NCBI GenBank assembly: GCA_922989275.2
Contig: OV277861.1
Span: 18,872,540-18,936,539, forward strand
Length of the DNA stretch: 64,000 nucleotides
Origin: Gari tellinella
Lineage: Eukaryota > Mollusca > Bivalvia > Cardiida > Psammobiidae
Direction of reading: 5' to 3'
The notes beneath the pieces were generated by a model. It saw only the letters and a program-made list of their open reading frames with translations, did no database searches and had not been told where the DNA came from. The position numbers and the translations under genes are program-made. Each line of letters starts with the position of its first letter. Position 1 is the first letter of the stretch. Below, piece after piece: positions 1-64,000 of the stretch.

Positions 1-197
1 AAGCAGTTTGAAAGTAAAGCAAAATGTGCCTTAAGGCACATTCTGCTTTACTTTCAGCCTGCTTTAAGCTACCATTTGCTATGATATTAGAATATGTATG
101 TTCATGACTTATAAAATAGGAACTAAATTTTATTCCGTGGATGAATAATTTAAAAGGATATAATATATTAATGCATAATTACGGTGTAATTGGTTAA
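1..197 (+). mobile_element. TTAA-A hairpin element, cut by window edge
   Basis: The window opens inside the palindrome (AAGCAGTTTGAAAGTAAAGC to CAGCCTGCTTTAAG at 67). The unique segment follows and the copy ends at a GGTTAA border at 192-197. The left end lies outside the window. Confidence 0.8.
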
Positions 198-1004
198 AGC
201 ATTTCATCTTTCTTAATAATCATTGCTCTGCAGATAAAATAACTATCTCAAATATTAAATTTCTTGAGGCAATATAAAATCCCATGTTATTACTTACCTA
301 AGAATCGTCTCTTCGAGGCCATTCTAATGAGTGGCCACAACATAGGGTTTTGTTAAAACACAATGGGAAAGTCATGAAGATCTTCAAATTTACAGACAAC
401 CTTAGATCCCTGACAATAGTTAAGATATCATGCGGCTTTGAAAACTCGACACTTTGGTGAATAACTTAGGAAAATGCTATAAACAATTTTAAGAATTAAT
501 TATAATGTTTAGTAGTCTTTTATAAGGCATACCAACTTTAAACGTGGAAGTGATTTAGACCCCAGTAGGTGTTGAAAGCCAAAGTTTAAGCCAGTGCATA
601 TGTTAATTTGTATGTTCCTTGTTATAACCGTGTTTGTCCATGCAAGAGAGCTTCTTTGTAGTGGAATATCAGATTTCAATGTAAAAAATGGTATTACAGA
701 CTTTGTTCATGTTTTAGCCACGTTAAGTTTTATAATGTGTAATATTAAACTGATGAACACGTGTTTCTCCCCCAGTGTGTGCTACTCGGGTCCTTGGTCT
801 GACCAGGCCGTGCGCGGAAAGTTTGGTGACAAATGTTTTGTGTCAAACCTCTTACTGCACTGGCACGGAAAGTGCAAGCGTTACACCATGTATGACATAT
901 TGTCAGGTTGTCGGTAGCAGTTTATTCACACAAGTCTTACCATCCTGGCCTGTCAATGTATGTAACTAGAGTATGACCTGTCTATAGTTATATTGTCAGA
1001 GTGT

Positions 1005-1119
1005 CAAACAGTTTGGATCCTGATGAGATGCCGCATTATGCAGCGTCTCGTCTGGATCCAAACTATTTGCAAAGGTAATCACTGTAGGATATATCCGCCA
1101 CTAGCATGCACAGAGTTAA
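1005..1119. mobile_element. TTAA-C related element, right part
   Basis: Core 1005-1069 (CAAACAGTTTGGATCCTGAT to GGATCCAAACTATTTG, tip ATGCCGCATTATGCAGCGT), then CACTAGCATGCACAGAG and TTAA, the GCATGC-type terminus. The left end was not found. Confidence 0.65.
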
Positions 1120-1213
1120 GGCACATTCTGCTTTACTTTCAACCTTCTTTAAGTGGTCACCTGTCTTTTAAAACTAGAAACATGCAGCAGCAGGTTATGG
1201 GGTTATGGGTTAA
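1116..1213 (-). mobile_element. TTAA-A half element beginning at palindrome centre
   Basis: Starts exactly at the TTAAGGCACATTCTGC centre of the usual palindrome and runs through the right arm (CTTTACTTTCAACC) to a GGGTTAA border. The left half is absent. A TTAA-C core (1005-1069) whose right border GAGTTAA ends at the same TTAA sits immediately upstream, suggesting a TTAA-C insertion into the palindrome centre followed by loss of the left part. Confidence 0.6.
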
Positions 1214-2502
1214 TGTTGAACCAAAGAAATGCAGAAAACTGCATTTTACTTTCAGCCAGTAATTAGCTGCTAATTTCATACTGCATTTCATCTGCTTAAT
1301 AACACTCAAAATAAGCCTATACACAGAGTATACAGTCATGTTGTCTAAACAAATCAGAAAAGTTTCAAAGAAATTCAAGATTGATGAGATAAAAGTTTAG
1401 TTGGATGGCTTGCTATCATTCTTCTGGCGTCACGATTCAGAATAAATCTCTAAATTAACTTAATGTTATACTTTGCTAGCCATTTAGAGCAGATTCAACT
1501 ATCATAATTATGCATGTATCTGATTTTAAGGGTTTTCAGGAAGATATTTTGTTTACAAAAGAAGACGGAACTTCTTATCTGGCCTGCTTTAGTAGAAGCT
1601 GAAATGCATATTACTCTTGAGTAATGGTTATGTGTCAGCATTTTTTTGTTAGGTTTGTTGAAAAGAATGAGCTTATAGGTTTACTGTTTAGTCGGCTACT
1701 GCATTAAATTGTCTTGCAGGGGCTGACACAGTTTCAGACAAAGGGTTTATATGCTCATGCATGAAGATTAAGAAAGGAAAGGTAGACAGATTCTTATCAG
1801 TCAAAACACAAAATACGGGTGACTTGCTCAATGCATAGTGAGCTTATTAAATTTAGAGCAAAGATAGATTAGTATGTCCATTCAAATACAGTATTTCTGC
1901 ATTACATTTCTCCTGCATTAAGCAGTACCTAATTAACTTTTCTTTCACAATAACTGTCATGCTGATCTTTATTGAATGGTTGCTGAACACTTAGGTCTTA
2001 CTGTATGCCAGTTGTCCACCCCCTTAGTTCAATGATCCTTCCATTCATAAGTTAGGGGTTATGTTTGCTCCTGACGATCATATGGTGCACAGACGCTTAT
2101 TGTGTAGAGTATACAAGAATTACAGAAAAAGCAAACAAGCTTCCACAATACACGGAATGATTTTCTATTTAAAGGAGGACTATGCACACAGTCCCCGAAA
2201 TTCTTCACTGAATACTGTAACAGAGCCTGTGGTAATTTGAGGAGCGGAATAAGTAAACACCGTTTTGTCCGATTTCTTTTCACAAATTTGTGGGAATTGG
2301 TACTTTTTAAGAAGTAGGGTTAAATCAAGCTGGACGCCTTTGACACAAGCGTTGAGGGCTTATGTTTGCTTTCTTATGCCAACATACCCGTTTTTTTCAC
2401 TCGATTTGAAATCTTTTATTCAAGAACACTGAGGTATATGGCGATCCCCGTGTTTTGAGAGGATTACAAAGTATTAAGGGGATAATGAGAATAGTCTACA
2501 GA

Positions 2503-2714
2503 CAGTAAAACCTCCCTTAAGTGACTGAACGATAAGGAATAATGTTCCTATAAAGGCAGATGGTTGCTTAATTCAGGATAAAAGTAATGCAGAAAGCTCC
2601 TGTAGGAGCTTTCTGCATTAATTTTGTCCTGCATTAAGCAACCACGTAGCTGTCTTAATGCCAGACAGTGAGTAATATTTGCAGCTGTTGAAAAGAGGTT
2701 AAAATTGTTTATAG
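2503..2714. mobile_element. TA-H hairpin element
   Basis: CAGTAAAACCTCCCTTAAGT left end, core 2566-2639 (arms GCTTAATTCAGGATAAAAGT and ATTTTGTCCTGCATTAAGC), right end AAGAGGTTAAAATTG. About 212 bp. Confidence 0.7.
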
Positions 2715-4029
2715 ATCCTTTAAAATATTAAAGACATATTTTGGATATTTAGGGTCCTGGCCCCTTGCAGATTGTATGATGCAAGTCCCATAATTATTAT
2801 AACTGTATAGAAATATAGTTTGGATTTTCACTCTGTGTTGATCCTGATCATAGTATAACTAGGTTGCTCTAGACATAATTTAGATAAGAATTGTGAAATA
2901 CATTGTAATCAATAATCTTAAGGATCAGGTGAAATTAAGGGATATACCGGTAGTGAAAGTGACAAAGGAAAACGAGAAAGTGTTAAAGATATATCCGTCC
3001 ATGCTGAAAATTTTAACATGTATGGTATTAATTTTCTCGTATGTCATAGATTATGAAATCTAAAGCCGTGATCAACCTTCAAAAGCAGCCAAAAAGGTCA
3101 ATGTAAGGCGTGAAAAATCATGATAAGAATTGGCTTTCAATGAAACGTTTTTCATGATATAGAGAGAATAGATATATCTATTTTTGTCACTTGATAATCA
3201 TTCAATAGTAGTTAGATTTGTGTTTTTACTTTACCTTTTTGAAATGACATCATTATTTCTAGGCAGAAAGCAGGTAGTTGCAGGATAAAAGTAATCAAAG
3301 GAGCTTTCTGCATTCAGTAACTTTTGTCCAGCATTTGAAACTGCATTTGAAACTTTTAAATAGCCTCATGCCATTGTCATGTTATTGTGGTTTAAATGCA
3401 ACATTTATTGCCAAGTTTTTATTGTTCCCCCCATGTTTTAACCCTTTCTGTAAACCACTGGAAATCAGCTAGTATAATCATGTATATTACTGGTATGCAA
3501 ACAGTGTAGCTAGACCCTGATCAGTGTCGGCATTGTTTGTATAAGCAACCACCTGCCTTAAACATCTGATAATTAGAACAATTTAGTGGTCGCAATAGAG
3601 AGGCTTTACTGTAAAGTGCAAACAAAACTTGCAGGAAAAAGAAGAGGGGTTAAGGAACTTGCAAGAAGGCTTGAAACACCACAATCAATTGTCTTTAGTG
3701 TCTGGTCGAAGTATAATCAGTTAGGCAATGACATAAAAAACTGGGATTTGATGTTTCACAGACACATACTCTCTCACCATAAATTTGGGAATTCTACTAA
3801 TCTGTACAACATCAGACAAGATAAAGTAGCATTTTACCGATGCAGCAGAGCCGCTTTTACCCTGTGGGGGTAATGACTAATGTACTTAATTGGCAATAGA
3901 ATACAAGACTGAAAAGAGAAAGATACAATATTGTTCTTCAGATTCAATTGGTGACATTGCGGTGCAGACAAATTGCAGAACTCCAAATTAGATTACTAAA
4001 ATTTTATACTCTTTCTTATAATCTCGACC

Positions 4030-4155
4030 AAACTATATGTTGTGACTACTCATTAGAATTGTCTCTTCGAGACGATTCTAATGAGAAGTCACAACATATG
4101 GTTTAATAAAGAAATAAGTATTTTACTATTTTACATACTCCCAGATTATTTGGAG
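4030..4155. mobile_element. HT-H element, core and right part
   Basis: Core CATATGTTGTGACTTCTC type arms around CGTCTC/GAGACG; one base differs per arm. The right flank GTTTAATAAAGAAATAAG ends at AGATTATTTGGAG, where TTAA-A starts. Confidence 0.7.
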
Positions 4156-4406
4156 TTAACCCCATAGCATGTTTCTGGTTTTTAAAACAGGTGAATACTT
4201 AAAGCAGGTTGAAAGTAAAGCAGAATGCGCCTTATGGCGCATTCTGCTTTACTTTCAGCCTGCTTTAAGCTACCATTTTCTAGAATATATAAATAAGTTC
4301 TAATGAAATATACTCATAACTGAATAAATTGGAACTACATGTATTTTCTTGAGTGGAGGAATAAATTACAGGCGTAAAAAGGGGTATTTATGGGGTAATG
4401 CGTTAA
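4156..4406 (+). mobile_element. TTAA-A hairpin element
   Basis: 251 bp from GAGTTAACCCCATAGC to GGGGTAATGCG then TTAA. The core tip is GCGCC TTAT GGCGC, both arms matching. The left border abuts the right part of an HT-H remnant (CAGATTATTTGGAG at 4142-4155). Confidence 0.85.
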
Positions 4407-4890
4407 AACATACAATATTATTCAGTTGAAGTAGAAGTATTGTGATGCAGCTGTGTAGAGAAAAAAGATGCAGACATGTAGAACGTTTTCTCCCAAACTA
4501 CTTATCATCATTGTTGTTTTATTATCGGGCTAAATGCACTGTCAATTTTGGTTGTGGCATTATGTTCAAAGATCTGCTATCTCACCTCCTTGTAAATCAT
4601 GAATGAAGCGCCCATGAATAATTTATTCCTGTTAAATAGATCTTCTTTTGATTCTATCTCGTATTGGCCGCCCAATTACCTGATTGATTTTATAGGCCTC
4701 AGAATACTGCCTGTATAATATATACACAGTTATAAAAAAACAATTCAATCCACTCATTAGAACTTTTTATTATAAAACCAGTCTCGGGCAATGGTTTAGT
4801 CCATGACATTTAAATTACTTGAAGCAATTAATTTGTCTTGAGCAGTGAAATTTATATTGCCAAAGTATATAGCGGTGATCTGATAATGTA

Positions 4891-5097
4891 CAGTACAACC
4901 TCTCTATTGGAACCACTAAAAAGATTAGCTAATTGATTATATAAAAGACAGGTGACAGCTTAAAGCATGGTAACAGTAAAACAGAAAGCTCCTAAAGGAG
5001 CTTTCTGTTTTACTGTCACCTTGCTTTAATTAAGCAGTCACCTGTCATAATTGCTTAATTAACACAATCTTGTGGTTGTTAAAGAGAGGTTTTACTG
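4891..5097. mobile_element. TA-H hairpin element (reference copy)
   Basis: 207 bp flanked by TA on each side. Ends CAGTACAACCTCTCTATTGG and TTAAAGAGAGGTTTTACTG are inverted repeats; TA duplication and CAGT-type ends fit Tc1/mariner/Tigger-like elements. The core near the middle has arms CTTAAAGCATGGTAACAGTA and TACTGTCACCTTGCTTTAA with tip GAAAGCTCCTAAAGGAGCTT. Flanks AAGACAGGTGACAG and GCAGTCACCTGTC form an outer stem around the core. No coding capacity. Confidence 0.82.
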
Positions 5098-5781
5098 TAG
5101 TATGATTTACTGTAGGTAGGTAAATGTATCAAACACTAGTTATCACTGGCAGTCTATAGGTAATCTAACAAACTAAATACTTCAGCAGGTATATATCATC
5201 CAGCCTGTAATTTACGGGGGTTGATTTAAGGTTGGATTTTTACAAAACATAAACCTTTGAATATCTCGAATGCTCATTCAGCCATCTTCATGTTTAAGCG
5301 GTCACCTTTCAGGCTTTAAGGAAAGTTTCATATACATGTAGCTGTTTTTCTTGGACAGAGTTAACTATGATGAATGTTTTAAGACACAAAACAATTGTTT
5401 GTTGAGGGAGGATTTAATAAGCAATAGTTCAGCAATGCAGACCCAGAATAGACACTGCAGATGCTGCACATTGTATGAGTCTTCACTGTTTGCTGAAATG
5501 ATAATGATAAGATATTTAGCTGTATAAATTTCCCCTGAAATCAATAGTGAACCATACCAATTCTATAAGCATGATGGAAGCAATTATTGAAAACTTTCCA
5601 GTGTTAAATGGCTTGAGCATGGAAAAAGTATGCTAATGCGATGGATGATAGATAGTTACATGGGTAGACTATGGCATACAGGTGATAAACCCATCTGCTG
5701 TATTGATCAAATATTATTTCTTAAATCAATGATTCATTACAATGCTTAGAATGGTGGTAATTAAATAAGTACTTTGCATTC

Positions 5782-6000
5782 CTAACCCCTAGCATGCTTA
5801 ATTGGCTAATAAAAATGTTGTTTCCAAAATCTTTTATATAAATCAAATTTATTCAGTTCTATATTATTTTAATTGAAAAAATATCAATTTGAGTGTCAAA
5901 CAGTTTGGATCCTGATCAGACGCCGAGTTACTCGGTGTCTAATCTGGATCCAAACTGTTTGCAAATATGAGAGAATTATTGATAGCATAACGAGGGTTGA
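5782..6000. mobile_element. TTAA-C related hairpin element
   Basis: Left CTAACCCCTAGCATGCT, core 5897-5961 (CAAACAGTTTGGATCCTGAT to GGATCCAAACTGTTTG, tip GAGTTACTC), right end GCATAACGAGGGTTGA. About 219 bp. Confidence 0.6.
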
Positions 6001-6419
6001 GATCTGAATAGAGAGACAATGAGAGATAGTCATTTTGGGAGATGTCTGGTTGCCATGGTTTATTCATATTAACTAATAAACAAGTAAATTGGTCACATTG
6101 GCAGAAGTTTCCAAGTGAAAGCACTTGGCAAATTAATGAAGGAGCTTGTCTGTAAGTGGTCAAATCAATCAACAGAACAGCTGTAAGAGCCTGCCTTAAG
6201 AGGTGACCTGTGTATACAATGAATGATCCCGTTGTACTCAATGTTGGAAGGGTTCATTGCCATTCATATGGATGTTATTCATTATAAGTTTTGAAGGCAA
6301 TTCTATTATTGGTACATGTATACAGTTCATAACTTCATATAAATGCAAAGTATTGAAAAATGATATTGTTATGACTTAATTACAAAGATGGCATATATGT
6401 TTGATATTTAAGGAAAGTT

Positions 6420-6476
6420 TTTGCTTAAAGCAAGGAGCTTTCTGCTTTACCTTTATCCTGATTTAAGCTCTCACCA
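6420..6476. repeat. Half TA-H palindrome
   Basis: GCTTAAAGCAAGGAGC then the complete right arm CTTTCTGCTTTACCTTTATC; the inner left arm is deleted. Confidence 0.6.
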
Positions 6477-6865
6477 GAATCTAACAACTATATATTAGTG
6501 GAATATCAATGATATTTTTTTTCATTAGTCATCAGATAGCAGGCTTCGTTTTACTGTTCCATTCCAAATAATTAATGGTGCAATCTTTTGACCAATAAGG
6601 TCCTGTGGGTTCTATGGTGTCTCGCCCAGGTCTTCACTGATTGCCCATGCCCCTTTTATAAGAAGACACTTGGCATAAATGATTGAATTATTATGGTTTG
6701 CTTGAGGATTCACTTTTCAATGATCAAATTTAGATGAAGATTGCTTTTGAATCGCAGATGCTTGCTGCATTAGCTCTAATATGTTGATTCAATTACCGCA
6801 ACTGAACTTTGTAAAGCAACCACCCAAAATATGACAACGTTTGTAGTCTTTAGGACATCAATGAC

Positions 6866-7004
6866 TGCTTATTGCAGGACAAAGGTAATGCAGAAAGCTC
6901 CTAACAGGAGCTTTCTGCATTACTTTTGTCCTGCAATAAGTTAACTTGTCTTTAAAGATCACCATGTTTCCTTATTCAATGGTTGCCTTATACAGGTTTG
7001 ACAG
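6866..7004. mobile_element. TA-H hairpin element, core and right end
   Basis: Core 6866-6940, GCTTATTGCAGGACAAAGGT to TTTTGTCCTGCAATAAG: ATTGCAGG/CCTGCAAT is a mirrored difference from the usual AATGCAGG/CCTGCATT. Right terminus ACAGGTTTGACAG then TA. Confidence 0.75.
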
Positions 7005-7186
7005 TATGTTGATGGAATTACTGCAAATGAACATCCCTGAGAGCTGAAGTTGCAGGCATTTTAGTGGCACCAGAATGAACTCAGCCATGTCTAATATAGA
7101 AACTTTCAGTTACCTTCTCAACCTGCAATCTGTTGGTGACATTAAAATTAATTTAAAGTGAAAGAACATTGATTTTAAAGAAGTGT

Positions 7187-7345
7187 CAAACAGTTTGAAT
7201 CCTGATCTGCCAGACACAGAAACTGTGTGGATTCAGATTTAACCATGAGTGACTCTGTGACAGAGTCACTCATGGTTAAATCTGAATCAACAATGTTTTG
7301 CAAATGTCAGTCAAGATTAAAATAACTTGGCAGGATAAGGGTTAA
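7187..7345 (+). mobile_element. TTAA-C related element with replaced palindrome
   Basis: Outer core CAAACAGTTTGAATCCTGAT at 7187 and TTTTGCAAATG at 7298, right end GGCAGGATAAGGG then TTAA. Inside is a perfect 59-bp palindrome (7230-7288; two 28-bp arms, 3-nt loop) starting GATTCAGATTTAACCATGAG, whose inner part is not seen in any other copy. Confidence 0.7.
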
Positions 7346-7720
7346 GCATTGGAATTTGATTGAGATGCAACGACTGATTTCATATAAAGTTTAATGCACA
7401 TAACAATAATCCCTTATAGCAGTAAGCCCCTGTTTTACAATACCCTCTGGGGTTGAGCACATGCCCGGGTGTTGTGGGGTCACTCGTCTATCAGCGGGGC
7501 TATGTAATCACGGGTGTTTGCCAATTTATTTAATGGAGGAAATCATATTAATAACACTGTTGATGCTGAGATTGATTAGATGATATCAAATGGGCCATTG
7601 TCAAAGGCCAGCGAGCCAAAAAGGCAATCAGGCTTAGCTTTTCCCTTTGTACAGTCTATGTTGTGTTAAGCAACTATACTGGTTTAAACTGTACGGTGAT
7701 CTTTCACAAAGGATATACGG

Positions 7721-7792
7721 CTTAATGCAGGATAAAAGTAATGCAGAAAGCTCCTACAGGAGCTTTCTGCATTACTTTTGTCCTGCATTAAG
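7721..7792. repeat. TA-H palindrome, perfect 72 bp
   Basis: CTTAATGCAGGATAAAAGTA to TACTTTTGTCCTGCATTAAG, tip GCTCCTACAGGAGC; one mismatch (GGATAAAAG against CTTTTGTCC). Confidence 0.8.
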
Positions 7793-7950
7793 ATGCAACA
7801 TGTATAATATTATCCAGCTTATATTATATTCTTTATCCACTTTATAAAAGATTGATTGACTGTATAATTGAAGTTACACAGTGATCATACAAATCAAACT
7901 CTTAAGTACCCTCAGTCAGATATGTGTTTCAGTGAATTCAATGAATAAGC

Positions 7951-8147
7951 AGGGCTCCCATGAGATTACATGGAGTAAACCGAACAAATGCAACATTTTC
8001 TCACTTTTTAGCACCAAATCCTATGGTGTGACTACTCATTAGAATCGTCTCTTCGAGACGATTCAAATGAGTAGTGACACCATAGGGTTTAATGCAGAAA
8101 TAAAAAAAAAGTTTTTTGAAGTACTCGATCCCCTTATCTGGAATCCT
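7951..8147. mobile_element. HT-H hairpin element with exact 8-bp duplication
   Basis: 197 bp, AGGGCTCCCATGAG to CCCCTTATCTGGAATCCT, bounded by GAATAAGC at 7943-7950 and again at 8148-8155. An 8-bp duplication and CAGGG-type end fit hAT elements. Palindrome 8022-8089: CCTATGGTGTGACTACTCAT to GAGTAGTGACACCATAGG, tip CGTCTCTTCGAGACG. Flanks include AACATTTTCTCAC and TTTAATGCAGAAATAAA. Confidence 0.8.
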
Positions 8148-8764
8148 GAATAAGCTTATAGGTCTCTCTCTGAAAGGCAGATGGCCACTTTAATACTAGC
8201 AAAAAAGTAATGCATGCAGCAATCTCATTTTATTGCATTAAGCTGATGTCATTTATAGACTAAATAATTCACCTAATTTTGAATACAGTCACGGTTGCTT
8301 AACATTGGTTTGGCTGCAGATTATTACATAAATTACCAAGCAATTCAGACTCTAGAAAGCTTAATGTCATCATACAGTATATGCCTGTATACTGTAATAC
8401 TGTTTTGTACATGGATATAATTATGATCTATAATGGAAAAAACAGTGTTGGTTAATTTGATACTGATAACAATTTCAGCCATCCATAGGAACTTAGGGTG
8501 TCAATTCCTATCTATATGATTGTGCCAGATCAAGTAGATACCAGAAAATAGAAGTCATAAATACCAAGATAGGACAGTAGAATTCATTTGATGTATAAGT
8601 TTGTTTTGCAAACATTACTATCAAGCCGTATATAATGTGTATTTATCAACTTGGTATATCACTTCAGTGGGCTGACTGAAGGAACTCGTTACACAAATTG
8701 AGATAGTCAATAGGAAATCATTGAAAGCAAACATGACTGATTTCAATTCATCTACCTCAATCAT

Positions 8765-8956
8765 GGCAGATAAGAGGGGGTAACCAGAACAAATCCAACA
8801 TTTTGTCACTTATTTCAGCACCAAATCCTATGGTGTTACTACTCATTAGAATCGTCTCTCCGAGACGATTCTAATGAGTAGTGACACCATAGGGTTTAAT
8901 GCAGAACTAAAGATTTTAGTTTTTGAAATACAGTACTCCCCTTATTTGGAGCGCTG
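8765..8956. mobile_element. HT-H hairpin element
   Basis: GGCAGATAAGAGGGGGTAAC at the left, CCCCTTATTTGGAGCGCTG at the right; core 8827-8893 with tip CGTCTCTCCGAGACG. Confidence 0.78.
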
Positions 8957-9052
8957 TCATTTGTCTCCTAGATTGGAAACTTTTTAGTTTGTTGACTAAC
9001 GTGGATCCTGAGATAAGAGCAGTATGTTAGATAATAGAATCACCATACCTTG

Positions 9053-9112
9053 TTGTGACCACTCATTAGAACCATGTGTTTGAGACAATTCCAATGAGCA
9101 GTCACAATAGAA
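9053..9112. repeat. HT-H core remnant
   Basis: TTGTGACCACTCATTAGAAC against TTCCAATGAGCAGTCACAA; ends not found. Confidence 0.55.
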
Positions 9113-9554
9113 AAAAATATTGAAGCATTTGAAGAACATGACATTGTACTCTCCTAATATGAATCTTCATATAAACCAAAGCTGTAAATCAAGAGGTGTG
9201 GCATCAGATCTGGATCCATACTGCATTAAATCCCTGTAAACTGTGTTCCCCTTTGGGCTGATATGGCATACAGGCAAAATCTGTCCCAATATTGTCTTGA
9301 ATTTGCTTGTGTGGTCAAGCTTGGGCTCTTTCCGCTTCCCTTGTGAAACCAATTTTTGTCCTCGTATTTAATTAAGGATGCATAGGAAATAGGATTACTT
9401 AGGTTGATGAGGTTTTGTAGCTTCAGTTGTCACAGGTCCCTTGTCTAACATACCCAGCGGACACAACCAATAACATTAATTAATGAACTTAACAAATCTG
9501 CTATATACTGTCTACTAGGAAATGTTAGTTACTTCAGTCAAACCCTTGTAAAGC

Positions 9555-9754
9555 CAGAGCTCCAGAAAAGGAGCGGGATATTTCAAAAACTAAAATCTTT
9601 ATTTCTGCATTACACCCTATGGTGTTACTACTCATTAGAATCGTCTCGAAGAGACGATTCTAATGAGTAGTAACACCATAGGATTTGGTGCTGAAATGAG
9701 TGAGATGATATTGTATTTGTTCAGATTACTGCTAATTCTTTACCTGGAGCCTTG
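9555..9754. mobile_element. HT-H hairpin element
   Basis: 200 bp, CAGAGCTCCAGAAAAGG to TTTACCTGGAGCCTTG. The core is nearly perfect with tip CGTCTCGAAGAGACG. TAAAGC occurs on both sides, but no clean 8-bp duplication. Confidence 0.8.
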
Positions 9755-9805
9755 GACTAAAGCACTAATAAGCTTGCAGATTCTGAAGATAGTTGAATGC
9801 TTATA

Positions 9806-9876
9806 TAGTGCAGGTCAAACGTAATGCAGAAAGCTCCTTCTGAAGCTTTCAGCATTACAGTTGTCCTTCATTAAGC
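9806..9876. repeat. TA-H palindrome, decayed
   Basis: GTGCAGGTCAAACGTAATGC against GCATTACAGTTGTCCTTCAT, several mismatches. Confidence 0.6.
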
Positions 9877-10451
9877 AGCCATATCTTGACCCTATGGTGT
9901 CATCTTCTTTAGTTCGACCATTTGAGACAGGTTTGATAGTATATATATACAATGGTATAAAATGGAATTTACTACTATTTCTGTGACATGATCCTATTTG
10001 ACATATACACTGTTTGACAACATCTAGTATAGGGGAACTAAGGCAGAATCACAAAACCTCTTGTTTATATGGATGATATACAAAGTTTCAGACATGTTTC
10101 AAATATACCATTATTTATAAACAAATTCCATTGTTTGGCAGGCCCTGTGTTTGAGGTATATTTTGATCAAGCAAAGCAAGGATTGTAGTAACTGTAAACA
10201 ATGTAAAAGATTGTTTGAATTAAATGTTCTCTCTGCCAAAGTTGTTGCATTGGAAAGAATTGATATTTCGTCTAAGAATACTGCACAAAAACAGTTCTCT
10301 TGTTGTCAATATTTCCCAGATATTGGACCTTAAGTAACAGTGTTACTGACTTGTGCACACTCAATATTATGGACAATAGCAAGGGTTTTTGAGTTTTATA
10401 TAGCACAAATAACAGATCATCCAAAAGGCCCTTCTTTCCAGTCCTTATATA

Positions 10452-10492
10452 AGCTAAAGTTGAAACAGCAATTTGCTGTTTCAACTTTAGCT
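10452..10492. repeat. Perfect 41-bp palindrome
   Basis: Two exact 20-bp arms (AGCTAAAGTTGAAACAGCAA) around one T. No flanking element ends were recognised. A frame reads through it by chance on both strands. Confidence 0.85.
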
Positions 10493-11148
10493 ATTACGTA
10501 TATTACTGAAGCTGCAATACAAGTTGTAATATTGACAGATCAGTCACATAATGACATTGACCAAACAAGCAGACTAAGCTGTATGAGCAGTATGAGTGGT
10601 GTTCTGACATGGTTTAGTGCTGTTCTGACATTGGTTCGTGCTGTTTGGTGGGGGAAGCTCTCTACAGACTGACAGTTGCAGGAAGATGCTAATGTTGCCT
10701 GACCGGGGAAGCTGCGGTGATTTACAGCCAATTTGAGTTCTGATTGCCCTGGCTTTGCTCCACAATGTTCACTGATTTCATTAGCAGATAGACCCGTGTT
10801 TCAGTGGTCATGCATACATTCCCAATGACAGTCCGAGCTGATGGCCATGTGGGTTTTTTCGCTGATGGATTGAGTCCGGTTCATTTTGTTTCCACAGTGT
10901 GTGTGCATTGATATGGAATAATGGTTATGTGACCCTTGGCTCGGGCCACTTAATCTTGGTAGCTGCGATTGATCTGATTTAATCCTTTGACCAAAGGGGT
11001 GGAAATATGCCAGCTTGAAAATATAGTGTACATGTTTGAAAAAAAAAAGATTTATACCATTTTGGATAGAATTATTGGTCACTGTTATAACAATTGTATA
11101 GTAAATTTATTCATCCAAACATTCTTGGGAAAGATCCTCAGCTATTGA

Positions 11149-11376
11149 TTAGCCCATTACCCCATATTAAATTCACCTTTTTACGTCTTTAATTTATCCC
11201 TTCACTGTAGAAAATAGTTCCAATTTATACAGTTATGAATATTATGATAAAAAATACTTGCTATATACAAATGTACCAGCAGATGGAAGCTTTAAGGCGC
11301 ATTCTGCTTTACTTTCAACCTGATTTAAGTAGTCACCTATTTTCAAAATGAGAAACAGGCTATGGGGTAATGGGAT
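11149..11376 (-). mobile_element. TTAA-A hairpin element lacking one arm
   Basis: Minus-orientation copy, left border TTAGCCCATTACCCC, right border TATGGGGTAATGGG. Only one arm of the palindrome remains (GGCGCATTCTGCTTTACTTTC); the other was deleted so that AGCTTTAAGG joins directly to the centre. Confidence 0.7.
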
Positions 11377-11794
11377 AGATTAGAAATTAATTAAGGTTTA
11401 TGAATTATGTCTAAGTTGCAAGATGAGGGAATAAAGAAATTCAAACATTATGCTGAGGTCGAGCAACACCATGGAGTCCTGATGGCTACTTAATATTGAC
11501 ATCTTTGAATGGTTTAGTTTTGCATAATCTAGGAAATATGCAACATTGAGGTAATTGGTTGCAATTATCAATTGATTTTCTCCGGTAATATATGGCAACA
11601 AGTGGATAAATTGTGCTTAGAAGTATTTAGCTGCTCCTACAGTTAATAGATCCATATATCCCTAGAAACATGTGTGTTTGCATCAAACTGATGGTCGTCT
11701 TTGCAACAGCATTCAATCCTTCCTTTATTGAGGTACCATTCATTGTAGAACAAATGGGCAGTCTTTTAAACAGATGGCATCTAAAAATAGAACA

Positions 11795-11861
11795 AAAGTA
11801 CCTGTAATACAGAAAGCTCCATTTGAAGCTTTCTGCATTACTTTTGTCCTGCATTAAATAT
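11795..11861. repeat. TA-H palindrome with one shortened arm
   Basis: The right arm is complete (GCATTACTTTTGTCCTGCAT); the left starts only at GTAATACAGAAAGC. Confidence 0.65.
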
Positions 11862-12294
11862 CCTGCAGTTACTGTCTTGAGATGTTTAAGTATTCTCCAA
11901 TTTGAATTGGAACATGTACTGTTGTGTACCAAAAAATTGTATTCATATAATTATACAATTCCAATTCTATCAGGATTTTCACTCTTTGCTATTTTCATGA
12001 TGAAGTTTGATGGAAATCAATAACTCTGTATACATGTGCTAGTTAAAGATTAGAACTTAAGCTGATGAATAGAGAATGTTGGGAAGTATTGCTGCAATTC
12101 TGAGTCTTTTCCTCATCCAATTAGAAGTCCATTTACTTGTCACTTGTGAGAGAAACAGGTCGGCCTTTTAGTTCCTCGGAGAATGCCAACTTGCACTTGC
12201 TGTTAATCAATTATTAGTGGTGAGAGGTCACAGTAAAACATATATTAAACAACCCTTCAAAAAGTAGCATAAAACTCTTTAAGACATGTTGCAG

Positions 12295-12367
12295 CTTAAT
12301 GCAGAACATAAGTAATGCAGAAAGCTCCCAAAGGGAGCTTTCTGCATTACTTTCGTCCTGCATTAAG
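12295..12367. repeat. TA-H palindrome
   Basis: CTTAATGCAGAACATAAGTA to TACTTTCGTCCTGCATTAAG, tip GCTCCCAAAGGGAGC; the extra C/G at the tip is mirrored. Confidence 0.78.
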
Positions 12368-13182
12368 AATGTTTGTCAGTAATTATATATTCGATATTTT
12401 CGTAGAGTACTCGGTGAACTCTGGCTTGATTGTTACGAGGGCTGTCGTACAGGTGTTCACAGAGCCTGCGATCAATAGAGTGCCACCTATATACACTGTT
12501 TTTATTCATAGAAAAGCTCTCCTCTAGTCAACAGCTGGTTTCGTACAAACATTGGAGGTGTTGGACTAGTAGTAGTAATACACTAGCATATATCACAATA
12601 GCTTAGGCGCAGATGGTAAGCTCTGACGCCATGAAAAACCTTACATGACCTTTAGCCTAGTTTTCAACAATGAATGCATGTGCAGGTAATCTGTATGAAA
12701 TAATCCTGATGACCCGATCAATGACCTGTTAATGCCTAGATGGCGCCACCGAAGTTCATTGGCAAACATTTAAGACTAAGATGAGGTGCTGCAAACATGA
12801 CGTCTTGTCAGAGTCTGCATGGTTTGTTGTAATTTCAGTGGTTTAGAATGATAAGGCATTTTTGATATAGAGGCTTTTATATTTCCTGCCGACTCAGGTT
12901 TGGCTTATTTGTAATGAAGCGCAGAAATTCTGAACCATTATTTTACTTTCTTTAAGCTTAAAGAATTGTTTATTTCAAAGTAATAGAACCTAAGTCAATC
13001 CAGTGATTTATCCTTGTGAATAATCACGGAGAGAGTTTAGCTTGACAGCAAACTCTATATAGTATCTCCCTATTATTGACAATCAAAATAATGTACATTG
13101 CAAGCATCCATAAAATTATCAAGCCAATAGTCTGAATAGATGGAGGACAAATTTATGTTCTGGCAGCATAATGCTCTATAAA

Positions 13183-13383
13183 GGTTGAGAACCCCTAATG
13201 AGATCGGACCAAAATCGGTTCTCTACGTACAGCGATTGGCCATTCTCATCAAATGCCGACCTGTTCCGAACCATGCTTGAGCATAGTTCGGAACAGGCTG
13301 GCAGTTGACAAGAATGCTGAGCGCTCCTCAAAGAATTGCAATATTGACAGACATTGGCCCGATCTCATTAGGAGTCCTCACCC
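13183..13383. mobile_element. Inverted-repeat element with inner palindrome
   Basis: About 201 bp. Ends GGTTGAGAACCCCTAATGAG and CTCATTAGGAGTCCTCACCC pair over about 28 bp. Inner arms near the centre, GCCGACCTGTTCCGAACCAT and TAGTTCGGAACAGGCTGGC, form a second stem of about 37 bp. A single copy in the window; ends are unlike the five main families. Confidence 0.7.
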
Positions 13384-13391
13384 TTAATTTC

Positions 13392-13496
13392 TCTTCATAG
13401 AAAAAGAGATGATTGTAATGAGTAGTCACATCATTGGGTTTGGTGGAGACATAAGGATTTTAGTGAAAACACTCCCTGTATTTGAAGCCCTGTTAT
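13392..13496. mobile_element. HT-H half element
   Basis: Only the right core arm (GATTGTAATGAGTAGTCACA) and right flank to CTGTATTTGAAGCCCTG survive, abutting another inverted-repeat element. Confidence 0.6.
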
Positions 13497-14068
13497 GTTG
13501 AAAGCTTTCTTTTAATTTGTGTTATTCGTGCTACTTAAAACTTCAGTGGCAGAAACGTTTGACTTGAGGCAGGCGCGGTATTAGTGCCATCCAGTCCAAT
13601 AATCTCAGGAACGAGTCTGTTACAATCATGCTCCGAGAGAAAATTTCAAGTGTTTTCAAGTATGCAATTGAATCATCATTTCTCAAAATGCCATAACTGA
13701 ATTCTTTTTGAAGATTAAACTGTCAAAAAGGGCCGCTTTATGAGCGTTAGGGATGAAATTTATGCAAGAATACGGTGCTTCCGAAAGCAGTAGTTTCTGC
13801 ATCAAACTGATATCAATCAAACGTTGCATTATTAGAAGACTAAATAGCAAAGACCTCCAGCCTCGTACCCCGGGCCTTGTCAGGCAAGCCAGCTAAAGAT
13901 TTATGTACATGCAGGCTGAAGTTTTAGAGGCGTTTTCAGTTAAAACATTTTCTGTTTTAATAGAAGCTGGTTCCAATTTTTAAGAGTGAACATTTATAGA
14001 TGGATGGACAGTCCACAAGATGGGTTGTTGTTAAATGCAGGACAAAATACTGAAGAAATCAGGCTGTT

Positions 14069-14143
14069 GCCTAATGCAAGACAGATGTAATACAGAAAGC
14101 TCCCTTTGGGAGCTTTCTGTATTACTTTTGTCTTGCATTAGGC
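14069..14143. repeat. TA-H palindrome with three mirrored changes
   Basis: GCCTAATGCAAGAC pairs GTCTTGCATTAGGC (usual GCTTAATGCAGGAC), and GTAATACAG pairs CTGTATTAC (usual GTAATGCAG). Only a short AGAT/TTTT segment is unpaired. Confidence 0.8.
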
Positions 14144-14807
14144 AGCCACTGGTAATTTTAGAGCTTGATTTAATATATTTTTTATTGAATATTGATTCTA
14201 TACAAGCTGTTTTGTTGTGAGGTTCTCAGTTTGAAAGATGTTGTTGTCTTATCAGTTACTCATAAGTAATGCCCTTACATTCTCATTTGATCATTCCATT
14301 CAATGTTTGCAAGAATTCAGTATCTACCAATTAGAGCTTATATATATGATCTATTTGTCTAATAGCGATTTATTACATAATTATAGCAATGGTAACTGAT
14401 ATTGTGGCATCTCATCTGGGTCTGTCTTGACTGTCAATGTCAATTTCTGGTGAAGCAAACTTTTAAAGCTTAGGCATTCCTGGATTAGGGACCATAAATC
14501 TCTGACCATGTCAAACGCATGCGGTGTCGATGTTAAGCTGATCATTTTCTTCATGTCAGCTCAAATCCTTAAGGATTAGGCAAGAAACCAGAGTTTCAAT
14601 TTAAAGAGAATACCAGTAGGATTGTTAAGAAGATGACAAACCTTCATAATTAGTCCGAGGGTATTTTTTAACCACTATTGTATTGGCTGTCTCCTTCTGT
14701 CTTCTTGTAACCATAATATTCCCAATGAAACCGTAACAGTATTGTATCTCTTAAATGATTCCTAAAATAGTATTCATTATCACTGCTTTTGAGACAGGTG
14801 GAAGATT

Positions 14808-14880
14808 TTTAATGCAGGACAAAAGTAATGCAAAAGCTCCCTGAAAGGGAGCTTTTGCATTACTTTCGTCCTGCATTAAA
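14808..14880. repeat. TA-H palindrome with mirrored 2-bp deletion
   Basis: ATGCAAAAGCTCCC pairs GGGAGCTTTTGCAT; other copies read ATGCAGAAAGCTCC, so the same two bases are missing in both arms. Outer arms TTAATGCAGGACAAAAG and CTTTCGTCCTGCATTAA. A flank GAGACAGGTGGAAG/CAATCACCTGCC surrounds it. Confidence 0.82.
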
Positions 14881-15195
14881 CAATCACCTGCCTTTTATAA
14901 AGTTCAAAATTGTCATTAATTGTGGGTCTCTGAATAGAGGTTGCTCTGTCTTCACTATTCCCAAGGAAACTATTGAATGAAGCTGACATTGTCAGACACA
15001 GTTTTGTCAGCGTTCAGTAATTTGTCACCATGGACAAGACAAGGTGTTGGGTTTCGCTGTATGTGCATTTAGTATGCATGACGGGGCCTGTCCTATTGTT
15101 TTCCGTGGGGACACTTGCACTAGCCCACTCCAGATGGTACTCATTATAGAGACAAGTGCTTCTCATTTAAAACTGACCACCCTTACCACATTGTC

Positions 15196-15296
15196 TTAAC
15201 CCTTTCTAGGATGGGAACCAGTAGTTTTGTAATATTTGCAAACAGTGTAGACCATAATCAGAGCCTCTGATTAGGGTCTTCACTGTTTGTAACACT
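15196..15296. mobile_element. TTAA-B/C related remnant
   Basis: TTAACCCTTTCTAGGATGGG left end and a reduced core, CAAACAGTGTAGACCATAAT to GGTCTTCACTGTTTG, with tip CAGAGCCTCTG. Confidence 0.55.
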
Positions 15297-15940
15297 ATTA
15301 AATAATATGCAATCTAACCACTTGAGATTCAAAGTGAACAGGACATTAATAAATTACAATTGAGCATTGTAAGGGATAGACAAGTGGTTGGCCTGGGCAA
15401 CTTGAAGAGCTTTAAATTTTACATAACAGACTATGCAATATGTAACTCTTTTAAATGTCTTACATGCAAGGAATTTTGTTTTGAGCAGCAAGCAGTGTAC
15501 ACCCTGATTAGGAACAACATAGAATTCTATAAGTTCATAACATTTGGTACATACTGTTTGCATGTGGTTTAAGTCTAAATCCATCATTTGTATGGTAAGG
15601 GCAGATGGTTAGAATCATTATGAGAACTGATGGAATATGATTAGTTTGGGTCTCTATGGTGAAATTATGAATTTTGTCCAAATCTTCTTTCACACAAGCA
15701 GTTTAGATGGATTTGTATGATATTGGGGAAAGGCATGTTTCCATGAAACAAAGTTATAATTGATTGTGGTCATTCATCTCATCACGGGAAAGGAGGATTA
15801 AGTATGCAATTAGTATGCTCGTCTTTAATTATGACAATTTCTGAATAATTATGGAACACATGGGCAAGCACAGTAAAGCTCCAATATTATGAATGACCAA
15901 TTATTGAAGACTCATTAACGGAGTTTAAGACATGTTTTTG

Positions 15941-16012
15941 CTTAAAACAAGATGACAGTAAATCAGAAAGCTCCCAAAGGAGCTTTCTGCTTTACTGTCA
16001 TCTTGTTTTAAG
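15941..16012. repeat. TA-H palindrome (AAGATGACAGTAAA type)
   Basis: CTTAAAACAAGATGACAGTA to TACTGTCATCTTGTTTTAAG, tip GCTCCCAAAGGAGC; AAGATGA/TCATCTT is mirrored relative to the reference copy. Confidence 0.8.
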
Positions 16013-16508
16013 CAGGCAGCTGCTTGAAAGGCCAAAATCAAGTGGTTATAGTATTGGGACTATAATACTATACTAGCTAATATTTTCCGGATCAGAAGGA
16101 GCATCAAAATAATACCAGCATAACAGAACGGAAGATACAATCTAGAAAAATTATGAAAGTGATCAGTTCAGACAAATCAATGAAGTTTTTTTTCCGATAA
16201 ACAGAGACATAAAATTAAATGTCTTTGATTTAGTCATGGTTGGTTTTGCAGAGCCAAATTTTATGATATCAAATTGTTTGAATACAACATGAAAAACTTT
16301 AAAGGCTGTCATATTGTCAGATGACAATGTTGTGGAGGGGGAGATATATAGTTTATGGATTTTGTATCGAACATGCCCACATTAATGTTAAACCCTTTGA
16401 TAGATAGATTAACTGGCTCTTTGCAAAATGAGAACTACTTTTGTCATCAGTTTATTCTACATACTCTGTATTTGCAGATATATATAATTTTATAACTGAG
16501 TGACTAAC

Positions 16509-16607
16509 AGTTTGAATCCTCATCAGATGGATATACATGTAGTGGGTGCGTCTCCTGTTACTGTTTGGCATGTTTGCAAAGGTTTATTTCACTTTCGAAA
16601 TGGTTAA
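16509..16607 (+). mobile_element. TTAA-C related remnant
   Basis: AACAGTTTGAATCCTCATCA and GTTACTGTTTGGCATGTTTG survive from the core arms; tip lost. GTTAAAG right border near 16604. Confidence 0.45.
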
Positions 16608-16710
16608 AGGGGATAGTATATCATTTGCATACTGTCAAATTCATATGTTAGATAAATATACAATCAGATGTTGAGATCTCTGAAGAAATATGTGGCTTTT
16701 ATTATGAAAA

Positions 16711-16790
16711 ACACAGTGTAATGCAGAAAGCTCCTTTAGGAACTGGTAACATGTACTAAAGTATTGTGTTCTGCAATTTGTTACCATCTG
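16711..16790. repeat. TA-H palindrome with right arm replaced
   Basis: GTAATGCAGAAAGCTCCTTTAGGA is split (GTAATGCAGAAAGC, then CTCCTTTAGGAAC) and followed by unrelated DNA; TTCTGCAATTTGTTACC may be the remote right arm. Confidence 0.45.
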
Positions 16791-17139
16791 TCTTACTGCT
16801 ATTCCATATTTTGATTGGTTGCCTGACTCGAGTTTGACTGTATCCCACTTTCTGCCTTACCTGGTGGCAAAATACATCTGAAAAAGATGAGGTAATTAGC
16901 AGTGGCTCAGTCCATCTGGTGGCTCAGGTTTTATTGTCTTTCAAGGGGAGATAATTGTGTTTTTATTGTGATTTAATTGGTATGTCAGCATCTGTCATTA
17001 TTTGGCTCAAACAAGTTGCTGACAGCCCTAGCTAGCTGTATAGTAGTTTGAATGACTTTCTTCAATACCCCTTTTCAAATTTTGCATTTTTTGATATCCA
17101 GAATAGTTATTACTATTAGGATCACACGAACAAAGACTT

Positions 17140-17392
17140 TTAACCCATTACCCCATAGTCTATTTCCAGTATTGAAGATAGGTGTCCACTAAAGCAGGTT
17201 GAAAGTAAAGCAGAATGCGCCTCTAAAGGCGCATTCTGCTTTACTTTCAGCCTGCTTTAAGCTACCATCTGCTAGAATATAGAAAATATTTTCTATGGGT
17301 CATACTCATAACAGTGTAAATTGGAACTATTTTCTTCAGTGGAAGAACAAATTAGAGGCGTAAAAAGGCGTATTTATGGTGGAATGGGTTAA
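17140..17392 (+). mobile_element. TTAA-A hairpin element (reference copy)
   Basis: 253 bp between TTAA borders. Left end reads TTAACCCATTACCCCATAG; right end GTATTTATGGTGGAATGGG then TTAA (other copies have TATGGGGTAATGGG), so the ends are inverted repeats of about 14 bp beginning CCC inside a TTAA duplication, as in piggyBac-type elements. A palindrome of about 74 bp near the left end starts AAAGCAGGTTGAAAGTAAAG and closes CTTTACTTTCAGCCTGCTTT. A 90-bp unique segment (GCTACCATCTGCTAG ... GGAGGAATAAATTAAAGGCG in the family) follows. There is no coding capacity, so movement would need a transposase from elsewhere. Plus orientation is defined by this copy. Confidence 0.85.
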
Positions 17393-17429
17393 AAAGGTGG
17401 TAAAGACAGGAAGAAGTTTCAATCAAGAT

Positions 17430-17495
17430 GAAATTAAGCAGAAAGATCTTGAATCTTTCTGCTTTACCTTTACATTGCTTTAAGGAGCAACCTGC
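17430..17495. repeat. TA-H palindrome, shortened
   Basis: GATGAAATTAAGCAGAAAGA to TCTTTCTGCTTTACCTTTAC with a TCTTGAA tip that has lost CTCC/GGAG. Confidence 0.6.
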
Positions 17496-17840
17496 CTTAA
17501 ACATCAAATACAAGTCATTTTTGAGTGGTGTATTCTTAAAGAGTTTGTAACTTCAAGGAGGGTCCCTATGTGTTAGGTATACTGTTAGGCGGTCGATTCT
17601 GATTTCGTTGATCATATTAATTGATTTCTTTGTGGTACTAATATCCTATTGATAAGGTTAAGTACACGATTTTTTTTCAAAAGGTGGCGTGGGAGGCTAT
17701 ATTTAGATTTTATATTTATTGATTTGAAACGAATTTGATTCAAAATGAAGACTTTGTTATAGACCGGTGACCTGAATATTCTGTGCAAAATAACCTACAA
17801 TGGATTGTATTAATTGTTAACTTTAATGGTGCAGCAAATA

Positions 17841-18033
17841 CAGGGCTCCAGATAAGAAGGATATTTCCAAACAAGTACAACATTTTCTCGCCCATTTCAG
17901 CACCAAATCCTATGGTGTTACTACTCATTAGAATCGTCTCAAAGAGACGATTCTAATGATTAGTGACACCATAGCGTTTAATGCAGAAATAAAGATTTCA
18001 GTTTTTGAAAAACCACACTTATTTGGAGCCCTG
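17841..18033. mobile_element. HT-H hairpin element
   Basis: 193 bp, CAGGGCTCCAGATAAGAAGG to CTTATTTGGAGCCCTG; AAATA on both sides. Core tip CGTCTCAAAGAGACG. Confidence 0.82.
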
Positions 18034-18457
18034 AAATAAGTATATTTGTCATTTGCAAACTGTATATACCCAGATCAGAGGGCTCCTGTTTGCTATAATT
18101 TAAAAAAAAATTTGGACAAAATTCTCAATAGTCAATATAAACTGGTCATTATTTAAGAAAATGGGAGAGTCCATTTTGAAGGTCATTATAGAGTAACGGT
18201 TAAATTTTGGGCTGCTGTAAGGTCGCATGTCCTGACGCAATGGTGCGGTAATGGTTGAATAGAAAATGGGTCTCTCATAGAAAGTGTGTTTTGAAAAGAA
18301 AATAAAAGAGAGAAAACAGATTTAATTTGATAAATGGAATAAACCGAACAAAACTGCAAATATCCTCTGCAAATGACAGCATAAATAATATAACTGATGT
18401 ACATTTTATTTGAAGATAGTTTAGTTTGACAGATAGAGTAAGATCCTAAACACATAA

Positions 18458-18570
18458 GGGGTCTGTTTCATAAAACTTTGTACGACAAATGTTGTCATAA
18501 GTCAGATTATAAAAGTCTCAATACTTATTTGTCGTTTTTTTGTCGTACAGAGTTTTATGAAACAGGCCCC
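18458..18570. mobile_element. 113-bp foldback element, GGGGYCTGTTTCATAAAA ends
   Basis: GGGGTCTGTTTCATAAAAC to GTTTTATGAAACAGGCCCC, with TGTACGACAAA/TTTGTCGTACA continuing the stem. No target duplication is evident. Similar GGGGCCTGTTTCATAAA ends occur in invertebrate short elements as I recall, not checked. Confidence 0.7.
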
Positions 18571-19159
18571 TGGTTCATTTGAATGGAATATTGCCATGGG
18601 CAACAAGATTGTTTTCAGATCAGAAGCTAATTATCATGGAATCTATTCAGTATTTTGACTATAAATCAATGTTTAATAGTCTCTGACTAACTTATGTGTA
18701 AATATCACTAACATAGAGCTGGACAAACAATGTAGATCTAGATCAGATAAGACAAAATAAACTCAACTTACCATCAGGGCCTGCATTGTTTATTATGAAT
18801 TATTGTTTAATTAGGTGTTAAAGATCCATTCAAAACAAAATCCTTGAGAACAACACGGCCTAATGCAGGAAGTTGGTAAAACAGAAAGCTCCTATAATTA
18901 CCAATGTTCTGCAATAAGCAGTCACCTGATTTCAGAGATGCTCTATGTTTCCTTATTGAATGCCATGGCCTTAGATCATTATCACAAGTTTTATAGGACT
19001 ATAAAACTTTTTAGCACAATTGACTCACACACTTAGAATATCCTGGCATACATAGATTAAATGCATATATAGATGTGTATAGTTAGTTCTAATTTTGTTG
19101 TTTTAACTAGAATTGGCAAAAGTCATGTTTCTTAAACATACTTCTTTGTGTAATTTCAG

Positions 19160-19355
19160 GCTACAGTCAGACTACAAGACATCAATGACACACCTCCAAG
19201 ATTCTCCAAGAATTTCTACGAAGTAAGCGTTGATGAGGATGTAAGGGCGGACTTTGTGATCACCAGGGTGATCGTGTACGATGACGACAGTCTTGGAGGT
19301 CTCCAGCTGAACCTAAATGTTGGCAGTGACGTCAAACTGAAAATTAACCAAGATG
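19160..19355 (+). CDS. Cadherin gene, internal exon A (partial gene)
   Basis: Internal exon of a calcium-dependent adhesion receptor. It begins after an AG acceptor (TTTCAG at 19154-19159) and ends before a GTGAGT donor. The 196 nt read in one open frame, ATVRLQDINDTPPRF..., and finish in phase 1. The DINDTPPRF stretch is the classic inter-repeat calcium linker (family form DxNDNAPxF) closing one EC repeat; SKNFYEVSVDED opens the next, with the acidic DED expected at its first calcium site. The usual AxDxDxGxN segment is replaced by VYDDDSLGGLQL, so this repeat looks divergent. The reading joins exon B without a break. Start and end of the gene are outside the window. Family placement (Fat, Dachsous or large protocadherin) is inference. 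Confidence 0.9.
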
Positions 19356-19394
19356 GTGAGTACTCTAAGCAGTTAAATTAACTTTAAAATTTAA

Positions 19395-19644
19395 ACCTTT
19401 AAAAAATTACCCCATAAATACATCTTTTAACGCCTTTAAAATTTTCCTTCTTTGAAGAAAATACATGCAGTTCCATGTGATACCGTCATAAGAAATATTT
19501 GCCATATATCCTAACAGATTTTAGCTTAAAGAAGGCTGCAAGTAAAGCAGAATGTGCCTTGAGGCACATTTTGCTTTACTTTCAACCTGCTTTAAGTGGT
19601 CACTTGTATTCAAAACTGAAACAGACTATGGGGTAACAGGTCAA
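19395..19644 (-). mobile_element. TTAA-A hairpin element in short cadherin intron
   Basis: Degraded borders (AAAATTACCCC on the left, GGGGTAACAGGTCAA on the right) with a clear core at 19525-19596: arms GCTGCAAGTAAAGCAG and CTGCTTTACTTTCAACC type, tip GTGCCTTGAGGCAC. It lies about 40 bp downstream of exon A. Confidence 0.75.
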
Positions 19645-19805
19645 CGATTATTATCATTTGCAAACAGATTAGTATAGATGCACATATACCTTCAGAAACA
19701 GTCCGATCTGAATTTTGTTTACCTCTCCTCTATCTGTATACATGTATAGTAGAATTTAATTAAGTCTAGTCAATGTTTAGAGGTTTTCACCATGTATTAC
19801 CAAAA

Positions 19806-19880
19806 TTACAAACAGTGCAGACCCTGATCAGAAGGTTTCTAAAGGAACCCTCTGATATGGGTCTGCACATTTTGCATAGG
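19806..19880. repeat. TTAA-B type palindrome remnant before exon B
   Basis: CAAACAGTGCAGACCCTGAT to GGGTCTGCACATTTTG; a GGGCAGTGTACTCTACATGG flank follows. No TTAA borders could be assigned. About 90 bp before the exon B acceptor. Confidence 0.65.
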
Positions 19881-19972
19881 GCAGTGTACTCTACATGGAT
19901 GCATTGTTTGTAAATGAAGACGACACTCATCATTAAGGTTCAATTGGTTATGTAAACATTTCATTGCTCTAG

Positions 19973-20316
19973 GAACCATTGTGTCTACTGGTCCACTGGA
20001 TCGTGAGACGGTTTCCCAGTACAATCTACGAGTCACGGCTACAGATGGCATACAGTCCTCACAGTGCCTCGTTCGAATCAACCTTCTCGACAAGAATGAC
20101 AATGCACCTCATTTCACTCAGTCCTTCTACTCCTTTGATGTGGATGAGGACACCTTGATAGGGACTACTGTGGGGAGTGTTCGCGCACATGACCCTGATG
20201 AGGGCCTTAATGGAAGTGTACAATACTCTCTTCAGTCGGCATGGGCTAAGAGCACATTTGAGCTGGACCCTATCAAAGGCACTTTTAGACTTGGCAGCGT
20301 GCTGGACTTTGAAGAG
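19973..20316 (+). CDS. Cadherin gene, internal exon B (partial gene)
   Basis: 344-nt exon following a CTCTAG acceptor and ending before a GTAAAA donor. The first two bases complete the split glycine codon from exon A, giving INQDG-TIVSTGPLDRE. It finishes one EC repeat (LDRE motif, YNLRVTATDG with the conserved ATD, then DKNDNAPHF linker) and carries most of the next (FDVDEDTLIGTTVGSV, AHDPDEGLNGSVQYSL with the calcium-binding DPDEGLNG, then FELDPIKGTFRLGSVLDFEE). It ends in phase 0. A run of antisense open frame over the same DNA is a shadow. Skipping this exon would shift the frame because exon A ends in phase 1 and exon C starts in phase 0. Confidence 0.95.
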
Positions 20317-20364
20317 GTAAAATTATGCCCATGATTAACTGTCAAAACACAAAAAGAAGCCATT

Positions 20365-20605
20365 TTAACCCATTTCCCCATAAATACGCCTTTTTACACC
20401 TTTAAATTATTCCTCCACTCAATTCTACATCATATTACATGTATAATCAAAATATCTCATTACAAATATTGTCTTTTTCCTAGTAGATTGTAGCTTAAAG
20501 TAAAGCAGAATGCGCCTTAAGGCACATTCTGCTTTACTTTCAACCTGCTTTAAGTATAATCATCTGTCGTCAAAACTAGAAATAGGCCATGGGGTAATGG
20601 GTTAA
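20365..20605 (-). mobile_element. TTAA-A hairpin element just after exon B
   Basis: 241 bp, TTAACCCATTTCCCCATAAA to GGGGTAATGGG then TTAA. The outer part of one core arm (about 11 bp) is missing, so the stem is shorter than usual. It starts 48 bp after the exon B donor. Confidence 0.8.
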
Positions 20606-20664
20606 AGATGATGCATGGCTGCTATTAACCATTCTCCTGCTATAAGCATATAATGACACTTTTT

Positions 20665-20732
20665 GAAAACAGTGTAGACCCAGATCAGACAGCTCCTGAA
20701 GGAGCTGTCTGATCTGGGTCTGCACTGTTTTC
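20665..20732. repeat. TTAA-B type palindrome, perfect arms
   Basis: AAAACAGTGTAGACCCAGAT to GGGTCTGCACTGTTTT with tip CAGCTCCTGAAGGAGCTG; both arms carry ACAGCTCC where the family has AGGGCTCC, mirrored. Confidence 0.7.
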
Positions 20733-21083
20733 TTATAGGACCCATATGACATGAGCCTGCACGCTTTCCTAAGGAAATTTCCTTAATTTATCAGCCAATG
20801 TAACAGCTCAGATGACTGATTTTCATAGTGGGCGGAGTTAAATATATATGAATATTCAGTGAGAAAAGGGGTTGAAACAGATGGCAGCTGATCACAGGAT
20901 ACAGATAACTCTCATTTATGGACTGTGCAGGTTGTATTTCAAGACGTGTATTCAAAATAGTTCCTTGTCCTCGGCCAAAACTACTGAATTTAGGTAAAAA
21001 GCAAACATAAATTACAGTTGAACTTGTTTCTTTTGTCACCCAAAATAAGAAAGGCATTCTCTGAAATATATAATTTATATAGA

Positions 21084-21160
21084 AGCTTAATGCAGAATAA
21101 AAGTTATGCAGAAAGGTCTTATACAGGAGCTGTCTCTGTAACTTTGTCCTACAATAAGAT
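21084..21160. repeat. TA-H palindrome, decayed
   Basis: GCTTAATGCAGAATAAAAGT against AACTTTGTCCTACAATAAG; tip partly lost. Confidence 0.55.
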
Positions 21161-21570
21161 GTGTTAAGAAATCATTCCTTTCTTCATGAAACAGTTGCTC
21201 AACATACGATGACAGTACTTTACAGTCATATTCACTACAAAAATCATCCCACCCTGTCTCGCTATTCAGACAACAATTTGACGTTATTATTTTCCAATCA
21301 ATACTACATGTTTTACTGGTTTTTATGTGACATTTAGTTTCGTTTGAGATCTACATTTGAGATAAAACTTTCCAACTGTGACTTGCAAACTAGTTTGTCT
21401 CTACAACAAAACATATTTCGGGATCTTCCCCCCACAACCATCTTATCTGATCACATGATCATGTTTGAAAAGACCGAGCAAACACTTTTGTAATTGTTCA
21501 CCAGCCTAAATGCATCGAAAGCTTGTTTGAAAATTGTAAATATAAATGAAATTTACCTGAACACTTCAGT

Positions 21571-21660
21571 CAGGGCTCCAGATAAAAGGGGTGTAAACTG
21601 AACAAATCCAGCATTTTCTCTCTCATTTTAGCACCAAATTCTATGGAGATCTATGGTATC
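21571..21660. mobile_element. HT-H left half
   Basis: CAGGGCTCCAGATAAAAGGG through GCATTTTCTCTCTC to CACCAAATTCTATGG; the core is lost after its first bases and TTAA-C core sequence (CAGATCCAAACTGTTTG) follows. Confidence 0.65.
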
Positions 21661-22036
21661 ATCAGATCCAAACTGTTTGCCACTCATCTTAAGGTGTATT
21701 CAAATTAGAAATACATAAAAACTAAATTGTAAAACAATTTCAAAGCAGTTTAATTTACGACAAGGGAATGGTTAAAACCCTAACCCCTCGTTTGTGAAAT
21801 GGAAACTCTAATTTTCTTTGTAGGAGCTATCAATTAAGAGTTATCAGGTTTTGCGGGTGGTTGAATTTTATGTACAAAAACTCCATAATGATCAAAGAAA
21901 ATGCTTTTTCATCTTTATGCACATTTGATCTGTTTTCTCTTTTCATAACCACATGTAAGTAAATAAGGCAGCCGCATACTTGATGACGATTTGAATGTCA
22001 TCAAGGGTGATTGCTCGCTGGATCTTTTGTCAACAC

Positions 22037-22287
22037 TTAACTCTTTGAACCCTAGTCCCGCATATAGGCGTGCTTTTCAAACAGTGTACATGTGAATAGT
22101 ACACTTGTCCTATGCAAACAGTGAAGACCCTGATCAGAGGGCTCCGAAAGGAGCCCTCTGATCAGGTTCTTCACTGTTTGTCACAATGCCAAACATTGAC
22201 AAAAACAACCCTTAAAAGTCAGAAATGGACTAGACTAAAATGGAAACTGGAATTTTCCATTTAAAGTTTCAGGGAGGAAAGAGTTAA
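22037..22287 (-). mobile_element. TTAA-B hairpin element (reference copy)
   Basis: 251 bp between exact TTAAs. One end is TTAACTCTTTGAACCCTAGT, the other GGGAGGAAAGAG then TTAA. A central palindrome of about 65 bp starts CAAACAGTGAAGACCCTGAT and closes CTTCACTGTTTG, tip GGGCTCCGAAAGGAGCCC. A second small inverted pair (GTGTACATGTGAATAGTACAC) lies between the end and the core. The outer flank includes GGACTAGACTAAAATGG. No coding capacity. Confidence 0.85.
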
Positions 22288-22830
22288 CCTGTCGTAATAG
22301 TGTCTAGAAATACCTTAAATTTTGTTTTCATGCAGTTCTTTTATCGAAGAAACATGCATTAAAGAGTCAAACAGTGAGTTCTGATTATGTGCCGCATCAA
22401 TCAGGATTAGCACAGTTACTGTGTTTGTCAATTAGTATGAAAATGTAATTTAATCAAGCCTATCAACTGGCTTTTTAAATTGACAATTGGAAGTTTTGTG
22501 AAAAGGATCTGCATCTACACTGGTTACCAACTGTTTTGTTGGACAATTATGACTTAAATAAAGCTGTCTAAAGTTGCTGCTATATTGTTACAAAAAAACC
22601 TACCTTCTACTAAATATTCATATATTAAACTCCACCCATTTTGAACAAATTTCATCTAAACTATGACATTAGCTAATAAAATAAGGATTTTTTCTGCTCT
22701 AAAGAGAGCAGACTCATGCCAGACTTATCCTCACAAAAAACGTGCAGACCATTCCGGGGCTCGCTGATCTGGGTCTACACTGTTTTCAAAAAGCATTAAT
22801 ATACACTAATATCAGGAGATTAGTGTTAAA

Positions 22831-23082
22831 TTAACCCATTACCCCGTAGCCCGTTTCTAGTATTGAATATAGGTGACCACTTAAAGCAGGTTGAAAGTAA
22901 AGCAGAATGTGCCTTAAGGCACATTCTGCTTTACTTTCAGCCTGCTTTAAGCTACCATCTGCTAGAATACAAAAATTATTTCATATGGTACATGTCTATG
23001 ACAGTATAAATTGTAACTATTTTCTTCAGAGGAGGAATAACTTAAAGGCGTAAAAAGGCGTATTTATGGGGTAATGGGTTAA
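22831..23082 (+). mobile_element. TTAA-A hairpin element, well preserved
   Basis: 252 bp with exact TTAA at both borders and intact ends. The core tip is GTGCC TTAA GGCAC, mirrored relative to GCGCC/GGCGC copies. Confidence 0.88.
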
Positions 23083-23401
23083 GAGTTAACTGTATTTGTA
23101 CTTTGAAATCAGTACATACCAATTAGGACATATGCAAGAGGTCTTGATTCGGTATTTTTTTCCAGTTTTTATTTCGGTCAGCATTTTAATGATCAACGTC
23201 ATTGAGTGACGTGTTTAGAGTTTGTAGTATACTTCAGATGAACTGTTTATTAAAAACCTCTTTCTAAAGATTAAACTTTGTCTGAAAATGTGCTGTTTCA
23301 CTCTGGTATTCTTGTTAAAATGTGAACTTCTACTTGTCACAAAGTCCAGGTTTCTGTCACTGTCATTTTGCCCCCTGTCTAGCCACAATTTTTGCATGTT
23401 A

Positions 23402-23612
23402 TAGTCAAATACAACCTATATAAATTGGCATTTCATTGAGGAAGTGAGAAGGTAATAAAAGTGAGGTGGCTGCTAAATGCAGGTTAAAAACAATGCAGAA
23501 AGCTCCTGCAGGAGCTTTCTGCATTGTTTTATCCTGCATTTAGCAACACTTGTATAAAAGAGACTGCTTATGGGCATTGTATTGAATGGATGCTTCAATA
23601 CAGGTTTTACTG
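23402..23612. mobile_element. TA-H hairpin element
   Basis: About 211 bp: left TAGTCAAATACAACCTATAT, right ATACAGGTTTTACTG before TA. Core 23472-23544: GCTAAATGCAGG pairs CCTGCATTTAGC and ACAATGCAG pairs CTGCATTGT, both mirrored variants; tip GCTCCTGCAGGAGC. Confidence 0.75.
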
Positions 23613-23811
23613 TATTGTTGTAGATTCTGCTGACTAATTGCCAATTACAGTCATTAGAAATACCTGTTACATGATTGGAAGTGCACTTGTCACAAGATTT
23701 TCAAATAATGATGTAGTCAAATCATTATCATGATCATGACGAATGTATTTTGTGTTAACTAACACCTTTAAATAGAACTCTAGATTAATATGAAGAGATG
23801 AAATGATGACC

Positions 23812-23836
23812 TTTTTTTTAAAAAAAAAAAAAAATA
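23812..23836. repeat. Poly-T/poly-A run
   Basis: A run of T directly followed by about 15 A, a small foldback homopolymer. Confidence 0.85.
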
Positions 23837-24084
23837 GAATTATATTTCTGCTAATTCAGTGTTCTTAATTTGGGCCCTGAACAATACTTAAGTGATGGGT
23901 AAAATTTAAAATCGAATTGTCATGATGACTAATTGATTTCACAATGTTTTGCAATGCATGGCCATTCACTTGATTAGGAATTAATTCTTAACCAGTATTC
24001 TGCTATCATAATGTGTGCTTTACAGTGATGTTGTGGTCTGCAAAAAATGATAAATTCCATGTAATATATGTTGAGAAAAATATG

Positions 24085-24162
24085 CAGCCAAACCGAGACT
24101 TGAACCCAGGATCCCTCGCTACCCGTTATCTCCCACCATTTAAACATACACTCACTCCGGCT
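24085..24162 (-). repeat. tRNA-derived SINE head or tRNA pseudogene
   Basis: On the minus strand the sequence AGCCGGAGTGAGTGTATG ... GGTTCAAGTCTCGGTTTGGCT forms a seven-pair acceptor (AGCCGGA with TTTGGCT, two G-T pairs) and a five-pair T arm closing TTCAAGT, with a good internal B box GGTTCAAGTC. The D and anticodon arms do not fold well, so it is not a working tRNA. Length of about 77 nt and the AT-rich tail GCATATTTTTCTC favour a SINE head. Confidence 0.55.
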
Positions 24163-24635
24163 ACATCTATTTAACTTATGAACCAAATATATCAGCTAGT
24201 TTTTATCCATGCATGGTTTTATCCATCCTCTGAAGTTAGAAATCTAAAACTTAAGTACCCCCTACATGACATTGGATTTGTATCAAAATATTTGGAAAGT
24301 CAAAGTTTGCAAAAATCAAATCACTCAAAACTTGAAAATCCTGACTCACATTTATTTTTGAATGGGTGTTCATTCAAACACATTGTGTTGGGATGGTCCT
24401 GAGTCGCAGACAATGAAAACTATAGAAATTGGTGTAACAGTTAGGACTTAAGTCATTTCTAATCAGTGTAAATATTTTGACTAGTGGCAGTATGTGAAGT
24501 GGTTATATTTGGAATTGGCCATGTAAACCTATACAAGCTTCTGTAAACAGGGTAGAAATCCGTAGAATTAATATTTACATGAGTAGTAACAGGGGCCAGA
24601 GTGGAAACATAACTACAATCAAACCTTGAACTAGC

Positions 24636-24902
24636 TTAACCCATATACCCTGTTAGCCTGTTTCTAGAAGGGTGACTACTTAAAGCAGGTTGACAGTAAA
24701 GCAGAATGTGCATTAAGGCACATTCTGCTTTACTTTCAGCTTGCTTTAAGCTACTATCATTTTGCTGTATCATCTGGTATAGAAAAGATTTCTTATTGTA
24801 GTTAATAATAATTCATGACTGTATAAAGTGGAACTATTTCTATTGTGTAGAGAAATAGATAAAGGTGTAAAAAGGTGTATTGTTCATGGGGTAATGGGTT
24901 AA
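24636..24902 (+). mobile_element. TTAA-A hairpin element
   Basis: 267 bp, TTAACCCATATACCC to GGGGTAATGGG then TTAA. Slightly long because of an insertion after the core (ATCATTTTGCTGT). One arm carries GGTTGACAG, not mirrored in the other. Confidence 0.82.
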
Positions 24903-24928
24903 GTGGAACTTATCTATATTTCTACAGT

Positions 24929-25076
24929 TGAATTTTGATAACTCATACTAACTGAAATAAGTTGAACTTACTTGTATTTTAAAGTTATAAAGTAGCTGTG
25001 CCATATTTTAACTTTGATTATACGGGAAAGTTCAATTGATGCCAGTTCAAGTTATCAAAATTCAACGATATAAAGG
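24929..25076. mobile_element. Tigger-like inverted-repeat element, old
   Basis: CAGTTGAATTTTGATAACTC near 24929 and AAGTTATCAAAATTCAACG near 25056 are inverted, with GTTGAACTTAC/AAGTTCAATTG internally. End of the right repeat decayed. Same type of end as the element at 37363. Confidence 0.65.
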
Positions 25077-25095
25077 TTGAAATTCTTTGAATAAT

Positions 25096-25155
25096 TTAAC
25101 CTTATAGTAATTCCCCTATAGCTTGCTTTCAGTATTAAAACAGGTGGCTGCTTAA
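25096..25155 (+). mobile_element. TTAA-A left-end fragment interrupted by TTAA-B
   Basis: TTAACCTTATAGTAATTCCC and the AGTATTAAAACAGGTGGCTG flank resemble the left part of TTAA-A up to the TTAA that precedes the core, where a TTAA-B copy begins. The sequence after that insertion (AAGCACTCTGAATATAAGC) is only weakly core-like. Confidence 0.5.
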
Positions 25156-25399
25156 CTCTTTCCTCCCTGAAACTTTAAATGGACAATTCCAGTTTCCATT
25201 TAAGTCTAGTCCATTTCTGACTTTTGGGGGTTGTTTTTGTCAATGTTTGGCATTATGACAAACAGTGAAGACCTGATCAGAGGGCTCTTTGGAGCCCTCT
25301 GATCTGGGTCTTCACTGTTTGCATAGGACAAGTGTACTATTCACATGTACACTGTTTGCAAATGATGCCAATATGCGGGACTAGGGTTCAAAGGGTTAA
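25152..25399 (+). mobile_element. TTAA-B hairpin element inserted in TTAA-A fragment
   Basis: 248 bp, TTAACTCTTTCCTCCC to CTAGGGTTCAAAGGG then TTAA. The core tip is short (GGGCTCTTTGGAGCCC). Left host flank GGTGGCTGC. Confidence 0.85.
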
Positions 25400-26153
25400 A
25401 GCACTCTGAATATAAGCAGAGATCTCCTTGTAAAGGAGATTTCTGCTTAAAGTCAGATTGTTGGGAAAGTTTCCCATTGCTCTTTATCAAACAGTGTTAA
25501 GCAAGGCAGAAAGCTCCTAAAGGAGATCTGTTTGCATTAGCACTACATTAATCATTCAGGACTTCAGAGAAGACCTAGCTAATGTTTCCTGCATTAACCA
25601 AGCAATCTACAGTCTTTAAAGAGCCATAAAATTATCTTTCTTAATTTATTTATTGCTTAACACAATTTTGACAGCTTTCAAATATAGATTTCAATTTCTG
25701 TTTACATTTTTGTTAGGCAGGTTACAAAAGCTGTTGTCAAAATTCTTCGTAACTTATAATTCCCAATGCATGTGACACTATTCAATATTAAAATTCATGT
25801 ATGCACCACTTGTGTATCAAGTTGACACCTAAGTTTTGCATACAATATTGGTGATACATGTTTGGGCTGTCAAGTTTTGTCAAAGGAAATAGTTGCAGGA
25901 CCCAGGGTACAGATAAAGAAATGGGGCCAAGGTTTATCTGTGTGCTGAGATGTATTGATCTGATTGTGAGATTTGACAAGTAAAACTCCTGTAATGTATT
26001 GGCCTGATTAGCAAGCATTACCATATAGGCTAATTGATCCTATGTATACAGTTAAATGTATTCAGCAACCAATCCATCTATGAAGGAATAGAAGGATTTC
26101 AATAAAGTCAATAATCTAAAAGTTTTGGGATCTTTAAAGACCGTTGGTTGCTT

Positions 26154-26232
26154 TATGCAGGACATACTGGTATTGCAGAAATCTCCTCAAGTGCTTTCTG
26201 CAATACCTTTAATTTGTCTTAATCCTGCATGA
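26154..26232. repeat. TA-H palindrome, decayed
   Basis: GCAGGACATACTGGTATTGC pairs GCAATACC, and the outer right arm TCCTGCATG follows after an inserted TTTAATTTGTC. Confidence 0.55.
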
Positions 26233-26951
26233 ATTTGTAACATTTCTTCAAGACTGCATAATATGTACTTCTTAATTTTCACAATTTTATTGACATAGAT
26301 CTACATGTAAAAAAAATACACGGTTTAGAAAGACATCATACAGAAAGACAAAATGAATACGTTTATTTTGATAAACAATTTATATCATTAATTTCAGTTA
26401 CACCAATTTCTTATTTTCAGAAAAACAGAAGAACAATTAAATGAAAATAATAAGTAATTATAAAATCACCATTTAACAAGAATTTGGCAACATTTCAATG
26501 GGATTGCTTTACCAAGATCCTGATTTGACATCATGCAATAAAAACCACAACCCTGTGTAATAAAATTCAGTATTGCATTCTGAAGAAGAGAATAGCCTTA
26601 ATTAAGCAACTACAATGCAAACTTTGGGCAGCTTGACAGACACCTTCAGGGCAAGGGTTGCAGGGAATTGACAAACACTTTGTATCCAATTCTGTGCATT
26701 CTGCTTTCGGGTTTTGACCTTGAATAAATGAGTTTACCAACTCTGTAAAATTGTGTAAGAATATTTGGGATTATTATGATCAATCTGTGTCACAGAATGA
26801 AGAGTAATTACGGAGTGACAGCAATACGCTAACTAATCAATCATGCTACTTGAGTAATTATACAAATATCCAATGGTTTAATTAGCGTGAATGTTTGTCA
26901 GTATACATTAGCAGTTTTTACTTTATGAGGGTTGAGTATTTACAACATATG

Positions 26952-27130
26952 AAAACAGTGTAGACCCAGATCAGAGGGCTCTTAAAGGAGCCCTCTGATC
27001 AGGGTCTGCACGGTTTGTAATGGTTTTAAATATTGTTTAGACATGTTCCTAAAGAGACAATGTAAATTAATTACATTTTAAAAAATCTGGTAGAGTCCAT
27101 TTTAAAATTTAAAGTTTTAAGGGTTAGAGT
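26952..27130. mobile_element. TTAA-B related element, diverged
   Basis: Core AAAACAGTGTAGACCCAGAT to GGGTCTGCACGGTTTG, then a flank TAATGGTTTTAAATATTG and GTAGAGTCCATTTTAAAATT like the one after 46488. A TTAAGGGTTAG end near 27117 is likely. Confidence 0.6.
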
Positions 27131-27800
27131 ACAGATAAATGTGTGTTCTGCAAGCTTTCAAAAGACAAGGTATTACATGTCTTAAAATAAAAGTGCAAAA
27201 GATGTTGCTTAATAAACTACTAAAAGTTTACAAGAAAAGGTCCCCTGAAGATTTACATTTGTCATGCATTAAGCAACCAAAATTTAATTAATATTCTTAG
27301 CCATTAACCAGATGAGGTTCTTCTGTCAAAACTTAATTGGTACTCAGTAAAGGTTCACCTGTTTCTTATTGTCCCCAAACTATTCTGTGTAGTTTTTTCT
27401 TCACAGTCACAAACCATAATTGGGGGAAAGGTGAAATGTTAATGAGTTAATGTTTTTAAGTGATCTATATGTTTAGTGAACGTTTGTTTTTGCCGACTAT
27501 TTATGAATGGTAATTGCTTGTGAAAATAGTTCTGAAAATGGCCAATTTGTACTGGTGACGTAGACAATTGACAAAAATAGTGGGCCTTTGTCACCTACAT
27601 CACGATCGGTGCATAACTTCATAATTGCCTCGTTACATTATATATTGCCTGCACAGAATATAAACACAAGTCCTATTGGTACTGGTAAACTTGTCATTGT
27701 GCAGATAGATTGACCTTGAAAACAATTGACTGCTAAACATTGTAATTACTAAGACTATATCTATACTACCAAACCTTTCAGAAAGGAAACAGTATGATGT

Positions 27801-28050
27801 TTAACTCTTTGAACCCTAGTCCCGCATATAGGCATGCTTTTCAAACAGTGTACATGTGAATAGTACACTTGTCCTATGCAAACAGTGAAGACCCTGATCA
27901 GAGGGCTCCGAAAGGAGCCCTCTGATCAGGGTCTTCACTGTTTGTCACAATGCCAAACATTCACAAAAACAACCCTTATAAGTCAGAAATGGACTAGACT
28001 AAAATGGAAACTGGAATTGTCCATTTAAAGTTTCAGGGAGGAAAGAGTTA
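27801..28050 (-). mobile_element. TTAA-B hairpin element
   Basis: About 250 bp, near-identical to the 22037 copy by eye, including the CCGAAAGG tip. Right border TTAC instead of TTAA. Confidence 0.85.
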
Positions 28051-28860
28051 CAGACAGGTTGCTGTACTAACCCTTTCATTAATATGTTGTTTTAGTTCTG
28101 AAGACAAGTTGTTGCTGAAAGCAGACTGAAAATGAAATGTATTTCTGTCTTCCATATTTCATTAAAGTATAATCCTAACATATAGCTAAATGTTGAAGAT
28201 ACAATATGTTTTACATATTTTTATTGTCAAATAATTTCAAAAGCTTGTCACCTCTGTTGATGGGCTCTATAACAATATTCATTCAATTAAGTTTCATAAA
28301 TTGAAAATACTTCAAAGCTGACAAAACAATTGAAGACTACTTTGTATAAATGATGCATTTAGTCTTTGTCAAAACAAACCTTGGTTTTACTGTCTTCCTT
28401 GATCACTGTGATTGAGACCAACACAAGTGTGCCTCATGTAGGGCAATGTTCCCCTGTTGTGGTTAAAATGTCATCCATCTCTTACAGGCTAGTTGCATTG
28501 CCAATTAGTTTAGATCAGTGAAGCAGAAACTTTCCGACACAGTTCTACTTCATTGTGCATGTGTGTTTGTCAAAATGATTTCAAGTCAATTTTGCTCCTG
28601 AACAATGGCCTGAAACAAAGCGAGACTTGTATGGTAAATCAATGAAAGTCTCTCAGAGAACCTATCAAGTTTAGTAGCTATACAGTCAATCATGTAATAA
28701 GCAATCACTGTTTCAAGCAGTTATGTTTATCTTCAAAGACAAGTGACTGCTTTTGGCGGGACATAAGAACTAATAATACTTGTGATCTTAAGGATTGATG
28801 ACTACTTGATGCAGGACAAAATAAATTGTATACTTTATCATCTAATGGACAAATAATTGT

Positions 28861-28931
28861 TTAACGCATTATAAAAGTAATGCAGAAAGCTTCTATAGGA
28901 GCTTTCTGCATTACTTTTATAATGCATTAAG
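28861..28931. repeat. TA-H palindrome with mirrored outer arms
   Basis: CGCATTATAAAAGTAATGC pairs GCATTACTTTTATAATGC; other copies have GCAGGACAAAAG, so the change to ATTATAAAAG is present on both sides. Tip GCTTCTATAGGAGC has one mismatch. Confidence 0.78.
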
Positions 28932-29082
28932 CTATCTCCAGTCCTAATTCATAATTCCATAATTTCATTTTAAGCCAGCAGTATCTTGACATCTTTATTT
29001 AGAGTTTGAAGTAGTTCAGTTAATATTTTGTAAAATGTTTCATTTCTTGTGTTAATATTTTCAGTATTATTGTTACTTTTAG

Positions 29083-29284
29083 AACCAGCTGTACACGCTG
29101 TCTGTTCAGGCGACAGACAAGGGAGACCCAGCCCAATCCAGTACTGTGATTGTATACTTCAATGTCAAGGACACCAATGACAATGCTCCACTCTTTGAGC
29201 ATGGCATCTATGACCGAGCCATAAAGGAGAATGTTGCAGAGGGAACCAGTGTGATACAGGTGCTTGCTACAGATGTTGACTCAG
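29083..29284 (+). CDS. Cadherin gene, internal exon C (partial gene)
   Basis: 202-nt exon after a TTTTAG acceptor, ending before GTAAGG. Phase 0 at entry, so LDFEE of exon B continues into NQLYTLSVQATDKGDPAQSS. That completes the EC repeat: SVQATDKGDPAQSS is the typical ATDxGxP segment and KDTNDNAPLF is a canonical calcium linker. The next repeat opens with YDRAIKENVAEGTSVIQV and the exon stops at TDVDSG, phase 1, just inside the AxDxDxGxN calcium loop, a common cadherin splice position. The open frame runs past the donor to 29427, but the stretch after 29284 has no cadherin character and is intronic. The next exon is not in the window. Confidence 0.93.
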
Positions 29285-29450
29285 GTAAGGAAACCAGGCA
29301 TTTAGTATTTACAATACATCCATGGGAAAATCACATAGACATTGACTTAATGCCAGTGCAAAGAGATTATGTAACTACAATGTATCCAATCAAACTTCCT
29401 TTGAGAAACCATGCAAATGATACTTAGGAAGATTTTAAGCTGCCATCTAT

Positions 29451-29518
29451 ATGCATTACAAAAGTAAAGCAGAAAGCTCCCAAAGGAGCTTTCTGTTTTA
29501 CTGTTGTTATACAATAAG
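29451..29518. repeat. TA-H palindrome, 170 bp after exon C
   Basis: GCATTACAAAAGTAAAGCAG against CTGTTTTACTGTTGTTATAC; tip GCTCCCAAAGGAGC. Partly decayed. Confidence 0.7.
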
Positions 29519-29920
29519 CATCCACATAATGACCACATTTAAAAAAAAATTATCATACTTTATTTTATGCTTCTGAACAAACAAGGAAAATATTTGACAG
29601 ATGCAAACACATAAATATATTGCTGAAATTGACACAAATGTGCTTGAAGTTGCATGCTTTCTATTTTTGTAACAGACTTGCCCCACACCATACTTAATCC
29701 TTTTGAAATATAACTCTACACAAAATATAACAGATATTGAAGCAAATATGTGAGACAAAACTTAAATGATATGCATGGCAGTATTGCATTTTGCACTACC
29801 CTGTAATTTTCTTACCATAATACCAGATTTTACAGGGTGATGCACATATTACCTTTTGTTTACATGTAGTCACCATGGGCAACATAATGCTCTGGTAGCT
29901 GAATACAGTTTTATGAGGTA

Positions 29921-30118
29921 CAGGCAAACCTGTGTTAAGCAAGAAGAAAGGATATCACTCAAGACAGGTTGCAGTTTAATGCAGGACAAAGGTAAAGCAA
30001 AAAGCTCCTGTAGGAGCTTTCTGCTTTACCTTTGTCCTGCATTAAGCAGCTACCTGTATAAACAATGCTAATACAGTAATCATGTAAATTTGAATGGTTG
30101 TTAAATACAGGTTTGTTG
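29921..30118. mobile_element. TA-H hairpin element
   Basis: CAGGCAAACCTGTGTTAAGC after TA at the left; core 29974-30047 with GGTAAAGC/GCTTTACC in both arms (usual AGTAATGC/GCATTACT); right end near ATACAGGTTTG. Confidence 0.68.
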
Positions 30119-31017
30119 TTAAAATGGATATAAAATCCAGTAAGTGGCTGGTTCCATATTGTTAATGAAGGTACAGCACAAGGCCAGGCCACGTGACTTC
30201 ACCCGGTATATCAACCATCACTTCCTGTTTAGTCTAATGGTCGTACTGAAGACTCTGTGGCCTATTGACTGGTAGTCTTAATTAGTTCCTCTATACTGTC
30301 AGATCTCCTGGCCGCATTTTATATTGCTACTGACAGCTTCTGGACGATAGGGACTTCTCCCATGATTTTACCCGTCCTCGGAGGATAGAAATTTGTTTTC
30401 TGATTATCTTGTAATAAAGTGTTATTGTAAGGGACCCGTTTGATGTGAAACCGGTCTTAATCCTGTCTTTGACCGTTTGTTATTTAATTTAGCATTGAAG
30501 AGGCTGTTATCTACCTCATGTGCTTGTCTTTTACCACGTGTGACTGGAATTAATAAAAGCAATAAAAGGATGATAATTAATGATAGAAGATCTTCATTGC
30601 ATATTTATTGGGTTAGTTGGACTGGTGTAGCCAGGGGCCTCTTTCGGTAGCACATGGTCTGCATTTACAATGTTCATTTTCATTTCATGATTGGTGAAGT
30701 CACTTCTCATATACTGTAAACTACGTTGGAACACGTGGTCACATATCTTTAAAACTAGAAATAGGTTATGGACTAAAGGGTAAAGGCAGATGACAGCTTA
30801 ATTATATAGCAGGATTAAAGTAAATCAGAATGCTCTTATATTATTGTAGTTTTTATGTATAATGGTAAAATAAAAAGCTTACATGGCAACATCTTGAAAC
30901 ATTGCAATGTTGTTTTTATGCTTTTTGGATGAATTCTAGAAGGGATGGGTGTAACATATGGGAGTTAAAAGTGTTGCTCAGGCTTTTGACATGTGGACTG
31001 ATAATAATATGTAGATG

Positions 31018-31247
31018 TTAACTCTTTCCTCCCTGAAACTTTAAATGGACAATTCCAGTTTCCATTTTAGTCTAGTCCATTTCTGACTTTTAAGGGTTGT
31101 TTTTGTCAATGTTTGGCATTGTGACAAACAGTGAAGACCCTGATCAGAGGGCTCCTAGGAGCCCTCTGATCTGGGTCTTCACTGTTTGCATAGGACATGT
31201 GTACTATTCACATGCACATTGTTTGAAAAAGGTTCAAAGGGTTTTAA
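31018..31247 (+). mobile_element. TTAA-B hairpin element, shortened right end
   Basis: TTAACTCTTTCCTCCC to AGGTTCAAAGGGTTTTAA. About 20 bp near the right end are deleted. The core is intact with tip GGGCTCCTAGGAGCCC. Confidence 0.82.
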
Positions 31248-31913
31248 TGCCAGTGTTTCTGTAAATGGGCTGTTAAGATTATATACAGATATAATAGCTT
31301 TAATGATCAACAGTCACATATAAATGATCTCTACAATATGAGCTTATTACAACATGACCTCAATGGTTTGCCTGAATATTGATGACAATTTGAATATTGC
31401 TAGTTGAATATTGCAGTTTCTCATCTAGGTCTACACTGTTTGCCATAGTCCTTTAATCTCTCTCTACAAAAAGGTAAATAAACAATAATAGACTATAAGG
31501 CAGTTGAATGCTTATAAAGCAAAAAGAAAGGAAAACAGAAAGCTTCTGATTTTCTCTCATCATGTTTTATGTACCACAATCATGTATTCAGCGCCATCAA
31601 TACATATTCATTATGTGGAGGAGTAGGTAGATGCCTCATAGGGACATTATAAGGCTCTTCTTTGAAAGGCTTTAAAGATACACGGTCCTAATCCTGGTTA
31701 AAGGAAAATGAAACTACCAACAAACACTGCTTTATAGTTTGAGTAGCCTTCATGCAAAGGAATGAATAGAGACACCAAGGTGCCAGTTAATTTCAGCTCA
31801 ATTTTGTTGAGGTTTAATATTGTTTTCTAGTATCCCTTGAGTATCAATGTTAACAGTGAATAATATATGACTGCTACACTCACAGACATACATATATCAT
31901 TAGTCAGGATTGT

Positions 31914-32170
31914 GTTAACCCTTTACTCCATACCCTGTTTCTTGGTTTGGGGATATAGTGACTACTAAAAGCAGGTTGAAAGTAAAGCAGAATGCGTCTA
32001 ATGGCACATTTTGCTTTACTTTCAACCTGCTTTAAGCTACCATCTGCTACTGCTAGAATATAGAAAATATTGCATAATATTATGATACATATTCATGACT
32101 GCATATTTTCTTCAGTGGAGGAATACATTATTAAGGTGTAAAAATGCATATCTATGGAGTAATGGGTTAA
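31914..32170 (+). mobile_element. TTAA-A hairpin element
   Basis: 257 bp, TTAACCCTTTACTCC to GGAGTAATGGG then TTAA. Here the arm position that is usually mismatched is paired (GGTTGAAAG with CTTTCAACC). The tip has decayed (GCGTC/GGCAC). Confidence 0.82.
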
Positions 32171-32790
32171 TCAGCAACATTAAAGACAATTAATCAGCAA
32201 TTTTTAATACATGTTTCAGTTTCATGCAAGACAGAAGTAAAGCAGAAAGCTCTTTAGGAGATGGTAGATTAATATAGAATAATTATATCACAGAAAGCTG
32301 TCAAAATCTTAGCACAGATAATGTCATGTGCTCGAGCACTCTTGTTATAGTAATGAGATGCTTGGCATAATTTGGTGAAACGATATTAATATATCTTGCA
32401 TTATTTCCTATGAAAAGATTTTATCAAATTAAGTAGAAATCTGACAAAGTTATGCATCACAAATTAAAGCTACCTTATACTTCATCATTGCTGATAGGAC
32501 AGAAGAAACACAATATATACACATAGAATTATATACAGGCACTCAATTATTTATCAGCCGTTGGGGCTTTGTGCCCAGTACAAAGCCCGCCTCGGGCTAC
32601 AGAATATCGTACTACTCAGTGTATGCAACTAGATGCTTATATCACTAAACTAGGTAGTTAGCCCAGTAATTTATAAAACTGACAGTTATGGGTGGTTGGT
32701 TTGCTCGTGAAGCCTTTCTTCCTGGGCTCATGATAAAAGGGAATAAAGTTTTCAAAATTTTCTCCTGTATGTCTCGACAAAATCTTACCA

Positions 32791-33055
32791 AGGATCCAGA
32801 TAAGGGGAGTATTTCAAAAACTAAAATCTTTATTTCTGCATTAAACCCTATGGTGTCACTACTCATTAGAAGGTGCAGTATGATTGAGAAAATGTTGATT
32901 TGTTCAGTTTACTCCCCCTTTTGCTGGAACCCACCCTATGTTGTCCCTACTCATTAGAATTGTCTCTTTGAAATGATTCTAATGAATAGTAACAAAATAG
33001 ATATTTGGTTGAAGAAAAAAAAAAAAGTTCTCGAAAACAACTTCCATTATTTTGA
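32791..33055. mobile_element. Two damaged HT-H copies in tandem
   Basis: First 32791-32936: AGGATCCAGATAAGGGG left end, TATGGTGTCACTACTC then core deleted. Second from 32935: CCCTATGTTGTCCCTACTC with tip TGTCTCTTTGAAATGA and arm AATGAATAGTAACAAAATA. Confidence 0.65.
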
Positions 33056-33400
33056 GCTATGGATATCAATAAAGTTTTGTGTATATTGGGCGTGACTGTT
33101 GGTGTCAGTAAGGTTTTGGTTCTGTCTCGATGTTTTTGACATTTATGAACTCTTTCCCTGGTGAATCATTGTCTGCTTAATACCAGGTCTCACAAAACAT
33201 GGAACCTGATCTTAGACCCTAACAGTTTGACATTCACATTCTCCTACTGTAATATTTATGTAAAATGGTTTTCAAAATCTGTATAGGTGACATTAAGTGC
33301 ATAATATTCAAGTAGGCAATACCTAAGTACACTCAAACCTCTGGTGTACAATTAACCTTTCCATGTAAAGCAGGATATATCTCTAAAGACAGAGGAAGCT

Positions 33401-33475
33401 GTCTAATACAGGATGAAAGCAATGCAGAAAGCTCCCTTTGGGAGCTTTCTGCATTGCTTTTGTCCTGTATTATGC
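33401..33475. repeat. TA-H palindrome with mirrored changes
   Basis: CTAATACAGGATGAAAGCAA to TTGCTTTTGTCCTGTATTA: AATACAGG/CCTGTATT and AGCAATGC/GCATTGCT are both paired variants. Tip GCTCCCTTTGGGAGC. Confidence 0.78.
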
Positions 33476-33942
33476 AACCACTTGTCTTTAAGGTGGATCA
33501 TGCATCATCTTATGGATTGTTTCTTCACACTGGTCTGACTGTTTTCGAGATGCAAAAGAAGGATTAACTAGGGGATGAAATGAGCTTCAGTAGAATTGCA
33601 GGGTATCTTATGCTGTTTGATTGTGTGAATTTTCATTCATCCACAGAGATTTGAATAGATTTATACTTAACACCCGTTATCATTGAAAACATTGATGATA
33701 GGGTGTGAGAAAACAAAAATTGCATCTCCTGAGTAGGTTCCCGGCTTCCTGTGTTGGGTTTTAAATGGTTTGTGCAGGCATGCCAGAAACCAGCCGGGTT
33801 CAGTAAAAACTTATCGGAAGTGTCTTAGATCGTTCACTGTGACTGATAAAATGCTGATAAGCCAACCTAGTCTGTGCATTACAGCTCTCAAGGGCTCCAT
33901 TGGCAGTTTGTATTCTGGGACTCACAGTGAGTTCATTCATAT

Positions 33943-34194
33943 TTAACCTATACCCCATAAATACACCGTTTTAAGCCTTTAATTTATTCCCCTACTGAAG
34001 AAAACAGTTCCAATTTATACTGTCACAAATAAAAATCATAAGAAATATTTTCTATATTCTAGCAGATAATAGCTTAAAGCTGGTTGAAAGTAATGCAGTA
34101 TGCGCCTGAAGGCACATTCATCTTTACTTTCAAACTGCTTTAAGTGAACACATATCTTCTAAACTAGAAAACAGGCTTTGGGGTAATGGGTTAT
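33943..34194 (-). mobile_element. TTAA-A hairpin element
   Basis: 252 bp, TTAACCTATACCCCATAAAT to GGGGTAATGGG then TTAT. The core is imperfect (GCAGTATGCGCC against GGCACATTCATC). Confidence 0.78.
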
Positions 34195-34285
34195 ACTGTG
34201 GAAACTTCAGTTAGCAACCATTCAGATATAGGTGTTGAATTGACATGTTGCACATAAGTGGTTGCCAAATGCAGAAGAAATGCTA

Positions 34286-34485
34286 TTAACCCATTACCCC
34301 ATAGTCTGTTTCTAGTTTTGAAGACAGGTGACCACTTAAAGCAGGTTTAAAGTAAAGCAGAATGTGCCTTTACTTTACTTTCAGCCTGCTTTAAGCTAGC
34401 TACTATCTGCAAAGATATAGAATGTATTTCTTTTGGTGCATATTCAAAACTGTACAAATTTATTCTGTTGTTTGTTCTGCATTAA
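34286..34485 (+). mobile_element. TTAA-A element, core and right end damaged
   Basis: Intact left end TTAACCCATTACCCCATAG. In the core the inner part of the right arm is deleted, so GAATGTGCC runs straight into TTTACTTTACTTTCAGCC. The right end is missing; a TTAA-B copy begins where it decays. Confidence 0.7.
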
Positions 34486-34730
34486 CTCTTTCCTCCCTGA
34501 AACTATAAATGGACAATCTCAGTTTCCATATAAGTCTAGTCCATTTCTGGTTTTTAAGGATTGTTTTTGTCAATGTTTTGCATTATGACAAACAGTGAAA
34601 CCCAGATCAGAGGGCTCCGTAAGGAGCCCTCTGATCTGGGTATTCACTGTTTGCATAGGACAAGTGCACTTTTCACATGTATACTTTTGAAAACAATGCC
34701 TATATGCGGGACTAGGGTTCAAAGGGTTAA
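34482..34730 (+). mobile_element. TTAA-B hairpin element
   Basis: 249 bp with exact TTAA borders. The core reads CAAACAGTGAAACCCAGATC, a small deletion in the left arm (GAAACCC) against GGGTATTCAC in the right. Confidence 0.85.
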
Positions 34731-35029
34731 TTCCTAACCTGATTAAAAGAGAGAGATGCATTCTTCGAATAGCCGTTGGGCTTTAGTTTGATTGTGTATT
34801 CTCCACAGTGTTTCATATTTCAAACTGGAGAGCAATACATTCTATATTTTCTGATGAGAGTAATAAATCACCATACAGGCAACAAGGATACAAAATGTAT
34901 TGCTTTTACTGGGCCAAGTCTATAATACAAGGAGCACAAAGACACATCCTATGCATCAGAATCTCATCTCTCCGTAATCAGACCTCCCTATAAGGGAAGT
35001 AATGAAAATCCTGAAACCCAATTTTCTTT

Positions 35030-35175
35030 ACCAAACTCTATGTTGTACCAGGTCCTACTCATTAGAATTGTCTCTTTGAGATGGTTCTAATGAGTATAGT
35101 CACAATATAGGATTTAGTATATAAATAAAGGAATATTTTAGTTTACTGGAGTTCCCTTTTATTTCTAGCTCTGTA
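35030..35175. mobile_element. HT-H element, diverged
   Basis: CTATGTTGTACCAGGTCC to ATAGTCACAATATAGG around TGTCTCTTTGAGATGG; right end TATTTCTAGCTCTG. Confidence 0.65.
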
Positions 35176-35224
35176 TACAGTCATGCTAAATATTCTTTTA
35201 TGTATTGCCTCATATTATGTACTG

Positions 35225-35363
35225 CAGGGCTGTAACAGATAAGAGTAAATTGAACAAATCCAACAGTTTCTCACTCATTTCATCACCAAATCCTATGGTG
35301 TTACTACTCATTAGAAATGCAGAAATAAAGATTTTATTTTTTTGATACTCCCCTTATCTGGAG
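35225..35363. mobile_element. HT-H element, core collapsed
   Basis: CAGGGCTGTAACAGATAAG to CCCCTTATCTGGAGG. The left arm TATGGTGTTACTACTCATTA runs into AGAAATGCAGAAATAAAG, so the tip and entire right arm are gone while both flanks remain. Confidence 0.75.
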
Positions 35364-35575
35364 GAAGTCATAAAAATAATTTGTACAGAAATATCTGCTA
35401 CTAACCATGCAGACCATGCTCAAAATTAGCCCTTTGATATAGAGTGTGTGGCATGGTGGTTTTGTCTAGGTTTTGTGGTTTTATGGCAGGAATGAAATCA
35501 GCCGTAGTGGTTTTGATGATGGCTATAATTGCTGGGTTCAGATGGGTCTGGTATCCTATTTCACTGGTAGACAAG

Positions 35576-35768
35576 CAGAGCTCCAGATAAGGAGAATATT
35601 TCAAAAACTAAAACCTTTATTTCGGCATTAAACCCTATGGTGTAACTACTCATTAGAATCGTCTCGAAGAGACGATTCTAATGAGTAGTAACACCATAGG
35701 ATTTGGTACTGGAATAAGTGAAAAAATGTTGGATTTGTTCAATTTACTCCTGGTTATCTGGAGCTCTG
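35576..35768. mobile_element. HT-H hairpin element, well preserved
   Basis: 193 bp, CAGAGCTCCAGATAAGGAG to GTTATCTGGAGCTCTG: GAGCTC at both ends, mirrored. Core tip CGTCTCGAAGAGACG. Opposite orientation to the neighbour at 35225. Confidence 0.82.
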
Positions 35769-36090
35769 GACAGAGGGAAACTGATCCAGTCGGCAATATA
35801 ACCATGTTGAAGAGATGTAAAACAAGCAGAGCAGAGATGGTTAAAGAGGAAATTGGAAATTGTACCAGCACGGTGGATATGGGCTGGTGTTTTTAGTGGG
35901 TTCCTTTATGTCTTTTTGAGTATCTCTAAATGAACAGGGAGGGCCTCTGACTTTTCATTGAATGTTCTATATATCACATACATGCCATTCTAGATTTTTA
36001 TGTTGGGCATGGCAGATAGGATAAAGTGGAACTTGTATTAATCTGATATTCATTTCAAGATAAATAGATAGGCTTTTAAGAAAATTGATA

Positions 36091-36164
36091 GCTTAATGCA
36101 GGATATAAGTAATGCAGAAAGCTCCTAAAGGAGCTTTCTGCATTACTTTTATTCTTCATTAAGC
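36091..36164. repeat. TA-H palindrome
   Basis: GCTTAATGCAGGATATAAGT to ACTTTTATTCTTCATTAAGC, tip GCTCCTAAAGGAGC. Confidence 0.75.
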
Positions 36165-36668
36165 ACATCTGTCTTTAATGATCTATATGCTGCTCCAATT
36201 AATGGCTAAATAGAAGTTTGTCTGTAAATCTATAAATGGGTTAAGTATAGGATCATAGGGAGGGGGTGGGGGGATGAAAGTCAGGCAGTACATGTTTAAA
36301 ACCTGCTTCAAATTAATTTCCACAGTAGTGGGTAGTGTTTTAAGGGTCACTTGTATCACAATTTGATACATTTGATGAACAGATATACCTCAGATGATAT
36401 TTGAAGTTGGCATGAAATAGGAATATTAAAGCCTGTGCTATTCATACTTGAATTTCATCATTTGTGAAGGTCTATTGTTGAAGTTGCTTTTCTTTGGGGT
36501 TACTTGGCTCCCATTGTAATTTAAGCTTTGGTATTTCTAGCGCTGTTCTTTGAGATGTTTAACCAATTTTTCAAGCATCCAATTCAGCAGTGCAGGGATA
36601 GGTGTTAACTAATAAGTATACTAAAATCTTGAAATTAGTATGGAGTATCTTGGAAGGCAGTTGGATGC

Positions 36669-36741
36669 TTAATGCAGGATAAAAGTAATGCATTATAAAG
36701 GCGGTAAATGAGCTTTCTGCATTACTTTAATCCTGCATTAA
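36669..36741. repeat. TA-H palindrome interrupted at its end by TTAA-A
   Basis: GCTTAATGCAGGATAAAAGT then a scrambled tip (TATAAAGGCGGTAAATGAGC), right arm GCATTACTTTAATCCTGCAT and TTAA where TTAA-A begins. Confidence 0.68.
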
Positions 36742-36987
36742 CCCATTACCCTATAAATACGCCTTTTTAACGCCTTTTACTCTTTCTTCCATTTGAAGAA
36801 AATAGTTCCTTTTTTACAGTCATGAATAATTACCATAAGAAATATTTTTATATCCTATCAGATAGTAGCTTAAAGCAGGCTGAAAGTAAAGCAGAATGCT
36901 CCTTAGGCACATTCTGCTTTACTTTCAACCTGCTTTAAATAGTCACTATTTTCAATACTAGAAACAGGCTATGGGGTAATGGGTTAC
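36738..36987 (-). mobile_element. TTAA-A hairpin element inserted in a TA-H element
   Basis: 250 bp, TTAACCCATTACCC to GGGGTAATGGG then TTAC. The left flank is the end of a TA-H core (CTTTAATCCTGCATTAA) and the right flank resumes as CACCTGCCTTTGAC, the sequence that normally follows that core, so the TTAA of the core end was the target. Confidence 0.8.
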
Positions 36988-37362
36988 GATTGCACCTGCC
37001 TTTGACAATACAGCTTATATCAACGATCACACATGTTTGACTCTTGGTTCCCAGTTGGTGCTGAGGTGATATGATATTTGGCAGGGGTATAATCATTCCA
37101 CAATAATTGTCATTTTGGTTACACCATAAAGAAAACATTTCTATGCAATATTCCCCCACATAAAAATGTTCGGCATCACTGGCGCTGACATTTCTCATAT
37201 GATGAATGTTTTTGCTGCAAGAGCGGCTAATATTTAATTCCTGCGCAGTGAGAGACGTTTCCCCTGTCTGCTAATAATTCCACCATCTGTCTTTATGTGT
37301 AATGAATAGATGCTGCTGCAATAATCTGCCCTTCTTTCTAAGTTGGCTCTGCCTTGTATATA

Positions 37363-37532
37363 CAGTTGAACTTCGATATCTCGAACTCGTTTAGGTCGAA
37401 CATACCCGTATTTCAAAGTTTAACTTTGAAATACGGGTATGTCTGACTTAACGAGCATGAAATAACGCAGTTCATGTGTCGACAAATCGAACAGTTCAAA
37501 TTAAGCGAGTTCTAGATACCAAAGTTTGACTG
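37363..37532. mobile_element. Tigger-like short element with 41-bp palindrome
   Basis: 170 bp flanked by TA. Ends CAGTTGAACTTCGATATCTC and ATACCAAAGTTTGACTG, inner ends CGAACTCG/CGAGTTC. Core 37401-37441 is perfect: two 20-bp arms (CATACCCGTATTTCAAAGTT) around one T. CAGT...ACTG ends beside TA suggest the Tigger/pogo group. Confidence 0.78.
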
Positions 37533-37995
37533 TAACTGGATCAGTTCATTCTGTATTGTGTGATATTAAATGTTTAACAAACAGTCAGATATGATTAAAG
37601 AGGGCTTCAGCATTGGTCTACACTGTTTATAAATCATTGTACAATTGGAACCAATAGTCAAAAGGGTTACATAATTGTCATGGATGAACTGGTATGCTGC
37701 AGAATGAAGAGGCAAGCGGGAGATTCGGTAATGTTACAAAAACTTGTTTCAGGAGAGTGGGATTTTTGCAGAGTTTTGGAGTGCAAGGCTTCACATCTGG
37801 CACCAGTTAGGTCGTCTCTTTGCTCGTTTCAAATCATCAACACATAGTGACAGTAAATGTTATGTCTTGTGTTTGTAGGTCATTCTGTAAAATTAGGAAC
37901 TTGTCTTGTACCATTGTTCTTGTTTAACTACAGTCAATTTTGTATTAAACAGACATTACTAAAGATGATGTGCTTAAAATAAAACTTGTTTCACC

Positions 37996-38244
37996 TGAAC
38001 CCATTACCCAATAAATACGCCTTTTCACACCTTTAATTTATTCCGCTACTGAAGAAATTTTACTGTTACAAATAAGATTCATAAGAAATATTTTCTATAT
38101 TCTAGTAGATATATAATAGTTTTAAGTAGGCTGAAAGTAAAGCAGAATGTGCCTTAAGGCACATTCTGCTTTACTTTCAACCTGCTTTAAGTGCATGGTC
38201 ACCTGTCTTCAAATTTAGAAACAGGCTAAGGGGTAATGGGTTAG
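37996..38244 (-). mobile_element. TTAA-A hairpin element
   Basis: 249 bp with slightly mutated borders (TGAA, TTAG). The core is near perfect with tip GTGCC TTAA GGCAC. Confidence 0.8.
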
Positions 38245-38257
38245 TTTAGGACTAACA

Positions 38258-38311
38258 TAATGCAGACAGCTCCTTCAGAAGCTTTGCATATTACAATAAT
38301 CCTGCATTAAG
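38258..38311. repeat. TA-H palindrome, decayed
   Basis: CATAATGCAGACAGCTCCTT against ATTACAATAATCCTGCATTA; left arm shortened. Confidence 0.5.
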
Positions 38312-38852
38312 AAGTATGTCTTTAGGTAGGTCTACATGGTTCTGATATTAATACTGTAGCCTTTGAGCATATATAACTTTGACATTATTTAGTAAACCCT
38401 TGAAATTTTTACTTTGCAAGACGTATTGCCAGTCCTTATGTTGTACTAATATATTAAGTAACAGAAAATATTCCTTGATATGATTAAGTAACCTTTAAAG
38501 TAAGTTGCAACAGTTCCTAACACTCTTACTAAATGCTGATTTTTAACAAGATTTCGGTATAAATAGAGAAAACCCAAAATGTTGAAATCTCTATCCTTGT
38601 CAGCTGTAAGATTGAGTCATGATGTTTAAAAGTTCTAGGTCGACATGTTCTCCTTTCCCCGTTAATTGAAGTTACAAACAAGATGTTTAATTTATGGATT
38701 GCAATATGCCAAAGGTTACAGCAGGAATGCTTCATGTCATTTCTCAGAAACAGATGTTCTATGCTTGTCATATACATGTTTCATTTACAGTCAAACGTGT
38801 ATACAACAACCTTTAAAAAGAAGATATAATGTATATATAAACAGGTGATAAC

Positions 38853-39011
38853 TTAACTCTTATCCTGCGGTGATGTCGTCTGCTTCGAAACTGTCATCTG
38901 CTAAGTTTGTTAAATTTAGACTTATACATTTTTTAAGTAAAGAAACCTAAAGAAGAGTGTCAAACAGTTTGCAAACATCAATAAAGTCGCGACCAGCAGG
39001 CAAAGGGTTAA
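38853..39011 (+). mobile_element. TTAA-C element with palindrome precisely lost
   Basis: 159 bp with exact TTAA borders (TTAACTCTTATCCTGCGG; CAGCAGGCAAAGGG then TTAA) and recognisable TTAA-C flanks (GTCGTCTGCTTCGAAACTG). Where other copies carry a 65-bp core, this copy reads only GTGTCAAACAGTTTGCAAAC: one copy of the outermost 11 bp remains. It sits inside a TA-H element (TAACTTAA before; TTAATGCAAGATGAAAG after). Confidence 0.8.
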
Positions 39012-39732
39012 TGCAAGATGAAAGTAATGCAAAAAGCTCCTGCATTAAGATTTACTTTACTTCCTCAATCATTAGTAAAAAATGCTTAACACAAGATTAG
39101 GTTAACTGTTTATGATGATAATGCTGGCAAGTTTTCATCAACCTTCAACATTTTAATCTCTTGAGGAAACGGATACACAACTGGGTTCTGTGTTCGAGGA
39201 TTATACTCAGTAAAGTCAAATGGAAATCTCTTAATCCATGTAGCTCTTCCCATGATGAATCTCTCTGTTTAGAAAAAATATAGTTTAATTTTAACAAGTT
39301 GTCATTGTGATATAAATATGATATATTCTTTCCAAATTTCTGTTTATATACAATCTTGAGTTTCAAACAGCTGGAGTTCAAAAGAGATGCAGTGTTGCTC
39401 GGCATCAGGGTTGCGGCATTGGAGTAATCTGGATCCCGGCTTTTTGCCAAAATCATCAATATAACGAGTACAAGAATAGTTAAAACATATAACCACTTAA
39501 TGCAGGACATAAATAATGATCTGCATAATATCCATTCAATGCTTTTTAATTGGCCATTTAACATATGGCTGAGAATTCCCCAGAAACAGGTTCAATTGAA
39601 TTAAGATGTTTTTTACAGGAACATTTGCCCTGCATATTGCAGTGTTCTCTTGTGAGCTCTTGGTTAATTGTGAATGAGTGCTTTTACTATATTGACCTTT
39701 TGAGTCATCGGTTGAAATAAAAATTATCATTA

Positions 39733-39931
39733 CAGTCGACCTTGTTTTATATAACAATTTATTAAAGAAGAATGGAGGTCTTGAAAGAATGTGCTCTAGT
39801 CTAATGCAGGACAAAAGAAATGCAGAAAGCTCCTATAGGAGCTTTCTGTATTACTTTTGTCCAGCATTAAGCTACAACCTATCTTGCAATGTGAATCTGC
39901 TTTAAAAATTTCTTTTAATACAGGCTCGGCT
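39733..39931. mobile_element. TA-H hairpin element
   Basis: CAGTCGACCTTGTTTTATAT after TA; core 39801-39872 (CTAATGCAGGACAAAAGAAA to TTACTTTTGTCCAGCATTAA); right end ATACAGGCTCGGC. Confidence 0.6.
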
Positions 39932-40379
39932 ATAATTTATTATCAATTGTGATCCTGGGGGTTATTTTGGTATTTATTCATGTAGAGAGCCATATGTTTT
40001 CAAAAAAGCGATGCTCTCGGGGTAAAGGCAAATGGATTAGGTTGTTGATTTCTTTGATGGCGCAATAATGTTATCAATTCTCCGAGCATATGGACGTGTT
40101 TTCACTGTTGAATTCTTTCTAAAATTGCTGCAATAGAATCACAATTTGATGCATCTGTTTTTGTTTTAAATGATAATGTGGATTCGCTGGTGTATTTCAG
40201 TGTAGAAAATGCAGACCTCTAAAATTCTGAAATAATTTTTTTGATGTATAAAATGTTTAATGGAAATAGTTCAAACTGTTTGAAATAAAGTTCAACATTA
40301 ATATAGAGTTTAGTCTTTATAGAAAGTATGTGAATTTATTCTAAATTATACTTCATATGCTAAGGGATAAAACATCATT

Positions 40380-40431
40380 AAAATGTAAGTTTTGATTTTA
40401 AACGCTCTTGTACAGTCAAAACTTACATTTT
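40380..40431. repeat. Inverted repeat, 16-bp arms
   Basis: AAAATGTAAGTTTTGA and TCAAAACTTACATTTT are exact, separated by 20 bp. Lies about 50 bp before a TA-H palindrome. Confidence 0.7.
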
Positions 40432-40483
40432 GAGACCATTTAAATGAAACTTGTTAGACAGTCTTTAAGAAAGATTATAGCTG

Positions 40484-40538
40484 AATGCAGGAAAGAAGTA
40501 ATGCAGAAAGCTTTCTGCATTATTTCTATCCTGCATTA
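40484..40538. repeat. TA-H palindrome with tip deleted
   Basis: GCAGGAAAGAAGTAATGCAG to CTGCATTATTTCTATCCTGC; the CTCC...GGAG tip is missing so AAAGCTTT is now the centre. Confidence 0.72.
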
Positions 40539-40808
40539 AGCTGCAATCTGTATTGAGATTTCTTTAATGCTTAGCACAAGTTTGAATGTACTAGGGTATA
40601 CTAATCTTGGAGAAAATTCCTCCCAACCCCCTCTACAATAACAGCAATTGAAAACAGATGAAGGTACTTGAGTTTCAGGTGTGGAAATTTTAATTGATAG
40701 GTAAATGCAACTTGGGTAATGTGAATCACATAGGTGTAGGCTTGCCGTCCTTCTAGCCTGGGGGCTGTGAAACGAAGATGAATGACTGGCTGCATACACA
40801 AAATCTCC

Positions 40809-41058
40809 TTAACCCTTTTCCTCTCTGAAACCTCATATGGACAATTCTAGTTGTCCATTTAGTCTAGTCCATTTTTGACATTTTATGGTTGATTTTCACA
40901 ATATATGTCAAAATGACAAACGTGTAGACCCTGATCAGAGGGCTCCTAAGGAGCCCTCTGATCAGGGTCTACACTGTTTGCATAGGACAAGTGTATTACT
41001 CACATGTACACTGTTTACAAATGACGCATATATGCGTGACTAGGGTTCAAAGAGTTAA
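40809..41058 (+). mobile_element. TTAA-B hairpin element
   Basis: 250 bp with TTAA borders. The core uses GTAGACC/GGTCTAC in both arms where most copies have GAAGACC/GGTCTTC, a mirrored difference. Confidence 0.85.
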
Positions 41059-41575
41059 GCCCTTAATCTTGAATATTGTGACTATACTATAGTAATCTAG
41101 AAAGACTGGTTGACAGTTTTGATCCCGATCTTTGCTTGGATAGTGTCATTAAGTATCATTCAACTGATTTGTTTTAAACGTTTTATACAGGTTTTGAAGT
41201 AAGAATTATTCAGTTATGTGCTGCTGTTGGTTTTATAATCGGCAGCCAAGACGCCTGAGCAGGAGTTGTAAGAACAAAGACCAGGTTAGCGACAGAGACA
41301 AATTTCATCAGTAATTTGTCATGGGGGAGGAATTTAAATGTCAACACTTTGAAACTGTTGATTGCTTTAAATTTATGTTGTTTGCAGTCAGCTCGGTGAA
41401 TTTAATGTCAAATATTTTTTGCAGGCATAATTATCTTATTCTGACACATACCTTTTCCAAATCATTTATGGCAGAAAGAAAACACTGTTTGATAAATTTG
41501 AAGTCCCACCATGCTAGCTTTAACCATCTCTTCAAAGAAGGCTTGTTATCTGCATTTAAGACCGACTGGTTGCTA

Positions 41576-41649
41576 CTTAATGCAGGATGAAAGTAAAGCA
41601 GAAAGCTCCTACAGGAGCTTTCTGCTTTACTTCCATCCTACTTTAAGCT
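41576..41649. repeat. TA-H palindrome
   Basis: CTTAATGCAGGATGAAAGTA to TACTTCCATCCTACTTTAAG; uses AAAGTAAAGCAG like TTAA-A cores with the AGCTCC tip of TA-H cores, an intermediate between the two core types. Confidence 0.75.
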
Positions 41650-42146
41650 TTTCCACCTTCACACCATCAGTGAGTCTTCGCTATAATGGCTTGTAATAGC
41701 ACGCCTTTACAAATAGTGATGTGACAGTAATTTAAGTAATGTGCAGTAAATAGTGCAATTGTTCTTAAAAAGTGCAGCGCTTTCTTGGCATGTTGTTGAT
41801 TTACCGTGATAGTCTGGTCACAGTCCGGTAGGGAGTCTTATTTATCACATTCTTGAAAGAGCATTTCGCTGACTGTGAAAATGACATGTCTGTTCATGTG
41901 ATGTAACTAGAACGATGATTTACAGTTTATGCTTGTATAATATTTTCTGTAATTATGTTCAGTTTTTAACCATATTGATATACCTCGTTTCAACCAATCA
42001 TTGGTCTTTTCCAAGAATTTCTGTAAATGAATTTAAGGGAATCAAAATCTGTTTGGACTTATTTGTAACTTTCATTTATGTTAAAAGATTAATTAATGTT
42101 ATAAAACAGTAACAGAAAGCAAGTTTTGGGTACAACTATCAATGAG

Positions 42147-42639
42147 TTAACCCATTTCCCCATAGTTTGTTAAGTATTGAAGATTGGTGATCACTAATTC
42201 CTAAAGCAAGTTGAAAGTAAAGCCTTATGGTGCATTCTGCTTTACTTTCCGTCCACTTTAACCCTTTGAACCCTAGTCCCGCTTATAGGCGTCCTTTTCA
42301 AACAGTGTACATGTGAATAGTACACTTGTCATGTGCAAACAGTGAAGACCCAGATCAGAGGGCTCCGAAAGGAGCCCTCTGATCAGGGTCTTCGCTGTTT
42401 GTCATAATGCCAAACATTGACAAAAACAACCCTTAAAAGTTAGAAATGGACTAGACTAACATGGAAACTGGAATTGTCCATTTGAAGTTTCAGGGAGGAA
42501 AGAGTTAAGCTACCATATCTGCTAGGATATTGAAACAATATGTTATGGTGCATGAATAATTATTGCAACTGTACTAATAGGAACTATTTTCTTTGGTGAA
42601 AGAATAAATTAAAGGCGTGTTTATGGGGAAATATGGTAA
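42147..42639 (+). mobile_element. TTAA-A element split by a TTAA-B insertion
   Basis: Left end TTAACCCATTTCCCC, damaged core, then at the CTTTAAGCTACC site of the family a complete TTAA-B copy sits between two TTAAs; the host resumes as GCTACCATATCTGC and ends GTGTTTATGGGGAAATATGG. Other TTAA-A copies supply the empty site. Confidence 0.85.
42258..42508 (-). mobile_element. TTAA-B hairpin element inside TTAA-A
   Basis: 251 bp, TTAACCCTTTGAACCC to GGAGGAAAGAG then TTAA, placed in the middle of the TTAA-A copy spanning 42147-42639 with the TTAA duplicated. Confidence 0.88.
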
Positions 42640-43031
42640 CCAATCCATAATGGATAAGAATAGAAAAACATTAAATTTGACTTTGCTTTTTGACTAAATA
42701 TTGTAGCTAAACACTTGGACATTAGCAATAACTTAAACACATACGGAAGTGTATGAAAACCTAGTGGCAGATATCTAGCATACCAGAGGTGTGATAAATT
42801 GTTACCTTCCGTATAAATATAACATCATTGATTTTTCCCATATATTTCTTCTATGACATATAACTAGCTACTGACTGGGGTTTATATTTATTTTGTAATT
42901 TATTTAACATGGCGTGACATTTACAGTAAACAGTTTGATGGCTATCTGACACTTTTCTCCGATGGGAAATAAAAAACATTCTGCAGAACGCATTTTTTGT
43001 TTACACCCTTCCTGTAGCTGAAGGGTGCAAC

Positions 43032-43219
43032 CAGGGCTCAAGATAAGGGGAGTATTTCAAAAACTAAATCTTTATTTTTGCTTTAAACCCTGTGGTGTCA
43101 CTACTCATTAGAATCGTCTCGAAGAGACGATTCTAATGAGTAGTAACACCATAGAATTTGGTGTTGAAATAAGTGAGAAAATGTTGGATTTGTGCAGTTA
43201 ACTCTTATCTTGAGTCCTG
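43032..43219. mobile_element. HT-H hairpin element
   Basis: 188 bp, CAGGGCTCAAGATAAGGGG to CTTATCTTGAGTCCTG: the CTCAAGAT/ATCTTGAG change from CTCCAGAT is present at both ends. Flanks GTGCAAC and GTACAAC are a near duplicate. Confidence 0.82.
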
Positions 43220-43433
43220 GTACAACTATTTTTAAAACTTTCCTTCATTATATAAAGTAACGCATTTTCACAACTTTTAAAACTCAGTACTTCTAATAGC
43301 AATTAATGCTCGTTCATGCTTTAACTCTTTCCTGATAGATATGAATACTTTCCATATTATCTGACTTAGCTTCAATTAAAGCTTGCTGAAAATAAAGCAG
43401 AAAGCTCTTACTGCACTGAAATAAGCTATGAAG

Positions 43434-43647
43434 TTAACCCTTAGACCGCCAAATAAATTGTCGTCTGCTATATTTCTCGTCTGCTTCAAGTTTCAAAGTG
43501 CTTCAAAGTTGCTCAAAATTGCTGAAAATGTTGTCCGAGTGTCAAACAGCTTGGATCCGGATGAGACGCCGAGTTACTCGGCGTCTCATCTGGATCCAAG
43601 CTGTTTGCATATGGAGCTATAGTCGTGAGTGGCAGGCTAAGGGTTAA
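43434..43647 (+). mobile_element. TTAA-C hairpin element (reference copy)
   Basis: 214 bp between exact TTAAs. Ends TTAACCCTTAGACCGCCAAA and GTGGCAGGCTAAGGG then TTAA give inverted termini. Palindrome 43546-43610 or so: CAAACAGCTTGGATCCGGAT to GGATCCAAGCTGTTTG, tip GACGCCGAGTTACTCGGCGTC. The left flank contains three short repeats of a TTCAAAGT/TGCTCAAAATTGC type. Its reverse complement matches the 63290 copy with only a handful of differences by eye. No coding capacity. Confidence 0.87.
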
Positions 43648-43966
43648 GGGTTAAAAGTTGTTTAAAAATCTTTGATGATTCCTGTATCAAGACACAGCTT
43701 CATTCACCAGTGATAGTTAGAGTGAGTTACATCTGATCCAATGTTAGATGTTTGAACTGAGTCCAAACTGTTAGTGAATGCCAATCATGTTGCCATTTAG
43801 CTCTATGATTGTTAACGTTTTTGTTATGTTAAGGAAATGTTTTGAATCTCCTGCTGTGAAAACCATGGAGCTCAGTGTTTTTGTCTTTGCTATCTTTCCA
43901 ACACAGCTTGATAACCTGAGTAAACTAAAGTTTTGCCAACATTATTCTCCTTTGTTTCTCCGCCAG

Positions 43967-44045
43967 GCCCTATGTTGTGCCTACCTAATAGAATAGTCTG
44001 ATAAGACAATTATTATGAACAGTCACAACATAATTATGATTTGAA
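43967..44045. repeat. HT-H core, decayed
   Basis: CCTATGTTGTGCCTACCTAA against TTATGAACAGTCACAACATA, tip AGTCTGATAAGACA. Confidence 0.6.
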
Positions 44046-44618
44046 TAAAAACAACAACAAAAAACATAACACATATCTATGGTAATTAAGTCACAAAATA
44101 GGTCTTTGAGTAAGTCAGAATTCAAGAATTTCACATTAGGTAGAGGGGTCATATGGCATAATTTTGTTTTGAAGAAGGGACAAACTTAGCCATATATGGT
44201 GCATAGGTGGAGGAAAGGGTTAAATGTTCCAAAAGGGAAGCAATCAAGGTTTGCACTGGTTAAACGTCAGAGTGCTTGTTTCTGGTGATGTTTCTCATGA
44301 CTGTAAGTATAATTTTTTATCAGACTTGACTTTAAGATTTGTTAACATTGCTTATAAACATGGAAATCTTTCTGGTACTGTTATGTAGAAAGTGGAGCAA
44401 TTTGCCGTGAAATTAGCGGGTGGTGTGGGGAAAAAGTAAGCAAGCACTAGTAAAACACATATGGCTGAGATCTGCTAGTGTTAGGCTAGTTATTACTGAA
44501 CAGTCAAGCCTTCATCAAAACCTTTTCATAATTCCTCCACAAACATGCTTTAGGATCACTTTGCTAACTGATGGCATTTTTAGAAATCTCGATGCTTCCT
44601 TACTGATGGCAAAGTAGT

Positions 44619-45573
44619 CACAGGGACCCGGCACGATTGATTTTTGAGAGAAAAAAATTGTCCGAAAGTATATATAGAGACAAGGGGTATAACTGATAGT
44701 CAGTATATTCACACTCTATCTCGACAAAACCTGGCATAACACTTATAATAATTGATGAAACGACACCCTTTTTGCATTTCTGTCTAGCTAATATTATATT
44801 CTTCCATAAAAACATAACCTAAAACCAACTGTAAGCATGTACTTTCAACAGTAACTACGTCTACTGACTGAAGTCACCGTTTTTCGGAAAACGGGACAGG
44901 TGTTCGTTCACAGCCAACACAGCATTGACCACTATTGTACGCTTGTTTAGGCTTTAATATCGAGCATTACAGTCTTACAGTTCCATGGATGTACGTTTTT
45001 GACACCGATCAAAGCTGTTTTATTTTCAAATCATTGCCGTATCAACAACAAAGTCACATGTTCACATCACAGAGACCCGACACGATTAATTTTTGAGAAA
45101 TAAAATTGTCAGAAGCTTTATATAGAGTCTCTGTAATACTTTCTGACAATTTTTTCTCTCAAAAATCAATCCTGTCGGGTCCCTGTGGTCCAAAACGTGT
45201 ATCTATGGAACTATATGACTGTCATGCTCGATATTACCGTCTAAACAAGCGTTAAGTAGTGGTCAATGCTGTGTCGGCTGTGAACGAACACCTGTCCCGT
45301 TTTGCAAAAATCGGTGATTTCAGTGACTAGACGCTGTTACTGTTGGAAGTGCCTGCTTACAGTTGATTTTAGGTTATGTTTTTATAAAAGGGTATTATAA
45401 AAGCTAGACAGAATTGCAAAAAGTGTGTCGTTTCATCAATTATTATAAGTGTTATGCCCGGTTTTGTCGAGATAAGGTGAGAAAATACTGACTATCAGTT
45501 GTACCCCTTGTCTCTATATATACTTTCTAACAATTTTTTTCTCTCAAAAAATCAATCGGGTCGGGTCCCTGTG
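44619..45573. mobile_element. 955-bp hAT-like double palindrome (foldback element)
   Basis: Bounded by an exact 8-bp duplication AAAGTAGT (44611-44618 and 45574-45581). Outer ends CACAGGGACCCGGCACG and CGGGTCGGGTCCCTGTG are inverted. About 385 bp of left arm (to about 45003) is the imperfect reverse complement of about 385 bp of right arm (from about 45189): for example GACAGGTGTTCGTTCACAG against CTGTGAACGAACACCTGTC. The arms contain no usable frame. In the centre (45069-45187) sits a second pair of the same ends, so the structure is a hairpin within a hairpin. The 8-bp duplication fits hAT; family naming is inference. Confidence 0.85.
45069..45187. mobile_element. 119-bp short version nested in the foldback element
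   Basis: CACAGAGACCCGACACG to CTGTCGGGTCCCTGTG with inner arms AAATTGTCAGAAGC/CTTTCTGACAATTT; ends match those of the 955-bp element. No clear duplication flanks it, so it may be the original short element around which the longer arms arose. Confidence 0.75.
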
Positions 45574-46075
45574 AAAGTAGTCAGGTGAAAGCTTGTAGCA
45601 GAGTGAGAGTAAAGCAGAAAGCTCATATAGGAGTTATTTGGCATTTGATCAAGATCCAGATTGTTTGTCACTAGAATTGGTTATCTGCAAAATATAGAGA
45701 AGAAATAGCCATCAAAATTAAAGCACAATGCAGTTTTAACTGATGATGTTTATAATAAAATACTCAGCACTTAAACGGTTAAGCTCCTGCAGTGCCAGAA
45801 ACAATTGAATGATTGAAAAAAAAATTGGGGAACCAATAGAAATAGTTTAAAAAGAATTAGTTTAAAAAAGATTAAGTATTTGAAGGTGGGGTACTTAAAG
45901 TAGTCAGTGTGAACTAAGGTCATACAGGGCATAGAATGTAAATCTCTTATCTAATTTGAAATAATGTTTTGTTAATTAAAAAAACTCTCCAAACATCTAC
46001 AGTCAAAACTAATATATTAAGGGATCACAGAAAAGAAGTTATATATATTAATGTAGGTCTTCAGAAGAGGTATCA

Positions 46076-46140
46076 GCTCAATGCAGAGCAGTTAAATAAG
46101 GCAGAGAGCTCTGCATTTACATTACCCTGCAACAAGCAAT
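46076..46140. repeat. TA-H palindrome, decayed
   Basis: GCTCAATGCAGAGCAGTTAA against ATTACCCTGCAACAAGCAAT; tip GAGAGCTC. A TTAA-A right-end fragment follows directly. Confidence 0.5.
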
Positions 46141-46186
46141 CAGTAGAGGAATTAATCAAAGGCGTATTTATGGGGTAATGAGTTAC
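46141..46186 (+). mobile_element. TTAA-A right-end fragment
   Basis: Only the last 45 bp survive: GAGGAATTAATCAAAGGCG, then TATTTATGGGGTAATGAG and TTAC. Confidence 0.6.
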
Positions 46187-46407
46187 CTGTCTATAAATGA
46201 TTCACATGCTTCTTCATTCAGTGGTGACCGGTGACAAGAGTTTGACTGTAGTAAAAATGATAGGTTGCGTATACAGCAGCAGGGACATATGTACTTCGTG
46301 TTTACAAAAAAAACACCCCAAAACATTTACATCTGCTTGGAGTGCAAACTGCTCCATCTTCACCTGAGACTAATCCTTTATGTACAGCGAAAAAGTATAT
46401 ATATCAT

Positions 46408-46568
46408 TTGCAAACAGTGTAGACCCAGATCAGAAGGCTCCTTCAGGAGCCCTCTGATCTGGGTCTTCACTGTTTGCCATAATTTTAAATAGTTTAGATC
46501 AATATAAACTGATCATTTATCAGAAAATGGACGAGTCCATTTGAAAATTCAACAAATGTAAGGGTTAA
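46408..46568. mobile_element. TTAA-B related element
   Basis: Palindrome CAAACAGTGTAGACCCAGAT to GGGTCTTCACTGTTTG with tip GGCTCCTTCAGGAGCC, followed by GTTTAGATCAATATAAACTG and a GTAAGGGTTAA right end. Confidence 0.7.
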
Positions 46569-47393
46569 CACTAGGCTTTGAAGTAAAGCCTTTTCCATGC
46601 CTTTATATTCATTTATGCTTTATCCCAGTACGAATTGAAAACATTCTGACAAGTTGCTTAAAGCAGGCTGACAAGAAAAGCAGAACTATATATATATCCA
46701 TAAGGTGGTTCTGCTTTACAGTAAATCAGTCTGATTTAAATAATAATAATAAAAAAAAACCACTGAAAATATCTATGAAGAAAAGGGTTCATTGCGACAC
46801 ACAGTTACTAGCTGTCCAGATTGTTAATTTAATATTTTTTAACCCATTTCGTAACTTGAATTTTGGAATATATTTAATAGATCTAGATCAGATGCTAAAG
46901 TGATTTGAAAAATTATTGCAGTGGCTTTTCAAGCAGGCATCAGTTTAGAAGGGATGTTTGATAAGAACTTGAGATGTTAAAAACAATAACTGTGAACCCA
47001 CACAACTCACTGCCAACAAGTTGTCAATTTGTAATGCAAATTTCATGTTCCCACCACATTCCGCCAGTATATATTTACTGCTATAGATTTTTCATTGGAA
47101 AAATTCGTTTTATTGCTGGTGAAAAACAGCGGAGGTTAACAAGAGCTCTCTGTATCATAATCCATCATCAGCTAACAGGAAACGTGTAACAAATTAACAG
47201 TGAAAACAAAAAATATAGCTTACATGACCCTAGCTGTATGCTTTTTACGATGGTATACTTTTTAATTTTAATGAATCGCTCTTTATAAACTTGTAGTTGT
47301 TATAAAAAATGATAACTTTTCAATTTCTGTGTTAGCTAGCTAGACAGGTCATTTATTGATGAAGAACAGTGTTATTGAAATATATGTGACGGC

Positions 47394-47644
47394 TTAACTC
47401 TTTCCTCCCTAAAACTTTAAATGGACAATACCAGTTTCCATTTTAGTGTAGTCCATTTCTGACTTTTAAGGGTTGTTTTTGTCAATGTTTGGCATTATGA
47501 CAAACAGTGAAGACCCTGATCAGAGGGCTCCTTTCGGAGCCCTCTGATCTGGGTCTTCACTGTTTGCACAGGACAAGTGTACTATTCACATGTACACTGT
47601 TTGAAAATGACTCCTTTATGCGGGACTAGGGTTCAAAGGATTAA
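47394..47644 (+). mobile_element. TTAA-B hairpin element inside a TA-H element
   Basis: 251 bp with exact TTAA borders. Left flank TGTGACGGC and right flank TGCAAAACAAAAATAAACC are the two sides of a TA-H core start (GGCTTAATGCAGGACAAAAG in intact copies). Confidence 0.85.
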
Positions 47645-48408
47645 TGCAAAACAAAAATAAACCAGAATTTTAGATTGATCAGGAGCTTTCTATATCACTT
47701 TTGTCCTATAATGTTCTATACAAAAAGTGTGTATCAGTTCTCTTTTGAGAGGCAAAATAACACAAATTTACAATACAATAGATTTGTTTTATTATAGCAA
47801 AAGATTTTGAAGGGCTGCATGCATGTTAATGAAATGCATGTACATTGTAAACAAAAGCATGAATTTCCAGCGGATCATTTAGAGAATTGATATTTTTTGC
47901 AAATTAAATGCCTGCTTAATATATAGTTGTCTTAAAACTTATAAAGTTTTTACATAATTATTTACTTGTAGCAAGATGGTAAATCATTACAAACCTATTG
48001 CTTTTCCAGCTTAACCATATTATGATCTCTTTATTTGCTTTGAGTTTCTAAAAATGTGACTTTTGATGCTGGCATTCAGTTACAAAGTCACAGGTGTTAT
48101 TGCAGTCAGAATTGTCTTGTTTAGTGTTAATAAAAATCTCTAGAGCAATAACTGTAACTGGATGATGTCTTGTCTGTACTGAAAACATGGCCATTCAAAT
48201 GTTTCAAGAAGTATATTTTGCCAAGAAGATGGATTGAGACATCACAAAATCACCGTTTCTTGTAACAGGTGAGGAACAAGCAAATTTTGTTTTTGCCCAA
48301 GCTGAAGAAAGAAAATTTGCATGGCTGACATTTATCCAGTTTTAATTAAACAAGATGTTTACCTGGGCTAAGGAGCTAAGCCTTTAACATGCTGAGAAAA
48401 CTTTACTA

Positions 48409-48614
48409 CAGTAAAACCTTTCTATTACGACCACTTAGTTATTTTGTGATTTTTGTGATTAAGGCACTGGTGGCGGCTTAAAACAAGGTGAAAGTAAAAA
48501 CAGAAAGCTCCTCAGGAGCTTTCTGTTTTGCTTTCACCTTGCTTTAAGCTGCCAGCTGTTTTTCAAACTATGAAATAGCATTATTTTAGTGGTCATAATA
48601 AAGAAGTTTCACTG
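48409..48614. mobile_element. TA-H hairpin element, well preserved
   Basis: 206 bp flanked by TA. CAGTAAAACCTTTCTATTAC to ATAAAGAAGTTTCACTG, with CGACCACT/AGTGGTC continuing the inverted ends. Core CTTAAAACAAGGTGAAAGTA to GCTTTCACCTTGCTTTAAG, tip AGCTCCTCAGGAGCT. Confidence 0.83.
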
Positions 48615-49112
48615 TATAAAATAAATTTAAAGATTCATGATTTATTTATTAATTAATTTAAAACAGTGTAATGAAACACTCTTAATGTATGGATGAGAAT
48701 CATTAAAAGGTTTAACCTTGCTCCATACTTTCTGATGGCATACTCTAGCTGCACTATATTTGATCAGTTTCTATATTATTTCACAACTTTGATATCATGA
48801 TAAAGGATACACGTTTGCATGCTCCTCTCATCGCTGGCATATTTCAGGTAGCTGATTAGAAATTAATTTGTCGGATTTGACATTGACAAATTATATGGGC
48901 TATTCAATGCAGACACAGGGTGACAGATGGCTTAAGATATCGGCCTTGTACGACATGATGCCCCGGTTAGAAGGAATTTGTCTCTCATGATCGCTTTAGA
49001 TGCCATAGGCGGGTTGGTCAGCAAAGACGCATGTTCCGGTTGCAGTATCCGAGGCTACTAATTAATTATAGTCAAATTTGTATTTAAATGATCACCTCAA
49101 ATGAAGGTGATT

Positions 49113-49378
49113 TTAACCCATTACCCCGTAGCTTATTATTTCTTGTTTTGAAGACATATGACAACCCGGTACTTAAAGCAGGTTGAAAGTAAAGCAGAAT
49201 GTGCCGTAAGGCACATTCTGCTTTACTTTCAGCCTGCTTTAAGCTACCATCTCTTAGGATAAAGATTTTTTTTTTCTTATGGCACATATTGTTAACTCAG
49301 TATAACATTGAACTATGCTCTTCAGTAGATGAATACATTAAAGGCGTAAAAAGGCATATTTATGGGGTAATGGGTTAA
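49113..49378 (+). mobile_element. TTAA-A hairpin element
   Basis: 266 bp with exact TTAA borders. Tip GTGCCGTAAGGCAC. A poly-T expansion lies in the unique segment. Confidence 0.85.
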
Positions 49379-50424
49379 GCCGTCTTCAATGCATACGATG
49401 TGGCAGTTTGAAATTATCGGTAAGAGAAAAAATGTTCAGTAAAGTAACAATAAAAATACCGAAAAGATATTTAAAATACATATAGCAGTCCTGCATTCAA
49501 CACTCACGATCTCAACAGTCTATACATGTTTGTGAAGTATCATATTTTCCATATAATTTGTGGACTTATTACTCATCTTAACCCTATGACAAAATTTCAA
49601 CTTTGAAAATAGCAACCTGTTAAACCATTCCCCGATAGAAACTACTTTTTCCATTCCCTTACTTATTTCTCATAAAAAAATACATTTTCATATTCTACAA
49701 ACTTTTACAATCATGAATGTCGCAATAAAGCGTCAGTTAGTAAACTTTTAATAAATCTGGACAATTGCTGCTTTAAGAAACCACATATATATCTTCACCA
49801 CCTAAAAAAGCCATGATTGAAAGCTAAAAAATCTATGACATAGAAATGAACATAAACTTCGATAAAAAGCAATCTGTTTAATTTCACAAATGGAGAAATA
49901 ATATTCATGTGATTTATGGTTTTGAATATGAATGGAGTGTTATGTCAGAGGGTGATTACACTGATGCATTTCAAATTTTATGATTAAGATTTTTGGCAGT
50001 TTCAAATTTAGTTACCTGATATGAAAACGAGATATAAATTTGTGGCAGACTGAATAAAACTTAGTGATACATTTAGATTTGACCTTCCTCGGTACAATTA
50101 GGTTAGTTTTACATTAAGAAAGGAAAGTCTGATTCAAATACACAGAAAATGAAAGGAATTGAAGTTTGGAACTCTAAGCAGAATATTTCATGTAATTTGG
50201 TAAATGATCGGAACAATATTCTTTTAAACAAAGTCTACTTTTATCCTTTAACAAACTTGTAAGCTGATAATATATATGGTTGGTATTAAGAACTGTGTAT
50301 TCAAAGACAACATCTCTAAATTAATTTAAAGATAATTAAGAATTTTAGCAACAATTTTTGTTGACAATTTGAACTACATGGCAGAAGCAATGTGTGTTTG
50401 AGAGAGCAGCCATTAAAAGAAAAC

Positions 50425-50576
50425 TTAAACCCTCTTCCCCATATAGCTGTACCATCTGTTAGACTATAGAAAATATTTCAAATGATACAGATTCATGAGT
50501 GTATAAATTTCTATTTTCTTTAGTGGACAAACAATTTAAAGGCATAAAAATGTGCATCATTGAAGTACTGGGTTAA
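50425..50576 (+). mobile_element. TTAA-A element without palindrome
   Basis: 152 bp. Left end TTAAACCCTCTTCCCCATA joins directly to TACCATCTGTTAG, which normally follows the core, then the unique segment continues to CTGGGTTAA. The whole palindrome and its left flank are gone while both ends remain. Confidence 0.75.
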
Positions 50577-50833
50577 CCCATTACTTACATAGCCTGTTTC
50601 TTGCTTTGAAGAGAAGTGATCTGACTTAAAGCAGGTTGGAAGTAAAGCAGAGTGTGCCTTAAGGCACATTCTGCTTTACTTTCAGCCTGCTTTGAGGTGT
50701 CATCTGCTAGAATATAGAAAATGTTTCTTATAGTGTACGTATGTTCATGACTGTATATAAAGTAGTAGTATTTTCTTTGATGGAGGAATGAATTAAAGGT
50801 GTAAAAATGCATATTTATGGGGTAATGGGTTAA
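50573..50833 (+). mobile_element. TTAA-A hairpin element sharing its TTAA with the previous copy
   Basis: 261 bp, TTAACCCATTACTTACATAG to GGGGTAATGGG then TTAA. Its left TTAA is the same four bases that end the preceding copy (GGGTTAACCC), so the two are back to back with no spacer. Confidence 0.82.
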
Positions 50834-51315
50834 GCATACTCCATGTTTCCATTGAATGAAAATTCAGATTTGACAGTACATGTATAGTCTAATTTTTCAG
50901 TGACTTGTAGGGAATTGTTGATGGGAATTATTTCTGTCAGCTGTGACTTATGGTTTAATATTACCCCAGCAGTAGGTAGATATACATTGATAATCATGTT
51001 GGTTTGGCAGTGTACTGTTTCTTTGTTGCTCATCTGGATTAGCAATTACGGCAGAGATAACAAACTTCCATCTCCATGATAACCCTTATAGTGCCGTACA
51101 AGCAGAGACCCAGCATCAGCAACAGCCTGGATCCAGACACTGACTCTCTGCTATTTTTAGGTTGGAATGGTTCCCTGTAAATCTGTACTTAATTAAAACA
51201 TACACTTTTGTAGATTGATTGGGGGCTAAATACTGAAGATTACAATATATAATTATATAAGCAGGGGGAATTGTTTTAACCTATACATGCTAGAAAACAT
51301 ACATGCATCATTTGC

Positions 51316-51482
51316 AAACATTGTAGAACCAGAGCGGAGGAGCCTCTGATCAGGGTCTGCAGTGTTTGCCTTAGTTTTAGATATTTCTTTTGGCAATTAA
51401 ACTGGCCTTATGCAAGGGTAAATGTTTGATCATTATTTAGAAAATGGAAATTGATTTGGAAAATTGGCAGTTTAAGGATTAA
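51316..51482. mobile_element. TTAA-B related element, core half lost
   Basis: CAAACATTGTAGAACCAGAG against CCTCTGATCAGGGTCTGC; the tip is short. Right flank and TTTAAGGATTAA resemble the 46408 copy. Confidence 0.55.
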
Positions 51483-51850
51483 AGAAAACACTTAGTTTGC
51501 CGTTTTCTTACAGTGCTTCCCACTGGTCAAAGAATGAATAAAATCATCATTCCGGCTGGCAAATAATGCAAACCCAGTGATCAGATGCTATTTTCTGTGA
51601 CCATGGATCTTTATCTGAACTGTTTGCATTAGTCATTTGGTGTCCAGCCATCAGGCAGGAATTATGATGAGGAAATGAGAGCCTACACCAGAGGCCTGTA
51701 AATATGCAGTATTATGATAGGAACCTGCAAACATACTGGCAATACATTGGCTCAGTAACTTATCCATGTACTACCATAATAACTTTTGATATAAAGCAGC
51801 TTACTGCATAAAAAAGTAATGCAGAAAGGACCTGAAAAAGAGCTTGATCT

Positions 51851-52101
51851 TTAACCTAATTTTTCAGCAGACAACATTTTTAGTAGACAACAGTTTAGAA
51901 AGATTTTCTTACAGATTTTGTCTTGACTGGCATTTGCAAACAGTTTGGATCCAGATTAAACGCCACATTACAAAGCGTCTGATCTGGATCCAAACAATTG
52001 TCTTTTGGTTTCTTCAATTTAAAAATGCATAAATCTCGATTTTGCAAACTATGCAGATAACAATTTCAATACCAATAATATCATAGTAGGATAAAGGTTA
52101 A
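51851..52101 (+). mobile_element. TTAA-C related hairpin element
   Basis: 251 bp between TTAAs. The left flank has CAGCAGACAACATTTTTAG; core CAAACAGTTTGGATCCAGAT to GGATCCAAACAATTG; right border GGATAAAGG then TTAA. The sequence to its left is half of a TA-H core (GCATAAAAAAGTAATGCAG). Confidence 0.65.
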
Positions 52102-52325
52102 TGGTAGCTGCATGAGCATGCAGGAGCTTGGCTCCTGGAGTAAATGGGTGGTGGGGGTTATTTGTTGTAAGTAAACTGGCATTATTACATGGGAAAACAA
52201 TGGCAGTTATGTAGGAGAGCCACAGAACTGTGATTCCAGCACTAATAAAGATTGACAACACTAGCCGGGAATTATTCATAACATAGCACCAATACTATCA
52301 CTTATTTTCCCTTTGTTACACTGCC

Positions 52326-52530
52326 TTAACTCTTTGCATGCTGGGTAATTTTTTTCATCTGCAACAATTTTGTCTTCTGCTACTGCCCTAAAAATGTTTT
52401 TTTTTAAATTTCTTTTCAATAGTCAAACAGTTTGGATCCTGATGAGACGCCACATTATGCCGCGTCTCATCAGGATCCAAACTGTTTGCAAAGATCTTCA
52501 TGGTTCCAACCCTAGCATGCTAAGAAATAA
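52326..52530 (+). mobile_element. TTAA-C related hairpin element (GCATGC ends)
   Basis: TTAACTCTTTGCATGCTGGG at the left and CCCTAGCATGCTAAGAAATA at the right form inverted ends. Core 52424-52488 with tip CGCCACATTATGCCGCGT. The flank GTCTTCTGCTACTGCCC recalls the reference copy. Confidence 0.75.
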
Positions 52531-52596
52531 GCTATGGGATGTTTAGCCTGGGCCTTCACTGACAAAGTATGTTTACACTGGCATTTGCAAACGATT

Positions 52597-52655
52597 GCAT
52601 GGATCCAGATCAGATGCAAGTAAGTTGTGTCTGATCTGGATCCAAGCTGTCTGAC
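52597..52655. repeat. TTAA-C type palindrome
   Basis: CAAACGATTGCATGGATCCA to CTGGATCCAAGCTGTCTG with a decayed tip; no borders seen. Confidence 0.55.
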
Positions 52656-53171
52656 ATTTGCATTTAACTATTTTTTTTCTATCATGATATTATGCTGAAT
52701 ATCAGTTCTGAAAATGAGTAAAAATATAGAGAAGATGTTTAATGGCAGTGAAAGAAATCAGTTATAACCTTTTGAACTTCAGATAAATGTTCTCTGGAAA
52801 GAGTTTTAGTCTGTTAAAGTTATAATTAAAAAGTAAAAATTTGTTAAAGCAGTTAAAAAACTCTTAATGCATGTAGATCTATTATATATTACATCATTGC
52901 AGAGAGGGTATAAGACATTTTTTAATTCCATATTCTTTAGAGGATGTTACATTTTAATGAGTTATATCAGTGAACATTAGCATTACATGAATTAATTCTT
53001 AATGATGTCTTAGTGGCATTTTGAATGAGACAAGTGTTTGTTAATGATTATGGAGACCAGTAAACTATGCTTGATGCCGTAAAATCTACGAAATAAAACC
53101 ATCACAGTCTAACCTGTATACTTAAGCAGCAATTAAAAATTTTAACTTATTTATGATTTCAGATAGTGGTA

Positions 53172-53239
53172 GCTTAATACAGGACAAAAGTAATGCAGAA
53201 AGCTCCTGCTTTCTGCATTACTTTTGTCCTGTATTAAGC
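53172..53239. repeat. TA-H palindrome, tip shortened
   Basis: GCTTAATACAGGACAAAAGT to ACTTTTGTCCTGTATTAAGC, perfectly paired including the AATACAGG variant; tip GAAAGCTCCTGCTTTC has lost part of one side. A left end CAGTCTAACCTGTATAC lies at 53105. Confidence 0.8.
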
Positions 53240-53513
53240 AGCTGCCTGTCTGTAGAGATCTTAATATATACTTAAGTTTCAATGGCGGCTGAAAACGTTG
53301 AGTTTTGCTGTATATCTTTTTCGGCATTTCCTCTTGTAATGATTCCAATAAAAAGACCCCTTGTCAGTCATGTAGAACGCTTTACGATTTCCATTGAATA
53401 TAAATTGACACAATCTACTAATTATCGGGATATTTCAGTGAAACAACGGCTGTCAGTCTTTCCCTTAGACAACTGTAATAGAAAATCTACCGGAAGTATT
53501 GAAGAAAATTTAA

Positions 53514-53588
53514 TGCTTAATGCAGAACAAAAATAATGCAGAAAGCTCCTATAGGAGCTTTCTGCATTATTTTTGTTCTGCATTAAGC
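53514..53588. repeat. TA-H palindrome, perfect with mirrored changes
   Basis: GCTTAATGCAGAACAAAAAT pairs ATTTTTGTTCTGCATTAAGC; GAACAAAAATAATG replaces GGACAAAAGTAATG in both arms. No unpaired position seen. Confidence 0.83.
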
Positions 53589-54285
53589 AGTTGCTGGTCT
53601 TAAAAGATTATAACAGTACCTTATAGTTAAGTGTTGATTAATTTACGATTGACTGTATTTCGAAATAGCTGAGTGGTCTGACAGAGGCTGGGTTTGATTG
53701 CAGTTGTCGTGGAGGTTTTTAGGGATTTATCTTCAACAAACCAGACTGGAATTTCAAAGATTCGATTTTATCATTTATAAAAGAGGCCGTATGGGTGGTG
53801 CTTTAGACAGATTCAAAGTTGCAGATGTTGCAGTCGGCTGGTGGAATTTGTAAAACAGATTAGTCAGTGTCCAATATGGGCCAGTAGTCGAACATTATCG
53901 GGAGAACATGTTTATACAGCTTCATGTCTGCGAGTCTCTAACATGTGAGAAATAAAAAAAATCACCTATCTCTGAAATGAAACCCATGTTTTTTCTCTTG
54001 ATTATTAAAGTGATATCGAATTTGAACAATAAGAAGTTTTTACGATGCTTGCAATTTCTTTTGACACATTTGATGTCTGTAACATAACTTTGTGAGTTTG
54101 ATAGAAACTTATAATCATCCAGACTATACTCCTTGGTTCTTTAATATACCGTCAGTAAAAGGTTACAGTACTTTGAATATTGAACAAATCTTTATGGTTA
54201 TCTATCGTTTAAAAAATATCAAATGTTTTCAAATTCTCAGAATAACTTGTTCATCTTTTAATGTACAGAAATATTATCAGAGTGG

Positions 54286-54392
54286 CAAACAGTTTGGAGC
54301 CAGATCAGGCCCCACTTTCAGTGGGGCCTGATCTGGCTCCAAACTGTTTGCATAGGTCTTCAGTATTTCAACATGTGCATGTTCAGGGTTAA
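54286..54392. mobile_element. TTAA-C related element with mirrored core substitutions
   Basis: Core 54286-54350 is a perfect 65-bp palindrome: GGAGCC in the left arm and GGCTCC in the right, where others have GGATCC in both, and a tip GGCCCCAC TTTCA GTGGGGCC. The right end GTTCAGGG then TTAA is at 54389-54392. Confidence 0.72.
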
Positions 54393-54661
54393 TCTTTAAG
54401 GATTTATGTATAACTGTGAGAGAATCTGACAAGTCCCATAATTTACAGGCTGTGGAAGTACATGTGCTGCCTTGTTAGGACTGATAGTGGTAGTTTATCA
54501 TTGCTGTTGGAACAGACTAACAAAATGATACAAAATAGCATGTAGGGGAAATTTTATTTGGTAGCCTCAGAACATTGCTGAAAGTTTGTTTCAAGTGAAC
54601 ATGCTTTTAACCCTTACCCTTAAGTATAGCTTATTTTCAAACTTTGTAGACAGGTGCCTGC

Positions 54662-55109
54662 TTAACCCATTACTCCATGAATATGCCTTTAATTTATTCC
54701 CCCCATTGTAGAAAATAGTACACTCATAATAATTATAATAGCAATAATAATATGTACCCAGTAGAAATAATAATAAAGACTTTATTTCAAGAGGGTAACA
54801 CATTTAGTACAGACAATAAACTTATCTCCCTTGTGGCCCTCAAAAGAATGTACAATATTTACAAAAATGCACAAACAAAGAACATAGTATTTGCAAAGTA
54901 TTTCAATAGTAACAAACATGGCTAATTGTGCATTATAAAAAATACTTTATAATATCCTCGCAAAATTATGGTAAATTGAAACTGTCTGAAATTAAAGCAG
55001 AATGCACATTAAGGGGCATTGAGCCATTGACTGCTTTACTTTCATCCTGCTTTAATTAAGTGGTCACCTATCTTCAATACTAAATCCAGGCTATGGAGTA
55101 AAGGGTTAA
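54662..55109 (-). mobile_element. TTAA-A element carrying a LINE-tail insertion
   Basis: TTAACCCATTACTCCATGAA at the left and GGAGTAAAGGG then TTAA at the right are about 450 bp apart. The extra length is a retroposon 3' end (54727-54974). The core is degraded (GCAGAATGCACATTAAGGGG). Immediately left, 54608-54661 looks like another TTAA-A left end reading up to CCTGCTTAA. Confidence 0.7.
54727..54974 (-). mobile_element. LINE-type retroposon 3' end with TTATTATT tail
   Basis: On the minus strand the fragment runs CTCTTGAAATAAAGTCTTTA and then into TTATTATT-type repeats, the shape of a 5'-truncated non-LTR retroposon with a polyadenylation-like AATAAAG and a simple-repeat tail. It interrupts a TTAA-A copy, so it arrived later. 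No coding part remains. The clade cannot be told. Confidence 0.6.
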
Positions 55110-55498
55110 ACCCTGAAAACAAATTATTGTAATAAGAAATGGGTCCGGTCCATTCAAGCCATTTATATGACTGGAAATACCAAATATAACATTTACAATG
55201 TTTTGTACGAAATATCAGTATATAAATATGTAATTATGCAGCATGTTATGGTATGTACACATTTGTCAATGGGTTTATAAATGGTCACGTTTGTAACCAC
55301 TTTGATCTCAACAAAAACATAATCATCAGTTTTTATTGATGAATGAAAATGTTGAAAGCAGAAACAGCCCATGTACATGGTTAAGTAACTTTTAATGAGC
55401 TATGGAGGTCATAATACCTGTTTTTACTTTCCTTGATGGAAAACATTTTTTTTCTGTAGGTTACAATATACCTTGGGGAAAAGAAAATGCAAACATAG

Positions 55499-55880
55499 CT
55501 CTAGGTGAGGGAAGTATTTGAAATACTAAAATTTCTAAGTCAGCATAAACAAATTAATTAACCCATTACCCCGTAAATATGCCTTTTTATTTAATCCTCA
55601 TTCAAGAAAGAAGTTCCAACTTATACAGACATGAATATGTATCCTAGTATAAATATTTTCTATATTCTAGCAGATGGTAGCTTAAAGCAGGCTGAAAGTA
55701 AAGCAGAATGCGCCTTAAGGCGCATTCTGATTTACTTTCAACCTGCTTTAAGTGGACAACGGTCTTCAAAATGAGAAATAGGTTATGGGGTAATGGTTTA
55801 AGCCTATGTTGTTACTACTCATTAGAATCGTCTCTTTGAGACGATTCTAACGAGTAGTCATATCATAGGACGCAATGGTG
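55499..55880. mobile_element. HT-H element split by TTAA-A
   Basis: GCTCTAGGTGAGGGAAGTAT and TTTCTAAGTCAGCATAAAC before, CTATGTTGTTACTACTCATT with tip CGTCTCTTTGAGACG and GAGTAGTCATATCATAGG after the insertion at 55558-55801. The right end has decayed. Confidence 0.75.
55558..55801 (-). mobile_element. TTAA-A hairpin element inserted in an HT-H element
   Basis: 244 bp, TTAACCCATTACCCCGTAAA to GGGGTAATGG, TTTAA. The flanks are HT-H sequence on both sides: CATAAACAAATTAA before, TTAAGCCTATGTTGTTACTA after, matching the GCATTAAACCCTATGGTG of uninterrupted HT-H copies. Confidence 0.85.
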
Positions 55881-56544
55881 TAAACTAAATGAAACCATTG
55901 ATTGAAATATAATTTATGTTTTTCTTTCAGTAAAATTATTGTTTTACTTTCAGTTACTTTCAGATAGCTGAAACTCCGAATTGGCAAAGAGAGTTAATAT
56001 AAAGCTAGATTTATTGGTTGTAATGGAACAAATCAAATAATCTGTTTGGAATCAAAACTGTTTGGACTGTTGGATGTACATACTTAAAAATGTTGCCAAC
56101 TTCAGTTTCCTATAATCTTAAATTGAAACTTTTTGAGATTAACTGTACAATTTCAGTCGGCGAATTTGAGGTTTGTGTTGACAAAAAATTCATGATGTTT
56201 TCAGAACACTGTCATCTTTGCATTCCTTGCTAACACTCATAGATACGACAGTATATAAATAAGACAAACCTTCTCTCCATCATACTTGAAGATGGCTTTA
56301 GGATATATTTGTTCCTAAACACAAAGATTATATAGCTATCTAGTCGTGCAGATAAATGAGTCAATAATAAGATGTTGCGACTATTTAATCAAGACATATT
56401 TGACGTGCTTGCCCATATCGGGGTTAAACAAATACAGACCTTTGAAACTTGAAATAAAAAAGGAAGATCTGAAAATGTAGTATGTGTCATTCTAGTGGTT
56501 TTTGTTGGGAGCAAGAGATAACACTTTGGTCTGTAAAACCCCCC

Positions 56545-56796
56545 TTAACCCATTACCCCATCACCGGTTTCTAATTGTTATGGCAGGTGATCACTTAAAA
56601 CAGGTTGAAAGTAAAGCAGAATGTGCCTTAAGGCGCATTCTGCTTTACTTTCAACCTGCTTTAAGATACCATCTGGTAGTATATAGAAAATATTTCTTAT
56701 GTTACTTATTCATTACTGTATAAATTGGGACTAATTTCTTTAGTGGAGGAATAAAGCAAAGGCGTAAAAGGGCGTATTTATGGGGTAATGGGTTAA
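56545..56796 (+). mobile_element. TTAA-A hairpin element
   Basis: 252 bp with exact TTAA borders. Tip GTGCC TTAA GGCGC, one arm changed and the other not, leaving a mismatch. Confidence 0.86.
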
Positions 56797-57165
56797 TATT
56801 CGTGTGAAACAAGTTGATCATTATCAGTCTGACATGTTGAGATACTCTGTGTCTGGTCCAGATCTAAACTGTTTGTAAATGCGAGTGTTGTCTGGGTGAA
56901 GGGTTAACCTTTAAATTGAATTATTATTACCCGGTTCATCATAATCTACAAGAGATTCAAAATTAAGCATACATTATTTTGTAAACGCAGGAATGTTGGT
57001 AAAAGATGGTGTAATATTTCATAGACCTGAGTCTGATCTGTATCCAAACTGAGTCATGTTAAATTTCAATCGGAAAAGGATGAACACTAATACATTTTAT
57101 TGTCTTATAGTCAAAATGCTGTACGTCTCTTAAATTGAGTTTCACATGCTGAAACACAATCGGTT

Positions 57166-57284
57166 TGAAACAGTCTGGATCCAGATCAGGCCACACAAAT
57201 GTGGGGCCTGATCTGGATCCAGGCTGTTTGCAAATAAGGTCTTTAAGAATTATATATATTTATATTTTTATGCTAAGGGGCTAA
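57166..57284. mobile_element. TTAA-C related element
   Basis: Core 57166-57230, GAAACAGTCTGGATCCAGAT to GGATCCAGGCTGTTTG, with the same GGCC tip class as the 54286 copy. Right end TGCTAAGGGGCTAA. Confidence 0.6.
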
Positions 57285-57565
57285 AAGGAGAATCATGTTT
57301 GCAATAATCTTCTTTCAACAAACAGGGAATTTTATCTCCAGAGTAGGTAGTCAAGTTAAGGACTGGAAGTAGCGAGTGCTGAGATATCTGCCCGGGTTAT
57401 CAGAGGCGACACCTACTGACCCTGCCCTGTGACTCGAAAATGTTAAAAGGCTTCCATATTTTCATAACCATATCTAGCCTTCATATGTGTTTTAAGAGAC
57501 TGAATGGTTTGACGAAAGTCACTTGACAGTTTCAAATATCAACCGAAACAATGATATAGCCTGGG

Positions 57566-57733
57566 CAGGGTATAAAAATCTTTATTTCTGTATTAAACCC
57601 TATGGTGTCACTACTCATTAGAATCGTCTCTTCGAGACAAATCTACTGAGTAGTAACACCATAGGATTTGGTGCTTAAATGAGTGAGAAAATGTTGGATT
57701 TGTTCAATTTACTCCCTCTTATCTGTAGCCCTG
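57566..57733. mobile_element. HT-H element with left flank deletion
   Basis: CAGGGTATAAAAATCTTTAT to CTTATCTGTAGCCCTG; core right arm partly decayed (GAGACAAATCTACTGAG). Confidence 0.72.
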
Positions 57734-58280
57734 ACTGTGTATGCAAATATATTCAAAGCTGACTGTATAACACTGTAAATATAGATCCATAACAGAATGC
57801 TTACTGTTTAAATGCTAAACCATCATCAACTTTAGACATAAATTTGTTTTAAGCAATCCCGAATTATTCCTAAATTATTCTGAACTTAGTATTAACTATT
57901 AATGAGTGAAGTCCAAATTAGTCCTATTATATATCTTAATTCTGATTAATTTATATAAGGCTTCAAACTTGTAATCACTAATCAGTGAACTTTCTGAAAT
58001 TAACTACATCATTTGTTGACATATTGCTGAAACATTAATAGTAGTGACAAACAGTCTGTATCCTAATCAGACAAAGAGTTAATTTGATATTTATCTTATC
58101 TATTTGCATTATAATGCTGCCTAAGTCAAGTCAGAATTAGCACTCTTAGAGTTAAGAGCTCTCTGAATGTCACATCCAACTTCTGTATTTACATAATGTA
58201 TACAGTAAACTCCCCCACATTTTATCTAAGGGCCGATCAATCAAACACTCATTGATCAGGTTAAAGACAGACTGATATCC

Positions 58281-58516
58281 TTAACCCATTACCCCATAGC
58301 CCGTTTCTGGTTTTGAAACAGTTGGCCAATTAAAGCAGGTTGAAAGTAAAGCAGAATGCGCCTTAAGGCGCATTCTACTTTACTTTCAGCCTGCTTTAAG
58401 TTACAATCTGTTAGAAAATAGATTTTTTTTCTTGTATTACATATTCATAACTATTTCTTTCAGTGGAGGAATAAATTAGAGGCGTAAAAAGGCGTATTTA
58501 TGGGGTAATGGGTTAA
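58281..58516 (+). mobile_element. TTAA-A hairpin element next to a second, different palindrome
   Basis: 236 bp with exact borders. Directly after the right TTAA comes GCAGGATGAAAGTAAAGC, a core arm, so this copy probably landed in the TTAA at the start of another element's core. Confidence 0.83.
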
Positions 58517-58545
58517 GCAGGATGAAAGTAAAGCAGAAATCTCAC

Positions 58546-58619
58546 TTAATTAAAGCAGGATGAAATTAAAGCAAAACTCTCCCTTTGGGAGAGTTTTGCT
58601 TTACTTTCATCCTGCTTTA
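58546..58619. repeat. Free palindrome core with mirrored changes
   Basis: Arms GCAAAACTCTCCC and GGGAGAGTTTTGC replace the usual GCAGAAAGCTCC and GGAGCTTTCTGC, identical changes in both arms. Outer arms GCAGGATGAAATTAAAGC and GCTTTACTTTCATCCTGC. Confidence 0.75.
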
Positions 58620-58620
58620 T

Positions 58621-58877
58621 GTGACCCATTACCTTATTAATACTCCTTTAATTTATTTCTCTGCAATACTCCTTTAATTTATTTCTCTGCTGAAGAAAAA
58701 CGGTTCCATTTTATACAGTCATGAAAATGTACCGTAAGAAATCATTTCTATATCCTAGCAGATGGTAGCTTAAGTTCGTTAGGCTGAGAATAAAGCAGAC
58801 TGTGCCTTTATTTCCAACCTGCTTTAAGTGCTCACCTGTCTTCAAAACTAGAAACATGCTCTGGGATGATGGGTTAG
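58621..58877 (-). mobile_element. TTAA-A element with 26-bp internal duplication
   Basis: GTGACCCATTACC to GATGATGGG then TTAG. A 26-bp unit (TACTCCTTTAATTTATTTCT within it) is tandemly duplicated at 58639-58664 and 58665-58690. The core is degraded. Confidence 0.72.
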
Positions 58878-59137
58878 TAATATCATAATAACAAGACAAA
58901 ATAATTGTATTATGATCGGTCTGTAGGCTGCTATCACAAAGGGGTATTGCAGTAGCTCTGGTGAATGTTTTATGAGACTTGTAGAGGCCCGAGCTAGATA
59001 GAGTAGCTGTATTCAGGAGATAGGTCGCCCATAAACCACAACTAATATTATTGTCTTATCAGACTATAGCGTTCCCTTGATGGTTTGAGAAGCAATTAAC
59101 ACAGAGAAAAAGCTGTGTTGCTCAGGTGCTTATTATA

Positions 59138-59351
59138 TAGTTAAACCTCTCTACTACTACCACTCAACAGGGCTATATATATATATAATTGATTTAATAA
59201 AATACAGATGACAGCTTAAAACAAGGTGAATGTAAAACAGAAAGCTCCTAAAGGAGCTTTCTGTTTTACGTTCACCTTGCTTTACAAGCAGTCACCTGCC
59301 TTTAAAACACAGGACAATTAACAGAAATTAGTGGTTGTAATATTTTTACTG
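59138..59351. mobile_element. TA-H hairpin element
   Basis: 214 bp: TAGTTAAACCTCTCTACTAC to TTGTAATATTTTTACTG before TA, with an AT run inside the left flank. Core arms CAAGGTGAATGTAAAACAG and CTGTTTTACGTTCACCTTG carry GAATG/CGTTC nearly mirrored. Confidence 0.8.
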
Positions 59352-59639
59352 TATTATATATTTACTGCCTTACAATTATGTTATACAACCTGTAACTAGG
59401 GCTTATAGCTTGATCAAGATCAGGTGCCTTGACTTTTGGGATGAACGCTAAAAATGCCATCTTAAAATGTCATTTGCTTCAGTTCTGAAGTTTGATTATT
59501 CATCGTCATAATTATCTGTATGTAGCTTTCTGCATAACTTTTCTTCTGCATTAGGCTGTCACATGTACAATTAACTTTTCTCTCCGTATCCCCAAAAGTT
59601 CAATAATAAATAAATAAATAATTGTTTAAGGAAAGTGAG

Positions 59640-59702
59640 GATTAAATTAAAGCAGTAAGATTCTGTAGGAGCTTTGTACTTTATTTTCATCTTGCTTTGA
59701 TT
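59640..59702. repeat. TA-H palindrome, decayed
   Basis: GAGGATTAAATTAAAGCAGT against ACTTTATTTTCATCTTGCTT; tip ATTCTGTAGGAGC. Confidence 0.5.
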
Positions 59703-59799
59703 TGCCACCTATATTCACACCATCAATGGAGGTTTATTTGAGGCACTTATGTGGAAGGGTAGCTTAAGCTGCTCAAAGTTGCCTATGTGGAAGAAAGGG

Positions 59800-60056
59800 T
59801 TAACCCGATACCCCATAAATATGCCTATTAACGCCTTTTAATTTATTCATATACTGAAGAAAAGACTTTCACTTTATACAGCCATGAATATGTATGATAA
59901 GAAATATTTTCTATGTTCTAGCAGATAGTAGCTTAAAGCAGGCTGAAAGTAAAGCAGAATGTGCCTTAATGCGCATTCTGCTTTACTTTCAACCTGCTTT
60001 AAGTGGTCACCTGTCTTCAAAATGATAAACATGTAGGCTATGGAGTAATGTGTTAA
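59800..60056 (-). mobile_element. TTAA-A hairpin element
   Basis: 257 bp with TTAA borders (TTAACCCGATACCCC; GGAGTAATGTG then TTAA). The core is nearly perfect apart from GTGCC/TGCGC at the tip. Confidence 0.84.
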
Positions 60057-60501
60057 AAGACGGACAATGAAGTTTATATCTTTTTGTTTGGCAAGATGAT
60101 ATCTGGCAAATGCAGAAGCAGTTTATATTCCAGTCTAGCCTTTAGTGCAGGAACTGTCTGCCTCTGAAGTGATCTACAGGTTTAATACGCTGTATTCTTC
60201 ATCTCATTATAGCTTCTCAAGAAGAATATTTCATTCATAAACATTCTCAGCCCACTTTTAAACGGTTTATAGATTACAGGAAAAGAAAGAAAGATATTGA
60301 TCTACACAATTGAAATATGCACTGAAGTAACTTTATAGGCAATAAGTGGGTTGCAACATTTTGTTAGTGAAGTGTTTTATGCAGAGGAACAGCTGTTTAA
60401 TATGAGACTTCACCTGCAGTGATGAATGTACTGTAAAATCTTTGTACAGTGGCCACTTCAGACATATAGAACCTAGGAATCTGTAAAAACAAATTGCTGC
60501 T

Positions 60502-60662
60502 TTAACCCATTACCCCATAAATACGCCTTTTTTGCGCTGCTTAAAACAGGCTGAAAGTAAAGCAGAATGTGCCTAAAGCACATTCTGCTTTACTTTCAAC
60601 CTACTTTAAGTGGTCACCTATCTTCAATACTTATAGAAATAGGTCATGGGGTAATGGGTTAA
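60502..60662 (-). mobile_element. Short TTAA-A element inserted in a TA-H element
   Basis: 161 bp; the unique segment is deleted so ACGCCTTTTTTGCG runs into the core. Flanks AATTGCTGC before and TGGATGCAAAAACAAATGCAG after look like the two sides of a TA-H core start, placing the insertion at its TTAATGCA site. Confidence 0.75.
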
Positions 60663-61076
60663 TGGATGCAAAAACAAATGCAGAAAGCGACTTAGCCCCT
60701 ATAGGAGGGTTCTGCTTTAGGTTTGTCATGCACTCGGCTTACGACCTTATAAAAGCTAGACTTTAAATTGACATCTTCTGTTGAGTACTTGCTGTACACA
60801 ATACTTCAAATTAAGTTTGTGAGCAAGTTTCATCGAACTTCTTTTGGGTGTATTACAGTATGGATCCTGAACAGATAGTGACTTGCTCAACATTTGATCT
60901 TGTTTCATACTGTTAACTTTGCAATTGCCATGCTTGGCAAGATAAAGGATATAAGACTAAAAAAACTCAAACTTCAGCTTTAAATGGCTTGGGAAATATT
61001 TTCATTGATAATCTCTCATTAAGACATTACCCTTGGTAGTTAAAGAAGCCAGTAACATTTGTTAGATCATTCAGTT

Positions 61077-61297
61077 CTACTCTTTGCACGCGAATAGTGA
61101 AAACGTGATCACCCTTGCAAACAGTTTGGATCCTGATCAGACGCCGCATATTATGCGGCGTCTCATCAGGATCCAATCTGTTTGACAGTCTGACTCTAAG
61201 TTTGAAACGATGTTTTTGTAAATTCTGAATTTAGAACTGAAGCAGAAGACATATAATTGTTGCAGAAGACAAATTTTTGTAGCGTTCAAAGAGTTAA
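61077..61297 (-). mobile_element. TTAA-C related hairpin element
   Basis: 221 bp, CTACTCTTTGCACGCG to TAGCGTTCAAAGAG then TTAA. Core 61118-61184, CAAACAGTTTGGATCCTGAT to GGATCCAATCTGTTTG, tip GCCGCATATTATGCGGC. The flank has GCAGAAGACAAATTTTTG. Confidence 0.75.
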
Positions 61298-61590
61298 GTT
61301 GCTAGTAAAATACCCTCATCAGTAACTGTTGAAGTAAAGTGTTGTTTCCTTACCTTAGAAGTTTACGTTGGCCATGCACCAAGATTGCTGAATGCGTTTG
61401 TAAAGATTCGTATAATTTGCTTTTATCCCTCGTGAATTGTTTGCAGTGTTTTTTACTGAGACTTTGCTGCAGGGTTAGGCTGACTTACAAGCATGAAAAT
61501 AAAAGAAATTTGTTTTTCTGCTGTGTGGTTGCCAAGACATCATGATATGACCTTCACCTTAAATAATTGATTCTACATACTAAGAAAGAA

Positions 61591-61908
61591 TTACACAGTC
61601 ATTATCCTGTGGAGCACCTTTAAGAGTTTTCTTGCATTTAAAATTGTTTTGTTGTGCATAATGGCATTAAACTTTTCCCTGAAAGCAGATTTTCTGTGTT
61701 TAAGATGGATTGCTTCTTTGGCGGATTTCTGCCTTTTGTAGGCCTCAGCTTTAAGCTGCTGCCTGTTAGGATGAAGAAAATAGTTTTCTAGGTCAGGGTA
61801 GAAAGATAAAATTTCATTATGAGAGGAATAGGTAAATATATGAAGAGGCACTTTGAAGAGGTTAGCTAATCCCTCCATATTGGCACCATAGGCCAATCTT
61901 CCTTGCAT
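61591..61908 (-). pseudogene. Possible OTU-like protease fragment (transposon-type)
   Basis: 105 codons open on the minus strand, MQGRLAYGANMEGLANLFKV.... The stretch YGANMEGLANLFKVPLHIFT followed by LSFYPD recalls the C-terminal half of OTU-type cysteine proteases (family pattern: WG..E..AL...F..PI.V), often carried by invertebrate transposons and viruses. The catalytic Cys part is absent, a stop lies just before the first Met, and the rest is a Lys/Arg-rich tail (RQQLKAEAYKRQKSAKEA). Best read as a decayed fragment; could be a chance open frame. Confidence 0.3.
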
Positions 61909-61954
61909 CTACTATGTCTTGATAAATGCTCTCAAATTACTAATTGTGTTTTAA

Positions 61955-62015
61955 AGCATAGGAACGCAGAAAGCTATGGTAGGAGCTTTCTGTTTTTCTT
62001 TCAATTTGTTTTAAG
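61955..62015. repeat. TA-H palindrome remnant
   Basis: GAACGCAGAAAGCTATGGTA with AGGAGCTTTCTGTTTTTC; left arm mostly gone. A TTAA-A copy follows at TTAA 62026. Confidence 0.5.
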
Positions 62016-62025
62016 CCTCTTGCCT

Positions 62026-62269
62026 TTAAACTCTTTACTCCATAGAAGCGACTTTTAGTAGATATAATTTATTCCTCCACTGAAGAAAATAGTTCCAATT
62101 TATACAGTCATGAATATGTATTGTAAGAAATATTTTAGCAGATGGTAGCTTAAAGCAGGCTGAAAGTAAAGCAGAATGCACCTTAGGGTGCATTCTGCTT
62201 TACTTTTAACCTGCTTTAAGTGGTCTCATATATTTGATACTTGAAATAGGGTATGGAGTAAAGGGTTAA
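62026..62269 (-). mobile_element. TTAA-A hairpin element
   Basis: 244 bp, TTAAACTCTTTACTCC to GGAGTAAAGGG then TTAA. The tip GCACC TTA GGGTGC is a third mirrored variant of the family. Confidence 0.82.
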
Positions 62270-62329
62270 ACACAGAAGTAATATATATAATTAAGCTTTA
62301 TCAGTTAGATGAAAGTGATGGCATTGATG

Positions 62330-62680
62330 GCAAGAGAGGAAAAACCTTGTTGGCATTAGAGGTTCCAAGCTTCTTCAGCAAAAAGTCTTCGAGCACAGGC
62401 ATTACTTCAATGACCTCTGCTAATGATTACTTTTGCTACAGCAATGAGCTGTTTTGGTATCTACTCTGCTAATGATTACTTTTCCTACAGACATGAGCTG
62501 TTTTGGCATCTATCAGGATTGTTGTCACCACTCTGGCCCCCTCAGTCACTCAATACACCATTGTCCATGCAATATCATCTTCCTCCAAATCACAGCCTTC
62601 CGGATCATACCAAAAGTTATGGCCTCGTAAATTGCTGCTTAAGCCTCTTTACACAGAATTAGGCCGGCTTTATAGCTTGG
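62330..62680 (-). pseudogene. Possible coding remnant with stops
   Basis: On the minus strand one frame reads GHNFWYDPEGCDLEEDDIAW, a stop, then VTEGARVVTTILIDAKTAHV, and later EVMPVLEDFLLKKLGTSNAN. Residue composition looks protein-like but I recognise no family. It is upstream, on the same strand, of the OTU-like fragment, with TTAA-A and TA-H insertions between, so the two could belong to one dead element. Very uncertain. Confidence 0.2.
62415..62512. repeat. 49-bp tandem duplication
   Basis: CTCTGCTAATGATTACTTTT begins each unit, at 62415 and 62464; units end GAGCTGTTTTGG(T/C)ATCTA. A few differences (TGCTACAGCA against TCCTACAGAC). Confidence 0.85.
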
Positions 62681-63289
62681 CCCAAGAGAAATTATAAATT
62701 GTTTAGTATCTAGGAACAGAATCATCTCTATAGTCAGGCTTTTTGGATGAAAAAAAATTATCAAGAAAAATGATGGCAGACAAGATCATCATAATTATAG
62801 TGCCCATGCACAGCTCTAGAAGTTCTGTAGTGTATGTGATATGTGTTATATCTCTGCAATTTCTACTGACTAGGTATTGAGGTCATCGATCCAGATAAAT
62901 GGAATATCACCACAGTGTGTGATCTGCGGTCTTGAAATAGTTCCAATTTGGTTGTGTAATCCAGATCACACAAGAGGCGTATCGAGGTCTGATCGAATTT
63001 TGTCTATGTACATTGTTTTCAAAAGTGTGAATAATAAACAGCAGGAAAAGGGTAAATAAAGTAGAATTTGAAAATAAAGAGACAAAAAGAAGATAGAGTA
63101 ACAGATAAAGGTGTAAGATTAAAAACGTATTAAATTTGGCATATAATGTGATCAAGAGAAATTCCAAAACTAACTGAATTACTATAATTATATACTTCAT
63201 GAAAAAGCGTCAATATGTCTCATCATAGAATGGTTGGGCCAATGCAGAAAAAAAGTAATGAAGTCTGGCTTGTAACTGAGCTTTCTGAA

Positions 63290-63503
63290 TTAACCCTTAG
63301 CCTGCCAGTCACGACTATAGCTCCATATGCAAACAGCTTGGATCCGGATGAGACGCCGAGTAACTCGGTGTCTCATCCGGATCCAAGCTGTTTGACACTC
63401 GGACAACATTTTCAGCAGTTTTGAGCAACTTTGAAGCACTTTGAAACTTGAAGCAGACTAGAAATATAGCAGACGACAATTTATTTGGCGGGCTAAGGGT
63501 TAA
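63290..63503 (-). mobile_element. TTAA-C hairpin element inserted in a TA-H element
   Basis: 214 bp, same length as the 43434 copy and inverted relative to it. The left flank GAGCTTTCTGAA and right flank GTTGTCTGTACCTGTC are the core end and post-core sequence of a TA-H element, whose terminus GACAGGTTTTACTG then TA follows at about 63564-63579. Confidence 0.87.
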
Positions 63504-63918
63504 GTTGTCTGTACCTGTCTTGATTATTGTTTAATGCATTTTGTTTTGAATGGATGATGAAGACAGGTTTTACTGTATGTAATACACAAATATCCGTATA
63601 TCAATTTTAGCCTGGCAAGAGATAGATATGACGGAAAGCAGCCCAGTAAAACAGTAAAACCCCTATATTACCAGCAGTGTTTCATGGGGTTAGAAACAGG
63701 TGGCAGCTTATAACAAGACAAAAAGAAAGCGAAATATTGTCTCATGAGCTTTTTGCTTTGTCCACATCTTTCTTAAAGGACCTACTTTCTGTAAACATAA
63801 AGAACAAGTTATCCATTAAGTGATTGTAATGACAAAGTTTTATTGTAGTTTGGCATTAAGATTATTGCCTGACAGTCAAACTTGTATTACGCTGCCAAAA
63901 GAAGACATTATAATCAAG

Positions 63919-63990
63919 CTTAATGCAGGATAAAAGTAAAGCAGAAAGCTCCTTTAGGAGCTTTCTGCTTTACTTTTATCCTGCATTAAC
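63919..63990. repeat. TA-H palindrome, perfect
   Basis: CTTAATGCAGGATAAAAGTA to TACTTTTATCCTGCATTAA with AAAGCAG/CTGCTTT in both arms and tip GCTCCTTTAGGAGC. Near the window end. Confidence 0.82.
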
Positions 63991-64000
63991 CAGGTTAATG

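What the first reader, a model, noticed from the sequence alone, without database searches (positions are those of the whole stretch)
14808..14880. Mirrored substitutions and indels in both arms of individual palindromes
If arms of a palindrome mutated independently, each copy would gather mismatches. Instead many copies differ from the family by changes present in both arms. Here a 2-bp deletion is mirrored (GCAAAAGCTCC/GGAGCTTTTGC). At 14069-14143 three paired changes, at 53514-53588 GAACAAAAATAATG/CATTATTTTTGTTC, at 28861-28931 ATTATAAAAG/CTTTTATAAT, at 33401-33475, 23472-23544, 53172-53239 and 63919-63990 further pairs. At 54286-54350 GGAGCC/GGCTCC replaces GGATCC/GGATCC. This implies that one arm is copied onto the other (template switching across a cruciform, or hairpin intermediates repaired from one strand), making the palindrome a self-correcting object.
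Basis: partly seen in the sequence, partly recalled or inferred. Interest (0 to 1): 0.88.

Follow-up and report, generated by a model that had tools for sequence, protein, structure and literature searches.

The report
Mirrored hairpins inside dead transposons
This stretch of animal DNA is dense with near-perfect hairpins, many of them inside short repeated elements that look like mobile DNA; changes mirrored in both hairpin arms are real in the most diverged family, but they were most likely inherited from many older source elements rather than copied from arm to arm at each site, although in-place copying in the oldest copies cannot be excluded.

Summary
The palindromes are real and far beyond chance: 86 inverted repeats against 1, 2 and 2 in Markov simulations. 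Those whose surroundings could be aligned lie inside short repeated elements that look like MITEs. Families differ in their terminal inverted repeats (TIRs) but carry an internal hairpin with arms of about 32-36 bp and a tiny loop. Mirrored changes are a strong excess in the most diverged family (F1a, including 14808-14880; permutation p=5e-5), weaker in F3a and F3b, and not evident in F2 or F1b. Among relatives with element flanks under 30% diverged, arm differences are nearly all one-sided: 6 mirrored to 88 single-arm; among deeper relatives 78 to 131. Arm mismatches carried by the source elements mostly persist in F1b (13 of 17 copies). An unmatched indel occurs in 34 of 90 pairs; I found one clear mirrored indel. 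So "self-correcting in place" is not supported for the younger families. Against my reading: in F1a the two ends of one insertion mismatch at 29.6% but its hairpin arms at 6.1% (10 of 23 copies), so in-place arm copying in old copies stays open. No genome-wide copies could be reached.

The parts
14808..14880 (.). F1a hairpin of the finding, with the mirrored 1-bp deletion (GCAAAAGCTCC/GGAGCTTTTGC)
   Evidence: One element end aligns weakly (score 8.0), the other is not recognisable (score 2.5).
14068..14144 (.). F1a hairpin with three mirrored substitutions and two one-sided ones
53514..53589 (.). F1a hairpin with arms identical over the 34-nt model span and two mirrored G>A changes
   Evidence: arms 0/33 mismatched while TIR5-TIR3 is 10/20, with TIR3 below the detection threshold
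28861..28930 (.). F1a hairpin with adjacent mirrored GG>TT; the variant is also in one arm of 29451-29518
33404..33472 (.). F1a hairpin with mirrored TACAG and GCAATG, plus one-sided changes
23473..23543 (.). F1a hairpin with mirrored changes and a one-sided 1-nt indel
53172..53239 (.). F1a hairpin with mirrored TACAGG
63919..63990 (.). F1a hairpin of the AAAGCAG type, arms identical over 34 nt (63920-63953 / 63956-63989)
54285..54351 (.). F3a hairpin with mirrored GGAGCC and GGCCCC
4959..5029 (.). F1a AAGCAAGG subfamily member; the others are at 15941-16012, 48477-48548 and 59215-59284. Mirrored variants shared within the group.
   Evidence: mean flank distance inside the group 0.42 against 0.56 among the other copies
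43543..43608 (.). F3a hairpin, sister of 63329-63394: both share a mirrored T>C and nearly identical flanks
   Evidence: Flank 3/136 different, hairpin 2/65 different, both differences one-sided
63329..63394 (.). F3a sister hairpin of 43543-43608
22831..23083 (+). Intact-looking F1b element: TTAACCCATTACCCC... ...GGGGTAATGGGTTAA, about 250 bp, hairpin at 22880-22951
   Evidence: Alignment of 21 copies, 18 kept; TTAA at both ends
17140..17392 (+). F1b element copy
59800..60056 (-). F1b element copy
47389..47645 (+). F3b element, TTAAC-type ends (right end reads GATTAA in this copy), hairpin at 47501-47566; lies next to what reads by eye as a decayed F1-type arm
42256..42510 (-). F3b element inserted at the TTAA at the base of an F1b hairpin
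17841..18033 (+). F2 element with CAGGGCTCC-type ends; hairpin arms 17905-17979
57595..57669 (-). F2 hairpin whose loop reads GAA, the inverse complement of the TTC found in five relatives, while the arm asymmetry is kept

Best explanation
The mirrored changes are most likely inherited: the palindromes sit inside short repeated elements with terminal inverted repeats, and the copies would descend from many diverged source elements whose hairpins had already changed in both arms. Shown here: families with different element ends carry a hairpin with arms of about 32-36 bp; in F1a and F1b symmetry drops sharply at about 35 nt from the loop; hairpins vary less between relatives than the rest of the element; closer relatives differ almost only by one-sided changes, deeper relatives by many mirrored ones as well. 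Inferred: in the mobile source lineages the paired core was kept because it helped the element (transposition or amplification) and was re-matched by template switching between the arms, which would explain adjacent-base mirrored changes and the mirrored deletion; after insertion the two arms then decay mainly independently. Untested: what the hairpin does, and which step of copying favours it.
For: Nearest-relative pairs: flank divergence under 0.10, 0 mirrored and 9 single-arm (7 pairs); 0.10-0.30, 6 and 79 (22 pairs); above 0.30, 78 and 131 (29 pairs); mirrored share under against above 0.30, p=2.5e-9. In F1b own arms differ as much as arms of different copies (9.8% against 10.5%); F2 shows no pairing (p=0.18). 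Source-borne asymmetries persist: F1b position 11 T/C in 13 of 17 copies with letters in both arms; F2 position 3 T/C in 7 of 10; F3b position 16 T/A in 5 of 10. Mirrored variants shared by related copies: the AAGCAAGG group of four (flank distance 0.42 against 0.56) and the sisters 43543/63329 (flank 3/136 different). In the youngest set arm mismatch is near the flank rate: seven close F3b copies have nearest-relative flank distances of 2.7-9.2% (mean 5.1%) and 11/219 arm mismatches (5.0%), of which 4 are the source-borne T/A (sums by hand). Private mirrored 5 against private single-arm 67 in F1b+F2+F3a+F3b. One clear mirrored indel against 34 of 90 pairs with an unmatched indel, some at arm edges or in rearranged copies. 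Hairpins vary less than element flanks in every family (mean hairpin/flank distance to the nearest relative: F1b 0.084/0.195, F2 0.085/0.256, F3b 0.054/0.151, F3a 0.136/0.357, F1a 0.174/0.439). Sharp symmetry edge: F1a 10% mismatch at 31-35 nt then 32% at 36-40; F1b 4% then 62%.
Against: In F1a copies with both TIRs recognisable (10 of 23) the TIR pair mismatches 58/196 (29.6%) but the arms 20/328 (6.1%), p=7e-13; F2 38/147 against 29/301, p=1.6e-5 (9 of 12 copies), though F2's two TIR consensus sequences already differ at 2 of 17 sites and its arms at 2. Pure inheritance with equal decay predicts equal mismatch unless TIRs were already mismatched at insertion. F1a flanks are nearly saturated (mean pair distance 0.56 among 19 copies), so a tree of sources cannot be drawn, and mirrored state does not track flank distance (Mantel r=0.12, p=0.18). 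Within F1b, hairpins diverge less than TIRs (64/1263 against 55/642, p=0.004). At the source-borne F3b and F1b mismatches some copies are symmetric (F3b 3 T/T and 2 A/A of 10; F1b 4 T/T of 17). Two of 10 F2 loops (GAA, AAA) are inverse complements of loops in relatives (TTC, TTT), a possible template-switch footprint.
Confidence: 0.5

Rival explanations
1. In-place arm correction: after insertion, replication template switching across the hairpin (or repair of extruded hairpins) would copy one arm onto the other, so old copies stay symmetric and carry private mirrored changes.
For: F1a arms 6.1% mismatched against 29.6% for the TIR pair of the same insertions (10 of 23 copies). Mirrored excess in F1a after thinning subfamilies, 27 against 9.2 expected. 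Adjacent mirrored GG>TT at 28861 and a mirrored deletion at 14808. Two of 10 F2 loops are inverse complements of relatives' loops. Single-arm differences to the nearest relative are about equal in F1b (79 over 18 copies) and F1a (92 over 23) while mirrored ones rise from 6 to 67, as in a mutation-correction balance.
Against: 13 of 17 F1b and 7 of 10 F2 copies keep a source-borne mismatch. Private mirrored changes are few (5 against 67), implying at most about 27% of mutations corrected under the simple model. Unmatched indels in 34 of 90 pairs. Unbiased correction would not lower the divergence of a single arm, yet hairpins vary less between copies than flanks. The sharp edge at about 35 nt, shared by F1a and F1b, is not expected of random tracts.
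Confidence: 0.3
2. Selection on the hairpin in the host (for example as a small-RNA precursor or a DNA structure with a role) would keep each copy paired through compensatory changes.
For: Lower variation of hairpins than of the rest of the element in all five families; sharp unit edge.
Against: 91 arm pairs in 64 kb makes selection on each copy implausible; 21 strong single arms without a partner are also present, several of which read as arm deletions; no Rfam family reached its gathering score. Small RNAs were not tested.
Confidence: 0.12
3. The mirrored pattern would be chance plus mutation hot spots such as CpG.
For: The F1b position 30 states are at a CpG and occur in all combinations (5 C/C, 6 T/T, 6 mixed, 1 with a gap); the private F1b mirrored change at 62149 is at the same CpG.
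Against: The F1a arm consensus has no CpG, and 27 mirrored states against 9.2 expected, with pairing p=5e-5.
Confidence: 0.08

Closest known systems
Template switching between short inverted-repeat arms / quasipalindrome correction (PMC8794818: abstract and the section on footprints of compensatory mutations read; PMC8604942: abstract and outline read; PMC3820800: search listing only)
   Same: Arm homogenisation, multi-base compensatory changes and loop inversion are the described footprints; adjacent mirrored changes, one mirrored deletion and two possibly inverted loops are seen here.
   Different: Here the arms belong to repeated element copies, and most mirrored changes cannot be placed after insertion; differences between closer relatives are one-sided.
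MITEs of the Tc1/mariner, piggyBac (TTAA) and hAT kinds (end motifs recalled, not tested against a library)
   Same: Short, non-coding, TIRs at both ends, many copies; F1b and F3b end in TTAA, F1a in TA plus a Tc1/mariner-like TIR, F2 in CAGRGCTCC-like ends.
   Different: Each family has an additional internal near-perfect hairpin; similar hairpins (F1a and F1b) sit in elements with different ends.
Palindromic MITE MADE1 / hsa-mir-548 (PMC1784062: search listing only; MADE1's size and arm length are recalled)
   Same: Near-perfect hairpin of similar size made by transposon DNA.
   Different: MADE1 is the whole element; here the hairpin is internal to an element of about 200-255 bp.
Conserved V domain carried by a MITE (MER6, PMC6887750: abstract and outline read)
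   Same: A conserved internal module in a MITE with an origin different from its ends.
   Different: The abstract does not describe the V domain as a hairpin, and derives it from SINEs.
Arm-to-arm gene conversion in sex-chromosome palindromes (PMC8981503, PMC3723533: search listings only)
   Same: Arms kept alike by copying.
   Different: Those are large palindromes converted in place; here arms are about 32-36 bp and in-place copying is not shown.

Membership tests
MITE (non-autonomous DNA transposon) | Short element with TIRs at similar positions in many copies | tested here: met
   F1b about 250 bp, 18 copies kept of 21 aligned; F3b about 255 bp; F1a ends mostly about 100-108 bp from the axis, both above the null in 10 of 23 copies and at least one in 20 of 23 (the 20 counted by hand)
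MITE (non-autonomous DNA transposon) | No coding capacity | tested here: met
   Only three ORFs of 110 aa or more in the whole window, none overlapping an element listed here
MITE (non-autonomous DNA transposon) | Target-site duplication | tested here: inconclusive
   TTAA at both ends of F1b/F3b copies, and F3b nested at a TTAA; no empty sites available; F2 duplication not established
piggyBac superfamily (F1b, F3b) | TTAA target plus a related transposase | tested here: inconclusive
   TTAACCC...GGGTTAA ends in F1b, TTAAC...GTTAA in F3b; no transposase was found in the window (one search lists three ORFs; the three scanned gave a cadherin and two without a Pfam match)
Tc1/mariner superfamily (F1a) | TA target and Tc1/mariner TIR, related transposase | tested here: inconclusive
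   TACAGTCAAACCTGTATTAA-like ends on both sides; no transposase found; TIR class recalled
hAT superfamily (F2) | 8-bp target duplication and CAG-type TIR | tested here: inconclusive
   CAGRGCTCC-like ends; no 8-bp duplication seen by eye in the two copies with both ends matched (17841-18033, 43032-43219)
In-place template-switch correction of palindromes | Arm mismatch lower than that of comparable same-age sequence | tested here: met
   F1a 6.1% against 29.6% for TIR pairs, if TIRs matched at insertion; weak in F1b (8.8% against 13.2%, p=0.048; paired p=0.14)
In-place template-switch correction of palindromes | Recent private changes mirrored in both arms | tested here: not met
   5 private mirrored against 67 private single-arm in F1b, F2, F3a, F3b; F1a 3 against 19, its 3 all from the misaligned deletion copy at 14808
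In-place template-switch correction of palindromes | Source-borne mismatches resolved | tested here: not met
   13 of 17 F1b copies and 7 of 10 F2 copies unresolved; F3b 5 of 10 unresolved
In-place template-switch correction of palindromes | Change at one locus between individuals or species | not testable with these tools
   No second genome or genome-wide copies reachable

The most novel reading that the evidence does not exclude
In the oldest family the 35-bp hairpin core of dead transposons is a self-templating object: arm-to-arm copying at each locus erases or mirrors new mutations, so the core decays about five times more slowly than the element's own terminal repeats and outlives the rest of the element as a symmetric fossil.
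Probability: 0.27. Interest if true: 0.8.

Novelty: new variant of a known kind. Interest (0 to 1): 0.5.

Why it matters
A natural set of dozens of hairpins of different ages in one genome, each with its own internal controls (terminal repeats, element flanks, outer palindrome), makes it possible to measure how often one arm of a short palindrome is copied onto the other in an animal germ line. The present data already bound that rate for the younger families (about a quarter of mutations at most under a simple model) and show an unexplained slow decay of the hairpin core. If the slow decay holds genome-wide, it bears on how MITEs amplify and on how hairpins that later become small-RNA genes keep their pairing.

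Tried and rejected
Pattern scans for hairpin arms in genome contigs and viral contigs found 0 matches; only exact matches to those patterns would have been found. Rfam (gathering scores) and tRNA scans of the window found 0. The organism was not identified; the cadherin exon gave unnamed close hits and two named, more distant mosquito ones.

Considered and rejected: chance palindromes (of its 86 rows 9 have spacers of 20-194 bases and are not tight hairpins); bacterial repeats (the window has an animal cadherin exon and only three ORFs of 110 aa or more). Ascertainment by symmetry: copies were re-collected by arm sequence and by flank sequence. Of the 20 flank hits without an arm beside them, 7 are the opposite element end of known F1b copies; others read by eye as deletions or nested insertions, and some (9997, 30736, 49620, 63513) I could not classify. 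By eye none was plainly a hairpin worn away by point changes alone, but very old ones could be missed.

Weak points of my own analysis. The F1a element alignment uses 23 of the 30 detected pairs; left out were 6 rearranged or strongly decayed pairs and 58550. None of the 7 gave two clear ends. In one search arms were placed by best match over small shifts, which lowers their mismatch a little; TIRs too were placed by best match within a window. F3b's TIR query strings differ from each other at 1 of 10 sites and F2's at 2 of 17, which inflates their TIR mismatch. The F3a flanks are barely alignable apart from one sister pair. One search's p for F1b is void. One search computed P(14 or more of 17 | 0.2) = 6e-8, but its own count is 13 of 17; by hand that is about 9e-7, and the 0.2 comes from an equilibrium estimate made by hand, so I do not lean on it. 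One search stopped with an error after 19 of 23 rows and was replaced. The evidence that the mirrored deletion at 14808 was inherited is indirect: no second copy with it was seen in the window. The loop inversion reading is weak, since F2 loops vary (TTC 5, TTT 2, TCC 1, AAA 1, GAA 1) and GAA is one change from AAA.

Full report
What is there. The window is animal DNA: three ORFs of 110 aa or more, one a cadherin exon at 19981-20331 (Pfam PF00028, E=7e-20; best solved relative CELSR1). An ungapped axis scan finds 86 inverted repeats against 1, 2 and 2 in three Markov-1 simulations; 9 of the 86 have spacers of 20-194 bases. Searching by arm sequence rather than symmetry gives 91 arm pairs (53 F1, 14 F2, 24 F3) and 21 strong single arms, several of which read as having lost the partner arm by deletion. 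By subfamily the pairs are 30 F1a, 23 F1b, 14 F2, 10 F3a and 14 F3b.

What the palindromes are. Where the surroundings can be aligned, the hairpins lie inside short repeated elements. F1b is about 250 bp, TTAACCCATTACCCCATA...TATGGGGTAATGGGTTAA (18 copies kept of 21 aligned). F3b is about 255 bp with TTAAC...GTTAA ends. F1a has the end motif TACAGTCAAACCTGTATTAA mostly about 100-108 bp from the axis, above the null at both ends in 10 of 23 copies. F2 has CAGRGCTCC-like ends. The superfamily names (piggyBac-like, Tc1/mariner-like, hAT-like) are recalled from end motifs and not proven. F1a and F1b arms are alike while their ends differ, so the hairpin behaves as a module (inferred). In F1a and F1b symmetry ends sharply about 35 nt from the loop: mismatch 10% to 32% in F1a and 4% to 62% in F1b between the bins 31-35 and 36-40, with 44% for random pairs under the same aligner (22 F1a and 15 F1b copies entered).

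Is the mirrored pattern real? Yes in F1a: own-arm mismatch 13.8% (median 8.8%) against 23.4% between copies, p=1e-4, 30 pairs. Without 6 rearranged pairs it is 8.1% against 19.0%; thinned for evident subfamilies, 19 pairs give 7.3% against 15.2% and 16 pairs 7.6% against 13.7%, each p=5e-5; the 16 carry 27 mirrored states against 9.2 expected (8 of the 27 are one common T/C site and 2 are end gaps). F3a p=7e-4 and F3b p=0.01 are weaker; F2 shows none, p=0.18; F1b shows none, own arms 60/615 mismatched (9.8%) against 10.5% between copies.

When did the mirrored changes arise? Comparing each copy with its nearest relative by element flank, mirrored and single-arm differences are 0 and 9 in pairs under 10% flank divergence (7 pairs), 6 and 79 at 10-30% (22 pairs), 78 and 131 above 30% (29 pairs). 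So differences between closer relatives are one-sided and mirrored ones belong to deep splits. Source-borne mismatches are still there in 13 of 17 F1b copies (position 11), 7 of 10 F2 copies (position 3) and 5 of 10 F3b copies (position 16). At that F3b site 3 copies are T/T and 2 A/A, and in F1b the other 4 are T/T, so some resolution, by mutation or copying, has happened. An unmatched indel occurs in 34 of 90 compared pairs, including edge and rearranged cases; the 14808 deletion is the only clear mirrored one I found. Sisters 43543 and 63329 (flank 3/136 different) share a mirrored change, and four AAGCAAGG copies share several and are closer to each other in flank (0.42 against 0.56) than the rest.

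What does not fit. The two ends of one element are also an inverted repeat of the same age. In F1a the ends mismatch at 58/196 in the 10 of 23 copies with both ends above the 95% null, while the arms of those copies mismatch at 20/328 (p=7e-13; every one of the 10 in the same direction). F1b gives 40/303 against 51/577 (p=0.048, paired p=0.14; 17 copies), F3b 7/70 against 9/221 (p=0.07; 7 of 8 copies), F2 38/147 against 29/301 (p=1.6e-5; 9 of 12 copies); F3b and F2 are inflated because their two ends already differ in consensus. Pure inheritance explains the F1a result only if ends were already mismatched at insertion or if hairpins mutate less. Hairpins vary less than flanks in all five families (hairpin/flank ratio 0.33-0.43 from the means), and in seven young F3b copies singletons are 7/456 in the hairpin against 32/1022 in the rest, p=0.08. 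F1a flanks are too saturated (mean pair distance 0.56) to show most subfamilies, and mirrored state does not follow flank distance (Mantel p=0.18; the T/T against C/C site p=0.29). Of 10 F2 copies with a readable loop, one (57595-57669) reads GAA and one (17905-17979) AAA, the inverse complements of TTC (5 copies) and TTT (2 copies); this may be loop inversion, or ordinary substitution in a variable loop. Loop inversion and arm homogenisation are the footprints of template switching reported in yeast (PMC8604942, abstract read) and in RNA genes (PMC8794818, abstract and one results section read).

Reading. I commit to inheritance from many diverged sources with independent decay afterwards (0.5). 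In those sources the hairpins were probably kept paired by usefulness to the element and by occasional arm copying; both are inferred. In-place copying is the main rival (0.3), bounded in the younger families at roughly 7-13% of mutations, upper 95% limits 22% and 27% under a simple either-way model (2 mirrored to 55, or 5 to 67), and open in F1a. Host selection on each copy is unlikely at this density.

Literature. In the listings shown I saw no title or abstract on internal hairpin modules shared by MITE families or on arm correction in MITEs; this covers only those searches, the rows listed and that open library.

Noticed in passing
42256-42510, 58281-58517, 47389-47645, 25114-25403, 54608-54721: TTAA-ended elements (F1b, F3b) read as nested at the TTAA at the base of F1-type hairpins, which shows insertion order and supports a TTAA target.
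   Followed up: partly
44618-45574: A separate large inverted repeat: 387 aligned bases at 88% identity between 45188-45574 and 45003-44618.
   Followed up: no
3497-3609: An F1a-type flank lies next to an F3-type hairpin, as if hairpin modules had been exchanged between element families.
   Followed up: no
57595-57669 and 17905-17979: Loops GAA and AAA in two F2 hairpins, inverse complements of the TTC and TTT of relatives.
   Followed up: partly
32843-32871, 35288-35316, 39008-39040: Hairpins with one arm largely or wholly missing.
   Followed up: partly
19981-20331: Cadherin-domain exon, closest solved relative CELSR1.
   Followed up: partly
10452-10492 and 37400-37442: Two perfect 20-21-bp palindromes with 1-nt loops that were not assigned to the three families.
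   Followed up: no
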